Below are positions 1-64,000 of a stretch of DNA of 64,000 nucleotides, in pieces. The notes under the pieces were generated by a model that was given only the letters and a program-made list of their open reading frames with translations, had not been told where the DNA came from and did not search any database. Within the stretch, counting starts at the first letter, position 1. Each line of letters starts with the position of its first letter. The translations under genes and the position numbers were made by a program. Source of the stretch: Actinomyces qiguomingii (GTDB lineage Bacteria; Actinomycetota; Actinomycetes; Actinomycetales; Actinomycetaceae); contig NZ_CP025228.1 in assembly GCF_004102025.1 (NCBI RefSeq), positions 1,364,001 through 1,428,000 of the forward strand. The letters run 5' to 3'.

Positions 1-1
1 T

Positions 2-763
2 GAAGTGACCGCTACACCCGTGGGCTTCTCGCAGCTGGAAGACGACCAGGTGCTGATAGGCTCGACCGCCGCCTCGCGACTCGGCATCGGTCCCCTTGAG
101 GCCTCGCCGACCCTGTGGGTTGCCGGGCGGCCCTACGAAATCGCCGGTGTTGTCACATCGGCGGGAATGCGGCCAGAACTCACCGACGGGATCGTCTTGA
201 CCCAGGCGCGTGCCCGTGACATAGGCGAAGTAGAATCCACCGGTGTAGAGATCCAGGTGCGAGCGGGAGCTGCTGGGCAGGTGGCCCGGGTTGCCGCCGT
301 TGCCTGGTCTCCCGAGTATGCCGACGCCGTCACCACCGATGCGCCGCCCGATCCCTCCTCTCTGCGCGAAAGTATCGAGCCTTCCGTCAATACGGTGCTG
401 TTGACTCTCACCGCAGTGGCCACTGTTGTGGGGGTGGCGGTGCTGTCCAACGCCATGACCTCCGCAGTTCAGGCACGCACTGGTGAATTGGCGCTGCGCC
501 GGGCCATGGGAGCGCGGCCCAGGAACCTGCGCCGGCTGGTCAGCCTGGAGAGTCTGCTGATCGGCATCACCGGTGGCATGATCGGTGCTGTGGGCTCTGT
601 TGTGGCGCTTCTAATAGTGGCCATCACCCAGCAATGGCAGCCGGTCATAGATCTGCGGATGCTGCCTCTGGGCATCGTCCTGGGAATCGCCAATGGGTTG
701 CTGTCGTCTCTGTGGGCCGCGCATCGGGCCGGGCGCATCCAACCCGCTCAGGCTCTGCGCTAG
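2..763 (+). CDS. MacB/FtsX-type ABC transporter permease, C-terminal part (5' end outside window)
   Basis: The reading frame is open to the left edge, so the N-terminus is missing. The visible part starts in an extracytoplasmic MacB-like core domain. It continues into an FtsX-type membrane domain with three hydrophobic segments, at about residues 129-150, 184-207 and 217-238 counted from the GTG at 5. Between them lies the cytoplasmic motif ELALRRAMGA (161-170), and the protein ends in PAQALR. Both motifs are typical of the last half of MacB-family permeases. The family exports peptides or lipids, or drives outer-surface mechanotransmission, together with an ATPase; that ATPase gene would lie to the left. 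A small peptide ORF and a two-component system follow, which fits a peptide export or immunity role, but that is inference. Confidence 0.85.
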   Translation, partial: EVTATPVGFSQLEDDQVLIGSTAASRLGIGPLEASPTLWVAGRPYEIAGVVTSAGMRPELTDGIVLTQARARDIGEVESTGVEIQVRAGAAGQVARVAAVAWSPEYADAVTTDAPPDPSSLRESIEPSVNTVLLTLTAVATVVGVAVLSNAMTSAVQARTGELALRRAMGARPRNLRRLVSLESLLIGITGGMIGAVGSVVALLIVAITQQWQPVIDLRMLPLGIVLGIANGLLSSLWAAHRAGRIQPAQALR

Positions 764-874
764 CGCCATCCGTGCCATCTGTTCAGGCGGGGAGGACCAG
801 GCCGCGTGTCGGCCTTGGCGACTAAGGTACTCTGGTGCCAGGTGTCGGCAGCGAAAGGGGGATGGGGACACAGA

Positions 875-1009
875 ATGAAGACGTTTGCGGCGGCGGTTCT
901 CGTACTCTCACTGATGGGAGGAACTCCGGTCCAGTTAGAAACCCAATACCATCTGCCAATGCGGGGAACTCCGGTTTTCTGTCGGATACTCCCATGGCTA
1001 TGCAGGTAG
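875..1009 (+). CDS. Candidate small secreted peptide with Cys-x6-Cys tail (44 aa)
   Basis: This short ORF opens with ATG at 875, about 10 nt after the purine-rich AAAGGGGGA at 855-863. Residues 1-14 form a signal-like segment (MKT then a hydrophobic A/V/L run), followed by Gly-Gly at 15-16. The rest is short and ends in CRILPWLC plus Arg, so Cys36 and Cys43 could close an eight-residue hydrophobic ring. The motif M-x-G-T-P-V occurs twice, 45 nt apart (914 and 959). The stop at 1007-1009 lies 11 nt before the preferred kinase start, suggesting coupled expression. Small exported peptides next to a sensor kinase and a MacB-type permease are a recurring arrangement for pheromones and bacteriocins. 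No known family was recognised. The alternative is that this is untranslated leader or a spurious frame. Confidence 0.4.
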   Translation: MKTFAAAVLVLSLMGGTPVQLETQYHLPMRGTPVFCRILPWLCR

Positions 1010-1020
1010 CTGTACGCGCA

Positions 1021-2151
1021 ATGCGATCGTTCCTTACTACGCTGCCCGGGCGGTTCTGGGTTTTTACGGTGGTGGCGGCTGTTCTCCTAGGGGTCGATAT
1101 CGTTTCCGTCTTCTCCGGGACAGGGCCGACGGGGGCGATATGGAGCTCGATTGTAGTGGCCGCTCTGGGAGTGTTGGCAGGACTCTCGCCGGGAGTTGGT
1201 GGGGGCCTAGTCATCGCCGCGTGCGCACTGGTTCACATTTTGCCCGAGCAGATTGCGCTGTCGGGGGCTGCGCTCGTATTGGCTTATTTCGTCCTGGTGA
1301 TGTGGGTCGCCAAGGGCTGGTATTTGAGATTCATCGCAGGTGTTGCGGTTGAGCAAGGGGCTCTATGGGGGGAATACCCCAGTACCTCGGCGTTCATTGA
1401 GAGCACGGCGGTAGTCGTCCTGCTTTGCAGCGCAGCAGGTTACCTCATAGGTGAGTACCAGTGCCGTGAGGAGAAGCTTGCTCAACGGGTGCATGTCCTG
1501 GAGGTGGAAAGCCAACTCGCCGAATCCAGGATTCGTGCTGCACTCGGCGCTGATCTGCATGACACGGTTGCGACCGACCTTACACACATCATTCTGCGCT
1601 GTCAGATTGCCGGCAGCGGGCAGCAGGAGGCCGCGGCCGTATTGGCTGGGATCGAGCAGGATGTCCGTGCGGCGCTGCAGCGCGTCCGCTCGGTGGTCGC
1701 GGTGCTGCGACCTACAGTCGACGAGACTCCAGCCTCATGGAAGGTGCAGGAGGTTGCGCATGAATGTGCCGACATGTTGCGCACGCGCGGCTTCGATGTC
1801 GATGCCGAGATAGAGGGTGCTGACGGAGAGTGCCAACCCGATACTGTCCACGGCGAGCTACTCGGGCTGGTGTTACGCGAGGCCGCGGTCAATGTCCTCA
1901 AATACGCGGCGCACAAGGGAGAGGTGAGTATTACCGTGAGTCTGGGGAAGGAGGGTGACGGGGTTACGGTGTCATCTGCTCTTCCGGATGCATGCGATCG
2001 GGTTGAGGGCTCTCATGTGCCCGTACTTCGCGGCGGGCAGGGGCTGGATATCATGCGTGACCGAATTCAGTCCGGTGGTGGTGAGCTCCATGTGGGTCCC
2101 GTAGGATCGCGTTGGGTCGTGACCTGTATTCTCCCGCCAAGGAAGGAGTGA
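1021..2151 (+). CDS. Sensor histidine kinase, NarL/DesK-type (HisKA_3)
   Basis: With the ATG at 1021 the protein is 376 aa. Hydrophobic segments between residues 10 and 145 form an integral membrane sensor without a large extracellular domain. The phosphoacceptor is His180 in DLHDTVATDL, the HisKA_3 pattern. The ATP-binding domain shows an N-box with Asn291 (REAAVNVLKYA) and a G-box at about 340 (RGGQGLDIMRDR). The same frame is open back to 835, but that extension reads as low-plausibility sequence and overlaps the small peptide ORF at 875-1009. ATG 994 is an alternative start. AGGTAG, about 11 nt upstream, supports 1021. The stop is immediately followed by the response regulator, so the two form an operon. 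The signal is unknown; the adjacent peptide is a candidate. Confidence 0.9.
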   Translation: MRSFLTTLPGRFWVFTVVAAVLLGVDIVSVFSGTGPTGAIWSSIVVAALGVLAGLSPGVGGGLVIAACALVHILPEQIALSGAALVLAYFVLVMWVAKGWYLRFIAGVAVEQGALWGEYPSTSAFIESTAVVVLLCSAAGYLIGEYQCREEKLAQRVHVLEVESQLAESRIRAALGADLHDTVATDLTHIILRCQIAGSGQQEAAAVLAGIEQDVRAALQRVRSVVAVLRPTVDETPASWKVQEVAHECADMLRTRGFDVDAEIEGADGECQPDTVHGELLGLVLREAAVNVLKYAAHKGEVSITVSLGKEGDGVTVSSALPDACDRVEGSHVPVLRGGQGLDIMRDRIQSGGGELHVGPVGSRWVVTCILPPRKE

Positions 2152-2154
2152 GAG

Positions 2155-2856
2155 GTGCACACGATGGTGCAAGGGTGTGGCACTGGCGCTGTCCGTGTCC
2201 TGCTGGTGGACGACGACGAATCACTGCGGTCGGACCTGGTTGCGCTCTTGTCTCGGGAGCCACGCATTGCCATGGTGGGGGCGTGCGCCAGCGGCGCGCA
2301 GGCCATGGTGACACTTGAAAGCCAGGAGGTGGATGTGCTGCTCCTGGACTACGCGATGCCGGAGATGAGCGGCGTGGAGGCCGCGCGTGTCATAGCTGGT
2401 CGATTTCCGGATGTGCGTATCGTCATGCTGACGGCATTCGAATACCCCGAGAGTCTGGGGCGGGCCTTGCTGGAGAGGGTTGATGGGTTCTTGACCAAGG
2501 ACCTTCCCGCCTCGACGATCGTGAGTGCTGTGATCGCGGCAGCAGCGGGGAAACGGGTGCTGGCGCCGGCTGCTACTGAGCGGTTGGTCGATAGCTACCG
2601 CAGGCAGGAGGCGGAACGGCAACAGGCGCAGTCCTTCTATGCTCGCATCGAAGGCCTCGACCCGCGCCTGCGTCCGGTATTCGATGGGATTGTGGCAGGG
2701 GTGACGAACCGCGTGATCGCGCGGCACACAGGTTTGTCAGAGGCCTCCGTGCGGACCTACGCCTCCCAGGTGTTGGCCGCCTTCGAATGCGGCTCGCGCA
2801 CCCAATTGGCCGTGCTCGCTGCCCGCGCGCGGTATTACCCAGATAGTCGGCGCTGA
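2155..2856 (+). CDS. Response regulator, NarL/LuxR family
   Basis: This 233-aa protein has an N-terminal receiver domain with the acidic pair at residues 19-21 (VDDDES), the phosphoacceptor Asp65 (LLLDYAMPEMSG) and a conserved Lys in FLTKD. A linker leads to a C-terminal LuxR-type helix-turn-helix at about 165-225 (NRVIARHTGLSEASVRTYAS). GTG 2155 follows AAGGAAGGAG at 2139-2148, and the gene starts 3 nt after the kinase stop. ATG 2164 is an alternative start. It is the cognate partner of the kinase at 1021-2151 and should act as a DNA-binding transcription factor. Targets cannot be read from the sequence; the upstream peptide/permease genes are plausible by analogy. Confidence 0.93.
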   Translation: MHTMVQGCGTGAVRVLLVDDDESLRSDLVALLSREPRIAMVGACASGAQAMVTLESQEVDVLLLDYAMPEMSGVEAARVIAGRFPDVRIVMLTAFEYPESLGRALLERVDGFLTKDLPASTIVSAVIAAAAGKRVLAPAATERLVDSYRRQEAERQQAQSFYARIEGLDPRLRPVFDGIVAGVTNRVIARHTGLSEASVRTYASQVLAAFECGSRTQLAVLAARARYYPDSRR

Positions 2857-3178
2857 GTCGCAGATTCTCGGCAGGGGGGGATCCTCTGGCGGGCGACTTA
2901 CGTCTCCTCCGCCGTCCTTTGCCCTTGCTCGGTCTTGGCCCGAGGAGTCCGAAACGGTTCTGCAATCCCCGCACTCATACGGTGGAAGGGGCGGAGTACC
3001 GCGCGAAAGCCGGAGAGTACATGGCTGTAATTACGCCGGTGCGATTATGGCATGGGGCACAAAGGGGTGGACTGAAGGCGGGTGAGCGGTAAGGTGCATC
3101 ATGAATCACATGAGTCACACGCGTCCCAATGTGCACATGTAGAAGGTGGCTCGTTGACCGTGCACTGAAAGGAATCCC
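2857..3178. other. Intergenic region, 322 bp, no gene recognised
   Basis: The region lies between the response regulator and the amidase gene. It has a short G-run near 2872 and an amidase ribosome-binding site (GAAAGGAA) just before 3179. No convincing hairpin terminator, promoter or riboswitch was found by eye. Confidence 0.5.
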
Positions 3179-5371
3179 ATGAGAACCCCCCGACTTCTCG
3201 GCTTGAGCGTGGCGATCCCGCTGCTCGCGGCCGGAATCATGCCGGCAACGGCGGTCGCCGATACCGCGGATGAGGCCGCGCCCGTGCAACTCCTTGAGCT
3301 GACCACCTCCGCAGGAGAGGCCACAGACGCCGCAGAGGCGGGACTGGTGCAGACCGCGTCGGCCTCCGTCAGTGGCGGCACCTCTTTTGCGTCGGTGCTC
3401 GTCCCCCAACTGGACGCTTTGGCCCAGGCGTCCGCCGCGGGCGGTGTGGATCCGGAGATAGACGCAGTTCTGCTCACCGAGCCACTGGAGGTGGATGACT
3501 TCCTGGTGGCGGGATTCACCTGGACCGGCGCCGATGACTTGCCGGAAGGACTTGACGTCTATCTGCGGGTGCGCGAGGGCGGCATCTGGTCGGAGTGGTA
3601 CCTCAACGAGGTCAGCGGCGCTGGCAGGGACGATGACACCGGCATCGCCGGCACCGAGGAATTCGTCACCGGCGGCGCCGACGCCGTCCAGGCCAGCGTC
3701 GTCGGCGACGCGGCTCAGCTCCCGACCGATCTTCAGTTGGCCCTGATCCCGGGGCGGCCAGTCGGGGAGGAGGTACTCGACCCCGCCGAACTCGAATCCG
3801 CGGACGCCGAACCCACTGCGGTGGCCACCCCGGAGGAGTCGGAGGACGATCTGACGGGTGGCCTGCTAACACCCGCCCCCGAGTCCGCCACACAATCGGC
3901 TGACGACCCGGCTGCGCCGGCGCAGGAGCCCGAGCCGCTCCAGACCGACTCCGTCGCAGAGGCCAACGGCACGGGCGGGGGCATGTCGGCAGGCTCGAAC
4001 CTGCCCGCCGCGCTGGCGGCCACTACCACTGCGGGCGGGCTGCCCGTCCCGGTTATCACCCGCTCGGAATGGGGCGCCAACTCCTCCTACATGACCTGGT
4101 CGCCGTCGTATGCGACCGCAAAACACGTGATTGTCCACCACACCGCCGGGACGAACAACTACAGCTCCGGCCAATCCGCCTCGATCGTGAACGGCATCTA
4201 CTACTACCACGCGGTCACCCTCGGCTGGGGCGACATCGGCTACAACTTCCTGGTGGACAAGTACGGGCAGGTCTTCGAGGGCCGTTACGGATCCACCAGC
4301 GCCGCGGCCGGCAAAATGGTTGTTGGCGGTCACGCCTACGGCGCCAACACCGGCACCATGGGCATCTCCATGATGGGAACCTACACAACGGTGTCGCCCT
4401 CCTCTACCCAGCTGACCAACGTCGGCAAGATGGCGGGCTGGTTCCTGAAGCGGGCCGGGGTCACCAGCGCCACCGGCTCCGCCCCCTTCACCTTCAAGTC
4501 GACCCAGAAGTACAGTGCCGGGCAGACGATCTCACTGCCCGCCATCACCGGACACCGCGACGTCGGCTACACGACCTGCCCGGGAGACATCGGCTACTCC
4601 AAACTGGGACAGATCCGCTCAACCGCACAGAGCCAGATCAACGGCTCGACCGGCAATTCGACGTCATCGCCCAAGGGCACGTCAAGCAGTGCACGCAGCC
4701 ACCAGATTTATCTCAACGACTCCTGGTCCGCCCAGGCGAACAAGACCTTCACCTACACCACCCCGGCGACCGCAGTATTCGCAGGCGATTGGAACGGGGA
4801 CGGGATCGACACCACCGGTGTGCGCAACGGTGCATCGTACGGCTTCCGCAACACCAACACCTCCGGTGCCAGCCTGCGCACATTCGTCTACGGCAGGAAC
4901 ACCGATCAGGTACTCGTGGGCGACTGGGACGGCAACGGCACCGACACGCTCGCCGTGCGCCGCGGCAACACCTATTACTTCAAGAACTCCATGTATGGCG
5001 GCAACGCGGACAAGGTGGTCACCTACGGCACCGCCTCCGATCAGGTCATAGTTGGTGACTGGAACGGCGACGGCAAGGACACCCTGGCGGTGCGGCGAGG
5101 TCGTGAGTATCACATTAAGAACTCGTTGGCGGGTGGCAAGGCGGACCGGGTCGTCACCTACGGCAAACCCACCGACGCCGTGCTGGTTGGTGACTGGAAC
5201 GGTGACGGCAAGGACACCCTGGCGGTGCGCCGCAGCGCGACCTACTACGTGCGCAACTCTCTGACCAGCGGGGTCGCCGACATCGTCCAGACCTACGGTC
5301 GGGCTACGGACCAGACGATCGTGGGCGACTGGAACGGGAACGGCAAGGACACGCTGGGAGTGGTGCGCTGA
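3179..5371 (+). CDS. Secreted N-acetylmuramoyl-L-alanine amidase (PGRP fold) with C-terminal repeats
   Basis: The 730-aa product has a Sec signal peptide (about residues 1-27, ending ATAVA). An acidic Ala/Glu/Pro-rich region follows up to about 285. The amidase_2/PGRP domain spans about 289-485. Its zinc-site signatures are visible: the His pair 320-321 in VHHTAG, His459 in GHRD and Cys467 in TTCPGD. From about residue 525 to the end there are five repeats of 45 residues, each with a D-W-[ND]-G-[DN]-G core resembling FG-GAP/VCBS calcium-binding loops. The family cleaves the amide bond between MurNAc and L-Ala in peptidoglycan. The repeats probably anchor the enzyme to wall polymer or act as a spacer, which is inference. 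AAAGGAA just upstream of ATG 3179 supports the start. The gene appears monocistronic. Confidence 0.93.
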   Translation: MRTPRLLGLSVAIPLLAAGIMPATAVADTADEAAPVQLLELTTSAGEATDAAEAGLVQTASASVSGGTSFASVLVPQLDALAQASAAGGVDPEIDAVLLTEPLEVDDFLVAGFTWTGADDLPEGLDVYLRVREGGIWSEWYLNEVSGAGRDDDTGIAGTEEFVTGGADAVQASVVGDAAQLPTDLQLALIPGRPVGEEVLDPAELESADAEPTAVATPEESEDDLTGGLLTPAPESATQSADDPAAPAQEPEPLQTDSVAEANGTGGGMSAGSNLPAALAATTTAGGLPVPVITRSEWGANSSYMTWSPSYATAKHVIVHHTAGTNNYSSGQSASIVNGIYYYHAVTLGWGDIGYNFLVDKYGQVFEGRYGSTSAAAGKMVVGGHAYGANTGTMGISMMGTYTTVSPSSTQLTNVGKMAGWFLKRAGVTSATGSAPFTFKSTQKYSAGQTISLPAITGHRDVGYTTCPGDIGYSKLGQIRSTAQSQINGSTGNSTSSPKGTSSSARSHQIYLNDSWSAQANKTFTYTTPATAVFAGDWNGDGIDTTGVRNGASYGFRNTNTSGASLRTFVYGRNTDQVLVGDWDGNGTDTLAVRRGNTYYFKNSMYGGNADKVVTYGTASDQVIVGDWNGDGKDTLAVRRGREYHIKNSLAGGKADRVVTYGKPTDAVLVGDWNGDGKDTLAVRRSATYYVRNSLTSGVADIVQTYGRATDQTIVGDWNGNGKDTLGVVR
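4742..5371 (+). repeat. Five in-frame 135-bp repeats (45-aa units) in the amidase C-terminus
   Basis: The core codon for the first Asp of each D-W-[ND]-G unit falls at 4787, 4922, 5057, 5192 and 5327, an exact 135-bp spacing. Units share TLAVRR-, NS- and TYG-type positions. Units 3 and 4 are the most alike at the DNA level, which suggests recent duplication. Confidence 0.9.
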
Positions 5372-5401
5372 ACAGCACGGCCCGACCTCTCGGATGGGCG
5401 C

Positions 5402-5469
5402 GGGCTCACTACGACTTGTAGTCTAGTCGCGGCCCTCGCGCCGTGTCTTGCCCGAGTGGTAGTGAGCCC
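5402..5469. promoter_or_regulatory. 11-bp inverted repeat flanking the leader of the downstream glycosyltransferase
   Basis: GGGCTCACTAC at 5402-5412 is perfectly inverted as GTAGTGAGCCC at 5459-5469, separated by 46 nt. The right arm ends 15 nt before the ATG at 5485. It could be paired operator half-sites or a long RNA hairpin near the start of the polysaccharide gene group. No regulator is identified. Confidence 0.45.
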
Positions 5470-5484
5470 GTGAGAAGGAAGTCG

Positions 5485-6513
5485 ATGAAACTGTTCGTGC
5501 AGGTCCCCTGTCTGAACGAGGAGGGGACACTGGGCATAGTCCTGGACACGATCCCACGCCATATCGACGGCGTGGACGAGATCGAGATCCTGGTCATAGA
5601 CGACGGTTCTACCGACCGCACCGTTCAGGTGGCCCGGGCGCACGGGGTCAAGCACTTCGTGTTCCACGCCCGCAATATGGGGCTGGCCCGTTCCTTCCGC
5701 GACGGCGTGGACTACGCTCTGGCGCACGGCGCCGATATCGTGGTCAACACCGATGGCGACAACCAGTACAAGCAGGAGTACATCGGCGACCTGGTGGCCC
5801 CGGTGGTGCGCGGTGAGGCCGACATCGCCATTGCCGATCGGCAGACCGCCAAGATCGCACACTTCTCCTGGTTCAAGAAGCGCATGCAGCACTTCGGCTC
5901 CCAGGTGGTCAACTACGCGGCCGGCACTCGCCTGCCCGACGCCGCCTCCGGGTTCCGCGCCTACTCCAAGAACGCCCTGCTCAAACTCAACGTGATTACC
6001 CAGTTCTCCTACTGCATGGAGACGATCATCCAGGCGGGCAACAAGCGGCTGCGCATAGCCTCGGTGCCCATCACCACCAACCCCAAGACCCGTGAATCGC
6101 GCCTGTTCAACAACATCTTCCAGCACATGGCGAAGTCAGGGGGAGCGATCACCCGCTCCTACCTGATGTTCAAGCCGCACGTGGTGCTGGGCTGGCTGGC
6201 AGCGTTCTTCGCGATCATTGGGGCCATCCCATTCATCCGCTTCTTCATCCTGTGGTGCCTGGGCACTGCCGGCGGCCACGTCCAGTCCCTGCTGTTCGGC
6301 ACCACCATGCTGGTGGCGGCCCTGCTGTGCGTGGCTCTGCTGGTGATCGCGGATTTGCAGCGCACCAACCGGGTACTGATCGAGGAGACGCTGGAGCGGG
6401 TGAAGAACATCGAGTACGGTCGCGTGGACGATACGCGGATATCCGGCATTCGGGACGCAATCATCAGCGACCGGGCGCCCGGAGGCAGCGATCCCTCTGC
6501 GCGGGAGGCCTGA
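5485..6513 (+). CDS. Family 2 glycosyltransferase with C-terminal membrane segments
   Basis: The 342-aa protein is a GT-A fold family 2 enzyme. It has a nucleotide-sugar site VIDDGSTDR (38-45), the RNMGLARSFRDG region (63-74) and a DxD-like TDGD at 89-92. Two C-terminal hydrophobic segments (about 230-258 and 275-297) anchor it to the membrane, as in dolichyl/undecaprenyl-phosphate sugar transferases. It probably moves a sugar from a nucleotide donor to polyprenyl phosphate; donor and sugar are not determined. The frame is open from 5443, but ATG 5485 follows GAGAAGGAAG and begins the conserved MKLFVQVPCLNEE. The next glycosyltransferase gene starts 5 nt after the stop, so they are likely co-transcribed. 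Confidence 0.9.
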   Translation: MKLFVQVPCLNEEGTLGIVLDTIPRHIDGVDEIEILVIDDGSTDRTVQVARAHGVKHFVFHARNMGLARSFRDGVDYALAHGADIVVNTDGDNQYKQEYIGDLVAPVVRGEADIAIADRQTAKIAHFSWFKKRMQHFGSQVVNYAAGTRLPDAASGFRAYSKNALLKLNVITQFSYCMETIIQAGNKRLRIASVPITTNPKTRESRLFNNIFQHMAKSGGAITRSYLMFKPHVVLGWLAAFFAIIGAIPFIRFFILWCLGTAGGHVQSLLFGTTMLVAALLCVALLVIADLQRTNRVLIEETLERVKNIEYGRVDDTRISGIRDAIISDRAPGGSDPSAREA

Positions 6514-6517
6514 GCAC

Positions 6518-7681
6518 ATGCGCAGAATCCTGGGATTCGGCACTTACGACGTCGCATCGCACCCACGCGTGGAGGTGCTTCTGGAAGGCCTGCGCCGTAC
6601 CCCCGGCAATCAGGTGCTTGAGCTGGATCGGCCGCTGGGGCTTAGCACCGCCGAACGAGTCGCGATGCTCAAGCAGCCATGGCGTCTGCCCGTCCTCGCT
6701 GGGCGGCTGGCTTCACGCTGGTCCCGTTTGGCCGCAGGCAGCCGCCGGTATCGCGGCTCTCACGCCCCCGACGCCCTGCTCGTGGGCTACATGGGTCATT
6801 TTGACGTGCTGCTGGCCCGTGTGCTCTACCCGCGGACGACGATCATTCTGGACCACCTGATCTTCGCCTCCGGCACCGCTCGAGACCGGGGAGAGGGCGG
6901 GAGCAAGGCACGTGTGTTGTCCGTCCTCGATCGCCTGGCTACGCATTGCGCGGATGTGGTGGTCCTGGACACCGCTGAGCACGCCGCCAGGCTGGACGCC
7001 GACATCGCCCACCGCGGGGTGATCGTCCCGGTCGGTGCCCCCGCCTCCTGGTATGCGGCCGGACGTCGCGCCGCCGCGGCGCGCATTGACGACGACGGCC
7101 GCCGGGCGGCGGATCGTCCTCTCACGGTGGTCTTCTTCGGGCTTTTCACCCCGCTTCAGGGGGCTCCGTACATGGCACGCGCCCTGCGCCTGCTCGCCGA
7201 GCGGGGCGCCCCGGTGCGCGTCCTGTTGATTGGCTCGGGGCAGGATCGTGCCGAATGCGAACAGATACTGGCCGGCTGTCCGGCCGAGCGGATGGTTCAG
7301 TGGTGTGACTGGGTGGACTCCGCCGAGTTGCCCCGCGTGGTTGCCGAGCATGATGTCTGTCTCGGCATCGTCGGCACCACCGACAAGGCACTGGACGTGG
7401 TCCCTAACAAGGTATTCCAGGGGCTGGCGGCCGGATGTGCCGTCGTCACCTCCGACACCGTCCCGCAGCGACGCCTGCTCGGCGACGGTGCGGTCCTAGT
7501 GCCACCGGGTGATGCTCGTGCCCTAGCGGACGCCCTGCAGCATCTGGCAACTGATCCGGTGGCGCTACGTGGCGCCCGGGAGCGGGCGAGGACCGCGGCG
7601 GCAGCCTTCGTGCCTGAACGGGCCGTCGCTCCGCTGGTCGCCGCGCTGGAGCACGCGGAAATCGAGGAGGCGAGTCGGTGA
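6518..7681 (+). CDS. Family 4-like (GT-B) glycosyltransferase
   Basis: This 387-aa soluble protein has the GT-B pattern. The C-terminal half shows VVPNKVFQGLAAGCAVVTSD and LVPPGDARALADAL, the donor-binding region of group 1 glycosyltransferases. The N-terminal half (GTYDVASHPRVEVLLEGL) is the acceptor domain. It starts at ATG 6518 after GGGAGGCC, 5 nt beyond the preceding gene, and its end overlaps the next gene by 4 nt (GTGA). It likely adds a sugar to a lipid-linked intermediate of the surface polysaccharide. The linkage and donor are unknown. Confidence 0.87.
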   Translation: MRRILGFGTYDVASHPRVEVLLEGLRRTPGNQVLELDRPLGLSTAERVAMLKQPWRLPVLAGRLASRWSRLAAGSRRYRGSHAPDALLVGYMGHFDVLLARVLYPRTTIILDHLIFASGTARDRGEGGSKARVLSVLDRLATHCADVVVLDTAEHAARLDADIAHRGVIVPVGAPASWYAAGRRAAAARIDDDGRRAADRPLTVVFFGLFTPLQGAPYMARALRLLAERGAPVRVLLIGSGQDRAECEQILAGCPAERMVQWCDWVDSAELPRVVAEHDVCLGIVGTTDKALDVVPNKVFQGLAAGCAVVTSDTVPQRRLLGDGAVLVPPGDARALADALQHLATDPVALRGARERARTAAAAFVPERAVAPLVAALEHAEIEEASR

Positions 7682-9948
7682 GCGCGATCCCGGGGAAGGC
7701 CATGGCGACATTGCGATCCACGCCAGTGCGCGTCGGGTTCCTCGCACTGGTAGTGGTACTGGCCGTGTACGCGGTCGTATCGCAATGGGACGAGATCCTG
7801 CCCGTCGTGGTAGGCATGAATCCGCTGTTGCTGCTGGGGGCGCTTGCTGCCGGGGTCGTATACGTGTTGCTGACCATGCTCGCCTGGCGGGTTCTGTTGG
7901 CCGACATGGGCACCACGGTGCCACTGGGTATCGCCTTCCGCGTGTTCTTCGTATCCCAACTGGGCAAGTACCTGCCCGGCGGAGTGTGGAATATCGTGGC
8001 CGCCGCCGAGTTGGGGGCGGATCACGACATCCCCCGGCGACGTTCCGTGTCCGTTATGGCGGTGACCGTTGTCGTTTCCATCGTCACCGGTACGGCGCTG
8101 GCCGTGGCGATCATGCCCTTCGCCTCCGAGCGGCTGCGCGAGAGCTACGGCTGGGTGAGCTGGACGCTGCCCGCCTTCGTCATCGTGTTGCTGCCCCCGG
8201 TGCTGAACCGGCTGCTTGCCCGTGTGTTCCGGCTCGCCGGGAGGCCGCCGCTGGAGCATCCGGTCAGCTGGGCCGGCATCGGCGCCTGCACGGCCTGGAC
8301 CCTCGTTGCTTGGATGGTCGCCGGGATTCAGGTGTGGCTGTTGGCGGTGGGCCTGGGGATGACCGGATCCCTGACCACGCTCGCCCTGTGCGTAGGCGGG
8401 TACGCGATGGCCTGGACCGTGGGCTTCTTGATCGTGTTCGTTCCCGCCGGTGCGGGAGTGCGTGAGGGCGTGCTAGCACTGGTCCTGGCGGGGTCGCTGA
8501 CCACCGGCGGCGTAGTCGCCGTGGTGCTGCTTTCGCGCGCGGTTCTCACAATCGCCGATCTGGCCATGGGCAGTGCCGGGATCATCGCTGCGCGCCGGGA
8601 GCGCAGAGCCGTCACGCCGCGTTGGCTCGGCGCATGGCGGCACTGGAGGACAGATCTGGGGATCGCCCTGACGATAGGACTAGTCACCATCGCCGTCGCC
8701 GCCGTGCAGTTGATGCGGGTGACCGAGATCAGTCCTGTGGATGAGGCCACACATATCGACTATGTGTGGCGGATTATGCACGGTGAGCTGCCGCATCGGG
8801 GTGACACCTACACGTCTTTCACCCTGGGGGAGTGGGCCTGCCGGAAGCAGGCGAATGTCCTCGATAAGCTCCCCGCGTGCGGAGTGGATGATCTCTCCCA
8901 GTTCCAGGTGATCAGGGAGAACTACAACGCCTGGCAGCCACCGGGCTTCTTCGCGGCGGTGGCCCTGCTGACCAGGATCGGCGTTGCACTGACCGCGCTG
9001 GACGCCGTGACGCTGATGCGGCTGTCCTGCGCCGTGCTGGTGGCGGTGGGCATGGGGATGGTCTACGCCCTGCTACGACTATGGGGGGTGGCCCGTGAAC
9101 TCGCCGCTCCGGCGACCCTGATGCTGTTGGCCAATCCCTTCACCCTCATGGTCGCCACCACCGTGTCCACCGATGCGCCCTTCCTCATCCTGGGGGTGCT
9201 TGCCGCGCTGGTACTGACCCTGGAGCTCAATGGGCGATCGGCCGCACCACTGGCGCTGGTCACGGGTGCCTGCACGGGACTGGTCAAGACCATCTCCTTG
9301 TCCGCCCTGATAATCGTGCTGGCGTTGCTGGGGGTGATCGCCGTCATTCGGCTGGTGCGCGGGCAGGCGGGCTGGTGGCGGCCACTGTTGACCGTGGGTG
9401 CCGGTGTGGTCGGCGGGGGAGCGGTCACCTTTGCCTGGGGCAGATATGTGACCGCCAATACGCCTCCGGACTGGGTTAATCTGGTGCTGGGGCAGAACAA
9501 CACAGACTACGTGGGCCTGCCCTTCGACGAGTGGCTGCCAACACTGACGCATGTATTCGGTTACACGGCCGGCGCCTGGCAGGGCGCCCCGGTGTCTACC
9601 TATCAGGGGAACCTGCTCATCGATGTGGTCGGACTCGCCCTGACCGTGATTCCGTTCTGTGGGCTGGTGGTTCTGCGGGGCTCAGAGCGCGTGGTGGCCG
9701 GCGTGGCCGCGATCGGACCGGTCATGGTGGTTCTGTTTGTTCAGGCGCAGTCCTGGATGCGTGAAGAGGTCTATTTCCCCAGCGTCTCGGCACGTTACGG
9801 GATCACCCTGATCCCGCTGACGATGCTGGTACTGGGCTTGCTCCTGAGACCGGTGCGGGTACCCGGGCGCGTAGTCACCTGGTGCGTGTGCGCCGTGGTA
9901 CTGCTGGGCGTATTCACCGACGTGGCGGGACTGTGCCGGATCCCCTGA
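7678..9948 (+). CDS. Flippase-like (LPG_synthase_TM/UPF0104) domain fused to a GT-C-like membrane domain
   Basis: This large polytopic protein (756 aa) has two recognisable halves. Residues of about 15-310 match the UPF0104/lysylphosphatidylglycerol-synthase transmembrane family, including the QLGKYLPGGVWN loop and the FVPAGAGVREG motif. From about 335 a second multi-span module begins with an extracytoplasmic acidic motif, PVDEATHIDYVW (about 354), like GT-C enzymes that use polyprenyl-phosphate sugars. The separate membrane protein at 18032-19489 carries the similar motif DEANHLDYAY. The GTG start overlaps the previous stop, placing it in an operon with two glycosyltransferases. A combined lipid-linked sugar flip and transfer role is inferred, not demonstrated. 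The fusion is what makes it unusual. Confidence 0.75.
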   Translation: MSAIPGKAMATLRSTPVRVGFLALVVVLAVYAVVSQWDEILPVVVGMNPLLLLGALAAGVVYVLLTMLAWRVLLADMGTTVPLGIAFRVFFVSQLGKYLPGGVWNIVAAAELGADHDIPRRRSVSVMAVTVVVSIVTGTALAVAIMPFASERLRESYGWVSWTLPAFVIVLLPPVLNRLLARVFRLAGRPPLEHPVSWAGIGACTAWTLVAWMVAGIQVWLLAVGLGMTGSLTTLALCVGGYAMAWTVGFLIVFVPAGAGVREGVLALVLAGSLTTGGVVAVVLLSRAVLTIADLAMGSAGIIAARRERRAVTPRWLGAWRHWRTDLGIALTIGLVTIAVAAVQLMRVTEISPVDEATHIDYVWRIMHGELPHRGDTYTSFTLGEWACRKQANVLDKLPACGVDDLSQFQVIRENYNAWQPPGFFAAVALLTRIGVALTALDAVTLMRLSCAVLVAVGMGMVYALLRLWGVARELAAPATLMLLANPFTLMVATTVSTDAPFLILGVLAALVLTLELNGRSAAPLALVTGACTGLVKTISLSALIIVLALLGVIAVIRLVRGQAGWWRPLLTVGAGVVGGGAVTFAWGRYVTANTPPDWVNLVLGQNNTDYVGLPFDEWLPTLTHVFGYTAGAWQGAPVSTYQGNLLIDVVGLALTVIPFCGLVVLRGSERVVAGVAAIGPVMVVLFVQAQSWMREEVYFPSVSARYGITLIPLTMLVLGLLLRPVRVPGRVVTWCVCAVVLLGVFTDVAGLCRIP

Positions 9949-9958
9949 GCGCCGCTGG

Positions 9959-9993
9959 ACGCTCAGTGAGACGGCACGCTCAGTGAGACGGCA
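9959..9993. repeat. 17-bp tandem duplication at the 3' end of the reverse-strand glycosyltransferase
   Basis: The unit ACGCTCAGTGAGACGGC occurs at 9959-9975 and again at 9976-9992. The right copy holds the stop codon (9980-9982) of the gene on the reverse strand, and the left copy is its 3' flank. It looks like a small recent duplication. Confidence 0.85.
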
Positions 9994-10882
9994 GGGCGCC
10001 TGAGCGTGAGCGCATGCCGTCACGTACCCCGCGCAGCAGCATCCGCCGCCGCTCCGGCCCGCGGTCTCGGAGCAGGGAATTGAAGCCGACGTATTTGATG
10101 AGCCAGTAGACGTACCGCAGGCGCCAGCGCTTCGGCATCAGACCGGATCGGCGAATCAACGTGATCGTGTTGCGCGTCAGGAAGTAGTTGCGGGCAGGCC
10201 CATGAACATGAATCGGCTGTGACCGTCCGGGCAGCATGACCACCTCGTCCCCCAGACGGTGATTCAGCCTCGCTGCGGGGACTACCAACAGCCTGTACCC
10301 GGCATTACGCGCCCGCAGGCCCCATTCCAGATCGACATGGTCGATGAACAGCGACTCATCCATCCCGCCGATGGCCTCGAGCGCCTCCAGGCGGATCAGG
10401 CATCCCGAGGCTATGAGGAAGGCTACCTCGAGCCGATCACAGTTCAACTCCTCGCGCGTTGCGCGCCCCGGCTTCCAGGTGCGGGACACATAGACGAGCT
10501 GATCGGCGCCCGCCCGGTCCTCCTCCGGCAACGGCCCTACGGCGGCCACATGCCCGGCGGAATCGAATCCGGCCAGCAGGCGGTCCACCATGCCCGGCGC
10601 GGGCAGGGAGTCGTGATCTGACAGCAGCACGTGCGAGGCCCCTAGTTCACGCGCCCTGGCGATGCCGACGTTCTGTGCGGCCCCTATGCCGCGATTGCTC
10701 CCCAGGGCTATGAGCTCGGCTCCTGCCTGCGTGACCGCCGCGGTGATACGTGCCAGGCATGCCGGTGAGCTGCCATTGTCTACCACGAGCACATGCCGGC
10801 ACTGTGCGGCCAGGTCGTTCAACAGGCCGGTGAGTTCATGATCCGGCTCATAGGTGACGACCACCGCCACGACGATCGACAT
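9980..10882 (-). CDS. Family 2 glycosyltransferase, rhamnosyltransferase-like
   Basis: This 300-aa protein has the GT2 donor site VVDNGSS, the loop NRGIGAAQNVGIA and the metal/donor motif LLSDHDS, followed by FIDHVDLEWGLRARNAGY. This set is characteristic of rhamnosyltransferases of the RfbF/WbbL type. The frame is open to 10930, but the ATG at 10882 begins the conserved MSIVVAVVVTYEPD and follows AGGAGGT, a strong site. It is divergent from the ABC exporter at 11094, so the 211-bp gap should contain promoters for both directions. A role in adding rhamnose to the exported polysaccharide fits the rml genes nearby. Confidence 0.87.
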   Translation of the reverse strand: MSIVVAVVVTYEPDHELTGLLNDLAAQCRHVLVVDNGSSPACLARITAAVTQAGAELIALGSNRGIGAAQNVGIARARELGASHVLLSDHDSLPAPGMVDRLLAGFDSAGHVAAVGPLPEEDRAGADQLVYVSRTWKPGRATREELNCDRLEVAFLIASGCLIRLEALEAIGGMDESLFIDHVDLEWGLRARNAGYRLLVVPAARLNHRLGDEVVMLPGRSQPIHVHGPARNYFLTRNTITLIRRSGLMPKRWRLRYVYWLIKYVGFNSLLRDRGPERRRMLLRGVRDGMRSRSGALPSH

Positions 10883-11093
10883 GCGTGGGACCTCCTGGAT
10901 GAATCTGGCAGTAGCATAGACCGGGCACATAGCCGGGTGGGCGGCGGCCTGCGGGACAGATCACCGGGTCCGATCTGCGGGGTGTCCTGCCCACCGGGTA
11001 TGGTGGCATGGTCTGCCGCCAGCCGACATCCGTATGCGAGCCCCGGTGACTCGCATGTGCCCCCGGAGCCTCCCAGAGGCAAGTGAGGACCGC

Positions 11094-11924
11094 ATGAGCA
11101 AAACCAACGTGAGATCCGTCAAGCCGTTCTGGCAGGAGTGGGATCTCATCAGTGCCTTCGGGCAGCGTGATCTGAAGTCGAAGTTCAACGGTACGGTTCT
11201 GGGTTGGCTCTGGTCGCTGGTGGTTCCGCTGGCCTCCCTGGGAATCTACACGCTGATATTCGGCGGCCTGTTTAAAATGGTCCCGGCCACCATCGCCTCA
11301 CGTCACGAAGGCATCGGGATCTTCGCCGTATGGCTGTTCGCCGGCCTGACCATATGGGGGTTCTTCCAGAACTCCATCAATGCCGGCATCAACGGCCTGC
11401 TCGGCTCCGGCGGGCTGCTGCAAAAGGTCTACTTCCCGGCATACTCGGCGGTGCTCGGATCGTGCCTGGCGATCGGCGTCCAGTCGGTGATCGAGGTCGG
11501 TTTGCTGCTGGTGGTTCTGGCACTGCTGACCAATATCTCGTGGACCTGGCTGCTGCTCGTCCCCTTCTTGGCGCTGTTGGTGACATTCACCGGGGCCGTC
11601 AGCGTCATACTGGCCATCTGGAACATCTACGTGCGCGATCTCGCCCATCTGGTGGGAGTGTTCCTTCAGCTCATGTTCTACGCCACCCCCATCATCTACA
11701 ACGCCGATATCGTGCCGGAGACGGTGTGGGGGCTTCCCGCACACGACCTGGTCCAGGCGATGCCGATGGCCCAGTTCATCAGTCTGTTCCGGTCGCTGGT
11801 GTACTCACTGCAGCCCGGTGCGCTCACCGACTGGTTGGCTTGCTGCGGCTGGGCGGCCGCGGCCCTTATCGGAGCCGTCTGGGTCTCCCGCCGCTGGGGT
11901 GCCGACTTGGGAGAGAGGATCTGA
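11094..11924 (+). CDS. ABC-2 type polysaccharide exporter permease (Wzm/TagG-like)
   Basis: The 276-aa protein has six predicted membrane spans. Its N-terminus (FWQEWDLISAFGQRDLKSKF followed by GTVLGWLWSLVVPL) is typical of ABC-2 permeases that export O-antigen or teichoic-acid-type polymers. ATG 11094 follows GTGAGGA. The partner ATPase begins 1 nt after the stop. Together they would move a completed undecaprenyl-linked polysaccharide across the cytoplasmic membrane. The presence of this exporter argues for an ABC-dependent rather than Wzx/Wzy-dependent assembly route. Confidence 0.93.
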   Translation: MSKTNVRSVKPFWQEWDLISAFGQRDLKSKFNGTVLGWLWSLVVPLASLGIYTLIFGGLFKMVPATIASRHEGIGIFAVWLFAGLTIWGFFQNSINAGINGLLGSGGLLQKVYFPAYSAVLGSCLAIGVQSVIEVGLLLVVLALLTNISWTWLLLVPFLALLVTFTGAVSVILAIWNIYVRDLAHLVGVFLQLMFYATPIIYNADIVPETVWGLPAHDLVQAMPMAQFISLFRSLVYSLQPGALTDWLACCGWAAAALIGAVWVSRRWGADLGERI

Positions 11925-11925
11925 G

Positions 11926-13227
11926 GTGAACGCTGCATCTGCCCCGACATCTGCCGAGTCGGGTGAGGAGTACGCCATTGAGGTGCGCAACGTGTCGAAG
12001 CGTTTCACGCTGCACGCCGACAGGCGCGACTCCCTCAAGGAGCGCTTTGTACGCGGAAGATCGCAGGACACCCACGTCTTCCATGCGCTGGACGACGTGA
12101 GCTTCCAGGTCAAGAAGGGCATAACCTTCGGCCTGGTGGGGCACAACGGATCCGGCAAGTCGACGATGCTCAAGATCCTCGCCGGTGTGTATCGGCCCAA
12201 CGACGGCGAGGTCATGGTCTCCGCAAAGGTCGACGCCCTGCTGGAGGTGGGTGCCGGATTCCACGGGGAACTCACTGGCCGTGAGAATATCTATCTCAAC
12301 GGCGCCATCCTGGGCCGCAGTAGGAAGCAGATCGACGAGTCCATCGACTGGATCGTGAAGTTTGCGGACATCGGCGGCTTCATCGACGAACCGGTCAAGG
12401 TCTACTCATCCGGCATGACGGTGCGCCTGGGATTCGCCACGGCCGTTGCCATTGAGCCGGAGATTCTGGTGGTCGATGAGATCATCGCCGTAGGCGACGA
12501 GGAGTTCCAGCGCAAGTGCTTCGAACTCATGCGCCAGCTGCGCGACCGTGGCACCACCATCGTGCTGGTGACGCATTCGCTGTCGCTGGCCACCGAGATG
12601 TGTGACGAGGTGGTCTGGCTCGACCACGGCAAGGTGCAGATGATCGGTGACGCCGACGAGGTCGTCTCCGCCTACCTGAGCTCGGTCAACGAGAAGGAGG
12701 CCGCCCAGCGCCTGCAGGAACAGCCGGAGGAGGAGTTCCCCGAGGACGATCAGTACAAGCTCAACCAGGGGAACGGGGACTGCCGCATGACGGGCGTGGA
12801 GTTCCTTGATGAGAACGGAGAGGAGTTGCCGTTCATCACCTACGGTAAGCCGCTGACGCTGCGTGTGCACGTGCGTGCCAAGAAGGACCTGCATGATGTT
12901 GAACTGGGCCTGGGCTTCGCCACCGACGGCGGGGTGACCATCGCGGGGCCGAACTCCCGGGCGGCGGGGACGCTGTACACGCTTTACCGTGGGGATTCGT
13001 TCATCGACTACAGCATCGATCAGGTCGTATTCCAGCCCGGACGGCTGTGGCTGACCACCTGCTTCGTCAGGGACGGCCAGATCTATGACCTGTCTGACCG
13101 ACGCACCGAGATGATCATTCGCGCCGACCGCACGATGGACGAACCCGGACTTGTTACTCTTGCGCCGGGCCAGTGGAGTAAGCGACCGGGGCAGTCCGCG
13201 CCGGAGAAGGGCCGTTTCAATGACTAG
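11926..13227 (+). CDS. ABC exporter ATPase with C-terminal Wzt-like carbohydrate-binding domain
   Basis: The protein (433 aa) has a Walker A at about 72-80 (GHNGSGKST), an ABC signature near 160 (YSSGMTVRLGFA), and a Walker B near 180-188 (ILVVDEIIAVGD). Residues beyond about 280 form a beta-rich extension (GVEFLDENGEELPFITYG) like the Wzt C-terminal domain, which recognises a chain-terminating modification of the polymer. GTG 11926 follows GAGAGGAT and sits 1 nt after the permease stop; the frame is open further upstream but lies inside the permease gene. The following small gene overlaps its end by 8 nt. Confidence 0.92.
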   Translation: MNAASAPTSAESGEEYAIEVRNVSKRFTLHADRRDSLKERFVRGRSQDTHVFHALDDVSFQVKKGITFGLVGHNGSGKSTMLKILAGVYRPNDGEVMVSAKVDALLEVGAGFHGELTGRENIYLNGAILGRSRKQIDESIDWIVKFADIGGFIDEPVKVYSSGMTVRLGFATAVAIEPEILVVDEIIAVGDEEFQRKCFELMRQLRDRGTTIVLVTHSLSLATEMCDEVVWLDHGKVQMIGDADEVVSAYLSSVNEKEAAQRLQEQPEEEFPEDDQYKLNQGNGDCRMTGVEFLDENGEELPFITYGKPLTLRVHVRAKKDLHDVELGLGFATDGGVTIAGPNSRAAGTLYTLYRGDSFIDYSIDQVVFQPGRLWLTTCFVRDGQIYDLSDRRTEMIIRADRTMDEPGLVTLAPGQWSKRPGQSAPEKGRFND

Positions 13228-13486
13228 TGAGAATGCCGATTCGGTGCATGATGCTTCCGATCGCGACGAGGAGATCCGTCAGCTGCGCGCAACACTGCGC
13301 AAGATGAGCCACGAGATCGCCGAGTTGTCCCTGCGCAACGAGGAGCTTGAGAAGGAGCTGCGGCGAGCCAACCGCGTGGTGGCGGGTGCGTGGGAGCAGC
13401 TCGACGTGATGCGGCATTCCTCCTCTTGGCAGCTGACGGCTCCGGTGCGTGCGGTTAAGGCGCGGCTGCGGGGGGTACTGCGGTGA
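13220..13486 (+). CDS. Small coiled-coil protein with SSSWQLTAPVR motif
   Basis: This 88-aa protein is mainly a charged coiled coil (residues of about 15-65, EEIRQLRATLRKMSHEIAEL). It ends with the motif HSSSWQLTAPVRAVKARLRG. Similar C-terminal tails, S-x-S-W-x-L-T-x-P-x-R, occur at the ends of actinobacterial and streptococcal surface-polysaccharide glycosyltransferases. ATG 13220 overlaps the ATPase stop by 8 nt, and its own stop overlaps the next gene. Both overlaps suggest translational coupling. It may be an adaptor that tethers glycosyltransferases in a complex; this is inference. Confidence 0.7.
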   Translation: MTSENADSVHDASDRDEEIRQLRATLRKMSHEIAELSLRNEELEKELRRANRVVAGAWEQLDVMRHSSSWQLTAPVRAVKARLRGVLR

Positions 13487-14316
13487 TGCGCCCGCGGTTG
13501 CGGGGCCGCGGTCCGCTGGTATCGGAGGTATCGCGCGGCCGTGTTCATGTTGAACGCGGCCGGCCCAGCGTCGTCGTCGGCTCACAACGGGTGGCGCTGG
13601 TGGCCCAGTTCTCCGTCGGGCCGATCCAACCCCGGTCGCTTTCGGAGTACCTGCGCCGGCTGGACGCAGCCGGCTACGCCACCGTGGTCATCTCCACCTG
13701 CGAGTCCGCCGAACCGCTGGAGTTTCCCGCCGGAGTCCCGGAAGACACCCTGATCGTTCGGCGCCCGAACCTCGGATATGACTTCGGATCATGGGCGACG
13801 GCGCTGGGTTGCTTTCCCGAGCTGCGCCACGCCGAGACGGTGCTGCTCACCAATGACTCCCTGCTGGGGCCCTTTGCCCCCATCGACGAGCTGCTGGAGT
13901 GGGCCGCCGAGCCCGGTCCTGACATCCGCGGCCTGACCGCGTCCTACCAGTTCGCCTATCACATACAGAGCTACTTCTTGGCCTTCCGCGGAGGAATCTT
14001 GGCGGACCGGCCCTGGCGGGACTTCTTCAACGCCGTGCGGGTGGAACGGGGCAAGGATGAAGTGGTGCGCTCCTATGAGATCGGCGTGTCGCGAACCTCT
14101 TTCTCCGAGTGCTATTCGACGGAGGTGTGGGTCACCGGTCCGGAAGTGGGTGTGCCCTACGGGAACCCCACCGTCGACGGTTGGAAGAATCTCATCGAGT
14201 CGGGTCTTCCGTTCCTCAAGCGCACGATCATGACCCACCCGTCCACCCAGGCCGAGGCGGCCGAGGCGGCTCAGTACATCCGGCGGCGGTTCGGGGCCGA
14301 CGTCGACGAGTGGTAA
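13483..14316 (+). CDS. RgpF-type rhamnan synthesis protein
   Basis: The 277-aa product carries the RgpF-family features RRPNLGYDFGSWATAL and ETVLLTNDSLLGPF, followed by a basic C-terminal region (YIRRRFGADVDEW). The family adds side-chain or terminal sugars to rhamnose-glucose polysaccharides of Gram-positive cell walls. GTG 13483 or ATG 13486 both overlap the preceding stop. It lies between the exporter and a second, larger RgpF-type gene, so the two probably act on the same polymer. Confidence 0.8.
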   Translation: MMRPRLRGRGPLVSEVSRGRVHVERGRPSVVVGSQRVALVAQFSVGPIQPRSLSEYLRRLDAAGYATVVISTCESAEPLEFPAGVPEDTLIVRRPNLGYDFGSWATALGCFPELRHAETVLLTNDSLLGPFAPIDELLEWAAEPGPDIRGLTASYQFAYHIQSYFLAFRGGILADRPWRDFFNAVRVERGKDEVVRSYEIGVSRTSFSECYSTEVWVTGPEVGVPYGNPTVDGWKNLIESGLPFLKRTIMTHPSTQAEAAEAAQYIRRRFGADVDEW

Positions 14317-14325
14317 GGATATGCG

Positions 14326-16386
14326 ATGACTAAAGTCACCAAGACCGGCGTTGTGCGTCGGGCGAGCTACTTCGCCGCCAGGGGGCGAAACGCCCTGGCG
14401 AATCTCGTCGCCTCCGGGAACATACACGGCTATCAGAGTCGGCACTGCGCTGACTTCAACGAGTATGTATCTCGCCTGGGCGGTCGGCAGAACTCCGGAT
14501 TTCCCGACCACTGGCGAGTGGACGACTCGTTGGTCAACGACTCGCCGGCGCGGGTCGCGGTGGTCATCCACTGTTTCTATCCCGAACTGATGGATGAACT
14601 GTTCCAGGCGCTAGCAGCAGTTCCGGTCGACTTCGACGTCCTGATCACCAATGCCTCCGGTCAGGCCATCACCGTGCCGCGCAACAGGCTGCCCCGCCTG
14701 GGTCATGTGTCCATAGTCGAGGTAGATAACCACGGTCGGGACATCTTTCCCACCATTCAACTGGTCAACGCCGGTTTGCTGGACCCCTATGACATAGTGC
14801 TCAAGGTTCACACCAAGCGCAGTCCCTGGCGTGAGGACCATGCCGAACTCGCGGGTGACGGCGCCGGCTGGAGGAGACAGCTGCTGTCCGACCTTCTGGG
14901 AAGCGCCGAGCGTGTGGAGCAGATTCTCAACGCCTTCGCCTCGGACTCCTCACTTGGGTTGGTTACGGCGGAGGACTGCATAGTCGGTGCGGAGTTCTGG
15001 GGCGGTGATCGGTACATAGTCCAGCAACTGCTGCGCCGGCTGGAGATGTCGCTGGACGACCCCGATTCGCTGCGTTTCGCCTCCGGCTCCATGTATTGGA
15101 TCCGCGGCTTCGTGTTGCAGGGTCTGCGCGCGCTCAACTTGCAGGCCGCGGACTTCGATGAGGAGAACGGGCAGGTGGACGCCACCACCGCGCACGCCGT
15201 CGAACGTCTGTTGGGAATCCTCACCCAGGAGGCGGGACTGCGAATGGCGGAGGTGAGTGAGCTCGACCGCGAAGGCGCCTACGAGACCGATGCATACAGG
15301 CGCTTCGAGCGTGGAGCGGTACGGCACGCGCGTGCGCAGGTGATCCCGTTCTACCTGCCGCAGTTCCATGACTCGCCGCAGAACAATCGCTGGTGGGGAC
15401 AGGGCTTCACCGAGTGGTCCAACGTCACCGCGGCCATCCCCGGATACCGGGGACACTACCAGCCAAAACTTCCCACAGAGCTGGGCTTCTACGACCTGGC
15501 TGATGACGACGTCCGCCGTAAGCAGGCCGAGCTTGCGCGCGCGCACGGCGTCGCCGGCTTCATGTACTACTACTACTGGTTCTCCGGAGAGCGCTTGCTG
15601 CACGTGCCGATCGAGCGGCTGCACGCCAGCGACCTGGACCAGCCCTATTGCATCATGTGGGCCAATGAGAACTGGACGCGCCGCTGGGACGGACGGGCGG
15701 CCGATATTCTCGTGGGCCAGGACTACACCAAGGTGCCGGCGGAGACCTTCATCGACGATGTCATGGAGTTCCTCCTCGACCCCCGCTACATGCGTATAGC
15801 CGGCAAGGCCGTGCTGGCGGTGTACCGGCCTGCGCAGATGAGCAACTTCCCCGACGTGGTAAAGGTGTGGCGTGAGCGGGCGCGTGAGGCCGGGGTCGGT
15901 GAGCTGTACGTGCTTGCCGTTGCCGTTGCAGAGGAGTTCGACGGCATTCAGGCACTGGGGTCCGACACCGGCATTGACGGAACGCTCCAGTTCCCGCCGC
16001 ATAATCTTCCCTGGGTGGCCGGCCCGGCGACTGAGGTCGGACTCGATTCACGCTGGCGCGGGAATTTCATGAGCTACCAGGAAACCGTGAAGGCCTCGTT
16101 GGCCATGTCCGGCAACCTTGCGGACAACGAGTACCCCGGGGCGATGGTCGCCTTTGATAACGCCGCGCGCCGCCAATGGACGGCGGACACATGGTACGGC
16201 TCGAACCCCTACACCTTCCGACGCTGGGTGGCGGGTCTGATCGACTCGGTAATGCCACGGGATCCGCAGCAGCGCGTGGTCTTCATCAACGCCTGGAACG
16301 AATGGGCGGAAAGCGCCGTACTGGAGCCGACTACACGTTTCGGGCGGACATTCCTGCTCGCGCTGCGCGACGCCGTCTGGAGCTGA
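14326..16386 (+). CDS. RgpF-type domain fused to a WbsX (GH99-like) domain
   Basis: This 686-aa protein has two parts. Residues of about 1-330 match rhamnan synthesis F proteins, with the hallmark DNHGRDIFPTIQLV and IVLKVHTKRSPW. Residues of about 340-686 match the WbsX/glycosyltransferase-WbsX family, with FYLPQFH, WWGQGFTEWSNV, MYYYYWFSG and IMWANENWTRRWDG. The start at 14326 follows GGTAAGGATATGCG, 9 nt after the previous gene. WbsX-type proteins recur in O-antigen and rhamnan loci; whether they hydrolyse or transfer sugars is not settled. It ends the exporter operon, followed by a GC-rich hairpin. Confidence 0.87.
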   Translation: MTKVTKTGVVRRASYFAARGRNALANLVASGNIHGYQSRHCADFNEYVSRLGGRQNSGFPDHWRVDDSLVNDSPARVAVVIHCFYPELMDELFQALAAVPVDFDVLITNASGQAITVPRNRLPRLGHVSIVEVDNHGRDIFPTIQLVNAGLLDPYDIVLKVHTKRSPWREDHAELAGDGAGWRRQLLSDLLGSAERVEQILNAFASDSSLGLVTAEDCIVGAEFWGGDRYIVQQLLRRLEMSLDDPDSLRFASGSMYWIRGFVLQGLRALNLQAADFDEENGQVDATTAHAVERLLGILTQEAGLRMAEVSELDREGAYETDAYRRFERGAVRHARAQVIPFYLPQFHDSPQNNRWWGQGFTEWSNVTAAIPGYRGHYQPKLPTELGFYDLADDDVRRKQAELARAHGVAGFMYYYYWFSGERLLHVPIERLHASDLDQPYCIMWANENWTRRWDGRAADILVGQDYTKVPAETFIDDVMEFLLDPRYMRIAGKAVLAVYRPAQMSNFPDVVKVWRERAREAGVGELYVLAVAVAEEFDGIQALGSDTGIDGTLQFPPHNLPWVAGPATEVGLDSRWRGNFMSYQETVKASLAMSGNLADNEYPGAMVAFDNAARRQWTADTWYGSNPYTFRRWVAGLIDSVMPRDPQQRVVFINAWNEWAESAVLEPTTRFGRTFLLALRDAVWS

Positions 16387-16446
16387 GCAACGGGCCCTGG
16401 CAGAGGTCCTTCCGGTTGAAGATGCGGACTTGGCCGGGACGGGTTG

Positions 16447-16478
16447 CGGCGGCGGTGCGCATCTGGGTTCCGCCGCCG
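16447..16478. terminator. GC-rich hairpin between convergent genes
   Basis: CGGCGGCGG at 16447-16455 pairs perfectly with CCGCCGCCG at 16470-16478 around a 14-nt loop. It lies between the WbsX-fusion gene and the reverse-strand UDP-glucose dehydrogenase gene. There is no T-tract, so it is a candidate bidirectional terminator only. Confidence 0.45.
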
Positions 16479-16555
16479 TGCGCTCATACCGATGCGCTGG
16501 CAGGCGCCCGATACACTCCCGCCCAATGCGCAGATACGCCGCTGAACCAGGTTGC

Positions 16556-17878
16556 TCAGCGCCGTCCGATCCCCGCGTAGGTGAAGCCTGCGGCCTTCCA
16601 AGCCTCACGCGGCAGGGAGTTGCGGCCGTCGATCACGTTGCGGCGGGACACCAGCTCGGCCGCTCTGGCGGGATCGAAAGTGGTGAACTGCTTCCACTCG
16701 GTGCCCAGCACCACCAGGTCCGCACCGGTTAGGGCCTCCTCGATGCTTTCCGTGATCTGGTACGGCAGGTCCGTGCGCGCCGCCAGAATCGGGCCCGCCG
16801 CCGGATCCATAACCACCACGGATGCCGAAAGCTCGGCGAACTCCGCGGCCAAGTCCAGGGAGGGGGAATTGCGCATGTCGTCGCTATCCGGCTTGAAGGC
16901 GGCCCCGAGCACCGCCACCCGCCTGCCGGCCAGGTCCTCCCCGAGCATGCGGCGAGCGGTATCCACCACCGAGTGGCGCACGGCGTCGTTGATCCTGTCC
17001 ACCTCGGCGAGGAATCCGAGCGCCCGTCCGACCCCCAGTTCGTCGGCGCGGGCCTGGAAGGCGCGGATGTCCTTGGGCAGGCAACCGCCGCCGAAGCCGA
17101 TACCGGCACGCAGAAAGCGCTTACCGATACGGTCGTCCAGGCCTATGGCGCCGGCCAGGGCAGTCACGTCGGCGCCGGCGGCGTCACAGATCTGCGCCAT
17201 GGCATTTATGAAGGAGATCTTGGTGGCCAAGAAGGCGTTGGCGGAGATCTTCACCAGCTCCGCCGTCGCATAATCCATGACGAGTCGGGGCTTGTTCTTC
17301 TCGAGTATGGGGCGGTACACGTCATCCAGCACTGCCTGCGCGCTGACGGCCGCGTCTTCGTCAGCCGGCAGCCCGTAGACCATGCGGTCTGGATCGAGTG
17401 TGTCCTTGACCGCGAATCCCTCGCGCAGGAACTCCGGATTCCAGACCAGTGTCGCACCCGTGGGGGCGATCGACTCGGCCAGGCGCGCAGCGGTACCGAC
17501 GGGTACGGTCGATTTGCCGGCGACGATCTCGGGACGATCGGCGCACTTGCCCAGGTGGGGGAGCATGGCCTCAACGGCCGCATCCACGTAGGTCAGGTCT
17601 GCGGCACCGGTGTCCAACTGCGGGGTGCCCACCCCGATGAAATGGACTTGTGCGCCGGCGATCGCCGCGTAATCGGTGGTGAAGGTCAGGCGACCGGCAT
17701 CCACGTTACGCCGCAGAACCTCCTCGAACCCGGGCTCGAAGAAGGGGGCCATGCCCCGGGAGAGCAGCTCGACCTTGTGGGCGTCGACGTCCACACCGAC
17801 GACCGTGTGGCCCAGTTCGGCCATTGAGGCGGCGTGAACCGCACCGAGGTACCCACAACCAATTACGGAAAGGCGCAT
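16556..17878 (-). CDS. ugd: UDP-glucose 6-dehydrogenase
   Basis: The enzyme (440 aa) converts UDP-glucose to UDP-glucuronate with NAD+. An N-terminal Rossmann motif GCGYLGAVHA (7-16) and the catalytic Cys266 in GFGGGCLPKD are visible, as are NPEFLREG (147-154) and the conserved Lys in ELVKISANAFLATK. Length matches the family. It supplies glucuronate for a capsule or teichuronic-type polymer, in keeping with the surrounding locus. It is transcribed alone on the reverse strand, divergent from the membrane protein gene at 18032. Confidence 0.93.
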   Translation of the reverse strand: MRLSVIGCGYLGAVHAASMAELGHTVVGVDVDAHKVELLSRGMAPFFEPGFEEVLRRNVDAGRLTFTTDYAAIAGAQVHFIGVGTPQLDTGAADLTYVDAAVEAMLPHLGKCADRPEIVAGKSTVPVGTAARLAESIAPTGATLVWNPEFLREGFAVKDTLDPDRMVYGLPADEDAAVSAQAVLDDVYRPILEKNKPRLVMDYATAELVKISANAFLATKISFINAMAQICDAAGADVTALAGAIGLDDRIGKRFLRAGIGFGGGCLPKDIRAFQARADELGVGRALGFLAEVDRINDAVRHSVVDTARRMLGEDLAGRRVAVLGAAFKPDSDDMRNSPSLDLAAEFAELSASVVVMDPAAGPILAARTDLPYQITESIEEALTGADLVVLGTEWKQFTTFDPARAAELVSRRNVIDGRNSLPREAWKAAGFTYAGIGRR

Positions 17879-18031
17879 GCTGGAAGGCTAGCGGACGCAG
17901 TAGGGTCTTAGCTGCGTGTCGGGTCCCAAAGGCAGGTTGGTTTCCGGATTCCTTGCCCACAGAGACGGAGCCCGGATCACGTTTGCGTGACTGAGGCCAC
18001 GTGGTGACCCCGTTCCGATTACTGTGGCCCG

Positions 18032-19489
18032 GTGAATCGCACGACGCCCCGGGTCAAGGATCCTGACGACGGTATCGCAGACCGCTGTGCGGCAGGGCTC
18101 GCACTGCTGCACAGCTGGACGCCCGGTGGGATCCAAGGCTTGGTGGTTATGGGGTTTGTTCTGTGCGCCGCGGGGCGCGCACTGCTCATTCCGCTGTTCG
18201 GCAGCGCCGATGAGGCCAACCATCTCGACTACGCCTACCAGCTCTGGCACGGGCGTTGGCCCGACTTCTTCGAAGGTCCCGTCATCCCGGGAGCCGGGCC
18301 CAAGTCGCCGTTGTCCGTGCAGGCGGTTTCACAGCACCCCCCGCTGTTTTACCTGCTCATGGCCCCGTTGGCGGGGCCACTGACCGACACCGCAGGGGTG
18401 CTTACTGCCGGGATGGCCGGACGCGCTTTGAACGTCCTGCTGGGCGCGGCCGCGGTGGCCCTGGTCGGCTGCGCTGCCAGGTCGGCCTTTCCCGGCAATG
18501 CCCTGCTCGGCCCCGCTGCCACATTGATTGCCGCGCTGTGCTGCTCCATGCTGGGAGTTGCCGGGGCCGTCTACAACGACACCCTGGCGACGGCGCTGAT
18601 GGCGGCGTGCATTGCTGTTGCCTGTAGGTTCATCCGGTCCGGTCCTTCATCGCGGCGATGGTTTCTGCTGACGGCCGCCTGCTGTGCGGCCCTGTTGACC
18701 AGACTGTCTTTGATGGTTGTTGTTGCCGTGTGCCTGACGGCGGTCGCGGCCGAGGGAATGGTCCGCGGCGCCAACAGGGACCGGTGGGGGAGGTGGACCG
18801 GGCTGGCCAAGGCCATTGCCATCGGCGTGTTGGTGCTGCTGTCCTGCGGGTGGTTCTACCTGCGCAATCTGCGTCTGACCGGGACTATCACCGGAGGCCA
18901 TCCCGATTGGGCGGCGGAGCACCTCAATGCCGTGCGCGTCTCCATGGGGGAACTCGCCTCGCAGCCGGAAACCTGGCGGAGACTGCTGTCACTGTTCGTT
19001 CCGGTCCCCGCGCAGGGAGGGATCGGGCTGCTTGTGATCGGGGTGCCAGCGCTGGGCGGATTGTTAGCGGTGGCCGTGGCGGTTGTGCGCAGGCGTGCTA
19101 CCTGGACGGATGCGGCCGTAACCGGCCTGCTAGCGGTTGAAGCCGCACTGATTCTGGTGATGCAGTTGAAGTACTCGGCCGGCGGAGGCGGCCTGCATCC
19201 GCGCTACCTGTTGCCCGCACTAGTCGCCCTAGCGGTGCTCATGGGTACCGGTCTGACCCGGCCGCGTCCACTTGCCGGGATACTAACCGGAGCCTGGTTC
19301 GTGGCGTGGGCGGCGTTGTTCGTACCCTGGTGGTGGCAGCAGGGCCAACAGGCCACGAACGCCGGTGGGGGATTCATCACCTGGCCGATGGCGGCCTCAA
19401 CGCTTCTCGGTGCGGCACTGGCCATATGGGTAGGCGCCGTCATAGGCATCGGTGTGCTGGGGATGAGGCGGCCGGCGCTAGGTGATTGA
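18032..19489 (+). CDS. Polytopic membrane protein, GT-C-like
   Basis: This 485-aa protein has about ten hydrophobic spans. After the first span it carries GSADEANHLDYAYQLWHGRW and, further on, QHPPLFYLLMAPL. An acidic D-E motif in the first extracytoplasmic loop followed by a P-P-x-x-Y element is the usual layout of GT-C glycosyltransferases that use polyprenyl-phosphate sugars. The similar motif in the C-terminal half of the protein at 7678-9948 suggests they are related. Start at GTG 18032 is provisional. Substrate unknown; extracytoplasmic decoration of the surface polymer is a reasonable inference. Confidence 0.7.
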   Translation: MNRTTPRVKDPDDGIADRCAAGLALLHSWTPGGIQGLVVMGFVLCAAGRALLIPLFGSADEANHLDYAYQLWHGRWPDFFEGPVIPGAGPKSPLSVQAVSQHPPLFYLLMAPLAGPLTDTAGVLTAGMAGRALNVLLGAAAVALVGCAARSAFPGNALLGPAATLIAALCCSMLGVAGAVYNDTLATALMAACIAVACRFIRSGPSSRRWFLLTAACCAALLTRLSLMVVVAVCLTAVAAEGMVRGANRDRWGRWTGLAKAIAIGVLVLLSCGWFYLRNLRLTGTITGGHPDWAAEHLNAVRVSMGELASQPETWRRLLSLFVPVPAQGGIGLLVIGVPALGGLLAVAVAVVRRRATWTDAAVTGLLAVEAALILVMQLKYSAGGGGLHPRYLLPALVALAVLMGTGLTRPRPLAGILTGAWFVAWAALFVPWWWQQGQQATNAGGGFITWPMAASTLLGAALAIWVGAVIGIGVLGMRRPALGD

Positions 19490-19522
19490 CTGCACGGGCG
19501 ATCCCCATGGTGTCTAGGTCCG

Positions 19523-19549
19523 GGTCTGAAGCGTGTGTCGGTTCAGGCC
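19523..19549. terminator. Short hairpin between convergent genes
   Basis: GGTCTGAA (19523-19530) pairs with TTCAGGCC (19542-19549) with one G-T pair and an 11-nt loop, between the membrane protein gene and rmlCD. No T-tract is present. Terminator function is possible. Confidence 0.35.
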
Positions 19550-19577
19550 GCCCACGTGCCCGCCCGCCCGCAATCGT

Positions 19578-21068
19578 TCACAGCTCGATGGTGGGCACGT
19601 AGGCTTCCAGACGCTCCATGGAGTTGCCCGGGGTGAAGCCGGTCGCCTCGATCTTGGTCAGGTCCAGGGCGCTGCGAAGCGGGCGGGGGGCGATGCCCTC
19701 CTGCCCCGCATAGTACTCGGCGGTGGTCACCGGCGTGACCTCCTCCGCGCTGTGGCCCACCAGCTCGAAAACCCGCTTGGCAACGTCGCACCAGGACACC
19801 ACGGGGCCCTCACCGGACAGGTTGTAGGTGCCGAATTCGGCGCCGGTGCGCAGCAGGTGGATGATGCCGGCGGCCAGGTCCGTGGTGAAGGTGAGGCGGC
19901 CGGTCTGGTCGTCCACCACCTTCGGGGCGATGCCGCGGGCCGCCAGCGAGGCCATGGTCTTGGCGAAGTTCTTGCCGTCGCCCACCACCCAGGAGGTGCG
20001 CACCAGGTAGTGCCTGGGGGCGGCCTCGACGGCGGCGTCACCGCCCGCCTTCGACTGACCGTACACGCCCAGCGGGCTGGGGGCCTCGGCCTCGGTGTGG
20101 GGCTCTGATTCGCCGTCGAAGGTGTACTCGCTGGAGATGTGTACCAGGGTCAGATCGTGGCGGGCCGCCTCACGGGCCAAATTGGCCGGGCCGGTGGCAT
20201 TGGCCCGCCAGGACTGGCGCCGCCCCTCACTGGACTCGGCTCCGTCCACGTCCGTCCAGGCAGCCGCGTTGATTATGACGTCGTATGCGGACCAGTCCCA
20301 GGCAGCCATGGCTTCGGCGTCGGAAATGTCCACTTCCGGCAGATCCACACCGGTGGGACAGTAGCCGGCTTCGGGCAGCTGCTTCATCAGTTCACGGCCT
20401 AGCTGGCCCTTGCAGCCGGTGACCAGTACGCGCCCGGCGTGCACCGGCGCTGAGGCTGCGGCGTCATCGGCAGGGAAGGGGACGACGTCGGCCAGGCGCG
20501 GATGGGCGCGGTCCTTATCCGATTGGATCGCGCGCTCCAGCGGGATCGGCCAGGGCACGGAGACGGTCTCGTCAGCCAGGTTCAGGAACGTGTACTGAGC
20601 GTCGGGCGACCAGTGATCGTTGACCAGGTAGGTGTAGGCGGTATTGGGCTCCAGCGTCTGGTAGGCGTTACCCACGCCCCTCGGTACGAACACGGCCACC
20701 GACGGATCGATCTCGGCGGTATACACGGTTCCGAAGGTGGGACCCTCGCGCAGATCCACCCAGGCGCCGAAGACCCGACCGGTGGCCACCGACACGTACT
20801 TGTCCCATGGCTCGGCGTGGATGCCGCGGGTGACTCCGACTTCGTCGTTGAAGGAGATGTTGTTCTGCACCGGCCCGAAGTCCGGCAGCCCCAGGGCGGT
20901 CATCTTCTCCCGCTGCCAGTTCTCCTTGAACCAGCCGCGGTTGTCTCCATGCACGGTCAGGTCGATGCGCAGGAAGCCGGGGATCGGGGTGGTCTGCACG
21001 CCGAGCGGCTTGAGCAGCTCCAAGTCGGCGGCGGAAATCGGAGCTGGGGAGGCGGCGGCGTCGGTCAC
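19578..21068 (-). CDS. rmlCD: Bifunctional dTDP-4-dehydrorhamnose 3,5-epimerase / reductase (RmlC-RmlD fusion)
   Basis: The 496-aa protein joins two dTDP-L-rhamnose enzymes. The N-terminal third is RmlC-like: GFLRIDLTVHGDNRGWFKEN, an active-site His in TRGIHAEPWDKYV and FVPRGVGNAYQTL. The C-terminal part is RmlD-like: Rossmann motif VTGCKGQLGREL, NAAAWTDVD, the SSEYTFDG strand and the YGQSK active-site motif. It performs the last two steps of rhamnose activation. GTG at 21068 follows AAGGAG at 5-nt spacing; the frame is open for 41 more codons but has no better site. Such fusions are known in actinobacteria such as Bifidobacterium. rmlA lies next upstream on the same strand. Confidence 0.92.
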   Translation of the reverse strand: MTDAAASPAPISAADLELLKPLGVQTTPIPGFLRIDLTVHGDNRGWFKENWQREKMTALGLPDFGPVQNNISFNDEVGVTRGIHAEPWDKYVSVATGRVFGAWVDLREGPTFGTVYTAEIDPSVAVFVPRGVGNAYQTLEPNTAYTYLVNDHWSPDAQYTFLNLADETVSVPWPIPLERAIQSDKDRAHPRLADVVPFPADDAAASAPVHAGRVLVTGCKGQLGRELMKQLPEAGYCPTGVDLPEVDISDAEAMAAWDWSAYDVIINAAAWTDVDGAESSEGRRQSWRANATGPANLAREAARHDLTLVHISSEYTFDGESEPHTEAEAPSPLGVYGQSKAGGDAAVEAAPRHYLVRTSWVVGDGKNFAKTMASLAARGIAPKVVDDQTGRLTFTTDLAAGIIHLLRTGAEFGTYNLSGEGPVVSWCDVAKRVFELVGHSAEEVTPVTTAEYYAGQEGIAPRPLRSALDLTKIEATGFTPGNSMERLEAYVPTIEL

Positions 21069-21252
21069 GGGACTCCTTAAGATCGGTGTGGTCGGGCGGT
21101 AGCGCGACACGGTGGTCCGCCCGGTGTGTCGCCCGAATCCTATCGGGCTGGGTGGGTGTGGATCGGAGCAGTCCAAGCGGTTCCCGCCCACACCGGCTTA
21201 TCCGGCTCTTCGGGTTTTAGGGTGTGGTCCCAGTCGGCTGCCGGCCCCGTAC

Positions 21253-21325
21253 TTGGACCGCGTTCCTGCGGTTGGACCGTCTGAAAGTGCGTTTCAGGCA
21301 GTCCAACGGCAGCCAGGCGGTCCAT
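21253..21325. repeat. Imperfect 73-nt dyad with half-sites at 19-nt steps
   Basis: The centre is a CTGAAA/TTTCAG hairpin (21281-21286 and 21292-21297, 5-nt loop). It is extended by TTGGAC (21272-21277) against GTCCAA (21301-21306). One 19-nt step outward, TGGACCG (21254-21260) pairs with CGGTCCA (21318-21324). It lies in the rmlCD-rmlA gap. It could be a structured leader RNA, an operator array or a remnant of a small palindromic element. Confidence 0.55.
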
Positions 21326-21343
21326 CGGCAGCCAGGCGGTCCA
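21307..21343. repeat. 18-bp direct repeat, two copies 19 nt apart
   Basis: CGGCAGCCAGGCGGTCCA occurs at 21307-21324 and 21326-21343 with one base between. It shares the 19-nt spacing of the TTGGACCG pair at 21253 and 21272. Confidence 0.8.
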
Positions 21344-21369
21344 GTTATTGGTGCTCCACCTGCGCTACA

Positions 21370-21407
21370 CCGGTCGGGCCCGAGACCACGGTGTGGGGCC
21401 CGACCGG
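21370..21407. terminator. Perfect 12-bp GC-rich hairpin between rmlA and rmlCD
   Basis: CCGGTCGGGCCC (21370-21381) pairs perfectly with GGGCCCGACCGG (21396-21407) around a 14-nt loop. It is about 70 nt downstream of the rmlA stop on the reverse strand. Stability suggests a terminator or attenuator reducing read-through from rmlA into rmlCD. No T-tract follows. Confidence 0.6.
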
Positions 21408-21475
21408 GCGTGAAATACATCGTGCACGATTAGCGGGCGAACAGTGAGCCCGGTGCGCGGCGGTGCGGATCGGCA

Positions 21476-22348
21476 TTAGTGCCGGACACGCTCGAGCAGT
21501 CCGAGAAGATACTGGCCGTAGCCCGACTTGACCAGCGGTTCGGCGCGCTCGCGCAGGCCGTCGTCGTCGATGAAGCCCATGCGCCAGGCGACCTCTTCCG
21601 GGCAGCCGATCTTCATTCCCTGCCGGTGCTGGACTGTGCGCACGAAACTGGTGGCGTCGGCCAAGGAGTCGAAGGTGCCGGTGTCCAGCCAGGCGGTACC
21701 GCGAGGAAGTACCTCCACGCTGAGTCGGCCGGCCTCCAGATAGGCGCGGTTGACATCGGTGATCTCATACTCGCCGCGTGCCGAGGGCTCAAGGCTCTTG
21801 GCGACCTCCACCACGTCATTGTCGTAGAAGTACAGGCCGGGCACGGCGTAGTCGGACTTGGGATGGTCGGGCTTCTCCTCAATGGAGATGGCCTTGAAAT
21901 CGGCGTCGAACTCAACCACGCCGTAGGCGGTAGGGTCTGCGACCTGGTAGGCGTATACGACTCCACCCTCGGGACTGGTGTTTCGACGCAGGCGCGTGCC
22001 CAGGCCGGTGCCGTAGAAGATGTTGTCTCCCAGCACCAGAGCGGCCGGCTGGTTGCCGATGAACTCCTCTCCCAGCACGAAGGCCTGCGCCAGTCCGTTG
22101 GGGACCTGCTGCACCTTGTAGTCCAGGTTCACGCCGAACTGGGAGCCGTCGCCGAGGAGCCGTTTGAAGGTGGCCTCGTCGCCGGGAGTGGTGATGACCA
22201 GGATGTCCTCGATCTGCGCGAGCATGAGGGTGCACAGGGGGTAATAGATCATCGGCTTGTCATACACCGGCAGCAGCTGCTTGCAGGTTGCCAGAGTGAT
22301 CGGGTGCAGTCGTGTGCCGGAGCCGCCGGCCAGAATGATTCCTCGCAT
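21476..22348 (-). CDS. rmlA: Glucose-1-phosphate thymidylyltransferase
   Basis: This enzyme makes dTDP-glucose from dTTP and glucose-1-phosphate, the first step to dTDP-rhamnose. At 290 aa it has family length. The N-terminal [14 protein letters not shown] signature, [16 protein letters not shown] and the later VLGDNIFYG are visible. ATG 22348 begins the conserved sequence; ATG 22366 is possible, and neither has a strong ribosome-binding site. It is on the same strand as rmlCD but separated by a structured 407-bp gap. rmlB (dTDP-glucose 4,6-dehydratase) is not in the window. Confidence 0.95.
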
Positions 22349-22473
22349 GGGCACAGTGTGGCTCATTCGAGGCCAATCCCGCCGCAAAAGCGCCGGATGC
22401 GTTATGTGAACCCCGCCGGCGTGGCCGGGCGGGCTCGTCGCGGCCGCCCGCGCGTCGGCTACCGTTGGCGCTC

Positions 22474-23661
22474 ATGGAACGACTTGAGGGCGCGCGGCAG
22501 CGCTACGACTGGGGATCGCCCGAGGCCATCCCGGAGTTCCTCGGGGTCGCTACGGACGGCGAGCCGTGGGCCGAACAGTGGTTCGGCGCCCACCCCGCCG
22601 GGCGTACTCGCGCCGGGACGGGCACGCTCGCGGCACTGATCGACTCCGATCCGCAGCGCCTACTCGGCGAGGACGTGGTGCGCCGCTTCGGCCCCAAGCT
22701 GCCCTTCCTGCTCAAGCTGATCGCCCCCGCCCGGGTACTCTCCCTTCAGGTGCACCCCTCACTGGAGCAGGCCGTGGAGGGGTACGGGCTGGAGGATGCG
22801 GCCGGCGTCCCCCTGGACAGTCCGGTCCGCAACTACAAGGACACCAACCACAAGCCGGAGATGGTGCTGGCGCTTACTCACTTCGAGGCAGTCGCTGGTT
22901 TCCGGGCGCCGCGGCGTGCGGCCGAGGTGCTGGCGGAACTGCGCTCCCCGCTGGCCAGACGCATGCGCCGCACCCTGCGGCTGAACCCGACGCGCTTCGG
23001 GATCCGGCAGGTGTTCACCGATCTGGTCTCTGCTGCCACCCGACCGGATGCGGAGGACACTGCCGCGCTGGTGGCCGAGATCGACGCCCGCCTTACCGCC
23101 GGCGCCTCGCCGTCGCGGCGGGTGGACTCCAACGTGATCAGCATGTGGAGGTCATTCCCCGGAGATCCGGGGGTGGCCGCGGCACTGCTGCTCAATCCCG
23201 TCACGCTGCGCCCGGGGGAGGCGCTGTTCGTGCCTGCGGGCAGTGTGCACGCCTACGTAACCGGCATGGGCATCGAAGTGATGGCCTCCTCCGACAACGT
23301 GCTGCGGGCCGGGTTGACCACCAAGCACGCGGACGTGCCGGAGATGCTGGCCTGCGTGGATTACGTGGCGGCGCCACCGGTGCGTCCGGCCCCCGAGTAT
23401 CTGTCCCGTGCCACCCGCGCCTATTACGCGCCCGTGGACGACTTCGAACTGTTGATGACCACCGTAGTCCCCTCCGATGGGCGGGTGCAGGTGCCTGGCC
23501 GGGGACCGCGGATCGTGGTGGCGACCGAGGGAGACACCACAATTACCACGCCGGCAGGGCAGGCACGACTGGTCCGCGGACAGGCACTATTCGTCGGTGC
23601 CGACGAACGCACCCTGGCCGTGCAGGGGGAGGGCACGGTGGTCCAGGCCGACGTGCCGTAG
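22474..23661 (+). CDS. manA: Mannose-6-phosphate isomerase, class I
   Basis: The 395-aa protein interconverts mannose-6-phosphate and fructose-6-phosphate. Type I PMI motifs are present: PKLPFLLKLIAPARVLSLQVHP (in two parts, with the metal-binding His in LQVHPS), the NYKDTNHKPEM segment with its Glu/His ligands, and FVPAGSVHAYVTG. ATG 22474 is preferred over a TTG 9 nt upstream. It feeds GDP-mannose formation for glycoconjugates. It faces the TIGR03089 gene across a 17-bp gap and is divergent from rmlA. Confidence 0.93.
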   Translation: MERLEGARQRYDWGSPEAIPEFLGVATDGEPWAEQWFGAHPAGRTRAGTGTLAALIDSDPQRLLGEDVVRRFGPKLPFLLKLIAPARVLSLQVHPSLEQAVEGYGLEDAAGVPLDSPVRNYKDTNHKPEMVLALTHFEAVAGFRAPRRAAEVLAELRSPLARRMRRTLRLNPTRFGIRQVFTDLVSAATRPDAEDTAALVAEIDARLTAGASPSRRVDSNVISMWRSFPGDPGVAAALLLNPVTLRPGEALFVPAGSVHAYVTGMGIEVMASSDNVLRAGLTTKHADVPEMLACVDYVAAPPVRPAPEYLSRATRAYYAPVDDFELLMTTVVPSDGRVQVPGRGPRIVVATEGDTTITTPAGQARLVRGQALFVGADERTLAVQGEGTVVQADVP

Positions 23662-23678
23662 GGTTCGTGGCGGCGTTC

Positions 23679-24518
23679 TCAACAATCCGCTTCGGTGCCC
23701 TCCTGGCGGGCGGCCGACCGGACCAGATCGGGGTCGGCCTCGGGGGAGAGGAGGACCGCTGCCCGTTCGGCTCGCCACGCGGCGAGCACACCGCGTACCG
23801 CCTCCAGGGGCGTAACGGCCCTAACCAGCACGGCACCTCCCGCATGGCGGAGGTCCCCACCTGCTGTCCGCGGGACGGCAAGATCGGTGCCGTCCGCCGC
23901 GGGAGTGGAACTATTCGGGCCGGTGGCCAGCGCCTTGCGCGACAGCTCCGCGCCCGCCTGGACGTTAACGGGCGCCGCAGGGTCTGACACGATCGCCACC
24001 CTATGCCCGTCGAACGGTCGGGCGGGGAACCAGTCCGCGCGGGAGGCGACGTCGGCGGCACCATCGAGCGTCAGCGGCGGCGCAGGGCCGGGCCGGCGCA
24101 GCGCCAGAGACTCACGTGGAACCAATACCTGCACCTCGGCATCGGCATCCAGTCCCGATGGGGTGAACGCCACCGAGACATCCACATGGCGGGCCCGCCC
24201 TTGCGCGGGCAGGATCCGGGCCTTGGCATCGGTGTAAGAGGTGAAGGTCACCGCTGCTCCGGTCAACCAGGCTCCGCAGCTCCAAGTGATCGTGCGCCAG
24301 TGCACGCCCGTGTCCAGGTGCACGAGTAGACCCGCCTGGAGATCGGCGCCCAGCGCCTCCTCAACAAGCAGATTCGCGATTTTGCACTGCCACATGTGCA
24401 GCACACGCCCCGTCAATTCCATGCGCTCACCCGGTGCGTACCACACCAGCCAGGGGCGGTCGGAGTCCGTGGCGGTGGGCAGCAGTGAGGTCAGCGCGTC
24501 GGTTGGGTCTTGGTTCAC
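23679..24518 (-). CDS. TIGR03089 family protein (AMP-binding-like N-terminal domain)
   Basis: This 279-aa protein resembles the small actinobacterial TIGR03089 family, which looks like the N-terminal half of an acyl-adenylate-forming enzyme. ERMELTGRVLHMWQCKIANL and a GLLVHLDTGVHWRTITWSCG stretch are the recognisable parts. The ATP-binding P-loop and C-terminal domain of true adenylating enzymes are not seen, so catalysis is doubtful. In other actinobacteria it lies near rhamnose and mannose activation genes, as here. Function unknown. Confidence 0.75.
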   Translation of the reverse strand: MNQDPTDALTSLLPTATDSDRPWLVWYAPGERMELTGRVLHMWQCKIANLLVEEALGADLQAGLLVHLDTGVHWRTITWSCGAWLTGAAVTFTSYTDAKARILPAQGRARHVDVSVAFTPSGLDADAEVQVLVPRESLALRRPGPAPPLTLDGAADVASRADWFPARPFDGHRVAIVSDPAAPVNVQAGAELSRKALATGPNSSTPAADGTDLAVPRTAGGDLRHAGGAVLVRAVTPLEAVRGVLAAWRAERAAVLLSPEADPDLVRSAARQEGTEADC

Positions 24519-24746
24519 ACCCGGATCCTGACAGAGCCGCCGAGCCGGCGGAAGTGATACGCCCCAACCCTGACACTCAGAATTTCCTCAGCAAATTGTC
24601 ATGAAGAAGGTTGACACTGCTGTGGTGTCCTTCCGGCGTGGCCGGGCGGGCCGCGTCACGCCGCGTGAAAACCGCTGTGGGGACCCGTGTGTGCGTGACG
24701 GTGTGAGGGCCGTCGCGATTGAGTGAATTTCTCAGCCCCGGCTTGA

Positions 24747-24766
24747 CTCACAGCGGCTCACAGCCG
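24747..24766. promoter_or_regulatory. Tandem 10-bp repeat upstream of whiB
   Basis: CTCACAGCGG (24747-24756) is followed directly by CTCACAGCCG (24757-24766), about 45 nt before the whiB start. A TTGACT lies at 24743-24748. The 10-bp spacing matches one helical turn, which suits a protein-binding site. This is a candidate operator; no regulator was identified. The rest of the 293-bp gap (24519-24811) shows nothing clear. Confidence 0.35.
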
Positions 24767-24811
24767 TGTAATTCTACATAGACATCGTCCGTATCTTGAA
24801 GGGAAGCCATC

Positions 24812-25129
24812 GTGTGGAACATCCTCGGCGACGGGCCGCTCGAGCGGTCCGATGACGCCGACGACGAGGCGCTCCTCCTTCTGCTCGGCGACGACGATCC
24901 TGATGAGGGCCCGCTGGCCTGGCAGGAGCGCGCGTTGTGCGCTCAGACCGACCCGGAGGCCTTCTTCCCTGAGAAGGGAGGCTCCACCCGCGAAGCCAAG
25001 CGCGTGTGTGCCTCCTGTGAAGTCCGCGAGGAGTGCCTGGAGTACGCTCTGGCCAACGACGAGCGCTTCGGGATCTGGGGAGGACTGTCAGAGCGCGAGC
25101 GGCGCAAGCTCAAACGGCGCGCTGTATGA
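24812..25129 (+). CDS. whiB2: WhiB-family iron-sulfur regulator (WhiB2/WhmD-like)
   Basis: The 105-aa protein has the four cluster-binding cysteines Cys43, Cys66, Cys69 and Cys75 (C-x22-C-x2-C-x5-C). The GIWGG turn (87-91) and a basic tail RERRKLKRRAV follow. WhiB proteins hold a [4Fe-4S] cluster and act on transcription with the primary sigma factor. WhiB2/WhmD is linked to septation and cell division. The position next to manA, TIGR03089, DUF5719 and DUF3499 genes supports the WhiB2 assignment. GTG 24812 follows GAAGGGAAG. Its stop overlaps the next gene start (ATGA). Confidence 0.92.
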   Translation: MWNILGDGPLERSDDADDEALLLLLGDDDPDEGPLAWQERALCAQTDPEAFFPEKGGSTREAKRVCASCEVREECLEYALANDERFGIWGGLSERERRKLKRRAV

Positions 25130-28100
25130 GTCGGGCGGGAAGCGCCACACAGCAGCCTGCCCCCGGCGGAACCCTCGCGGTCCTTGTTTCAGCCGGGGTC
25201 ACCCCTTATCTGCCTAGAACCCTGCGGGCCCTGGCTGATCAGGTCGTGGCCCCGGATGTGCTATTGATCGTGGACGTCGCTTCGCGCGCCAACGGGCTCG
25301 GCGACGGCACTCCCATAGAGGAGGCGGTGCTGGACTCCGGTGTCGACGCCGTTGCCGCCGTGCGCGTGGTGCACGCCCCCGAGGCAACGGGCTTCGGCGA
25401 CGCCGTTAAACGCGGACTGAACAAATATGCCGACCTGATCGCCAAGGGCAACCGCAAGCGGCGTCGTACAGATGCCGAACACCGTTCCGGTTCCGGCAGT
25501 GCGGGCTCGGCGGACGGCTCCATGACATCATCCGGACAGCTCACCGGTCCAACCGGTGCCATGTCACCGATCTCTGACACCGAGGTCCGCCGCGTCGCCA
25601 GCACCGACGTGCCCCCGGCCGACAACTCCGACGGCGCCTGGCTGTGGCTGCTGCACGACGACTCCGCTCCCGAGCCGGACTGCCTGGGGCGCCTGCTCGC
25701 AGCCGTCCACACCGCCCGCTCCGTCGCCCTGGCCGGTCCCAAACAGGTTGACTGGGACCGACCACACGAGCTGTTGGAGGTGGGCCTGCGCACAACCGCT
25801 TCCGCCCGTCGCGCCAACGACGTCGTTGAGGGGGAGGTCGACCAGGGCCAGCACGACGACCGCTCCGATATGCTCGCCGTCGGCACTGCCGGGGCGTTGA
25901 TCAACCGCGTGATCTGGGACCAGCTTGATGGAACCTCCCCCGCCTTCCCGGTCTTCGATGACGGCCTGGAACTGTCCAGGGCCGTGCGCCTCGCCGGGCA
26001 CCGCGTGGTGGTGGTGCCCAATGCGGTCATCCGGCACCGGCGCGCTGGCTACCTGGGCCTGCGTCCGGCGCAGCAGGCCCGTGACTCGCACCGGCTCGGC
26101 CGCGGACACCGCTCGGGAAGCTCCTTAGATCCGGCGCCAGCCAGCGCCATTGCCCAACCCGATCCGGATCGGTCCTTCTGTGCCCGGCGCATCGCCCAGC
26201 TCACCGCATGGGCGACTTTCTCCGCCCGGCCGGTGTGGGTCCTGCTGGCCTGGTTTGTGTTGCTCGGGCTGGCGCGCGCCTCCTGGCGACTGTTGACTAA
26301 GACGCCTGCCTTGGCCCGCGATGAGATGGCCGCTGCGCTTGCGGTGGCCCGCGCAGGTGCCACTATTCGCCGCGGACGCAAACGTCTGGCGGAACACCAG
26401 ACCGTGCGCCGCTCCGTGCTAGCCGAGCTTTATATCAGCGCCGCCGACATCCGCGCCGCGCGCCGTGATCGGCGTCGCCAGGAGCGTGAGCGTGCCGCCC
26501 GCGAGGCCGCTCGCAGTGAACTGGAACTGCGCGAATTGGCCGTCTTGACCAGGCGTCGGCGTGTCACCCTAGCAGGCATCCTGTTGGTGGTGGGAGCCCT
26601 CGGCGCAGTGGGACTCTCGCAGGTCCTGGTCGCCCGCGCGGTGACCGGTGGCGCCCTGCCCGGCCTGGGGGCCGATTGGCGCGAGCTGTGGGACGCCGCC
26701 TGGTCCACCTGGGCCGCTTCCGGCGATGGCTACCCCGCGGCGCTGAATCCCTTGCTGGCCGCACTCGTCCCGCCCCTGGTGGTCGGATCATGGCTTGGGA
26801 TCGACGGCGACGCCTTGGTGCACATTATGCTGGTTCTGGCGTTGCCATTGGCAGCCCTGGGAGCCTGGTACGCCGCTGGCACCGTGACCCGCAACAACTT
26901 GCTGCGCGCCTGGGCTGCCGGCGTGTGGGCGCTGGCGCCGGCGCTGCTGCTGGGAGTCGGGCAGGGGCGGCTAACCGCCGTAATCGTGCACCTGACATTG
27001 CCGTGGGCGTTGACTGCGCTTGCTCGGGCCGTGGGGGCGGACCGCCGCGACGTGGTCGTATCTGGAATGGTTGGCGCCCGTCATGCCAGCCAGCAGGAGA
27101 AGGACGAACTCGACCAGTTCGCCTCCGCCCGTATTGAGGATCTGGCCGAACTGGCCGACCAGGCCGAAGCCGCGAACCCCGCCGATGATGCGGAGGTCAC
27201 CGCGACCGGAGTCTCCGAGGAGGCCGTGATCGCCGTGTACTCCGACGCCGTCGCGGACGCGGCCATGCTCGATCCAGATGCCCCCGTTCTGAAACCTGCC
27301 ACGGAGCCCGAAGCCGCCGATCCGGAGCACACCGGAGCATCCCGGGGCCCCGGAACCCCGGAGCAGGATCCCCAGGACTCCACCGCTGCGCAGGGTGTTG
27401 AGGCCGCCGCGGCTGCATCCGACTCCGAGGCCAACGATTCGGAGACGACTGATCCCGACGACGCCGAGTCCCATGGCTCTGCAATTCCCGCCGCTGCGGC
27501 GCCCCCGCCCACCCCGGAGAGCTACGGACCCGGTTCACCCACCGCCGCCGCCGTGGCCGGGCTTCTTCTCAGTGTCATAGTCGCCGCCGCCCCTGTCACC
27601 GCCGCACCGATCGTGATCGGCCTGATCCTGTTGGCGGTGTGTGAGCGCCGCAGCGCCCTGCGGCTGCTGTTCACGCTCGTGCCGGTGGTCGCCACCGCCA
27701 TCCCCGCCTGGTGGCGCGCCCTCCGGCTAGCCCAGGCCGCGGAGGCAAGCGAGGCCCTGCGCTACCTGTTCACCGACGCCGGCCTGCCCATCACCGCCGC
27801 CCCGCCCAGCACCATAGAGACCCTGCTGGGCATGCCCGTAGACGTCGAGTCCCTGGTCGCCGACCCGGCCATTGCACTGACCGCCAAGATGCTGCTCGCA
27901 GTCCTACCCGCCGCCGCCCTCTGCGGCCTACTGACCGCGGGTCACCGCGGCAACCGGGCCCGGGCTGGATTCCTGATAGCCCTGGGCGGGCTGGGCCTGG
28001 CCGCCGCCGCCACACGCGTCATCACCGCAGTCGGCACTCTGAGTGACGGCACCGGCTCCGTGACCGTCACCGGCTGGGCCGGCATCGGCGTCTCCTTCGC

Positions 28101-29172
28101 TCAGGCCGGTCTGCTCGCCGCGGCCCTAGCCGCCGGGGATGCCGCCTATGCGGCTGTGCCAGCCGGCGCCCACGGTTGGCGGCGCCGGGCGCACCTGGGC
28201 CTGATCGGCGTATGCGTCCTGGCGGTTGCTGCCCCACTGACCGTGGGCGGGGCCTGGGCCCTTACTGCACGCACCTCCACCGCCGCCGGCGCCGACGCCG
28301 ACGTGATGGCGCTGCGACCGGCCGGCAGTCAGATACCAGTGATCGCAGCGGAGATGCAGTCCTCCTCCGCTGCCGGAAGAGTCCTGGTGCTGACCGCGAC
28401 CGAATCCGGATTGCGTGTGCGCATCTGGCGCGGTGACGGCGCCCAGCTGGCCGATACGACGCCCGACGTGCTGACTGCCCAGTTCACTGCACGCGTGAGC
28501 GCGGAAACCCTCGCGCCGGCGGCCACCTCAACCGAAGCGACGCAGGCCGCTGACGCGCTGACCACGGTCCTGACCGATCCGGCGGATGCCGAGCTGGCCG
28601 ACCTCGTGGTGCGTGCCGTCGCCGGCCAGGATGAAGCCCTTGCCGATGCCCTGGCCGCCCACGGGGTCGCCGTCGTCTTGTTGAACGAGGCCGCCGGTGA
28701 CGACCTGACCGCGTCCACGCGCGCCGGCCTGGAAGCCACCCCCGGCCTGGAGCAGCTGGCCCGCACCGACTCCGGCACCTCCTGGCGCGTAGCCCCCGCC
28801 AGTGCCCCCGAATCCGCCCGGGTAGTGCTTATCGATGCCGACGTCACCACCACCGTTCCTGCCGCCGCCACCGGCCGCACCGTAGTTCGTACCACCATTA
28901 ACGCGGGCTCCGGGCGACGTCTCCTCCTACTGGCCGAGCGCGACGACGGCGCCTGGCGGGCCACCCTGAACGGCCGGACCCTGCAGACCACCACCGCCAC
29001 CGATGCGGCCGGATCTTGGCGCGCGGCCTTCATCGTCCCTGCTGACGGTGGCGAACTAGTCGTCACCCACGGCACCGTCCTCGGCGCCATCGCCGCCCGC
29101 GGCATCCAGGTCGTCTGGTTCATCACCATCCTTTTCGCCCTGCCCCTGCGCCGCAGGAGGAGCATCGTATGA
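25126..29172 (+). CDS. Very large family 2 glycosyltransferase with polytopic membrane region
   Basis: The 1348-aa protein starts with a GT2 domain (about 15-330): TLAVLVSAGVTPYLPRTLRA, the donor motif LLHDDSAPEPD, and FPVFDDGLELSRAVRLAGHR. A helix-rich basic region then leads into many membrane spans (about 500-1070). These are interrupted by an acidic Ala/Glu/Asp-rich insert of about 150 residues (27070-27530). A soluble C-terminal domain of about 280 residues follows, with one terminal membrane span. ATG 25126 overlaps the whiB stop. The following DUF5719 gene overlaps it by 4 nt. The pairing with DUF5719 is conserved in actinobacteria; the acceptor is unknown, though cell-envelope glycan synthesis is likely. 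Confidence 0.83.
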   Translation: MSRAGSATQQPAPGGTLAVLVSAGVTPYLPRTLRALADQVVAPDVLLIVDVASRANGLGDGTPIEEAVLDSGVDAVAAVRVVHAPEATGFGDAVKRGLNKYADLIAKGNRKRRRTDAEHRSGSGSAGSADGSMTSSGQLTGPTGAMSPISDTEVRRVASTDVPPADNSDGAWLWLLHDDSAPEPDCLGRLLAAVHTARSVALAGPKQVDWDRPHELLEVGLRTTASARRANDVVEGEVDQGQHDDRSDMLAVGTAGALINRVIWDQLDGTSPAFPVFDDGLELSRAVRLAGHRVVVVPNAVIRHRRAGYLGLRPAQQARDSHRLGRGHRSGSSLDPAPASAIAQPDPDRSFCARRIAQLTAWATFSARPVWVLLAWFVLLGLARASWRLLTKTPALARDEMAAALAVARAGATIRRGRKRLAEHQTVRRSVLAELYISAADIRAARRDRRRQERERAAREAARSELELRELAVLTRRRRVTLAGILLVVGALGAVGLSQVLVARAVTGGALPGLGADWRELWDAAWSTWAASGDGYPAALNPLLAALVPPLVVGSWLGIDGDALVHIMLVLALPLAALGAWYAAGTVTRNNLLRAWAAGVWALAPALLLGVGQGRLTAVIVHLTLPWALTALARAVGADRRDVVVSGMVGARHASQQEKDELDQFASARIEDLAELADQAEAANPADDAEVTATGVSEEAVIAVYSDAVADAAMLDPDAPVLKPATEPEAADPEHTGASRGPGTPEQDPQDSTAAQGVEAAAAASDSEANDSETTDPDDAESHGSAIPAAAAPPPTPESYGPGSPTAAAVAGLLLSVIVAAAPVTAAPIVIGLILLAVCERRSALRLLFTLVPVVATAIPAWWRALRLAQAAEASEALRYLFTDAGLPITAAPPSTIETLLGMPVDVESLVADPAIALTAKMLLAVLPAAALCGLLTAGHRGNRARAGFLIALGGLGLAAAATRVITAVGTLSDGTGSVTVTGWAGIGVSFAQAGLLAAALAAGDAAYAAVPAGAHGWRRRAHLGLIGVCVLAVAAPLTVGGAWALTARTSTAAGADADVMALRPAGSQIPVIAAEMQSSSAAGRVLVLTATESGLRVRIWRGDGAQLADTTPDVLTAQFTARVSAETLAPAATSTEATQAADALTTVLTDPADAELADLVVRAVAGQDEALADALAAHGVAVVLLNEAAGDDLTASTRAGLEATPGLEQLARTDSGTSWRVAPASAPESARVVLIDADVTTTVPAAATGRTVVRTTINAGSGRRLLLLAERDDGAWRATLNGRTLQTTTATDAAGSWRAAFIVPADGGELVVTHGTVLGAIAARGIQVVWFITILFALPLRRRRSIV

Positions 29173-30659
29173 GCGTCTCCCGCCGTAAACTGTTCGCCGT
29201 AGTCGGTCGTGTCGCCTCGGCGCTCCTGGTCCTGGCCGCCGTCGTGGCTCTGACCTGGTGGGGGACCGGCACCCCCCGGGCCTCCAGCCGGGATGTGACT
29301 GCCACGGCGGTGTCTGCGCCCTCGGGCGACTCCATCTACGCCTGCCCAGCCGGGCCGGGCAACACCATCGGTGGCGTAGACCTCGCTGAAACGAACGCAT
29401 CCACCACCATCACCGCCCTCGAACCGGACTCTACCCTCAGCTACGGCGGCACCGAGCTTGAGCAGGTCACCACCACGCTGGAGGATGCCGAAGGCGGCGT
29501 GCTTTCCGTTGAGGCGCCCGCCGGTACATCCTCCGGTGCTATCGGCCAGGTCACCACCGTGACCGCCGGCGGCGACCTGCGCGGACTTACCGCCACCCCC
29601 TGCACCCCGCCCGCCTCCGTGGCTTGGATCGTCGGCGGGTCGGCCGCCCTCGGATCGTCGTCCGAGCTGCGGCTGACCAACCCCGGCGTGACCACCGTCA
29701 CCGCCACTATCCACCTGTATGGCTCCACCGGCGAACTCACGCTTCCGTCCTCCGGGCAGGTCTCCGTCGCCGCTGGCAAAACCGCCTCGGTGCTGCTAGA
29801 GGCCGCCGGAGCGCTGGACGATCGTCTGGCCCTGAGCGTGGAGGCGGATGGCGGCCAGTTGATCGCGGCACTGGTAACCGAGTCACTCGACGGGGAAACG
29901 CCCGCAGGAGTGGACGTGCTCACCGCCGGTGCCGCGCCCGCCAGGGATATGACCATCCCCGGTGTGGTGCTCGTCGAGGCCGCCGATCAGGGCCAGACGG
30001 AGGTCGCCGGCGCCACATCCTCCGATACACCGGCCGTGCGCGTGGTCAATCCTGCGGGTGCCCCCGCAACCGTCTCGATCTCCCTGATCGGTGCGGACGG
30101 TGAGCAGGAGCTGCCCGGCGCCACCGCCGTGACTGTGGATCCCGGCGCCGTGTTCGACATCTCCTTGGCGGGCGTCGATCCTGGTGCCTACGCAGTGCAC
30201 GTGACCTCCGACGTCGCCGTCGCAGCCGCCGCCCGGCTTGTGCGCAGTGCGGGGGAGTATCCCGAACGCTCCGGTGCCCTCGCCCACGATACCGCCTGGG
30301 TGCAGGCCTCCGCCGCCGACGCCGCGGAGGGGTCGATGCTGGCCCTGCCCCGTAACGAGGGTCTGAGCGCGACCCTGTTACTGACCAACTCCGGTCAGGC
30401 CGCCACCGCCATCACTCTGACATCAGTCGACGGGCAATGGACCAAGGAGATCGAGGTCCCGGCCGCCACCACACTGACCCCCGAGGTTCCCGAAGAAGTC
30501 TCGGCGCTGGTGATCGCCGGCACGAGTGGAAGTCGTTTCTGCGCGGCCGCCGTGATCACCGCCGAGGCCTCCGGCCAGGTGCCCGGCACGCTCATATCCG
30601 TGGTGCCCACGGTTCCGGATGCACTTACCCAGGCAACCCGCAGCCTTCTGCTGCACTGA
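29169..30659 (+). CDS. DUF5719 family membrane-anchored protein
   Basis: The protein (496 aa) has one N-terminal membrane span (about 14-34) and a large extracytoplasmic part. This part is rich in Ala, Thr, Gly and Val and reads as repeated beta-sandwich units (LTNPGVTTVTATIHLYG, RVVNPAGAPATVSISLIG, LTNSGQAATAITLTSVDG). DUF5719 proteins are found next to large GT2 membrane enzymes in actinobacteria. It overlaps the giant glycosyltransferase gene by 4 nt (ATGA), so the products probably act together outside the membrane. No catalytic motif is visible and the function is unknown. Confidence 0.78.
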   Translation: MSVSRRKLFAVVGRVASALLVLAAVVALTWWGTGTPRASSRDVTATAVSAPSGDSIYACPAGPGNTIGGVDLAETNASTTITALEPDSTLSYGGTELEQVTTTLEDAEGGVLSVEAPAGTSSGAIGQVTTVTAGGDLRGLTATPCTPPASVAWIVGGSAALGSSSELRLTNPGVTTVTATIHLYGSTGELTLPSSGQVSVAAGKTASVLLEAAGALDDRLALSVEADGGQLIAALVTESLDGETPAGVDVLTAGAAPARDMTIPGVVLVEAADQGQTEVAGATSSDTPAVRVVNPAGAPATVSISLIGADGEQELPGATAVTVDPGAVFDISLAGVDPGAYAVHVTSDVAVAAAARLVRSAGEYPERSGALAHDTAWVQASAADAAEGSMLALPRNEGLSATLLLTNSGQAATAITLTSVDGQWTKEIEVPAATTLTPEVPEEVSALVIAGTSGSRFCAAAVITAEASGQVPGTLISVVPTVPDALTQATRSLLLH

Positions 30660-30723
30660 CGCTCCACACAGGACGAGCACGGGCCAACGCGGTCAAGACG
30701 TCAAGCGCCGAGGATCATCTAGT

Positions 30724-31176
30724 GTGGGAGATGTGCATCGGCCGCCCAATCCGCATCCTGCGCGCATCCCCGCCTCGCCCCGTCGACGTGACCGGCACGG
30801 CAGGGGGCTGCGGGGTCCCCTGCTGCCGCCCAATCTGCCGGCCTGGCACACTCGTGCCGAACGCTTCGACGCCATGATCATCGATGCTGCCGATGACCTG
30901 GCCCGCCGCCATCCGGAGATCGCTCAGATGCAGTTCGCGGTGGAGGAGGTGCCGCCTTCGGATCCTGCGCCTTGGGAGGCCGGCGTGGTTCTCGGACGGG
31001 GATTCGCCGCCGAGCCTCGCGCCGGGCTGGCCACGCGCATAGTCCTGTATCGGCGGCCCATCGCCTCCCGGGCCCGTGGCAATGCCGAGCTGGCCGAACT
31101 CGTTCGACGCGTGATGGTGGAGCAGGTGGCGCTCATGCTCGGGCGCCGCCCGGAGGAGATCGACCCCGATCTGTGA
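30724..31176 (+). CDS. Zincin-fold (PF06262-type) protein with degenerate metal site
   Basis: This 150-aa protein matches the actinobacterial metallopeptidase-like family found beside DUF3499. The visible conserved parts are RAERFDAMIIDAADDLARRH, an acidic core, RIVLYRRPI, and a helix VRRVMVEQVALMLGRRPEEI. In metal-binding members this helix carries HExxH; here it reads VEQVA, so both histidines are missing. GTG 30724 follows GAGGAT; the N-terminal 45 residues are basic and Pro-rich. Upstream in-frame starts exist but overlap the DUF5719 gene. It is probably not an active zinc peptidase. Its role is unknown. Confidence 0.68.
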   Translation: MGDVHRPPNPHPARIPASPRRRDRHGRGLRGPLLPPNLPAWHTRAERFDAMIIDAADDLARRHPEIAQMQFAVEEVPPSDPAPWEAGVVLGRGFAAEPRAGLATRIVLYRRPIASRARGNAELAELVRRVMVEQVALMLGRRPEEIDPDL

Positions 31177-31264
31177 TCTGCGGTCCCGGCCGCGTGCTTG
31201 GAAGCACCCCGGCACATGGCCGCGGCTCCCACCGGTCCGGCTCGCCGCGCGGTAGCCTGCGGGC

Positions 31265-31702
31265 GTGAGAAGAGTCCGACACTGCCGCCGGCCCGGGTGC
31301 GAGAATCCGGCGGTTGCCACCTTGACGAGCGTGTACGCCGACTCCACGATCGTGCTGGGACCGCTGGCAACTCAGGCGCAGCCCGAGGCCTACGACCTGT
31401 GCGAGAAACATGTAGAGTCCTTCACGGCTCCGCGCGGCTGGCAAGTGATCAGACTCGCCACCGACTTCCAGCCGGCCCCGCCGTCGGAGGACGACCTGAC
31501 CGCCCTGGCCGACGCCGTCCGCGAGGCCTCGCGGACGCCCCGCCCCAGGCCGCAGCCCGCCGAGCATGCGGGTCGTCCCGCCGGGCTGCTGCCGACCTCA
31601 TTGACCGAGCCCCTGCCCGATCATCTGACCGGTCTGGGGGACGGTGAGATCACCCGTCGCGGACACCTGCGTGTACTGCGGGGAGACAAGGACGAGGACT
31701 AG
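31265..31702 (+). CDS. DUF3499 family protein (putative zinc ribbon)
   Basis: The 145-aa protein has a compact N-terminal domain with Cys7, Cys12, Cys46 and His49 (C-x4-C and C-x2-H), typical of a zinc-binding fold. The family features TLTSVYADSTIVLGPLA and YDLCEKH are present. The C-terminal half is Pro/Arg-rich and probably disordered. DUF3499 is conserved across actinobacteria next to the zincin-like protein and WhiB2. The stop overlaps that of the reverse-strand RDD gene. Confidence 0.82.
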   Translation: MRRVRHCRRPGCENPAVATLTSVYADSTIVLGPLATQAQPEAYDLCEKHVESFTAPRGWQVIRLATDFQPAPPSEDDLTALADAVREASRTPRPRPQPAEHAGRPAGLLPTSLTEPLPDHLTGLGDGEITRRGHLRVLRGDKDED

Positions 31703-32565
31703 GCGGGCGGATGCACCTGATGCGGCTGCGACCCCAGGGCGTCCCTGGCCCGGTCCTCCAGCCGGCGGTCCCGCAGCTCCAGCATGAACTCGCGATCCCG
31801 CCGCGCCGCCAGAATCGCCGCGAGGAAACGCTCCGGGTGCGTGTGCGGGGGCGGTGGCGGAGCCACATAGGGTTCGGCCTGCGCTGCTAACTGCATGGCC
31901 AAACGGACCCGCGCCTGCGGCTGCATCGTTGAGGCGCGCTGCAAGAAGGTGCGGGCGACCAGAGCCAGATGCCCCGGCAGGGCACGCAGGTCGGCAGCGG
32001 CCGCCCAACCGGCCAGCTCGGGCGGCATGAGAATCGGTGGTGCGTCGGAAGCGCCGTTGCGGTCGCGTACGGCATAGGTGCCGGCGAGCAGGTCACCCAG
32101 GCGCTTGCCGCGGCGGGTGACTACACAGGCAGCCATGGCCGGTGTGCCCGCGAGCAGCCAGATCTCAACGACTCCCACCAACGCCCGCACCAGGCTGTGG
32201 CGCAAACGCACCGCACCGCCGTCGTCGCGCACAATGCGCGAACCAGTCACCATTCGCCCGGCTGAACGCCCCCGGGTGAGCACCTCTACGGCCAGAGGCG
32301 CCCCCACAACCCACCCCAGGAACACCAGCGACACCAGTGCCAGCACCAGGGCCTCGGAGGGGTCGGGGAAGATGCTTTCGCCGATCGTGAAGCCGGTGAT
32401 TATCGTAGCGACCAGTCCCGCGCTGTATAGGGCGTAGTCGATGAACCCCGCCAGGATCCGGGAGCCGGGGGAGGCTGGCAGCACCTCCAATGCCACCGCC
32501 TCCCCGGTAACCATCAGATCCGGCGTCATCATTCGCTCGGATGAGGCGGCATCCCCGTTGGTCAT
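31699..32565 (-). CDS. RDD family membrane protein
   Basis: This 288-aa protein has an N-terminal RDD domain of three spans. Recognisable parts are RILAGFIDYALYSAGLV, the loop RGRSAGRMVTGSRIVRDDGG and a final span at about 135-155. A cytoplasmic Ala/Arg/Pro-rich tail of about 120 residues follows. RDD proteins are mostly of unknown function; a few act in ion transport. ATG 32565 follows GGGGAG. It is divergent from the SpoIIM-like gene, with only 14 bp between the starts, so promoters must overlap coding sequence. Confidence 0.85.
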   Translation of the reverse strand: MTNGDAASSERMMTPDLMVTGEAVALEVLPASPGSRILAGFIDYALYSAGLVATIITGFTIGESIFPDPSEALVLALVSLVFLGWVVGAPLAVEVLTRGRSAGRMVTGSRIVRDDGGAVRLRHSLVRALVGVVEIWLLAGTPAMAACVVTRRGKRLGDLLAGTYAVRDRNGASDAPPILMPPELAGWAAAADLRALPGHLALVARTFLQRASTMQPQARVRLAMQLAAQAEPYVAPPPPPHTHPERFLAAILAARRDREFMLELRDRRLEDRARDALGSQPHQVHPPA

Positions 32566-32579
32566 GACAGACTCCCCTC

Positions 32580-33575
32580 GTGGACATTGATGCCTATGTA
32601 GCCGCGCACCGTGATCAGTGGGACCGCCTGGGACAGCTCACGGCCCGACGTCGCCTTACCGGCGCCGAGGCGGATGAACTGGTGACCCTTTACCGGGCCG
32701 CGGCAGGCCACTTCTCGCGCATTCGCACCGGTGCGCCCGATCCGGTTCTGTTGGCACAGCTGTCTACCCGCATCGCCTCCGCTCGCGGCCGCATCACCGG
32801 CGCGCGCGAGGCACGCGCAAGCGATGTACGTCGTTTCTGGCTCCAGTCCGTTCCTGCGGCACTGTATCGGCTGCGCTGGTGGACGCTGGCGGTGACAGTT
32901 GTGGAGATAGCCATCGCGCTGATCGTGGGCGTGTGGATTTTGCGTTCTCCGGAAGCGATGAGCGCTCTGGGCACCCAGAGCCAACTCGACACCTACGCGG
33001 AGGAGTCCTTCGAGGCCTACTACTCCCAGTACTCGGCGCGTGACTTCGCCGGCTTCGTATGGACAAATAATGCGCGCCTGGCCGCGGTGTGCGTGGCCGG
33101 CGGCATCACCGGGGTCCTTCCCGCCTACCTGTTGTACGTCAACGCCGCGAATCTTGGGCGGGCGGGCGCCATCATGGCCGATCACGACCTGCTTGGGCAG
33201 TTCTTCGCCCTGATCACCCCGCATGGGCTGTTGGAGCTGACCTGCGTATTCGTGGCCGGTGCCGCCGGACTGAAGCTGTTCTGGACGATCCTCGTGCCGG
33301 GTCCCAGATCGCGGGGCGTGGCTCTGGCAGCCGAGGGACGCTCCCTGATCACCGTCGCGGTCGGTTTGACGGCGGCACTGGCGGTCTGCGGGTTCATCGA
33401 GGCCTTCGTCACCCCGTCCGCGCTGCCCTGGCCGCTCAAAGCACTGATCGGACTGCTGGCCCTGGCGGTGTTCTGGGCTTACACGCTGCTGCCCGGCCGC
33501 CGTGCCGTCCTGGCCGGACACACCGGCGATCTGGACACCGAAGATGCCGGCGCCATCCAGGAGGAGGTCGGCTGA
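32580..33575 (+). CDS. SpoIIM-like (stage II sporulation protein M family) membrane protein
   Basis: The 331-aa protein has a soluble helical N-terminus (about 1-95) and then five or six membrane spans. Signatures include the N-terminal RDQWDRLGQL and VTLYRAAAGHFSRIRT, and a central NNARLAAVCVAGGITGVLPAY. Non-sporulating actinobacteria carry these beside RDD, DUF58 and MoxR genes. In spore formers SpoIIM helps peptidoglycan remodelling at the septum. A similar envelope role here is inference only. GTG 32580 is the start. It converges on the DUF58 gene across a 23-bp gap. Confidence 0.83.
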   Translation: MDIDAYVAAHRDQWDRLGQLTARRRLTGAEADELVTLYRAAAGHFSRIRTGAPDPVLLAQLSTRIASARGRITGAREARASDVRRFWLQSVPAALYRLRWWTLAVTVVEIAIALIVGVWILRSPEAMSALGTQSQLDTYAEESFEAYYSQYSARDFAGFVWTNNARLAAVCVAGGITGVLPAYLLYVNAANLGRAGAIMADHDLLGQFFALITPHGLLELTCVFVAGAAGLKLFWTILVPGPRSRGVALAAEGRSLITVAVGLTAALAVCGFIEAFVTPSALPWPLKALIGLLALAVFWAYTLLPGRRAVLAGHTGDLDTEDAGAIQEEVG

Positions 33576-33598
33576 ACCGCTTGGTTGGCTCCCCATCA

Positions 33599-34891
33599 TT
33601 AGAGCCTCCCTGCGGCCTTGAGAGCCAGGTAGGTGTCCGCGAGCGCGGGGGGCAGTGCACCCGGCCCGGCCTCCACCACCTCCACCCCGGCGCGGCGCAG
33701 ACGCGTGCGCACCGCGTCGAGCTCCACCAGGTCTCGTTCGGCTGCGGCCGCCGTGTAGACCGATTCGGCGTCGTCGCGCCGCGAACGCAGGCGCTCCAGA
33801 CCGGGATCGGTGGCCGATGCCACCACCACCGTGTGCTTGCGCGCCATGGTCGCCAACGCCCGCAGCATGGCCGTATTCGTCCCCGACCCGTCCAGGCCGG
33901 TGAGCACAACCACGAAGGCATGCTGTGACAAGGAGGCCTCCACGGTTGCCGCCACCAGCGTCCAGTCGGTCTCCACCAGCGCCGGCTGCAGCGGGGCGAA
34001 GGCATCCGCCAGGGCGCCCAGCAGGGCGGGCCCGGAAACGCCTCGCACCTGCGCCCGGGTCTCCACATCCAGGGCAACGGCGTCAACCCGGTCGCCGGCA
34101 CGTGAGGCTAGCGCCGCCATCAGCAGCGTCGCCTCGATCTGGGCGTCCAGGCGCGGGGCGTCGTCGAGTCGGGCCGCCGCCATCCGTCCGGTGTCAACCA
34201 GGATCAGCACGCGTCGGTCCCGTTCCGGCCGCCAGGTGCGCACCACCACATCACCACGCCGGGCCGTGGAACGCCAGTCGATGGAGCGCACGTCATCACC
34301 GACTACGTATTCGCGCAGGGAATCGAACTCGGTTCCGGCGCCCCTGACCATGACGGCACTGCGACCGTCCATCTCCCGGAGCCGAGCCAATCGGCTGGGA
34401 AGGTGACGGCGGGAGGAGAATCGGGGCAGCACCCGCAGGCGAGCTGGCACCGTCAACGAGGCCTGCCGCCCGGCCAGGCCCAACGGGCCGCGTACCCGCA
34501 CCGTGACCAGGTCGGCTGTGCGATCCCCACGGCGGGTGGGCGTCAGGGACGTACGCATCCGACTGCGCCTGCCGGCGGGAATGTTCAGTTCTCGCCGCTC
34601 TCCCGAGGCTCCGGCCGATGGCGGCCAGGCATCGCGGACCCGTAGGGACATCGCGCGGCCGGTGGTGTTGGTCAGGGTCACGGTGTCGGTGGTCGTCTCG
34701 CCCAGGCGCACGGATCGGGCCACTGCCCGGGTGGCGCGCAGGCCTCGCGGCGAGGGTGCCGCGACCACGTCGACGGTCACCAGCAGCGCCACCAGAGCCG
34801 TCCATGCCAGTGCCGTGGCCGGTCTGGGTTGAAGCAGTACGAACACGGCGCCGGCGGCGAGCAGCCAGACGGTGCGCATCGTCAGGTACAC
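33599..34891 (-). CDS. DUF58 domain-containing protein
   Basis: This protein (430 aa) has two N-terminal membrane spans, a beta-rich domain (TVTLTNTTGRAMSLRVRDAW) and a DUF58/VWA-like domain. The domain has the typical LREYVVGDDVRSIDWRSTAR segment and a metal-site-like strand VLILVDTGR. DUF58 proteins pair with MoxR ATPases and are thought to work in chaperone-like metal insertion or envelope stress complexes. GTG 34891 follows AGAGGAGG; it is 85 nt downstream of the moxR stop and is the last gene of the operon. Confidence 0.88.
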   Translation of the reverse strand: MYLTMRTVWLLAAGAVFVLLQPRPATALAWTALVALLVTVDVVAAPSPRGLRATRAVARSVRLGETTTDTVTLTNTTGRAMSLRVRDAWPPSAGASGERRELNIPAGRRSRMRTSLTPTRRGDRTADLVTVRVRGPLGLAGRQASLTVPARLRVLPRFSSRRHLPSRLARLREMDGRSAVMVRGAGTEFDSLREYVVGDDVRSIDWRSTARRGDVVVRTWRPERDRRVLILVDTGRMAAARLDDAPRLDAQIEATLLMAALASRAGDRVDAVALDVETRAQVRGVSGPALLGALADAFAPLQPALVETDWTLVAATVEASLSQHAFVVVLTGLDGSGTNTAMLRALATMARKHTVVVASATDPGLERLRSRRDDAESVYTAAAAERDLVELDAVRTRLRRAGVEVVEAGPGALPPALADTYLALKAAGRL

Positions 34892-34976
34892 GGGTGCCTC
34901 CTCTCAGCAGCGGTTGGATGATCGGGTGTCGAGGGCAGGGTCAGGCTGGGCCCGCGGGCACGGCGACTCATCCCGG

Positions 34977-36127
<1,151 letters not shown>

Positions 36128-36131
<4 letters not shown>

Positions 36132-37333
36132 CGTTGGTGGACCTCGCTCTCGATCTGTTCCAGGTGCACGGCCAGGTCCGCCAGGTCCTGGTCGTTGGCG
36201 GGGGTGGGCCCGTAAAGGGCATGGTCTATCTGGGTGGTCGGCCTGCCGCCCGCCCGTTCAGTGGCTTGCAGCAGTTCCTCGCGGGAGGCGGCGGCGGGCA
36301 GTCCCAGGGCGCGTCCGAGTCGCAGAGCGGTACCCGCCCGCAGTGCCTGGGCGGCACGGGCGCGGTCCCCGGCACGGCGGTACAGGCGCCCCCGTCCCAC
36401 GGCGGTCTCGGTGGCGTGCACCACAACCGGCAGGTCCTCGGATACGAGCCGACCGAAGCGGCGGCCGCGTACAAACGCCAACGCTACTGCGACGATCACG
36501 CCGAGCAGCATCAGCACCGGTAGCCAGGGCGGCCGCAGAGGGCTTTCCCAGACGGTTGTGACCAGGCCCAGCCGGGAGGCGTCGAGCCAGACCACACGCT
36601 CGTTGTGCCCCAGGGCGCGGATGGCCAAGGAGGCGTTGCCGGCGGTGGTGAGCTTGGCATTGGTGACGATACGCGGATCGGCGATCACCCGTAGTGTGCC
36701 GCCTCCGTCCAGGTCGGCGGTGGCATAGGCGTAGGTGTTCTGGCCGACCGGGAAGCAACCGACGGCATCTTCGACATACTCCAGGTCGACGGATCCGGTG
36801 GATCCCGCCAGGGTCTGCGCAGCCACGGCGTCGGGATCCGAGCACTCCGGCTTGAGGGTTGTGCCCTCGTCCGCGGAGCTGCCTTTGGAGGTCACTTCCG
36901 TCAGACCGCTCAGATTCTGGTACAGGGCTCCGAGCACCACTACGTTTTGACCCACCTGGGCCAGTTGCCAGCGTTCGGAGAAACTCAGTTGGCCGGCGTT
37001 GAGCACGACCACGGTGGCGCCGTCCACGGCGGCATTCAGGGCCGCGTCGGTCGACTCCACGTTGGTGACGTCCACGCCCTCATCGCGCAGCAGCTCGGCC
37101 AGTGCACGGGCGCCGTCATCATGGGGGTTGTCGATGGCGTAGGGGACTTTCGATGTCCGGGGGCTGGTCAACAAGGTGGCCAGGGCGACGAGTACGAGCA
37201 GCGCTGCGGCGGCCAGGAAGGGGCGCCACCGGCGCAGCCGGTCGCTCAGCCGAGCGCCGACCACCTGGTCTCCGGAGTCGTCGTGTCGGGCGGATTCACC
37301 GGAAGTCGGCGTCATAGCCGGGGCGGCGCTCAT
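36128..37333 (-). CDS. DUF4350 domain-containing membrane protein
   Basis: The 401-aa protein has one membrane span near residues 38-58 and a second near 270-290. Between them is an extracytoplasmic domain that includes IDNPHDDGARALAELLRDEGV and the strand ATVVVLNAGQLSF, the DUF4350 pattern (related to GldG-like domains). A cytoplasmic C-terminal helical region contains ATETAVGRGRLYRRAGDRAR. It overlaps moxR by 4 nt and the DUF4129 gene by 4 nt. Function is unknown; by context it is a membrane partner of the MoxR/DUF58 system. Confidence 0.85.
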
Positions 37334-38043
37334 GCGAGCACCTGCTCGGCCCGTGGCGCCGGGGCGAGGGCGGCGCGGGAAACCTGTTCGGCGAAGTCGC
37401 GCATCCAGGCGTCCTGGGCTGAAGTCGGTTTGACCTGCCCGTAACGCACGGCGTCGAACAGGCGGGCGGCCTGATCCATGTGGCCGGAGAGCTCACCCAG
37501 CGGTTGGGAGGCGAGCCGAGCCGCCTCGTGTGCGGTCATGCCGGGGTAGTCCTCAATGGCGCCGCGTTCGTCCAAGGAACGCACAATCGCCCGAAAGCGC
37601 TCCACCACGGCAGTCGCCCAGTCGCCCGTTGCGGCGGCGGCGTCCGCGGCCCGGGCCAGGGCGGCGGCGTCGCGGTCGTCCTCGAACAGTGCGGCGTCGG
37701 AGCGGGACGCACGACGCGCCCAAGTGACGCGAGTGAACAGCAGCACCAGCGCGGCCAGCAGGGCGATCACCAGCACGATCACCAGCAGCACGGACAGCCA
37801 CGGCGGTGCTCCGGGCACGGCGGCGCGTAGGTCAAGGTGCTCGCTCAGCCACTGCCATATCCGGTCCCATAGGCTGGTGGTCTGTCGGTACTCGGGCTTG
37901 GCCAGCTCCTCGGCGGCGGCGCGGCGGGCCGAATCGGCGTCGGGAGTGGCCGGAACTTCAGCGGGAGCCGCGCTCACAATGCGCGCGGACAGGTGGTGAA
38001 CGGCGACGGGAGGCGACGCTGGCGGGGTCATGACGGTCAGCAT
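37330..38043 (-). CDS. DUF4129 domain-containing membrane protein
   Basis: The 237-aa protein has an N-terminal extracytoplasmic stretch, a single span at about 85-105 (LSVLLVIVLVIALLAALVLL) and a cytoplasmic DUF4129 domain. The domain includes WATAVVERFRAIVRSLDERG and YPGMTAHEAARLASQPLG. DUF4129 is often linked to transglutaminase-like or MoxR/DUF58 modules. It is the first gene of the reverse-strand operon. The start ATG 38043 is 50 bp downstream of the GPDPase-like gene's stop, so that gene may be part of the same transcript. Confidence 0.85.
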   Translation of the reverse strand: MLTVMTPPASPPVAVHHLSARIVSAAPAEVPATPDADSARRAAAEELAKPEYRQTTSLWDRIWQWLSEHLDLRAAVPGAPPWLSVLLVIVLVIALLAALVLLFTRVTWARRASRSDAALFEDDRDAAALARAADAAAATGDWATAVVERFRAIVRSLDERGAIEDYPGMTAHEAARLASQPLGELSGHMDQAARLFDAVRYGQVKPTSAQDAWMRDFAEQVSRAALAPAPRAEQVLA

Positions 38044-38092
38044 GCGCTATCAGTCCGATTTCCTCATCTGGCTGGTGCTCCTAACTATTCCT

Positions 38093-39301
38093 TTAGACCA
38101 CCGATGCTCCGGCTGAACGGCGCAGCTCGACGTCAAGGCCCTCCTGGCGCATGCGCAGGTCGATGTAAATCAGGGCGGTCGCAGCGGAGGAGAACGGCCT
38201 GATTGCCGCCTCTAGCAGACCACCGATGAAGGCGGACACGGCCACCAGCAGAGCCGAGGCCCCGGGGCCCGCCAAGAAGGTACCGGTGCCGCTGATGAAG
38301 CCGACGATGCCGCCGAGGATGGAGGAGATGACACTAACGATCAGGTACGTCAGCAAAAGCGTGCCTAGAACACGCCAGAAGTTGCCGCGCGTCAACTGCC
38401 AGGAACGACGTATGCCCTCCCACACGCCGACGTTCTCCAGGATCAGTGCTGCCCCTGACACGGACAGGCGTACGTACAGGAAGAGTGTGGCGATAACGGA
38501 GGCGATCGCCAGCAGCAGAGTCAGCAGCGCGAACAGCGCCAGGCCGTTCCCGGATCCGTCACCGGCATTGGTGGCGTAGAAAAGTCCGCCGACGAGCACG
38601 GCTCCGGCGCCGATGACCAGTAAGGCCCCCAAGGCGCTGATCACGTTGATCAAGATGGACTGGCCGATCAGGGCCAGCAGGCGCGGCCGGGTGCGCTCCC
38701 ACACCTCCGCGGGGGTGGCTATGCGGCCCAGAACCGACCGGGATACCGTCACGATCAGCAGGCCGGTCAGGATTGTGGTGGCGAGGAAGGTGATCACCTG
38801 GCTCACCACGGAGGTGCCGAGCACACCGCTGAACAGGGAGAACATGCCTCTGAAGATGTCAATTTCGGACGCCGAGGAGTCATACGGGTCGTATTCGACC
38901 AAGGACTCGATCTGCCTGAACAAGGAGTTCATTGTGACGTAGGTCAGTACGGCGGAAAGCAGGCCGGCTGCGCCCATCACCAACAGGGCCGGCAGGAACA
39001 TGGCTCGCGGGTTGGCGCGCAGGGATTCGAAGGCGCCGCCGATGATCTCGGTGATGCTCAGTGGTCGCAGCGGGATGATGCCGGGCTTGGGAGCTGCGAA
39101 GAAGCCTGCCGGTCCCATGGGGTTGGCGCCGGCCTGTTGGGCGTACTGACCGTACTGAGGGCCGGAGGTGGCGCCCTGGACCGGTTCTGCCTGTAGGCCG
39201 AAAGTAGGCGGTGATGGGTTGGCGCCACCTCCAGGGGTGGGTGTGTGGCCGGGAAGATCGCCGTCCGAGGGGGGCTGCCATCCGGTGTTCTCGCTGCTCA
39301 T
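38093..39301 (-). CDS. GPDPase membrane-domain family protein (PF10110-type)
   Basis: The protein is 402 aa. A Pro/Gly-rich N-terminal tail of about 75 residues precedes the conserved GIIPLRPLSITEIIGGAFESLRANPRAMFLPALL (in two parts). Six or so membrane spans follow, with the conserved GVWEGIRRSWQLTRGNFWRVLG region. The family is named after the membrane domain of some glycerophosphodiester phosphodiesterases, but this protein lacks the catalytic domain. It is divergent from mtrA. Function unknown; it may help organise the membrane or traffic lipids. Confidence 0.8.
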   Translation of the reverse strand: MSSENTGWQPPSDGDLPGHTPTPGGGANPSPPTFGLQAEPVQGATSGPQYGQYAQQAGANPMGPAGFFAAPKPGIIPLRPLSITEIIGGAFESLRANPRAMFLPALLVMGAAGLLSAVLTYVTMNSLFRQIESLVEYDPYDSSASEIDIFRGMFSLFSGVLGTSVVSQVITFLATTILTGLLIVTVSRSVLGRIATPAEVWERTRPRLLALIGQSILINVISALGALLVIGAGAVLVGGLFYATNAGDGSGNGLALFALLTLLLAIASVIATLFLYVRLSVSGAALILENVGVWEGIRRSWQLTRGNFWRVLGTLLLTYLIVSVISSILGGIVGFISGTGTFLAGPGASALLVAVSAFIGGLLEAAIRPFSSAATALIYIDLRMRQEGLDVELRRSAGASVV

Positions 39302-39375
39302 GGGTCAACTGTTTCATACCGGTGAAGTCGTCGTTCTCCCCCGCGAGGATGAGAAAACAGGTGGCGGAGGAAGTG

Positions 39376-39402
39376 TTTAGGAGACCCTAAATATTGTATG
39401 AT
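39376..39402 (+). promoter_or_regulatory. Palindrome TTTAGG-N4-CCTAAA with adjacent TATGAT, upstream of mtrA
   Basis: TTTAGG (39376-39381) and CCTAAA (39386-39391) form a perfect 6-bp dyad around AGAC. TATGAT at 39397-39402 resembles a -10 element. The stretch is AT-rich against its surroundings and lies 63 nt before the mtrA start, in the region shared with the divergent GPDPase-like gene. It is a likely mtrA promoter with an operator. The binding protein is unknown. Confidence 0.5.
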
Positions 39403-39464
39403 GAACGTCACGGTGAGGCGTGTGGGGTCCATGTGTGCCTGGCGTACGTGTCAAGATAGGCGTC

Positions 39465-40148
39465 ATGCGCACTCGCATTCTGGTCGTTGACGATGATACT
39501 GCCCTGGCCGAGATGATCGGCATCATGCTGGAGGCGGAGGACTACACTCCGTCCTTCTGCGCCGACGGTGCGAAGGCACTCGAAGCCTTCCACGAGACGG
39601 ATCCGGATTTGGTCCTATTGGACTTGATGCTCCCGGGACTCGATGGCGTGGAGATCTGCAAGCTTATTCGCGCCGAGTCCGATGTTCCGATCATCATGCT
39701 CACGGCACGTACCGACACACAGGACGTCGTCGCCGGGCTCGAGGCCGGCGCGGACGACTACGTCACCAAGCCTTTCAAGTCAAAGGAACTTCTCGCCCGC
39801 GTACGCACCCGTCTGCGCCGCAACACCGACGCCAATGGTGCCGAGCATGTGCGGGCCGGGGATCTGGACATCGATGTGTCCGGTCACCAGGTGCACCGCG
39901 GTGACACCGTGATTAACCTTACGCCTCTGGAGTTCGATCTGCTGGTCACTCTCGCTCGCACCCCTTGGAAGGTGTTCACCCGCGAGGAGCTGCTGGAGCA
40001 GGTCTGGGGCTATCAGCACGCCGCTGACACCCGACTGGTGAACGTTCACGTGCAGCGCCTGCGTGCCAAGATCGAGAAGGACCCCGAGCACCCCAGCATC
40101 GTGGTCACCGTGCGCGGCGTCGGCTACCGCGCCGGCGACGGCAAGTGA
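39465..40148 (+). CDS. mtrA: MtrA response regulator (OmpR family)
   Basis: The 227-aa protein has a receiver domain with acidic residues 9-11, phosphoacceptor Asp53 (LLDLMLPGLDG) and Lys in VTKPFKS. An OmpR-type winged-helix domain follows (RAGDLDIDVSGHQV, LTPLEFDLLVTLARTPWKVF, DTRLVNVHVQRLRAKIE, VRGVGYRAG). MtrA controls cell-wall remodelling and division genes in actinobacteria. ATG 39465 begins the conserved MRTRILVVDDD; the frame runs 15 codons further up without a good site. mtrB and lpqB follow. Confidence 0.96.
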   Translation: MRTRILVVDDDTALAEMIGIMLEAEDYTPSFCADGAKALEAFHETDPDLVLLDLMLPGLDGVEICKLIRAESDVPIIMLTARTDTQDVVAGLEAGADDYVTKPFKSKELLARVRTRLRRNTDANGAEHVRAGDLDIDVSGHQVHRGDTVINLTPLEFDLLVTLARTPWKVFTREELLEQVWGYQHAADTRLVNVHVQRLRAKIEKDPEHPSIVVTVRGVGYRAGDGK

Positions 40149-40212
40149 CCGTGGGAGTGCCGGCAACTGATCTCGCCCTCCCTTGCCCCCTCGGTCCCGT
40201 AGGGCGCTGACC

Positions 40213-42099
40213 ATGGACGTTCAAGGTCCTGGTCGGCATGCGGGGCGTCACGGCGTGCCGTCTCCACTGCAGGCGGCACGCCGTTCGTTGGGGACCTCCA
40301 TGGTGCTATTCGCCACCGTTGCGGGCGTGGTGCTCATTGCGATTCTGCTCGTGGCGGTAACCGTCACTATCCGCAACGACGTCTTCACCGAACGGCGTGC
40401 GGCCATACTCGGTGACGCCCACCAGCGCACAACTGCCGCCCAGGCCGCATTCGACACGGCCGTGGTCGAGACGACCGATGATCTGACCATTGCCGCGCAG
40501 GCGCAACTGTCCACCATCAATGACTCCTTCGCCGGCGCCGGTGGTGTGGGCGTGTCCCTGCGGCGGGCCGAGGACGAGACCTCCACCACCGTCATCAATG
40601 ACCTCGCCACCGACGCCGATCTGGCCGCGCTGGTCACCGACGAGCTGGTCGCGCAGCTGGGGGCTGGACGGCTCGGCGCCCAGTACTCCCAGTCTGTGGG
40701 CATCCCCGACGATGATGGCATCGAGCCGGGACTGGTCGTCGGTTCGCGCGTCAACCTGCCGCTGGCCGGGAAATACGACCTGTTCCTGGTTTACACCCTG
40801 GCTCCAGAACAGCATGTGATCGACCTGGCCACCCGGGCGATCATCATTGCCGGTGCCGGCTTCCTGCTGATGCTCATTATCGGCCTGTGGGCGTTGACCT
40901 CACGCGTGCTGATGCCCATCCGCCGCGCCTCGCTGGCCGCCCAGCGGCTGGCCGCCGGGCATCTCAACGAGCGGCTGCCGGTGTCGGGTGAGAATGAGAT
41001 CGCCACGCTTTCCCGCTCCTTCAACAATATGGCCGATTCGCTGGAGGCGCAGATCCAGGCGTGGGAGAACTTGTCGAAGGTGGAGAAGCTGTTCGTCTCC
41101 GACGTCTCTCACGAGTTGCGTACACCGCTGGCCTCCATTCGGCTGGCCGCCGAGCAGATCTGGCAGGCCCGTGAGGAGATCCACGATCCCTTTGCCGCCC
41201 GTAGCCTGGAGATACTCATACGGGAGATCGACCGCTTCGAGCAGATGTTGTCTGACCTGCTGGAGATCTCTCGCATCGACTCCGGCAGGGTGCAGCTGCG
41301 CGCCGCCGAGGCGGATATCACCTCCACTCTGCGCAGCGTGCTCGATTTGGTCGCCGTCCACGTGGAGGCCTCCGGCTCCCAGATCCGTCTGCATGTTCCC
41401 GACACACCCGTTGTTGCGGAGGTGGATGTGGCCCGGGTCGAGCGCATTTTGCGCAACCTGATCGTTAATGCCCTTGAGCACGCCGAGGGCTCACCCATTG
41501 ACATCACCGTCGCCGCAGGAGCCGACGCCGTGGCGGTGCGCGTGCGCGACCACGGGGTGGGAATGAGCCCGGACGTGGTCAAGAAGGTCTTCGACCGCTT
41601 CTACCGCGCCGATCCCTCCCGGAAACGCACCTTGGGCGGGACCGGGCTGGGACTTTCCATCTCCCTGGAGGATGCTGTACTGCACGGCGGCACACTCACG
41701 GCTTGGGGATGGCCGGCCGACGGCGCTTCCTTCTTGCTCACTCTGCCGCGCCGCCTCGGTCCCGGAGCCACCGCCGGAACTTTCACCAAGCCCGGCCCTT
41801 TGAACGTGGTCCCCGACGACGCCCCGCCCGTGTCTCGCGTCGGTGCGCGCACCGTGGAAAGCGAAGGCGAACAGGCCGTGCCCCCGCCGCTCACCCCGTC
41901 ACCGGCGTCCCGGCGTTCCGACGTCGACCGCGGCGAGGTGCTTGGTCAGGACGGCGCTGCCAGTGATATGGCCGGCCCCGCCCCAGGCGAGTCGGTGCCG
42001 TCCGGGCGCCTGTCCGCACCAGGCGCGGGGCAGATGCCGACCGCACACACCCCCGAAGATGTGTCGGGGCGCTCACGGCAGGAGGACGGACACCGGTGA
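40213..42099 (+). CDS. mtrB: MtrB sensor histidine kinase
   Basis: The 628-aa protein has two membrane spans (about 35-57 and 212-235) bracketing an extracytoplasmic sensor domain. A HAMP segment follows (RVLMPIRRASLAAQRLAAGH). The HisKA domain has His300 in SDVSHELRTPL, and the HATPase domain has the N-box NLIVNALEHAEG and the G-box GGTGLGLSIS. About 110 residues of Pro-rich tail follow. ATG 40213 is preferred over the upstream TTG 40183. It phosphorylates MtrA, with LpqB acting as modulator. The lpqB start overlaps its stop (GTGA). Confidence 0.95.
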   Translation: MDVQGPGRHAGRHGVPSPLQAARRSLGTSMVLFATVAGVVLIAILLVAVTVTIRNDVFTERRAAILGDAHQRTTAAQAAFDTAVVETTDDLTIAAQAQLSTINDSFAGAGGVGVSLRRAEDETSTTVINDLATDADLAALVTDELVAQLGAGRLGAQYSQSVGIPDDDGIEPGLVVGSRVNLPLAGKYDLFLVYTLAPEQHVIDLATRAIIIAGAGFLLMLIIGLWALTSRVLMPIRRASLAAQRLAAGHLNERLPVSGENEIATLSRSFNNMADSLEAQIQAWENLSKVEKLFVSDVSHELRTPLASIRLAAEQIWQAREEIHDPFAARSLEILIREIDRFEQMLSDLLEISRIDSGRVQLRAAEADITSTLRSVLDLVAVHVEASGSQIRLHVPDTPVVAEVDVARVERILRNLIVNALEHAEGSPIDITVAAGADAVAVRVRDHGVGMSPDVVKKVFDRFYRADPSRKRTLGGTGLGLSISLEDAVLHGGTLTAWGWPADGASFLLTLPRRLGPGATAGTFTKPGPLNVVPDDAPPVSRVGARTVESEGEQAVPPPLTPSPASRRSDVDRGEVLGQDGAASDMAGPAPGESVPSGRLSAPGAGQMPTAHTPEDVSGRSRQEDGHR

Positions 42100-43856
42100 A
42101 GGAGACCGACCGCGGCCGAAATCTCCGCGCAGGGGAACTTCCTCGGCGGCGGGCGCTGACCGCCCTGATGCTGGGCGGCGCTGGAGCGCTCGCAGCCTGC
42201 ACCGCGCTGCCAACCTCGGGAGAGGTCAGCGAGTCCGGAGCAGTGGGCGGCTCCGACCTTCAGCTGGTACAGACCGCGGCCGGTCCCGCCGACGGTGCCG
42301 CCCCGGAGGAGATCATCACCGGCTTTCTGCGTGCCTGCGCCGCCGGGTTCTTTGACGACTTCTCCACGGCCCGTGCCTTCCTGACCGACACCGCCTCCGC
42401 CTCCTGGCAACCTACCGCCACGGTGAAGGTCTACGACGGCACGACGGCACCGGTCATCGCCCTGATGGACAACCAGGTGAGCGTGACGGTTGACCTGATC
42501 GGCGCCGTCGGCCCCGCGGGAGCATTCACGGACGAGGTCGAGGTCGACCACGTCTGCCAATACGTGCTGGCGACCGATGATGCAGGCCAGTGGCGCATTG
42601 CCGAACTGCCCGGCGGCATGCTCCTGTCCGACGGTGACCTGACCGCCGATTTCGCGGCCGCGCCCCTGTACTTCCTGACTCCCGACCGCTCCCGTCTGGT
42701 CCCGGAGCTACGTTGGTTGCCGCGCCACGAGTTGCCTCGACGCCTGATCGAAGCGCTGCTGGGTGGACCGTCTACCTGGCTGGCTGCGGGCGTGACTACG
42801 GCGGTTCCCCAGGGTGCCGGGATCGGGGACGACGGCGTCGTCGTAGAGGACGGTGCTGCGAGCGTAGATCTGACCGGTCTGGCGGACACCGGTTCATCGG
42901 ACCCGGAACAGGCGGGGCTGCTGGTAGCCCAGATCCGCGCCACCCTGGCGGGCGCGGTCGATGACGGCGCCGGTCAGGTGCAGGGGGTTACCGTGCGCGC
43001 CGATGGGCGCGATCTCGGTGCTGCGGCCGCGCTGCCCGCGGTTGCGGCCGAACCCGGCGCGGTGGTCGGCATGTGTGCGGGCGCGGTCGTTCAAGGCACA
43101 ACTTCCACGCGCACCACGCTGGTGACGGCGCAGACGCTGGGCGTCGATCCCGTCTCGCACCCTGCGCTGGGTTCCGATGGCGCCGTATACGCTCTGAAAC
43201 GGTCCAGCCTGCTGCGGGTGCTTCCGGGCGCCGGTGTGGCAGACGTCATTTTGTCGGTCGGGGAGGCCGACGATGATGAGGACGCTCAAAGCCTGCTGCC
43301 CCCCATCGCCGATCGCCACGGTTGGGTTTGGACCGCCACCGGTGGCGCGCTGCTGGCGGTCGACGGCCGGGGGCGACGCGCCGCCCTCAATGCTCCCTGG
43401 CTCAACGGTCGGGAGGTGCTGGCCTTTGACCTGTCCGCCGAGTCCGCCCGCATAGTGGTGCGTCACCGCTCCGGAGGCGCCGGGGAGCGGGTGAGCGTGG
43501 CCGCGGTTATCCGTGACGGAAACGCCCCGACCGGCCTGGGTGATCCCTTGGAGCTGCCGGCCGCCGTCGGGGCCCGGACGGATGCGGTCGTCTGGTACGA
43601 CCCGGTGAGCATTGCGGTGCTGCCGCCAGCCGCAGCGGGACAGGACAAGGCGGCTGCCTCGGGTGTGGAGTGCCTGGCCGTCGGCGGCCCGCTGGCCACC
43701 GACATTACTTCTCCGGCCGCGGTGGCGCTGACCGCCGACCGTGCCACCGGCACCGTGCAACTCACCGACTCCGCCGGTCGAATCTGGCAGCACAGTGGTG
43801 CCGCCTGGCGCGTTAGCGCAACCGACGTGACCGACATCGCCTATCCGCTCGCCTGA
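42096..43856 (+). CDS. lpqB: Lipoprotein LpqB
   Basis: The protein has 586 aa. A twin-Arg-like n-region (LPRRRALTA), hydrophobic core and LAAC lipobox give the lipidated Cys35. A GerMN-type domain (about 190-320) and a C-terminal beta-propeller-like part follow. In mycobacteria and Streptomyces, LpqB sits on the outer membrane face and tunes MtrB signalling. GTG 42096 overlaps mtrB, so the three genes form one operon. A strong hairpin lies 56 bp beyond the stop. Confidence 0.93.
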   Translation: MKETDRGRNLRAGELPRRRALTALMLGGAGALAACTALPTSGEVSESGAVGGSDLQLVQTAAGPADGAAPEEIITGFLRACAAGFFDDFSTARAFLTDTASASWQPTATVKVYDGTTAPVIALMDNQVSVTVDLIGAVGPAGAFTDEVEVDHVCQYVLATDDAGQWRIAELPGGMLLSDGDLTADFAAAPLYFLTPDRSRLVPELRWLPRHELPRRLIEALLGGPSTWLAAGVTTAVPQGAGIGDDGVVVEDGAASVDLTGLADTGSSDPEQAGLLVAQIRATLAGAVDDGAGQVQGVTVRADGRDLGAAAALPAVAAEPGAVVGMCAGAVVQGTTSTRTTLVTAQTLGVDPVSHPALGSDGAVYALKRSSLLRVLPGAGVADVILSVGEADDDEDAQSLLPPIADRHGWVWTATGGALLAVDGRGRRAALNAPWLNGREVLAFDLSAESARIVVRHRSGGAGERVSVAAVIRDGNAPTGLGDPLELPAAVGARTDAVVWYDPVSIAVLPPAAAGQDKAAASGVECLAVGGPLATDITSPAAVALTADRATGTVQLTDSAGRIWQHSGAAWRVSATDVTDIAYPLA

Positions 43857-43911
43857 CCGGGAGGGAGGGGCCGCTGGCTCCGGGAGTCCCGTCCGTTGTC
43901 CCCTGACGCCA

Positions 43912-43945
43912 GTCGCTCCGCGTGCACGAGTGCACGCGGAGCGAC
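43912..43945. terminator. Perfect 15-bp hairpin between lpqB and hpf
   Basis: GTCGCTCCGCGTGCA (43912-43926) pairs perfectly with TGCACGCGGAGCGAC (43931-43945) around the tetraloop CGAG. It is placed between two convergent genes and is likely a bidirectional terminator. No T-tract is seen on either side. Confidence 0.8.
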
Positions 43946-43964
43946 GGACAGGAGGTTCCGTTGG

Positions 43965-44615
43965 TCAGTCGCCGGTGTTGACCCGGGCGTTCAGGCGGAT
44001 GACGCCGTAGGTCCACCCGTGTCGGTGGTAGACGGCGCAGGGCTGCATGGTGGACTTCTCAATGAACAGGTAGAAGGGGTGGCCGACCAGTTCCATCTGG
44101 TAGAGGGCCTCGTCCACGGTCATCGGCACCGCCTCGTGGAGCTTCTGGCGTACCACCACCGGAGAGTCACCCAACTGGGACTCCACCGCCACTCCCGGCT
44201 CGGTCGGGGCTGCGGGCGAGTCCTCAATGGGCAGGTCATCGGTTGGCAGCACCTGGGGCTCCTCGGCGGCGACCTGCGGTGTCGGCTCGGGGATCTCGAT
44301 GATGTGGCGGCGGTGGTTCTTCTTCCGGTCCCGCGCCCGGCGCAGGCGCTCGGTCAACTTCCCCATGGCGATGTCGAAGGCGGCGAAGCGGTCGGAGGAG
44401 CTGGCCTCGGCCCGGATCACCGGGCCCTTGGAGATCACGGTGATCTCCGCGCGCTCGGCGGTGTCCGCCTGACGCGGGTTGCGCTCGTGGGTGATCTCGA
44501 CCTCGACGCGTTGAACACGCGGGTCGAACTGCTCGACCTTGGTGGCCTTCTCCTCGACGTAGTCCCGCAGACGGGAGCTGATCTCCGCGTTGCGGCCGAC
44601 GACGGTAATGTCCAT
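43965..44615 (-). CDS. hpf: Long-form ribosome hibernation promoting factor
   Basis: The 216-aa protein has an N-terminal S30AE domain (MDITVVGRNAEISSRLRDYV, then the KATKVEQF and KLTERLRRARDRKKNH regions). A flexible linker leads to a C-terminal dimerisation domain of about 55 residues (MTVDEALYQMELVGHPFYLF). Long HPF makes 100S ribosome dimers in stationary phase. ATG 44615 follows AGAGGT. It lies head-to-tail after comF on the reverse strand, with a 179-bp leader (44616-44794) that probably holds its promoter. Confidence 0.94.
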   Translation of the reverse strand: MDITVVGRNAEISSRLRDYVEEKATKVEQFDPRVQRVEVEITHERNPRQADTAERAEITVISKGPVIRAEASSSDRFAAFDIAMGKLTERLRRARDRKKNHRRHIIEIPEPTPQVAAEEPQVLPTDDLPIEDSPAAPTEPGVAVESQLGDSPVVVRQKLHEAVPMTVDEALYQMELVGHPFYLFIEKSTMQPCAVYHRHGWTYGVIRLNARVNTGD

Positions 44616-44794
44616 GGTGGAACCTCTTTCTCAGTCCGGGTGATCCTTGTGAGGGGATCGGGCTAGGGGAAACACCCGCCGCACCTCGCGGCGAGCTTCG
44701 GAGTGGTCAGCCACCTCCTCCTGTGCTGCCGGCGAAAACCGGGGCGCGGAGCCTGCCCTGGCCGCCGCGCTGTCATGTGCGTTACGACACAAAC

Positions 44795-45676
44795 CTACAC
44801 CATTTCCTGAGCCGCCACGTCCGCCGCACCGCATCGTGGCGGGTAACGTCGCCACATCGACCGACCTCGGTGGTTATTTCGACCGACCTCGGTGAGTGAG
44901 GGGGAGGGGCCGCCGGGGAGTTGGGGCGGACGAGCCCGGGACGGCGGCGGGGTGGCCGCCACCACCAGGGCGCCCCCGACAACCGCCCCCGCCCCTGTCA
45001 GGGCCCGCGCGCAGGCGCCCAGCGTCGCCCCGGTGGTGACCACGTCATCCACCAGCAAGACGCTCTGGCCGCGCACCGAAGCCATCAGCCGCGGCGGCAC
45101 CGAGCGGTTGGCGCGCCGTTGGGCGGCGGAGCGACCGGCCTGATGCGCTGCGCCCGCACCGAGGCGGCGCCGCAGCACGTCCGCGCTGGCCACCACTGCC
45201 GGCTTGTGTACTGCCGCCGGATGCGCATCGGACCAGGCCGCGGCAAGGCCTCGGGCGACGGCGTCAGCCAGTTCGGCCGCCACCAGCCTTCCGCTCAGCC
45301 GGCGGCGCAGTCCCGAAGGAGCTGGAATCACCAGCAGGGTTGCGTCGCTTGCCGCCGCCAACACCTCGGCGCTCAGACAATCGCTGAGCCACCTCCCGGC
45401 CCGCTCCCCTGCAGTGGACATCACCGCTCCCAGATCCTCCCGCAATCCGTTCTTCCATCTCAGCACCAGGGATCGCACCGGCCCGGTGTAGGCGGCCAAA
45501 GCCCAAACGGGCAGTCCTGCGGCAGCATCGGCGTGCTCTACCCGGTGCGGCGGCGCGGTCAGCAGAGCTGCACAGTCCTCGCATAGGGTCACGTCCCACC
45601 GGCCGCAGCCGGCGCAGGCGGTCGGCAGACCCACGCGGGCCGCCTCGGTGAGCATGGAGAGCGGATGGTGAAGCAT
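44795..45676 (-). CDS. ComF family protein (phosphoribosyltransferase fold)
   Basis: The protein is 293 aa from ATG 45676. It has an N-terminal zinc finger (Cys21, Cys24, Cys32, Cys35: [15 protein letters not shown]) and a PRTase domain with the PRPP-binding motif [13 protein letters not shown]. ComF homologues serve in DNA uptake or nucleotide salvage. The C-terminal 45 residues are Pro/Arg-rich and extend beyond the usual end. The frame is open upstream for another 119 codons, but those lack conserved sequence. It lies between hpf and divergent secA, as in mycobacteria. Confidence 0.85.
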
Positions 45677-45962
45677 GTACGCCAGTGTGCGCCGTCGGCA
45701 TGGTTCCTGGGCGATCGGTGAGGCCAAGATCCACAGGCGGGCGCCGGGGACTGCTCCGAACCGGGGTTGTGGATCACGGTGGGCGGCCTTGAGCGGTTCC
45801 AAAACCTTTGCGGTCAGCGATAGTGCACCATGCCACCGGGCGGCACCGGGCCGATGGCATACCATGAGAGGCGTTCGCGCCCGGACAGTCGGGCATGGGT
45901 CCCGCCGGCCACGGCCGCCGCACCACGGCGAGACCCCATCAGCTACCAGGGGAGAAATCAGC

Positions 45963-48830
<2,868 letters not shown>

Positions 48831-48913
48831 CGGCCAGCGGGTGCGCCCCTCCGCGAGAACCGCCAGGACGCCGGATCGGAGTCCATCGGCTTAGTGGCGT
48901 TTACGCAGCGGTT

Positions 48914-49579
48914 TCAGGCGATCTCCAGTGCGGCCAGTAGCCAGCGGCCCCGGAATGCCTCCAGGCGGGCGGCCGCGGCCCGAACGCGGTCGCCGTCATC
49001 GAGCAGGATCGTGACCTCACAGCAGCCGTTATCGGGCTGCTGGGCGTGTACGGAGCGCGGGCGCGGCCGGGTGGCGGGCGCCTGGCCGAGGAGCCGCCGG
49101 GCCAGCCCCGCCCGTCGCGCTAGCGCCGCGAACAGCTCCGGCGTGGTCCACCGGGCGAGGTTGTCGGCCCGCCGCTGACCGGACAGCACCTCCGCGGCGG
49201 CGGTCACCACCACTGCGGCGAAGCGTGCGGGATCCGGCATGGCCGCAGTGCGCTGCGCACCGGTGGCGGAGGAACCTGATGTGAGGTCGTCAGGGCGCGC
49301 AAGGTCCCTGACACGTCCGTCGGCCTTGCGCAGGGCGGGACGGAAGGACATCCGGTCCCACTGCCGCGGTCTTTGCGCGCCGTCCACACTTGGGCGGTGC
49401 TCGACCGCGCCCGCGGTGGAGCCTGTGGCCTGGCGCCGGGTAGGGATTGGGCCGGAGGGCGGCGTAGGCCCGGTGCGTCGCCGGGAACGGGCGGGCCGGG
49501 ACTCCGAGCGCCGGTCGGGTTCGGTGGGCGCCGACGTTGCGCTGCGGGACGGCTGGGCGGTAACGGCTGTGGCTGACAT
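48914..49579 (-). CDS. Rv3235 family protein
   Basis: This 221-aa protein has a long disordered Arg/Pro/Thr-rich N-terminus (about 1-110). A conserved C-terminal domain follows (RFAAVVVTAAAEVLSGQRRA, LARWTTPELFAALARRAGLA, AAARLEAFRGRWLLAALEIA). This matches the actinobacterial Rv3235 family found near secA. No catalytic motif is visible, and the role is unknown. It is the last gene of the reverse-strand group that starts with the SAF-domain gene. Confidence 0.8.
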   Translation of the reverse strand: MSATAVTAQPSRSATSAPTEPDRRSESRPARSRRRTGPTPPSGPIPTRRQATGSTAGAVEHRPSVDGAQRPRQWDRMSFRPALRKADGRVRDLARPDDLTSGSSATGAQRTAAMPDPARFAAVVVTAAAEVLSGQRRADNLARWTTPELFAALARRAGLARRLLGQAPATRPRPRSVHAQQPDNGCCEVTILLDDGDRVRAAAARLEAFRGRWLLAALEIA

Positions 49580-49612
49580 GGAACTCCTCCTGCGGTCAGG
49601 CGGGGTGGGCGC

Positions 49613-50362
49613 TTATGCGTCGGACTCGTCTATGAATTCGGGCACGGTCAGGAGCGTGTCGGGATATATGAGTCCGGGATCGGTGCCGATCGCTTCGGCA
49701 TTGGCGCGATACAGCTGTGGCCAGGCGGAGGCGATGTCCGCCGGTGACGCGTCCGCTCCCAGCTCGCCGGCGGTGATGGACCACAGGGACTCGCCAGCGG
49801 CGACGCGATGGGAGGGGGTCGCATGGGCACTGTCCGCTTCCTGCTCCGGTGCCGTGTCAGCCGGTGAATGACTGGAGGCCTCTGAGTCGGCGGTTGCGGT
49901 CACGGTGGAATGCCAGCCCAGGTCGTCGGTGCTGGTATTTGGGGCGGCCAGCGCCGGACCGGCGGTTATGCCGGCGACGACGGCGCCCGCGGCAATCCGT
50001 CGTACCAGGGGAGCGCCCCATTGGTGCAGTAGCCTTCGGGCGGTTCGGGCGCCGGGGGCGGGGCGGGTGTCGGGAGCGGTTGACTGTGCGGTGTCCCTTG
50101 AGGCCACCAGGGCCAGGATAACGGAGGCTATATGCCATAGGGCGCCCGCGGCGCCGGCCGTGCAGGCAACGCCGGTGATGGCCGCGGTGAGTTGGGCGGT
50201 TCCCCACCAGGTGGGCGGCAGCTCCAACAGACGGTGGGCGCTGTGGACCGCTGTGGTGGCCAGCAGCGGGAACAGGATCGCGCAGACCAGGCCCACGGCG
50301 GCCAGTGCCAGGCGGCGTTGCAGCGCTCCCGCAGCTAGGGAAGGTGCTGTCGGCAAGCTCAT
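49613..50362 (-). CDS. Membrane protein with C-terminal LysM domain
   Basis: The 249-aa protein has two N-terminal spans (about 16-38 and 55-80) and a third near 125-145. A Ser/Ala/Glu linker then leads to a C-terminal LysM domain (HRVAAGESLWSITAGELG to LIYPDTLLTVP). LysM binds peptidoglycan GlcNAc. ATG 50362 follows GGAGAGATAC. Upstream, 50378-50450 is AT-rich and may contain its promoter. With the Rv3235-family gene downstream, it resembles a wall-anchored scaffold; a precise role is not known. Confidence 0.83.
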   Translation of the reverse strand: MSLPTAPSLAAGALQRRLALAAVGLVCAILFPLLATTAVHSAHRLLELPPTWWGTAQLTAAITGVACTAGAAGALWHIASVILALVASRDTAQSTAPDTRPAPGARTARRLLHQWGAPLVRRIAAGAVVAGITAGPALAAPNTSTDDLGWHSTVTATADSEASSHSPADTAPEQEADSAHATPSHRVAAGESLWSITAGELGADASPADIASAWPQLYRANAEAIGTDPGLIYPDTLLTVPEFIDESDA

Positions 50363-50584
50363 GTATCTCTCCATCACCGTTGATCATCTTTAATGATGTT
50401 AGATCATGGTCGATAATGTTAGTCGTGTCAAGGGGGTTGTTTGTCGCGGCGGGTGGCAAGGGGTGCGGGCCTGAGCTCAGCCGTCTTCCCCGGGCCGTAA
50501 TCGATGCCCGGGCGCAAATGACCGCAGCCACTGCCGTGCGGCCACGCCGGATGCTGCTATGCGGACCCCGAGCGATGCGTCCGG

Positions 50585-52285
50585 TCAAGCCCGGTGGCGT
50601 CCGTTTCTGCGCCGCCGGGGAGAGTCCTGATCGGTACGTTCGCCCCCACCGCTCGTCAGCGCGGTGGGGGCGGCCTCCAAAGCGGTGGTGCCACGCTCCG
50701 AGACGACGGCGGGATGCGCCTGGGGAGGCGGTGGAGGCGCCGGGGTTGGGGCCCCGATGGCAGCGGCCCTCATATCGCCGCCGTCGGCCGAACCGGTTAC
50801 GCGGGCCGTGCCGTGGTGTCTGGTGTTCGCTGCGCCGCCATCATCGGCCGCCGTTTCGGTTTTGGCGGGAGGCCGTGTCCGACGCGAACGCATCAAAGCC
50901 GCGATGGCGCGTATGAGGGCGCCCCGAGAGGCTAGTCCCGCGCGGGCCACAGCACCTGAATGCGGGTCGATCCGGTCGACCAGCTCCGCCATCGCCTTCC
51001 CGAGCGGTGAGGCCGGGGCAGCCTCGAGCACGGAACGCCCCTCCATCAGACACCGGTCCGCCGTCTGCGCGTCATCGGGCAGTACGGTGACTTCCTCCAC
51101 GCCGCCGAAACGGGCCAGCGCCTGGCGCACCGCCCGCTGCGGAGCCGGGCCGGCTGCCGCTGCGCGCACCCGGTTGACGACCACCTCCACGCGTCCGGAG
51201 GGCCGTATATCATCATCCAGGTCGTCAATGAGTTGCAGCAGCCGGCGCACCCCAATCGGATCGCCGGCGCCGACGATCACCACCACGTCCGCGCTTCGTA
51301 ACAGCTCCGCCGTCACGGCGCCGCGTCCAGGCTCTAAGGTGAAGTCATCAATGGCGTCGTCGACCTGCCCTCCGGCGACGTCCACGACCGTCCAGGGGGC
51401 TGAGAATCGGCACCGTTCCCACACTTCCGGCATCGCCGCGGGCGGCAGCTCACGCCAGCGGCCGGGCCGGCCCAGACCGGTCAACAGCCTGCAGCCGTCG
51501 CTGACCGGGACCAGTATGCGATCCAGGACCTCGGCATCCAGGCGTCCCCGAGAGGCCAGCCGCGCCGCCGTGGCCAGGGCGGAGGAGTCCTCGGGCAGAC
51601 CGAGCAGCTGAGTTAGACTGGGGGCCTCGACGTCGGCATCGACCAAGATCGTTTCGTCGGCGAGTCCGGCGGCCAGTGCGGCGGCGAGGGTGGAGCGTCC
51701 CGGCGCGCCCTGTGGCCCCCAGACGACCACCAGTGCGCCGCGTGCGGATGCGGTCTCAGCATTCACGGCGGCCTGATCCGGCAGCGGTGAGTAAGACGGT
51801 GTATGTGGCGCTGCTGCCGCTTCGAACTCCTCCCACAGGTCCACCTCCTCCTGCGAGACCTGGCCGGATGCGAGCGGGGCGGCGGGTGCGGGCGCTTCCG
51901 GTGGAGTGGTCCTGCCGCGGCCGATCGCCTGCAGCCGGGCGCACACCTCGGCAGGAGGGGTGGCGTAGGACTCCACCGGCCAGCCGACCCCCGACCAGCG
52001 CTCGCGGTCGGCGTCGGGGGCCAGTAAGAGTCCGGTTACGCCGGCCCGGCTCAGACGGTCGATCACGGTGCGGTCGAGCTCGTCGAAGTCCGTGCCCACA
52101 ACTGCCAGTCCTCCCAGACCGGCGAGGGCGGCGCTGAGCAGTTCGGTTGTGTCCGCACAGCGTCGCACCACCGTCATTCCCGAGCCGGGCGCGTTGATGG
52201 CGCGCAGGATTCCGGCGTCATCGTCCAGTGCTAACAGCACGCCGCGCGGAACCGGTGCGGCCGGGGTGCCGTGGCCGTCCATCAT
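50585..52285 (-). CDS. CpaE/Ssd-like P-loop NTPase with variant Walker A
   Basis: The 566-aa protein resembles actinobacterial CpaE/Ssd (septum-site-determining-like) proteins. An N-terminal receiver-like region (VLLALDDDAGILRAI) precedes a ParA/MinD-type domain with the P-loop GPQGAPGRST. Arg stands where the ParA-family Walker A has its second Lys, and Gln where the signature Lys should be. Walker B-like WTVVDVAGGQ and the strand VVIVGAGDPIGVRRL follow. The C-terminal 100 residues are disordered and Pro-rich. ATG 52285 follows the SAF-domain stop by one nucleotide. Flp pilus or septum functions are known for relatives; no pilin genes are present here. Confidence 0.8.
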   Translation of the reverse strand: MMDGHGTPAAPVPRGVLLALDDDAGILRAINAPGSGMTVVRRCADTTELLSAALAGLGGLAVVGTDFDELDRTVIDRLSRAGVTGLLLAPDADRERWSGVGWPVESYATPPAEVCARLQAIGRGRTTPPEAPAPAAPLASGQVSQEEVDLWEEFEAAAAPHTPSYSPLPDQAAVNAETASARGALVVVWGPQGAPGRSTLAAALAAGLADETILVDADVEAPSLTQLLGLPEDSSALATAARLASRGRLDAEVLDRILVPVSDGCRLLTGLGRPGRWRELPPAAMPEVWERCRFSAPWTVVDVAGGQVDDAIDDFTLEPGRGAVTAELLRSADVVVIVGAGDPIGVRRLLQLIDDLDDDIRPSGRVEVVVNRVRAAAAGPAPQRAVRQALARFGGVEEVTVLPDDAQTADRCLMEGRSVLEAAPASPLGKAMAELVDRIDPHSGAVARAGLASRGALIRAIAALMRSRRTRPPAKTETAADDGGAANTRHHGTARVTGSADGGDMRAAAIGAPTPAPPPPPQAHPAVVSERGTTALEAAPTALTSGGGERTDQDSPRRRRNGRHRA

Positions 52286-52286
52286 G

Positions 52287-52961
52287 TCACTGTCCCTGGC
52301 CGGTGGGCACGAGTACGAGCGGACCGGCTGCGCCCACGGCGGTGAGCACCTTAGCCACCGCATCCTGCGGGACCAGCACTTCGACCTGCACATTGGTGCC
52401 GCCAATGAGGCTGCTGCCGGTTTGCCCCACGGAGGAGATAAGCAGCCCCTGGGCCACCACTTCGGCGGAACCCGCGTCCTGGGCCGTGGCCTGGGTGGCG
52501 GGCAACTGCCACAGGTCTACTACGTCTCCGGCGCCCGCGGCTGCGGGCAGGCCGGAGGCGACATCAAGCACCACCGCCCGCAACTCTAGATCTGAAGCGC
52601 TGCCGACTGCTCCGGCCGGCAGCAGCTCGCCCGCGTGTAGGGAACGAGTGGCGACCGCGTCATCGGAAAGGTCGCCGGCCGCCACGTAGGCGGCAGTTCC
52701 GGGATGGGCGTCGATCAGCGACAGGACCCCGTCTGCGGTTAAATCGGTTCCGGGGGCGACGTCTTGTGTGAGCACATATAGCTGTTCGGTCTGGGCGGCG
52801 GCGCTGACGGCCCAGGAGCCCAGTGCCACGGACGCCCCGATCAGCACCAACCCGCCGGCGAGACGTGGATCCCTCCATCCGGGGCGGCGCAGGCGCCTGC
52901 GCGGCGGGCGACGGGGCTGGGCGTCGGCGGGGCTGGGAGCGCTTCGTTGCGCTGAGCTCAC
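52287..52961 (-). CDS. SAF domain-containing protein (CpaB/RcpC-like)
   Basis: The 224-aa protein has a basic cytoplasmic N-terminus, one span (about 35-55) and an extracytoplasmic SAF domain. The domain includes LYVLTQDVAPGTDLTADGVL, the typical ARPAGELL-like turn ATRSLHAGELLPAG, and VVLDVASGLPAAAGAGDVVD. SAF domains in CpaB/FlgA proteins act in Flp pilus or flagellar assembly. GTG 52961 follows AGGAGG. It is the first gene of the group continuing into the P-loop, LysM and Rv3235 genes. It is divergent from the BldC-like regulator. Confidence 0.82.
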   Translation of the reverse strand: MSSAQRSAPSPADAQPRRPPRRRLRRPGWRDPRLAGGLVLIGASVALGSWAVSAAAQTEQLYVLTQDVAPGTDLTADGVLSLIDAHPGTAAYVAAGDLSDDAVATRSLHAGELLPAGAVGSASDLELRAVVLDVASGLPAAAGAGDVVDLWQLPATQATAQDAGSAEVVAQGLLISSVGQTGSSLIGGTNVQVEVLVPQDAVAKVLTAVGAAGPLVLVPTGQGQ

Positions 52962-52992
52962 GGCATCCTCCTAGAGCACGATCAGGGCTTTG

Positions 52993-53023
52993 GATGCTCT
53001 GAGAGCATCGTTGGTTATCCACA
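52993..53023. promoter_or_regulatory. 17-bp palindrome and adjacent DnaA-box-like sequence
   Basis: GATGCTCT-G-AGAGCATC (52993-53009) is a perfect dyad. TTATCCACA, identical to the E. coli DnaA-box consensus, follows at 53015-53023. Both lie in the divergent gap between the SAF gene and the BldC-like gene. The palindrome is a candidate operator for either direction. The single DnaA box may be chance. Confidence 0.45.
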
Positions 53024-53072
53024 AGTATGTTCGACTATGGCGCAGAGGGCAAGATGGTGAGATCATGGTTCC

Positions 53073-53291
53073 ATGCCGGACAAGTTTTTGACCATCGCTG
53101 AAGTAGCCGAGCACCTCCAGCTGTCCGCTCAGGGGGTGAGATCCTTGATTCAATCCGGGGAGCTTCCGGCTATCCAGGTCGGGGCGCGCCACCTGTGGCG
53201 GGTGCCGGAGAGCGCCTTCGACGAGTACGTTGAGCGGCAGCTTGCCGCCACCCGGGAGATGGTGGCCTCCGGGTCCGCCAAGGCGCCGTAG
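53073..53291 (+). CDS. BldC-like/excisionase-type helix-turn-helix regulator
   Basis: This 72-aa protein is almost entirely a MerR-like winged helix (FLTIAEVAEHLQLSAQGVRS, then SGELPAIQVGARHLWRV). Both the BldC developmental regulators and small phage excisionases have this fold. With no integrase or att site nearby, and a chromosomal setting next to the SAF/CpaE group, BldC-like is favoured. The palindrome 64 nt upstream may be its own operator. A tight hairpin follows the gene. Confidence 0.8.
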   Translation: MPDKFLTIAEVAEHLQLSAQGVRSLIQSGELPAIQVGARHLWRVPESAFDEYVERQLAATREMVASGSAKAP

Positions 53292-53312
53292 CGTACGGGT
53301 GTCTGGATGCTT

Positions 53313-53335
53313 GGTGACGGCGGCACGCCGTCACC
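53313..53335. terminator. 10-bp hairpin after the BldC-like gene
   Basis: GGTGACGGCG (53313-53322) pairs perfectly with CGCCGTCACC (53326-53335) around GCA. It overlaps the stop of the reverse-strand gene at 53331 and separates two convergent genes. There is no T-tract. Confidence 0.55.
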
Positions 53336-53858
53336 TGCTGCGGACCACCTCAATCGTAGGCAGCGCAATTGTGAATGCTCCGGCGGCGTGTCCGGGGGTG
53401 ATGCCGTCGCGGACAACGTCGATGTAGTCGGCTCCCACCCGAGACAGCCGCCCCGTGACCTCCTGCGCGGCGAAGATCACGCGCACGCGCGTTCCGGCGC
53501 GGGCCAGTTCCCGCAATGCGGCTTGGATACTCGGACGCCGGCCTCCGACGGGAGCCGGTGCGGGGCCCGGCAGGGGTGATGCCAAGGTGATCGCGGGTAG
53601 CGGAACCAGTGACTGGATTCCCTCCCCCTCGCCGATCAGCACGAAGGATTCCTCGGCGCGCAGCACGACTCCGTCCACGGCAGCGCCGCCGCGGGTGCGC
53701 AGGTGTACGGTGCGGCCACTGGCACCGCGCAATCGGTCTGCTAGATGCAGGTCGGCGATCTCGGCCTCGGCGAGGTCGGCGGCCTCGGCGGTGATGTCGG
53801 CGCGCCGCTCAGCATCGAAACGGCTTTCCAGATCGGCTAGGAGGCTGTCCCAGTTCAT
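53331..53858 (-). CDS. Conserved hypothetical protein, Sm-like/beta-barrel character
   Basis: The 175-aa protein begins with an acidic helix (about 1-40, LADLESRFDAERRADITAEA). Two beta-rich parts follow: TVHLRTRGGAAVDGVVLRAEESFVL (in two parts) and TRVRVIFAAQEVTGRLSRVG. A pattern of two small barrels that read V-x-G-x-V and D-Y-I-D-V suggests an Sm-like or SH3-like fold. No active-site motif was seen, and the family was not recognised with confidence. It is probably a conserved actinobacterial protein. Confidence 0.65.
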   Translation of the reverse strand: MNWDSLLADLESRFDAERRADITAEAADLAEAEIADLHLADRLRGASGRTVHLRTRGGAAVDGVVLRAEESFVLIGEGEGIQSLVPLPAITLASPLPGPAPAPVGGRRPSIQAALRELARAGTRVRVIFAAQEVTGRLSRVGADYIDVVRDGITPGHAAGAFTIALPTIEVVRSR

Positions 53859-53993
53859 ACCCGCAGCACATCACATTGACGCCGCGGAGCCAAGGGCATC
53901 GACCTACAGAGCTGATAGCACTGGGATGTCAGCGCGCTGGTCGCGGCCGAGAAAGCGGCGCCGTAGGCCCGTGGTTGGGGCACACTTGGGCAC

Positions 53994-54473
53994 ATGCGCG
54001 TCTATCTTCCCGCCACCGCCCGTGACCTGGCCGCTCCACGGATCAGTCCTCGCACCGGCCACGCCGTCACGCCCACACTGGCCGGAGCGTTTCCTGAGGA
54101 GGATCAGGAGGGGCTGGAGGTATCTGCGAGCCTGTGCGCTGCCGACGCCTCGGTGATGCTGCTGGCCGTACCGGGCGCGGAGGCGGAGGTAGACCGGCGC
54201 GTGGTGATCGCCGCGGATGTTGAGGACACCCAGGTGTGGGAGGTGCCGGTGACGGGAGAGGTGCTCCCGGGCACCGTGGAGGTGACAGAACCGGTGGAGT
54301 GGGACGCCGTCGCGGCGCTGCTTGTGGATGAGGCGGACGCCGAATCCGATGTGCGCGCCGCCCGCACCGGGGATGAGGCCGCCTTTGAGCGGGCCGCCGA
54401 TGCGGACCTGCTGTGGTACGACATATCTGAGCGCAGCGTGCTCGCACAAGAGTTGGCCGCTTCCCCGCGCTAG
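53994..54473 (+). CDS. DUF6912 family protein
   Basis: The protein is 159 aa, acidic and soluble. It starts MRVYLPATARDL and has the segments SASLCAADASVMLLA and RRVVIAADVEDTQVWEVP, matching an actinobacterial family of unknown function. No catalytic or binding motif was found. Its stop overlaps the sbcC stop on the other strand (TAG at 54471-54473 against CTA at 54470-54472), leaving no room for a terminator between the genes. Confidence 0.7.
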   Translation: MRVYLPATARDLAAPRISPRTGHAVTPTLAGAFPEEDQEGLEVSASLCAADASVMLLAVPGAEAEVDRRVVIAADVEDTQVWEVPVTGEVLPGTVEVTEPVEWDAVAALLVDEADAESDVRAARTGDEAAFERAADADLLWYDISERSVLAQELAASPR

Positions 54474-57400
54474 GAGGCTATTACCCGCAGCTTGGACCCG
54501 GAGGGCGAACGGGTGATTTCGATGCGGTCGGCCACCTGCCGGCGTAGCTCCTCCACGTGCGAGACGATGCCGACGGTGCGTCCGCCGGCCTGTAGACGGC
54601 CCAGCTCGGCCAATACATTCTGCAGGGTCTCGGGGTCCAGGGAACCGAAGCCCTCATCAATGAACAGCGTCTCCATGCTCACCCCACCGGACTCGGCCGT
54701 GACCACGTCGGCCAGGGCCAGGGCGAGGGACAAGGATACGTAGAAGGTCTCCCCACCGGACAGCGTCTTGGGGTCGCGCACACCGGAGTCGGAGAAGCGG
54801 TCGATGACACCGAGCCCCAGTCCGCGGTCGGTGCGGCTCCTGGAGCCGGCCTCGTCGTCAACATGTACGAGCTCGTAGCGTCCCGCGGACATCTGGGACA
54901 GGCGCTGGTTGGCGAATACGAGCACTTCCTTGAACCGCTCCAGCAGCACCCAGGTGGCCAGCGGGGTGGCGGAATCGTTGTAGCCGGAGGCCACGGCTAC
55001 GACCTCCCACAGCGCGGCGGAATCCTCGACCACGGCGGTTAGGGCGGTGGCGGCGTCGTTGACCGCGTCGGCGGCCTCTTGCACCCGGTTAAGGCGGGAG
55101 CGGGCCTGCTCCCGCGCCGCCATTGCCGCGTGGTAGGTGGATTCGGCGGTGGCCAGCCGCCGGCGCGCGCCCTCGACATCGGCGGTTTCCTGGCCGGTGA
55201 GGGATGCGATGGTCTCATCCTGGGTCAGGCCGTGCCGGACGCGTTCACGCCGTGCGGCGGCCTCGGCGACCTTCTGTTCCAGGGCGGCTAGCTCGGGGCC
55301 GGTCAGATAGGCCGCGCTCGCGGCAGCGGCGGAGACGAATCCGGCCTGGGCGATGGCATCTGCCAGTTCGGCACGGTCGTGCACGACGGTTCTGGCGGTC
55401 TCGGATGTACGGGTGAGCAGGTCCGCCAGCTGCCCGGCGGCCTCGGCGGCCTCGCTTAGGGCACGCATGTGTGCGGCGACGGAGTCGTGCCCTCCCTGTG
55501 CGGTGCGGCAGCGCTCCCGATCTCGGCTGAGGGCTTCCACCTGGGAGTCCAGCCGGGCACGGTCCCGTGCGAGCTCGGCACGCCGCTGGTCGAGCTGGTC
55601 ACGCAGCTGTTCCGTGACGCGGGTGAAGTCACCGAGGCGTGACTCCAGCTCCGGCACCGGTGCGGCGGCCTGCTGCGCAGCATCGAGTTCACGCTGCGCA
55701 GCTTCCAGTGCTTGGATGAGCTCAGCCGTGCTGGCCTGCCCGGCGGCGGTGCGGGCCGTGGTCTGCTCGGCCACCAGCGCCTCGTGGCTCTTGACCTGCG
55801 CCGCCAGCTCTGCGTCGGCCTGGCGCTGCGCCGCCTCCGCGGCCTGGACGTCTGCGCGGGAGACGGTTCCTTGACCGGGAACGGCGGGGGCGGGATGCTC
55901 GGTTGAGCCGCATACCGGGCAGGGCTGCCCGGCCACGAGTTCGGTGACGATCGAGCCGGCCGTGGCACTGATCCAGGCCTCGCGCTGCTGGGAGACGAGC
56001 GCGTTGGCGTCTCGTGCCGCGGCAGTGGCGGCCTCGACGGCGTCATGCGCGGCGGCGATGCGGGCGGTCAGGGCATCGGCGCGTCGGGAGGCGTCGAGAC
56101 GTTCGACGCAGGCGTCCCGTTGCACGCCCAGCTCCGGCAGTCTCGCCTGTGCGGCGCGCGCAGCGGCCAGGGACGTCTCCAACTCGACCTGCAACCCGGG
56201 CCGTTGGGCCAGCTGGGCGGCGACATCTTCGGCATTGTCCTGATCGGCGGCGAGACGCTGCTGTGCGGCCTCCGCCTCCTGGGTGCGGGAGGACAGTCCA
56301 TTCTCCAACTCGACGACGGCGCTGAGAGTCCCCGCCCGGGTGCGCAGGGCGTGGCTGCGGGCGGTAATGGTGCGGGCGGACTGCGTGAGGGCGTCCAGGA
56401 CTGGGAGCGCCATGGGGTCATCCGGGCCGTCGGGGCTGATGGAATCGGCATTCGGAATCAGCGGAGCGAGCTCGTTCAGGGACGCCAGCGCCGGCTCGTA
56501 TTCGGCTGCGGTTATCGTGGCCGCGGCGTCGGCGTTCGTTTGGCGTGAGCAGTTGTCGGTCTCTGGCGCGTCGGTGGGGCTTTGCGGGCCGGGCACTGAC
56601 TGCTCGGCGGCAGGGGGCCGGTTCTCTTCGAGTACCGCAACGGCCAGCTCACGGGCCTCGTGGGCGGACCGGGCTGAGTCCTGCGCGCGGGTCAGCACGG
56701 GGAGGACGGAGGTGGCCCGGCGGGCCGCGTCGGCGCGCGCGGCATCGGCAGCGTCCTGAGCGGCGCAGGCGTCGAGCTGCTGCTGCTCGGCCACCAGGCG
56801 TGCGCGACGATCCAGACGGTCCTGCAACGCGATGGCGGCGTTGACGGCGTCGGCCGCCTCCTGACGGGTGATGCCGGCCATTTCCAGGGCCTGGCGCGCC
56901 GGCTCGGCTGCTGCTTGCGCGGCCTGGACGGCGGCGTGACCGATGGATGCGATGGCTTCGGCATCAGGCACGCGGGCGGCGACGAGGGCCTCCAGCCGTG
57001 TGGCGGGAGAGGGCGGCAGCGTGGCTGGCGTACCGCTGTCTCCGGGAGAGCTGGCATGTGCATCGGGGGATTCGACGACTTCGGCGTTGCCGGCGGGGCC
57101 GTCCCCGGGGGAGGAGCTGGCGGCGTCGCCTGGGGCGGCGGATGCTTCGGGCTCGGCGTCGTGAAGCAGGGGTGCCAGGACCTCGGCGCGGGCGCGCAGG
57201 GTCTGACGGGCCGACTCCGCCCGCTGCTCCAGGGATCGGCCGCGGCTGCGCAGCGCCTCCTGCATGCGATCGAAGATCGAGGTGCCGAATACGTCGCGCA
57301 GCAGGTCATGACGCTGTTTGGATTCGGCTCTCAGGAACTGGGCGAACTTCCCCTGGGGAAGGACGACGGTCTGAGTGAACTGAGTCCGTTTCAACCCCAC

Positions 57401-57838
57401 GATACGGCGGAGCTCGGAGTCCACCTCGCCGACGCGCGTGATCGGCTCGCTGAGGGCTTTCCCGTCCGGGGCGGACAGCCGCCACAGCTTCACGGAGGCG
57501 TTCTGCCTGGTGGTTCCGCTGCCACGCCGCTTGGGGCGCATGTACTCGGGCGTGCGCGCGATGCGGTAGACCCCGGCGGAGGTGGAGAAGACGAGTTCGA
57601 CCTCGCTGGGAGCGGTGGGAGTCACCAGTGTGGAGCGGATGCGTTGTTTGGAGGAACCGTCGGAGTCGGCCACATCCCCGTAGAGTGCGAAGACGATGGC
57701 GTCGATAATGGTGGTCTTGCCCGAGCCGGTGGGACCGGTTAGCAGGAAGCGGCCGGAGTCGGCGAAGCGGTCGAAGTCGATGGTCTCGGTGCCGGGGAAG
57801 GGGCCCACCCCCGTGATGGTTAGGCGGTGCAGGCGCAT
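54470..57838 (-). CDS. sbcC: SbcC exonuclease subunit (SMC-like ATPase)
   Basis: The 1122-aa protein has Walker A near residues 35-43 (GPTGSGKTT), the signature LSGGETFYVSLSLALALAD and Walker B LFIDEGFGSLDPE. Between them are two long Ala/Glu/Arg/Gln-rich coiled coils with a central zinc hook, GQPCPVCGS, near residue 639. SbcCD is a nuclease that opens DNA hairpins and processes ends. The start overlaps sbcD by one nucleotide, so the two are co-translated. Confidence 0.95.
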   Translation of the reverse strand: MRLHRLTITGVGPFPGTETIDFDRFADSGRFLLTGPTGSGKTTIIDAIVFALYGDVADSDGSSKQRIRSTLVTPTAPSEVELVFSTSAGVYRIARTPEYMRPKRRGSGTTRQNASVKLWRLSAPDGKALSEPITRVGEVDSELRRIVGLKRTQFTQTVVLPQGKFAQFLRAESKQRHDLLRDVFGTSIFDRMQEALRSRGRSLEQRAESARQTLRARAEVLAPLLHDAEPEASAAPGDAASSSPGDGPAGNAEVVESPDAHASSPGDSGTPATLPPSPATRLEALVAARVPDAEAIASIGHAAVQAAQAAAEPARQALEMAGITRQEAADAVNAAIALQDRLDRRARLVAEQQQLDACAAQDAADAARADAARRATSVLPVLTRAQDSARSAHEARELAVAVLEENRPPAAEQSVPGPQSPTDAPETDNCSRQTNADAAATITAAEYEPALASLNELAPLIPNADSISPDGPDDPMALPVLDALTQSARTITARSHALRTRAGTLSAVVELENGLSSRTQEAEAAQQRLAADQDNAEDVAAQLAQRPGLQVELETSLAAARAAQARLPELGVQRDACVERLDASRRADALTARIAAAHDAVEAATAAARDANALVSQQREAWISATAGSIVTELVAGQPCPVCGSTEHPAPAVPGQGTVSRADVQAAEAAQRQADAELAAQVKSHEALVAEQTTARTAAGQASTAELIQALEAAQRELDAAQQAAAPVPELESRLGDFTRVTEQLRDQLDQRRAELARDRARLDSQVEALSRDRERCRTAQGGHDSVAAHMRALSEAAEAAGQLADLLTRTSETARTVVHDRAELADAIAQAGFVSAAAASAAYLTGPELAALEQKVAEAAARRERVRHGLTQDETIASLTGQETADVEGARRRLATAESTYHAAMAAREQARSRLNRVQEAADAVNDAATALTAVVEDSAALWEVVAVASGYNDSATPLATWVLLERFKEVLVFANQRLSQMSAGRYELVHVDDEAGSRSRTDRGLGLGVIDRFSDSGVRDPKTLSGGETFYVSLSLALALADVVTAESGGVSMETLFIDEGFGSLDPETLQNVLAELGRLQAGGRTVGIVSHVEELRRQVADRIEITRSPSGSKLRVIAS

Positions 57839-59253
57839 CAGCGGTCCTCCTTGAGCTGGGCGTCGGCGCGGGCGGCGTCGTAGGCCGCGGCCATGATGGC
57901 GTGCTGGGCCCGGGTGGGGCGGTGACCGAGCATCTCGGTCAGGAAGCGGTCGGCCACGTCCACCGGGTCCGAGGCGCGGGTGACTGTGATGGTTTCGCGC
58001 TCGGTCTGCTCGGGACGGGTGTGGGAGAAGGCCAGCAGGTTGGGGAACCGTTCCTTGAGCTGCGCCATGGTGCCCGGGAGCATGGGGCCGGTGAGTTCCA
58101 CGCGCACCCAGTCGCGGGTGTAGACCGCATTCGCAGGGGCGAGGAGCTGATCGAGTGTGCCGTGCAGCGTGGTGGCCCGGTAGGGGGTGGGGGTGGGGAT
58201 CCGTTCCATGCGGGTCACGCCGGTGGGGCCCAGTTCCAGCAGCACGGAGGACTTGGTGGCGTCGGCCTCGGGGAAGGAGAAGGGCAGTGGGCTGCCGGAG
58301 TAGACCAGGCGCGGGCGTGTGGGGGCGTGCGCGGCGAATGGGTACGCATCGGCTCCCGGAGCGCTGGCTGTGGCGGTGTCGCCCCCGGCGGTGGGGAAGT
58401 GCAGCTCTTGAGGGCGGTGCAGGTGGCCGAGGGCCACGTAGTCGAGCCCGCCGGAGGCGTTGGCCAGGGGCGAGCCGCCGAGCGTGGTGAACACGCCCGC
58501 CGGCACGCAGTCCACCCCGCCGACGCGGATGTCCCGCTCGGAGTCGGGGGTCGCCTGCCCGCCGACGACGAAGGCGTGCGCCATGGCCAGCGCGGGCACC
58601 CTGGACGCGTCGTCAGCACGCCGCTCAGCCAAGTCGTGCGCCACCAGCCGCAGCGCTGCGCAGACCACCGCCTCGTGGCTGCGCGGCAGCAGGGCGGGGC
58701 CGCCGGCGGCTGGGGACGCGGCTGCATCGGAGGGACCGGGGAACGCAGCCGGGTCGGCGGGGGAGTCGGCGTCGGCCTGCGCCTCCGGTTCGACCGGCCC
58801 CTCCCCGAGGCGTGCGGCCAGCAGGGGTGGCAGGGACTCGCGGGCGGCATCGGGGTCGAGGTAGGGCAGGGCGTAGACGTACAGGCCGGGATGACCGGCG
58901 GCGTCGGGGATGATGACGGGCCGGTCGACGTCGGCCACGCGCACGCGCAGGTCCAGCCCCTCACGCAGCAGGGCAGCGGCGAAGCCGAGCCGCTGGGCGG
59001 AGTCGTGGTTGCCGGGGGTGAGCACCACGCGCGTGCGGTCCGCCAGGCGGCACAGGGTGTCGTCGAGCAGGCGGACGGCGGCGGTGGGCGGGATGGCGCG
59101 GTCGTAGACGTCACCGGAGATGACGACGGCATCGACGCCCTCGGCCTTGACCACCTCAATCAGGTGCTCGGCGAAGACGGCCTGGGCGTCATCGAGCACC
59201 CGGCCGTGGAAGGTGCGCCCGAGGTGCCAGTCGGAGGTGTGGAGGATCCGCAT
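57838..59253 (-). CDS. sbcD: SbcD nuclease subunit
   Basis: This 471-aa calcineurin-like phosphoesterase is the catalytic partner of SbcC. Metal-binding motifs are SDWHLG (Asp8, His10), ISGDVYDRAIPP and TPGNHDSAQRL, followed by the histidine motif ALGHLHRPQ. A Pro/Ala-rich insert near 170-200 is unusual but not disruptive. ATG 59253 begins the conserved MRILHTSDWH and follows GAGAGG. The first 24 codons and 57 nt upstream are duplicated at 59992-60120, on the far side of the hicAB genes. Confidence 0.95.
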   Translation of the reverse strand: MRILHTSDWHLGRTFHGRVLDDAQAVFAEHLIEVVKAEGVDAVVISGDVYDRAIPPTAAVRLLDDTLCRLADRTRVVLTPGNHDSAQRLGFAAALLREGLDLRVRVADVDRPVIIPDAAGHPGLYVYALPYLDPDAARESLPPLLAARLGEGPVEPEAQADADSPADPAAFPGPSDAAASPAAGGPALLPRSHEAVVCAALRLVAHDLAERRADDASRVPALAMAHAFVVGGQATPDSERDIRVGGVDCVPAGVFTTLGGSPLANASGGLDYVALGHLHRPQELHFPTAGGDTATASAPGADAYPFAAHAPTRPRLVYSGSPLPFSFPEADATKSSVLLELGPTGVTRMERIPTPTPYRATTLHGTLDQLLAPANAVYTRDWVRVELTGPMLPGTMAQLKERFPNLLAFSHTRPEQTERETITVTRASDPVDVADRFLTEMLGHRPTRAQHAIMAAAYDAARADAQLKEDR

Positions 59254-59310
59254 GCCCGCAGCCTCTCACAAGCCTCCGACACGAATTCGAGGTGCTTAGC
59301 GGGTGGCGTC
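59182..59310. repeat. 129-bp direct repeat, copy 1 (sbcD start region)
   Basis: Covers codons 1-24 of sbcD and 57 nt of its upstream sequence. It matches 59992-60120 at an exact 810-bp offset with three differences (59191, 59231 and 59255). It flanks the hicAB cassette on the sbcD side. Confidence 0.95.
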
Positions 59311-59375
59311 TAGGCGGCGCATGCCATGTCGTCAGTAAACGGCCTTATCGAGGTCGGTCGGCAGACCCTCCACTG

Positions 59376-59750
59376 TCAGCCTGTGGCGGTGAGCTGGGAG
59401 ACCCGGCCGCGGGAAATGCCCATGATGGCGGCGGTGTCGGAGACGGATAAGCCTTCGGCGCGCAGAGCGAGGGCGGCTTCTCGCCAGGCAGCGGTCGCTT
59501 CTTCCTGCAGCGCCTTGGCACGGGCAGCGGTCTCTTTGGCAGCACGAACCTGGGCGAGGGAATCGACTTCGGGGACAATGTCGATCTTCCAGCTGGAGTG
59601 GTCGGTGGTTTCGTCGACGGTATCGAGGTAATCGACGACCTGCTGGCGTGCCCGGTCGAGGTGGGTCACCTGCGTGTGGTGGTCGTCGTCGAGCTCAAGC
59701 TCCCAGCCACCTGACCAGCGGGTGGCCATAACCGTAAGGCTCTGGTTCAT
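59376..59750 (-). CDS. hicB: HicB-like antitoxin with C-terminal helix-turn-helix
   Basis: This 124-aa protein has a small N-terminal HicB-type beta-alpha domain (VMATRWSGGWELELDDDHHT), an Ala/Glu-rich helical linker and a C-terminal helix-turn-helix (LSVSDTAAIMGISRGRVSQL). HicB proteins neutralise HicA and repress the operon. It starts 4 nt inside the end of hicA, the usual toxin-first order of this system. The next sequence downstream is 65 bp of unique DNA and then sbcD copy 1. Confidence 0.8.
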   Translation of the reverse strand: MNQSLTVMATRWSGGWELELDDDHHTQVTHLDRARQQVVDYLDTVDETTDHSSWKIDIVPEVDSLAQVRAAKETAARAKALQEEATAAWREAALALRAEGLSVSDTAAIMGISRGRVSQLTATG

Positions 59751-59938
59751 GCCTTGCTCCTCTCAATCGCTCGCAGCGCGTCGCGGGTCACCTTCGGTGA
59801 GACCTCAGGGGTGCGGGTGATCACGACGATCTCTGAGCCGCAGCGCCAGACTTCGTGGTCACCTTTGCCTCGGCGGGCCGTGAAGCCCGCCTTGATGAGC
59901 AAGCGCGCCAGATCGCGATACTTCATTGGCTTCGTCAT
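59747..59938 (-). CDS. hicA: HicA-like mRNA interferase toxin
   Basis: The 63-aa protein has the HicA double-stranded-RNA-binding-like fold (YRDLARLLIKAGFTARRGKG) with the likely catalytic His28 in GDHEVW. It would cleave mRNA when free of HicB. ATG 59938 overlaps the stop of a 42-codon leader ORF (59935-60063); an internal ATG 59926 is an alternative. No clear Shine-Dalgarno precedes ATG 59938, so coupling to the leader could matter. Confidence 0.83.
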   Translation of the reverse strand: MTKPMKYRDLARLLIKAGFTARRGKGDHEVWRCGSEIVVITRTPEVSPKVTRDALRAIERSKA

Positions 59939-60063
59939 CGGAGTTTACCGCTAGTAATCGGCTTCCGTCTAGGCGGGCTAAACGGGTGGGTCTGGGCGTC
60001 GTCGAGCACCCGGCCGTGGAAGGTGCGCCCGAGGTGCCAGCCGGAGGTGTGGAGGATCCGCAT
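59935..60063 (-). pseudogene. Truncated sbcD copy acting as a 42-codon leader to hicA
   Basis: The duplicated sbcD start reads 24 codons with one substitution, Asp8 to Gly, which destroys the metal-binding SDWH motif. Then 18 unrelated codons follow, ending TSGKLR. The TGA at 59937-59935 overlaps the hicA ATG (ATGA). It has sbcD's own start codon and upstream 57 nt, so it may be transcribed and translated. It cannot encode nuclease. Confidence 0.8.
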
Positions 60064-60120
60064 GTCCGCAGCCTCTCACAAGCCTCCGACACGAATTCGA
60101 GGTGCTTAGCGGGTGGCGTC
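59992..60120. repeat. 129-bp direct repeat, copy 2 (sbcD start region)
   Basis: Second copy of 59182-59310; 126 of 129 bases are identical. One difference is synonymous (codon 21), one gives Asp8 to Gly and one lies 2 nt upstream of the start codon. Confidence 0.95.
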
Positions 60121-60192
60121 CAGCCTGCCTGCGCCAAGGAGGGGTGAAAATGTCCGAGATCGACTAAAACGCACCCGGGGCGGTGAGGCGCG

Positions 60193-60211
60193 ATTCCAAA
60201 ATCGTTGGAAT
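60193..60211. promoter_or_regulatory. 7-bp inverted repeat ATTCCAA/TTGGAAT upstream of the OmpA-domain gene
   Basis: ATTCCAA (60193-60199) and TTGGAAT (60205-60211) form a perfect dyad. The half-site TCGTTGGAAT (60202-60211) recurs near 60322. An AT-rich TATAGATATATT lies at 60303-60314. Together these suggest the promoter/operator region of the downstream gene; no regulator was recognised. Confidence 0.4.
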
Positions 60212-60347
60212 GACGCGGGTCTCCGGGATGAACTTCCGCCCAACAGGGTCGTTCGTGCCGAATTCGGGCAGTCGCGGTGCGGCCGGACAGGGCGTGTTAT
60301 GGTATAGATATATTGACGTTGTCGTTGGAATCTTTGAAGGTGCATCC

Positions 60348-61961
60348 ATGCCCGTTTCTACTCGCGCTGTTCCGGTGCTCTCACGCCGTGGCGCGCTCAC
60401 TCTCCCCGCGGTGGTCGGGGGACTGGGCGCACTGGCTGCCTGCTCCGGCTCACCAACCTCGGACCCCACCGATGCCGACGATGCCACATCCTCGGGAACC
60501 GCGGCCTCGACGCCTGCTGCACAGGCCACCACCTCGCTGCAACGAGTGACCGACGTGCTCGAGGGCAACACCCTCGATGTGGAGGTCGGGCCGCTGGTGC
60601 GTGTTGATGAGTCGTCGTCGATCCTGCTCATACACGTAGAACGTCCCGAGGACGATCCCAACCAGGACACCTACTGCTCCCCGGGGGTCACTTGGGTTGG
60701 CAACTACCTGGACGAGGACTACGGTACCCAGCCGCTGCGGATCGTCGACCCCGAGGGCAGTCGCGTTTGGCTGTCCACGCACACCGACTACTCGAGCGAT
60801 TCCATAAAGCCGGGTGAGTCCGTGGACCTGCAGATTGTCTGCGGCGCCGTTGACGCCGAGGTTTCCACCGTCACGGTGCTGTTGGCCACGACCGGCTTCT
60901 TTCAGGTGTCAGTTGTGGACCTGGATACGGTGCCCGACTTGGATGCCCAGGCGATCCTGGCGGAGGCCAAGCCCAACGCCGAGCTTGCCGCGCCCATTGC
61001 GTTGGAGCGCTACACGGAGGCCGTTGACGGCTCCGGCACTGGATTGACCACCGCTAAGGACGTTACCGTGACCATCTCTGGGGACGTCACCTTTGAGGTC
61101 GACTCCTCCGATCTGACCTTAGACGCGGACGCGTTGCTGGGCGATACCGCCGACACGATCGCGGAATACCCCGACGGCGGGACCCTGACCATTACCGGGC
61201 ACACCGATGACGTCAACGACGACGACTACAACCAGGGGCTGTCCGAGCGCCGCGCCCAGGCCGTCTCCGACCGCCTGGGGGAGTTGACCGATCTGTCCGC
61301 CTGGGAAGTGGCCGTTTCGGGTAAGGGCGAGAAGGAGCCGCGAGAGCAGGGCACGGACGACGCCGCTCGCGCCGCCAATCGGCGCGTGGAGATCGTCATC
61401 ACGCCCACCGGCGGCACTGCGGGCACCCTGAACGCGCCCGCGGCCACAGCCTCGGTCCCCAAGCCGGAGGGCCCCAGCGCGCCCGGCCCCGACGGCGTGA
61501 CCATCCCCGATCCCGACGGCGAGGGCAGTGACCTCACCATCACCCTGGAACGGGTCACCAGGCGCGGCGGCCTGTTGTTGGGCGAGCTCGTGCTGACCGG
61601 TGGTGAGGGAGAAACCGGGGTGTCGGCCGAGCAGGCGCTGACCGACGGCTCCGGTTGGGGACTGAATAACGCCCGCGGGGAGTCGGGCGGGCTCAGCAGC
61701 GCCTCCGCGGCCAGCGGTGTCACCCTGCTCTCCGGTGGCAGCTATGTGTTTCCCGTCGATTACCTGCCCCCGGACAGGGAGTCCCATCGCCCCTTGGCGG
61801 AGCTCAGCCTCACTGGCTCATTGAATGCGGGGCAGGTTATGCGCGTGTGTATCGCCTGGCCCGATACCGGTGAGGACACCGTCATCGTGGACCGTCCGGC
61901 CGACACGGAGGTGAATCCGCTGCCTTGGCGCCTGACGGATGTGCCCGTGGTCGAGGGTTAG
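60348..61961 (+). CDS. Lipoprotein with OmpA-like peptidoglycan-binding domain
   Basis: The 537-aa protein has a signal with a twin Arg (LSRRGALTLP) and an LAAC lipobox giving Cys32. A middle beta-rich region precedes an OmpA-like domain at about 245-365 (TLTITGHTDDVNDDDYNQGL, SERRAQAVSDRLGEL, ARAANRRVEIVI). A C-terminal Gly/Pro-rich region and a further beta-rich domain follow. OmpA-type domains bind diaminopimelate or equivalent stem peptides, so this lipoprotein may link membrane and wall. ATG 60348 follows GAAGG; the frame is open 55 codons further up but there it crosses the inverted repeat at 60193. Confidence 0.87.
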   Translation: MPVSTRAVPVLSRRGALTLPAVVGGLGALAACSGSPTSDPTDADDATSSGTAASTPAAQATTSLQRVTDVLEGNTLDVEVGPLVRVDESSSILLIHVERPEDDPNQDTYCSPGVTWVGNYLDEDYGTQPLRIVDPEGSRVWLSTHTDYSSDSIKPGESVDLQIVCGAVDAEVSTVTVLLATTGFFQVSVVDLDTVPDLDAQAILAEAKPNAELAAPIALERYTEAVDGSGTGLTTAKDVTVTISGDVTFEVDSSDLTLDADALLGDTADTIAEYPDGGTLTITGHTDDVNDDDYNQGLSERRAQAVSDRLGELTDLSAWEVAVSGKGEKEPREQGTDDAARAANRRVEIVITPTGGTAGTLNAPAATASVPKPEGPSAPGPDGVTIPDPDGEGSDLTITLERVTRRGGLLLGELVLTGGEGETGVSAEQALTDGSGWGLNNARGESGGLSSASAASGVTLLSGGSYVFPVDYLPPDRESHRPLAELSLTGSLNAGQVMRVCIAWPDTGEDTVIVDRPADTEVNPLPWRLTDVPVVEG

Positions 61962-62008
61962 CGGAATACCTGTTCACAGGCGGTGCAGCCTCGTACGGTT
62001 TGCGGGGG

Positions 62009-62542
62009 CTACCGGCGCCCGAAGAGGCCGCGCAGGAAGCCCGACGCGCGGCTAACGAGGCGGGCTCGGCGGCGTGGCCTTGGCAGCGCTGCGAGTTGGG
62101 TGCGCCGGACCTGCTCCAGGTCGCGCACATCCCACACCTCCACGGTGCCGTTCAGGACGTTCGCCCCCAACATCCCCACCAGGTTCACCGGGTCCTTCGC
62201 CTGACCGAAGGGCGGGGCGTAGGCCAGGTCCAGGTAGATCAGGTCCGCAACGCCCAGCCCGGCGCGGTCGGCGCCGGTGACCGCCGCCGTCATCTCCCCG
62301 GCGCGCACAATGGCGGTTCCCAGCGGCGCGGGAATCGGCCGGGCGTGCTCGGGATCCATGATGAAGTCGGCCACCAGCCGCCCCGCACGGTTCGCCGGGC
62401 CGGCCAGGGGAATGGGACGGCGGACGCCGGTGATCGGATCGGTGGACACGGTGGCGTCGCCGACGGTGGTGGTGATGCCGCGCTTGGCCAGCACCTCGGC
62501 GGCCTCAATGCCGATCGCGTCGTCGTGCCGTGGGGGCGACAT
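62009..62542 (-). pseudogene. Remnant of CoA-disulfide reductase/NADH oxidase with truncated rhodanese domain
   Basis: The strand encodes pieces of a FAD-dependent disulfide reductase joined out of context. EAAEVLAKRGITTT is from the NAD-binding domain. It runs directly into VGDATVSTDPITG and IPLAGPANRAGRLVADF of the FAD/dimer region, so about 100 residues are missing. AYAPPFGQAKDPVNLVGMLGANVL, the dimerisation motif, is intact. EVWDVRD is the start of a rhodanese domain cut short by the end of the frame. No N-terminal FAD-binding GxGxxG is present. The gene is decayed and not likely functional. Confidence 0.7.
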
Positions 62543-62739
62543 TTGGCGCCCATTCTGGGCGCGGGCGCCTGCCCGGGAAGATGCCCCAGGGGGTATTTGG
62601 TGTACGGTGTGCGCGCGGTGACCTCGGTCACTGACCGCCGCCGACCGTGGTCGCGCAGCAGGCGGCTGAGCACGGCGTTCCTGCCGGATTTGGACAGTTT
62701 GACGGCGAGGCGCGCCGGTGAGCGGGCTGCAGCCCGATC

Positions 62740-63603
62740 TCAGGCGGCGATCGTGCCGGTGGCAACCAGCACAATGATCACCAGCCCCAGCAGTACGCGG
62801 TAGATCAGGAAGCCGGTGAACTTGTTGGACGAGACGAAGCGCAGTAGCCAGGCGATCGTCGCATAGGCGACCAGGCCGGAAACGACCGTGGCGATCGCCG
62901 TAGCCCCCCATCCGACCGTATTGGAGATGTCCCCGGCGGCGGTGACGGCCTCCAGGGCGCCGGCGGCCAGCAGCGCCGGGATGCCCATGAAGAAGGACAG
63001 ACGGGTGGCGGTGACCCGATCAAAGCGCAGGAACAGTCCCGCGGAGATCGTCGCCCCCGAGCGGGAGATACCCGGCAGCATAGGAGAGAGCGCCTGGAAA
63101 CAGCCGATGATGAGGGCGTCCTTGATGGAGACCTCCCGCATTCCCTTGCCCGCAGAGGTATGGGCGGCACCGCTAGGGCCTTCACTGCGCCGGTCGGCCA
63201 GCCACATGACCCCGGACCACAGGATCAACGCTCCGGCGATCACCCACAGGGATCGGGAAGTGACCTCAATGAAGTCCTTCAGTACCAGGCCTACCACGGC
63301 CACGGGGATCGAGCCGAGGATGATGCCCCAACCGAGCGTGTAATCGGGGTCGGTGCGGGCATCGGCGTTGGTCAGGCCCTTGAGCCAAGCGGTCACAATG
63401 CGCACGATGTCGCCCCAGAAGTAGACGACGGCGGCCAGGATCGCGCCGACCTGGATGACGGCGGTGAAAGCGGTCATGCCAACATCGTTGATCTTGTAGT
63501 CCAGTAGCTTCTCAACGATGTTCAGGTGTCCGGTGGAGGACACGGGCAAGAACTCGGTGATGCCCTCGACAATGCCGAGGATGACGGCGTGCAGCCAGTT
63601 CAT
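62740..63603 (-). CDS. uppP: Undecaprenyl-diphosphatase UppP (BacA)
   Basis: The 287-aa membrane enzyme dephosphorylates undecaprenyl diphosphate, recycling the carrier used for peptidoglycan and surface polymer. Signatures are GIVEGITEFLPVSSTGHL near the N-terminus and PGISRSGATISAGLFL in the second half; about eight spans are predicted. ATG 63603 follows GGGAGCC. The 197 bp between its stop and the decayed reductase (62543-62739) hold no recognisable gene. Confidence 0.95.
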   Translation of the reverse strand: MNWLHAVILGIVEGITEFLPVSSTGHLNIVEKLLDYKINDVGMTAFTAVIQVGAILAAVVYFWGDIVRIVTAWLKGLTNADARTDPDYTLGWGIILGSIPVAVVGLVLKDFIEVTSRSLWVIAGALILWSGVMWLADRRSEGPSGAAHTSAGKGMREVSIKDALIIGCFQALSPMLPGISRSGATISAGLFLRFDRVTATRLSFFMGIPALLAAGALEAVTAAGDISNTVGWGATAIATVVSGLVAYATIAWLLRFVSSNKFTGFLIYRVLLGLVIIVLVATGTIAA

Positions 63604-63725
63604 GAGGCTCCCAGGGCTCGGATGCGGTTGACTCCCTGAGAGGCTACCGGGCGGGGACTGCCCCGTGAGCACTCGGAGGTGTGGAACAGGCCTCAGCGGT
63701 TCCGGACTCGACGTGATCGTCCGGA

Positions 63726-64000
63726 TCAGTCGGTCTCGGCGGACAGGTGCTCCAGCACCGCCTCGTGCAGCAGGGTGTTGGTGGCTACCGCACTGCCGCC
63801 CCAGGGGCCCGACTCTCCTGCCAGGGAGGTGAAGCGGCCTCCGGCCTCGGTGACGATCGGCACCAGCGCGCCCATGTCATACAGTTCCAGCTCCGGCTCG
63901 GCGGCCAGGTCCACGGCTCCCTCGGCCAGCAGCATGTAGGACCAGAAGTCCCCGTAGGCGCGGGTGCGCCAGCACGCCTGCATCAGCGACAGCATGCCGC
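63726..64000 (-). CDS. Inositol-monophosphatase-family enzyme, HisN-like (C-terminal part; 5' end outside window)
   Basis: The frame is open to the right edge, so the N-terminus lies beyond. The visible part has [20 protein letters not shown], the metal-site region [19 protein letters not shown] with the conserved Asp, and [19 protein letters not shown]. This is the C-terminal half of the family that includes inositol monophosphatases and the actinobacterial histidinol-phosphatase HisN. The DMGALVPIV form is closer to HisN. The specific substrate cannot be told from this part. Confidence 0.8.

Follow-up and report, generated by a model that had tools for sequence, protein, structure and literature searches.

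How does a toxin-antitoxin cassette come to be flanked by two copies of a DNA repair gene's start, and what might the second start do there? We addressed this question for a stretch of 64,000 nucleotides (the window) from the 3.99-Mb Actinomyces-like chromosome of Actinomyces qiguomingii. The window carries sbcD on its minus strand (57838..59253, with its start at 59253; the 471-aa product matches Metallophos and SbcD_C above cut-off), with sbcC downstream on the same strand (54470..57838, 1122 aa; AAA_23 and SbcC_Walker_B). Copy 1 of the repeat (59182..59310, minus strand) comprises sbcD codons 1-24 plus 57 bp upstream, and copy 2 (59992..60120, minus strand) is a truncated sbcD start upstream of hicA. 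A first-pass annotation had described 129-bp direct copies flanking hicA-hicB, and we confirm them: the copies are identical at 126 of 129 positions, with mismatches at 59191, 59231 and 59255. A repeat finder extends the pair to 140 nt at 95%, and blastn aligns 135 nt at 96.3% (E 4e-59). Across the 64-kb window this is the sole direct repeat of its class (at least 45 nt, at least 85% identity, spacing 350-2500), and a background of 62 loci (337,371 bases) yielded three comparable pairs (L042, L050, L044), of which L042 and L050 are by eye TPR-repeat coding sequence. As also annotated, sbcD was left with an intact start and upstream region, copy 1 still starting the full gene, while hicAB gained the other copy. 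The description of the operon as one of "essential repair" does not hold, given that sbcDC is non-essential in E. coli. The annotation further placed an 11-bp repeat, CGTCTAGGCGG, close to the inner edges of the copies. Both sites are present (59307..59317 and 59966..59976, no strand assigned), and an 11-bp match between 60-nt edges has P = 0.0012 in Markov sequences. We considered this repeat as an insertion scar and rejected it: it is probably no scar because the two sites match at only 8 of 11 positions in A. ruminicola and because the right-hand site falls on the -35-like part of the hicA promoter-like region.

Between the two copies, on the same strand as sbcD, stand hicA (59747..59938, minus strand, 63 aa) and a gene in the hicB position (59376..59750, minus strand, 124 aa) that overlaps it by 4 nt. 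The hicA product scores 26.3 bits (E 8.3e-06) against the Pfam HicA profile, just below the curated cut-off of 27, and is termed HicA-like for that reason. Its predicted structure (pLDDT 90.7) has a helix, three strands and a helix. Foldseek returned no PDB match at E <= 0.001 for this model, the hits being 1whz (E 1.3e-03, TM 0.74), 5yrz_B from a toxin-antitoxin complex (E 0.067, TM 0.72) and 6g26_E from a HicAB complex (E 0.081, TM 0.70). The model thus appears to have the HicA fold of HicAB toxin-antitoxin systems. The hicB product matched helix-turn-helix and sigma-region-4 families in the profile search, which recognised no HicB domain in it, and we treat it as a candidate antitoxin and the HicAB activity of the cassette as putative. 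No transposase, IS or recombinase was recognised in the insert of ~680 bp, as judged from the ORF list, which shows hicAB and mechanically called ORFs, and from a family scan that covered hicAB. By eye, hicA keeps a promoter-like remnant of its own (59942..59971, minus strand), with TAGACG (59966-59971) and TAAACT (59942-59947) separated by 18 nt. The -10-like element of this remnant stands 3 nt before the ATG, compared by eye with 6 nt before the start in G018, G040 and G021 (G numbers denote genomes), where hicA appears to be leaderless. A Shine-Dalgarno sequence for hicA was not seen by eye.

The duplicated block holds more than coding sequence, as it includes the genus-conserved sbcD motif TGTCGG-N10-GAnnnT-N6-ATG. 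In copy 1 the promoter-like unit (59260..59281, minus strand) consists of TGTCGG (59276-59281), a 10-nt spacer and GAGGCT (59260-59265) with 6 nt to the ATG; in copy 2 (60070..60091, minus strand) TGTCGG lies at 60086-60091, GAGGCT at 60070-60075 and the ATG at 60061-60063. We compared native sbcD starts from the window and 40 of the 48 other genus genomes, and found GAnnnT-N6-ATG in all 41 and TGTC 10 bases above GAnnnT in 36, those lacking it being G021, G014, G019, G041 and G035. PafBC directs DNA-damage control independently of LexA and RecA. The mycobacterial PafBC motif is published as TGTCGG-N10-TA-N3-T (PMC8151990). When this canonical form was searched with the ATG attached (TGTCGG-N10-TANNNT-N6-ATG), 49 genomes gave 103 matches against 1 for the reversed pattern. 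Thirty of these loci were examined, with families assigned from one scanned member per cluster: RadA (8), UvrB (4), a PD-(D/E)XK nuclease (4) and RarA-like, DnaG and RecQ-family proteins (one each), together with two clusters of 4 and 3 loci that had no family match, two frames of <40 aa and two singles left outside the scan. The source genome also contains two adjacent WYL genes, one with an HTH_PafC match of 106.9 bits (cut-off 32), and on this evidence it appears to encode PafBC. At sbcD itself TGTCGG and the spacing are present, and the strict motif TGTCGG-N10-TAnnnT is absent since the -10 sequence, GAGGCT, begins with G. Taken together, sbcD is probably a PafBC-type, leaderless gene. A different candidate, CGACACGAATTCG, was considered as a hic-specific attachment site and discarded, as it is one form of this promoter (28 matches against 0 for the reversed pattern, 49 genomes).

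Because the -10-like element lies 6 nt before the ATG, as in leaderless mRNA, promoter and start codon form one unit. A leaderless promoter therefore carries its ATG with it, and a copy of it must create either a leader peptide or a fusion. Behind copy 2 there is a leader frame of 42 codons (59935..60063, minus strand), 24 from sbcD and 18 from cassette DNA, whose TGA overlaps the hicA ATG (ATGA); in A. ruminicola the leader has 41 codons and reads TAATG at the hicA start (by eye). An overlap of this kind has a chance of 0.24 in random sequence and is accordingly suggestive only. The copy 2 unit is intact in the window and in A. ruminicola, where hicA follows; in G045, where no hicA stands behind it, TGTCGG has become TCTCGG and the ATG is lost. 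In G009 one copy (Pa) retains an intact unit with a leader stop ~22 nt short of a TPR gene, and start copies are decayed in G003, G025 and the other G009 copy (Pb), so captured promoters are not kept every time. We regard the second copy as more than a by-product, for a genus-conserved promoter/start unit now stands ahead of hicA. We infer that copy 2 represents a promoter-and-start capture that may wire hicAB to DNA damage. Copy 1 would still start sbcD, while copy 2 would supply the cassette with a promoter and a start codon; its transcripts would open with the 42-codon leader made of the SbcD start and cassette DNA, and the leader stop over the hicA ATG would allow coupled translation of hicA. 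Damage-inducible expression, leaderless transcription and translational coupling of hicA are thus predicted features of the locus.

This layout recurs in A. ruminicola DSM 27982 (G038 = L022) at 91% over 1,224 bp, and the two have the hicA-side junction in common. Beyond copy 2, A. ruminicola carries a gene with TPR, AAA and NNH1 matches; in G042 and G006 a TPR-like coding sequence directly follows the sbcD upstream region (by eye). The start copies differ at 3 positions in the window and at 5 in A. ruminicola; between the two genomes copy 1 differs at 5 positions and copy 2 at 10. The copies have been homogenised within genomes or remade, and since they are more alike within than between genomes, conversion blurs their age and order.

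A hicB-family match (E <= 0.001) occurs in 18 of the 49 genus genomes, and in 8 of them such DNA stands next to sbcD, mostly decayed. Both hicB and hicA are found there in the window, G038 and G021; in G014 the hicB-family DNA is accompanied by no more than the end of hicA; and hicB remnants are left in G045, G047 and G013 (codons 1-72) and in G011 (codons 1-36). Close hicB relatives away from sbcD occur in G018, G007 and G040 (68-71%), the other hicB-family matches being 32-52% identical. An rpoB tree of 30 genomes joins the window with G038, G045, G029, G011, G047 and G013 (100/100) and sets G021 and G014 apart from this clade. G029, which belongs to the window clade, has no hicB-family DNA at sbcD. 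The distance from sbcD to bacA is below 200 bp in 16 of the 38 genomes where it was measured, which we take as the empty, ancestral order. Since G021 has hicBA adjoining sbcD and no second start, and G011, G047 and G013 likewise combine a hicB remnant with a single start, hicAB may have been next to sbcD before the duplication arose. The first-pass reading of an insertion at sbcD stands in that the cassette lies between start copies and the genus also contains empty sites, with G045/G029 as a filled/empty pair. The insertion is not fresh in this strain, given that A. ruminicola has it too and that 8 of 49 genomes carry hicB-family DNA next to sbcD.

How the cassette may have arrived is suggested by G045. 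Its sbcD is closest to that of the window (92-96%). At 61-950 bp upstream it carries the hicB remnant and a flavin-reductase gene that are closest to G047 and G013 (87-94%, against 65% for the window), and outward from its second start the DNA is 93% identical to that of the sister species G029 over 1.9 kb. In G029 this flank directly follows sbcD. At the join G047 and G029 have CATGCC in common, which suggests a 6-bp microhomology, although G045 itself reads CGTGCC. These allele relationships fit G045 as a recombinant of a donor-like cargo and a sister-species flank. The cargo is 94% identical to that of G047/G013, for which rpoB gives 93.7-94.2% and sbcD 74%; transfer of the cargo into G045 is likely, and stays short of proof since its identity is no higher than that of rpoB. 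By this pattern, homology at the sbcD end and a microhomology join at the far end can bring in cargo together with a start copy.

We lean, with modest confidence, towards the same route for the window, namely that sbcD-anchored recombination together with an illegitimate join placed the cassette and duplicated the start, and that copy 2 acts as a PafBC-type promoter and start for hicA. By this route hicAB would reach sbcD through a recombination that has one anchor in sbcD itself and is closed at the opposite side by an illegitimate join within the sbcD 5' end, which would duplicate the sbcD start (24 codons and 57 bp upstream) around the cassette. The window's own right flank was found without the cassette in no genome examined; the event is therefore pieced together from its relatives, and this order of steps is a proposed one.

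Start duplication is not confined to hicAB. The first 40 SbcD residues were matched in 130 of 159 genomes, with truncated extra starts in the window, G038, G009 (two), G025 and G101, and DNA searches added copies in G003 and G045. Apart from these, no start copy turned up in 20-kb regions from 20 genomes or in shorter regions from 40 loci. A short repeat in G014 begins 22 bp above the ATG, and a second SbcD match in G157 is a 405-aa frame that we took as a full-length paralogue. The extra starts in G009, G025 and G003 lie among TPR genes; those of G009, the ones among these that were scanned for families, have NB-ARC/AAA matches. In G101, from another genus of the same family, the sbcD start copies measure 201 bp (94.5%) and enclose a gene for a 134-aa protein that matched no family, one for an ABC-transporter ATPase and two further genes. 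The sbcD-side edges of the copies vary, at -75, -1, -127, -81 and -174 from the ATG. As specificity controls we searched the radA and uvrB starts in the 159 genomes. The radA start was matched in 154, with second matches in G018, G040, G119 and G090; the radA neighbourhoods (6-8.5 kb) of G018, G040 and G119 held no second radA start. The uvrB start was matched in 155, with second matches in G011 and G018. That of G011 was rejected as a start copy, being one gene split by a frame change. That of G018 is an 84-bp copy (95%) around a cation-efflux gene, where 26 codons of UvrB run in frame into a 228-aa Cation_efflux protein. Start duplication thus extends beyond sbcD, on the evidence of two control genes. 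The first-pass annotation had named copies without hicAB as evidence against insertion; such copies exist in G009, G025, G003 and G101, around other cargo, which answers part of that condition, and the insertion reading stays.

A wider pattern is also conceivable, in which start-duplicating insertion has repeatedly wired toxin-antitoxin, TPR/NB-ARC and other cargo to damage control in Actinomycetaceae, with a BrnT-like gene in G013 as a second independent instance. That gene (27.6 bits, cut-off 34.5) lies behind a PafBC-like start, TGTCAG-N10-GATCTT-N6-ATG, and a leader of 32 codons ending in a TGA that overlaps the gene's own ATG. It adjoins a distant hicAB with 55 bp of shared upstream sequence, and G029 has the same distant hicAB without the left copy. 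We hold this generalisation to be speculative and rather doubtful. If true, cargo would gain an inducible start from a leaderless promoter-plus-start unit and the repair gene would lose nothing.

The strongest competitor to our reading accepts the insertion route and denies the second start a role, hicAB being expressed from its own promoter and the motif kept by gene conversion. We consider this a serious possibility, if one we would not bet on. The copies do look homogenised within genomes, hicA keeps its -35/-10-like region, and the leader overlap could be chance; set against this are the hicA -10-like element, which by eye lies 3 nt from the ATG rather than the 6 nt of G018, G040 and G021, and the decay of copy 2 in G045, where no hicA follows. 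An unlikely alternative is a tandem duplication running from sbcD codon 24 to above hicA, followed by loss of the outer hicAB, with the second start as a neutral leftover. A tandem duplication with partial deletion yields an identical end product, G021, G014, G047, G013 and G011 have hicBA or its remnants next to sbcD and no second start, and G021 contains an internal 230-bp hicB/hicA duplication. However, neither the window nor G038 shows a trace of a lost outer hicAB past copy 2, the start copies at other genes have different edges, and copy 2 of A. ruminicola is followed by a TPR gene like those after sbcD in G042 and G006, as if this were the old sbcD edge.

We give very little credence to a site-specific or transposon-like (Campbell-type) insertion of a circular hicAB element that carried or targeted the sbcD start. 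A circle with a start copy would leave the same direct repeats, and in G007 a hicB is indeed flanked by copies of a tRNA-Thr 3' end of the sort that integrases produce; but the insert has no recognised recombinase, and the edges vary between events around unrelated cargo, from which it follows that there is no constant attachment core. The sbcD-anchored recombination with an illegitimate join is the route that we favour. It suggests that a toxin-antitoxin pair without a transposase can settle at a repair operon and gain regulation in one join. The leader peptide or fusion is a searchable signature of copied leaderless promoters. Should expression bear this out, HicA would come under a damage signal independent of LexA, linking toxin-antitoxin systems and DNA damage in Actinobacteria.

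Among the literature matches listed we found no report of a hicAB-at-sbcD arrangement or of a toxin-antitoxin unit behind a copied PafBC-type promoter, subscription papers being sparsely covered. The cassette resembles HicAB type II toxin-antitoxin systems in having hicA before hicB, a 4-nt overlap and a predicted HicA fold, and differs in a HicA score under the Pfam cut-off and a hicB product that has a helix-turn-helix and lacks a recognised HicB domain. The promoter-like unit shares TGTCGG, the 10-nt spacer and a -10-like element with the PafBC/RecA-NDp promoters of mycobacteria, as described in PMC8151990, PMC8223512, PMC11804915 and PMC6789036. The canonical form precedes radA, uvrB and other repair genes here, and a PafC-like protein is encoded; unlike those promoters, the sbcD -10-like element starts with G and the ATG follows 6 nt on. 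Homology-facilitated illegitimate recombination (PMC3240628) likewise combines homology at one end with an illegitimate join at the other, and the G045 alleles fit it, whereas here the process is read from present-day alleles. Closest in kind is the insertion with long target duplication of Helicobacter pylori restriction-modification genes (Nobusato et al. 2000, as cited in PMC1643837 and PMC3031569), which in those secondary accounts also involves a small unit without a recognised transposase, long variable direct repeats and empty sites in relatives. The kind of event is thus already known. The present case departs from it in its cargo: hicAB stands in the window, and TPR genes, an ABC-transporter cluster and a cation-efflux gene take that place in relatives. 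What is new is a duplicated block that bears the PafBC-like promoter and start codon of the repair gene sbcD and may drive the cargo, a putative regulatory gain.

Within the window, positions 59307–59375, which lie between hicB and the first copy of the sbcD start, contain pieces resembling the hicA promoter region in an altered order. Diverged copies of the 122 bp at window positions 60151–60272 are found near sbcD in three compared genomes, in the same orientation in G047 and inverted in G011 and G045. In the last of these (locus L027), a DUF4276 and AAA_21 gene pair at 3196–5001 lies past the second sbcD start, and in the sister species G029 the equivalent stretch adjoins sbcD directly on its upstream side.

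Upstream of sbcD in genome G021 (locus L026), hicB/hicA has an internal duplication of 230 bp, and the same region of G014 (L032) contains 59-bp repeats, 88% identical and spaced by about 540 bp. TGTC is absent upstream of sbcD in both.

Start-region copies were also observed around other cargo and at another repair gene. In G101, from another genus, two 201-bp copies of the sbcD start (L215, contig C4, 21349–21549 and 25063–25263) enclose an ABC-transporter cluster. The uvrB start is present twice in G018 (L216, contig C41, 1321–1404 and 2026–2109), where the gene upstream of uvrB encodes a cation-efflux protein carrying 26 UvrB codons as an in-frame fusion.

In G007 (L070), hicB, with no hicA recognized beside it, lies between two copies of the tRNA-Thr(CGT) 3′ end (1428–1497 and 1974–2043), the right one being part of a complete tRNA gene. 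In G013 (contig C6, L086 and L186), a BrnT-like gene adjoins a distant hicAB, with which it has 55 bp of upstream sequence in common; this sequence carries PafBC-like boxes, which resemble the mycobacterial PafBC DNA-damage promoter, and a leader overlaps the start of the BrnT-like gene.
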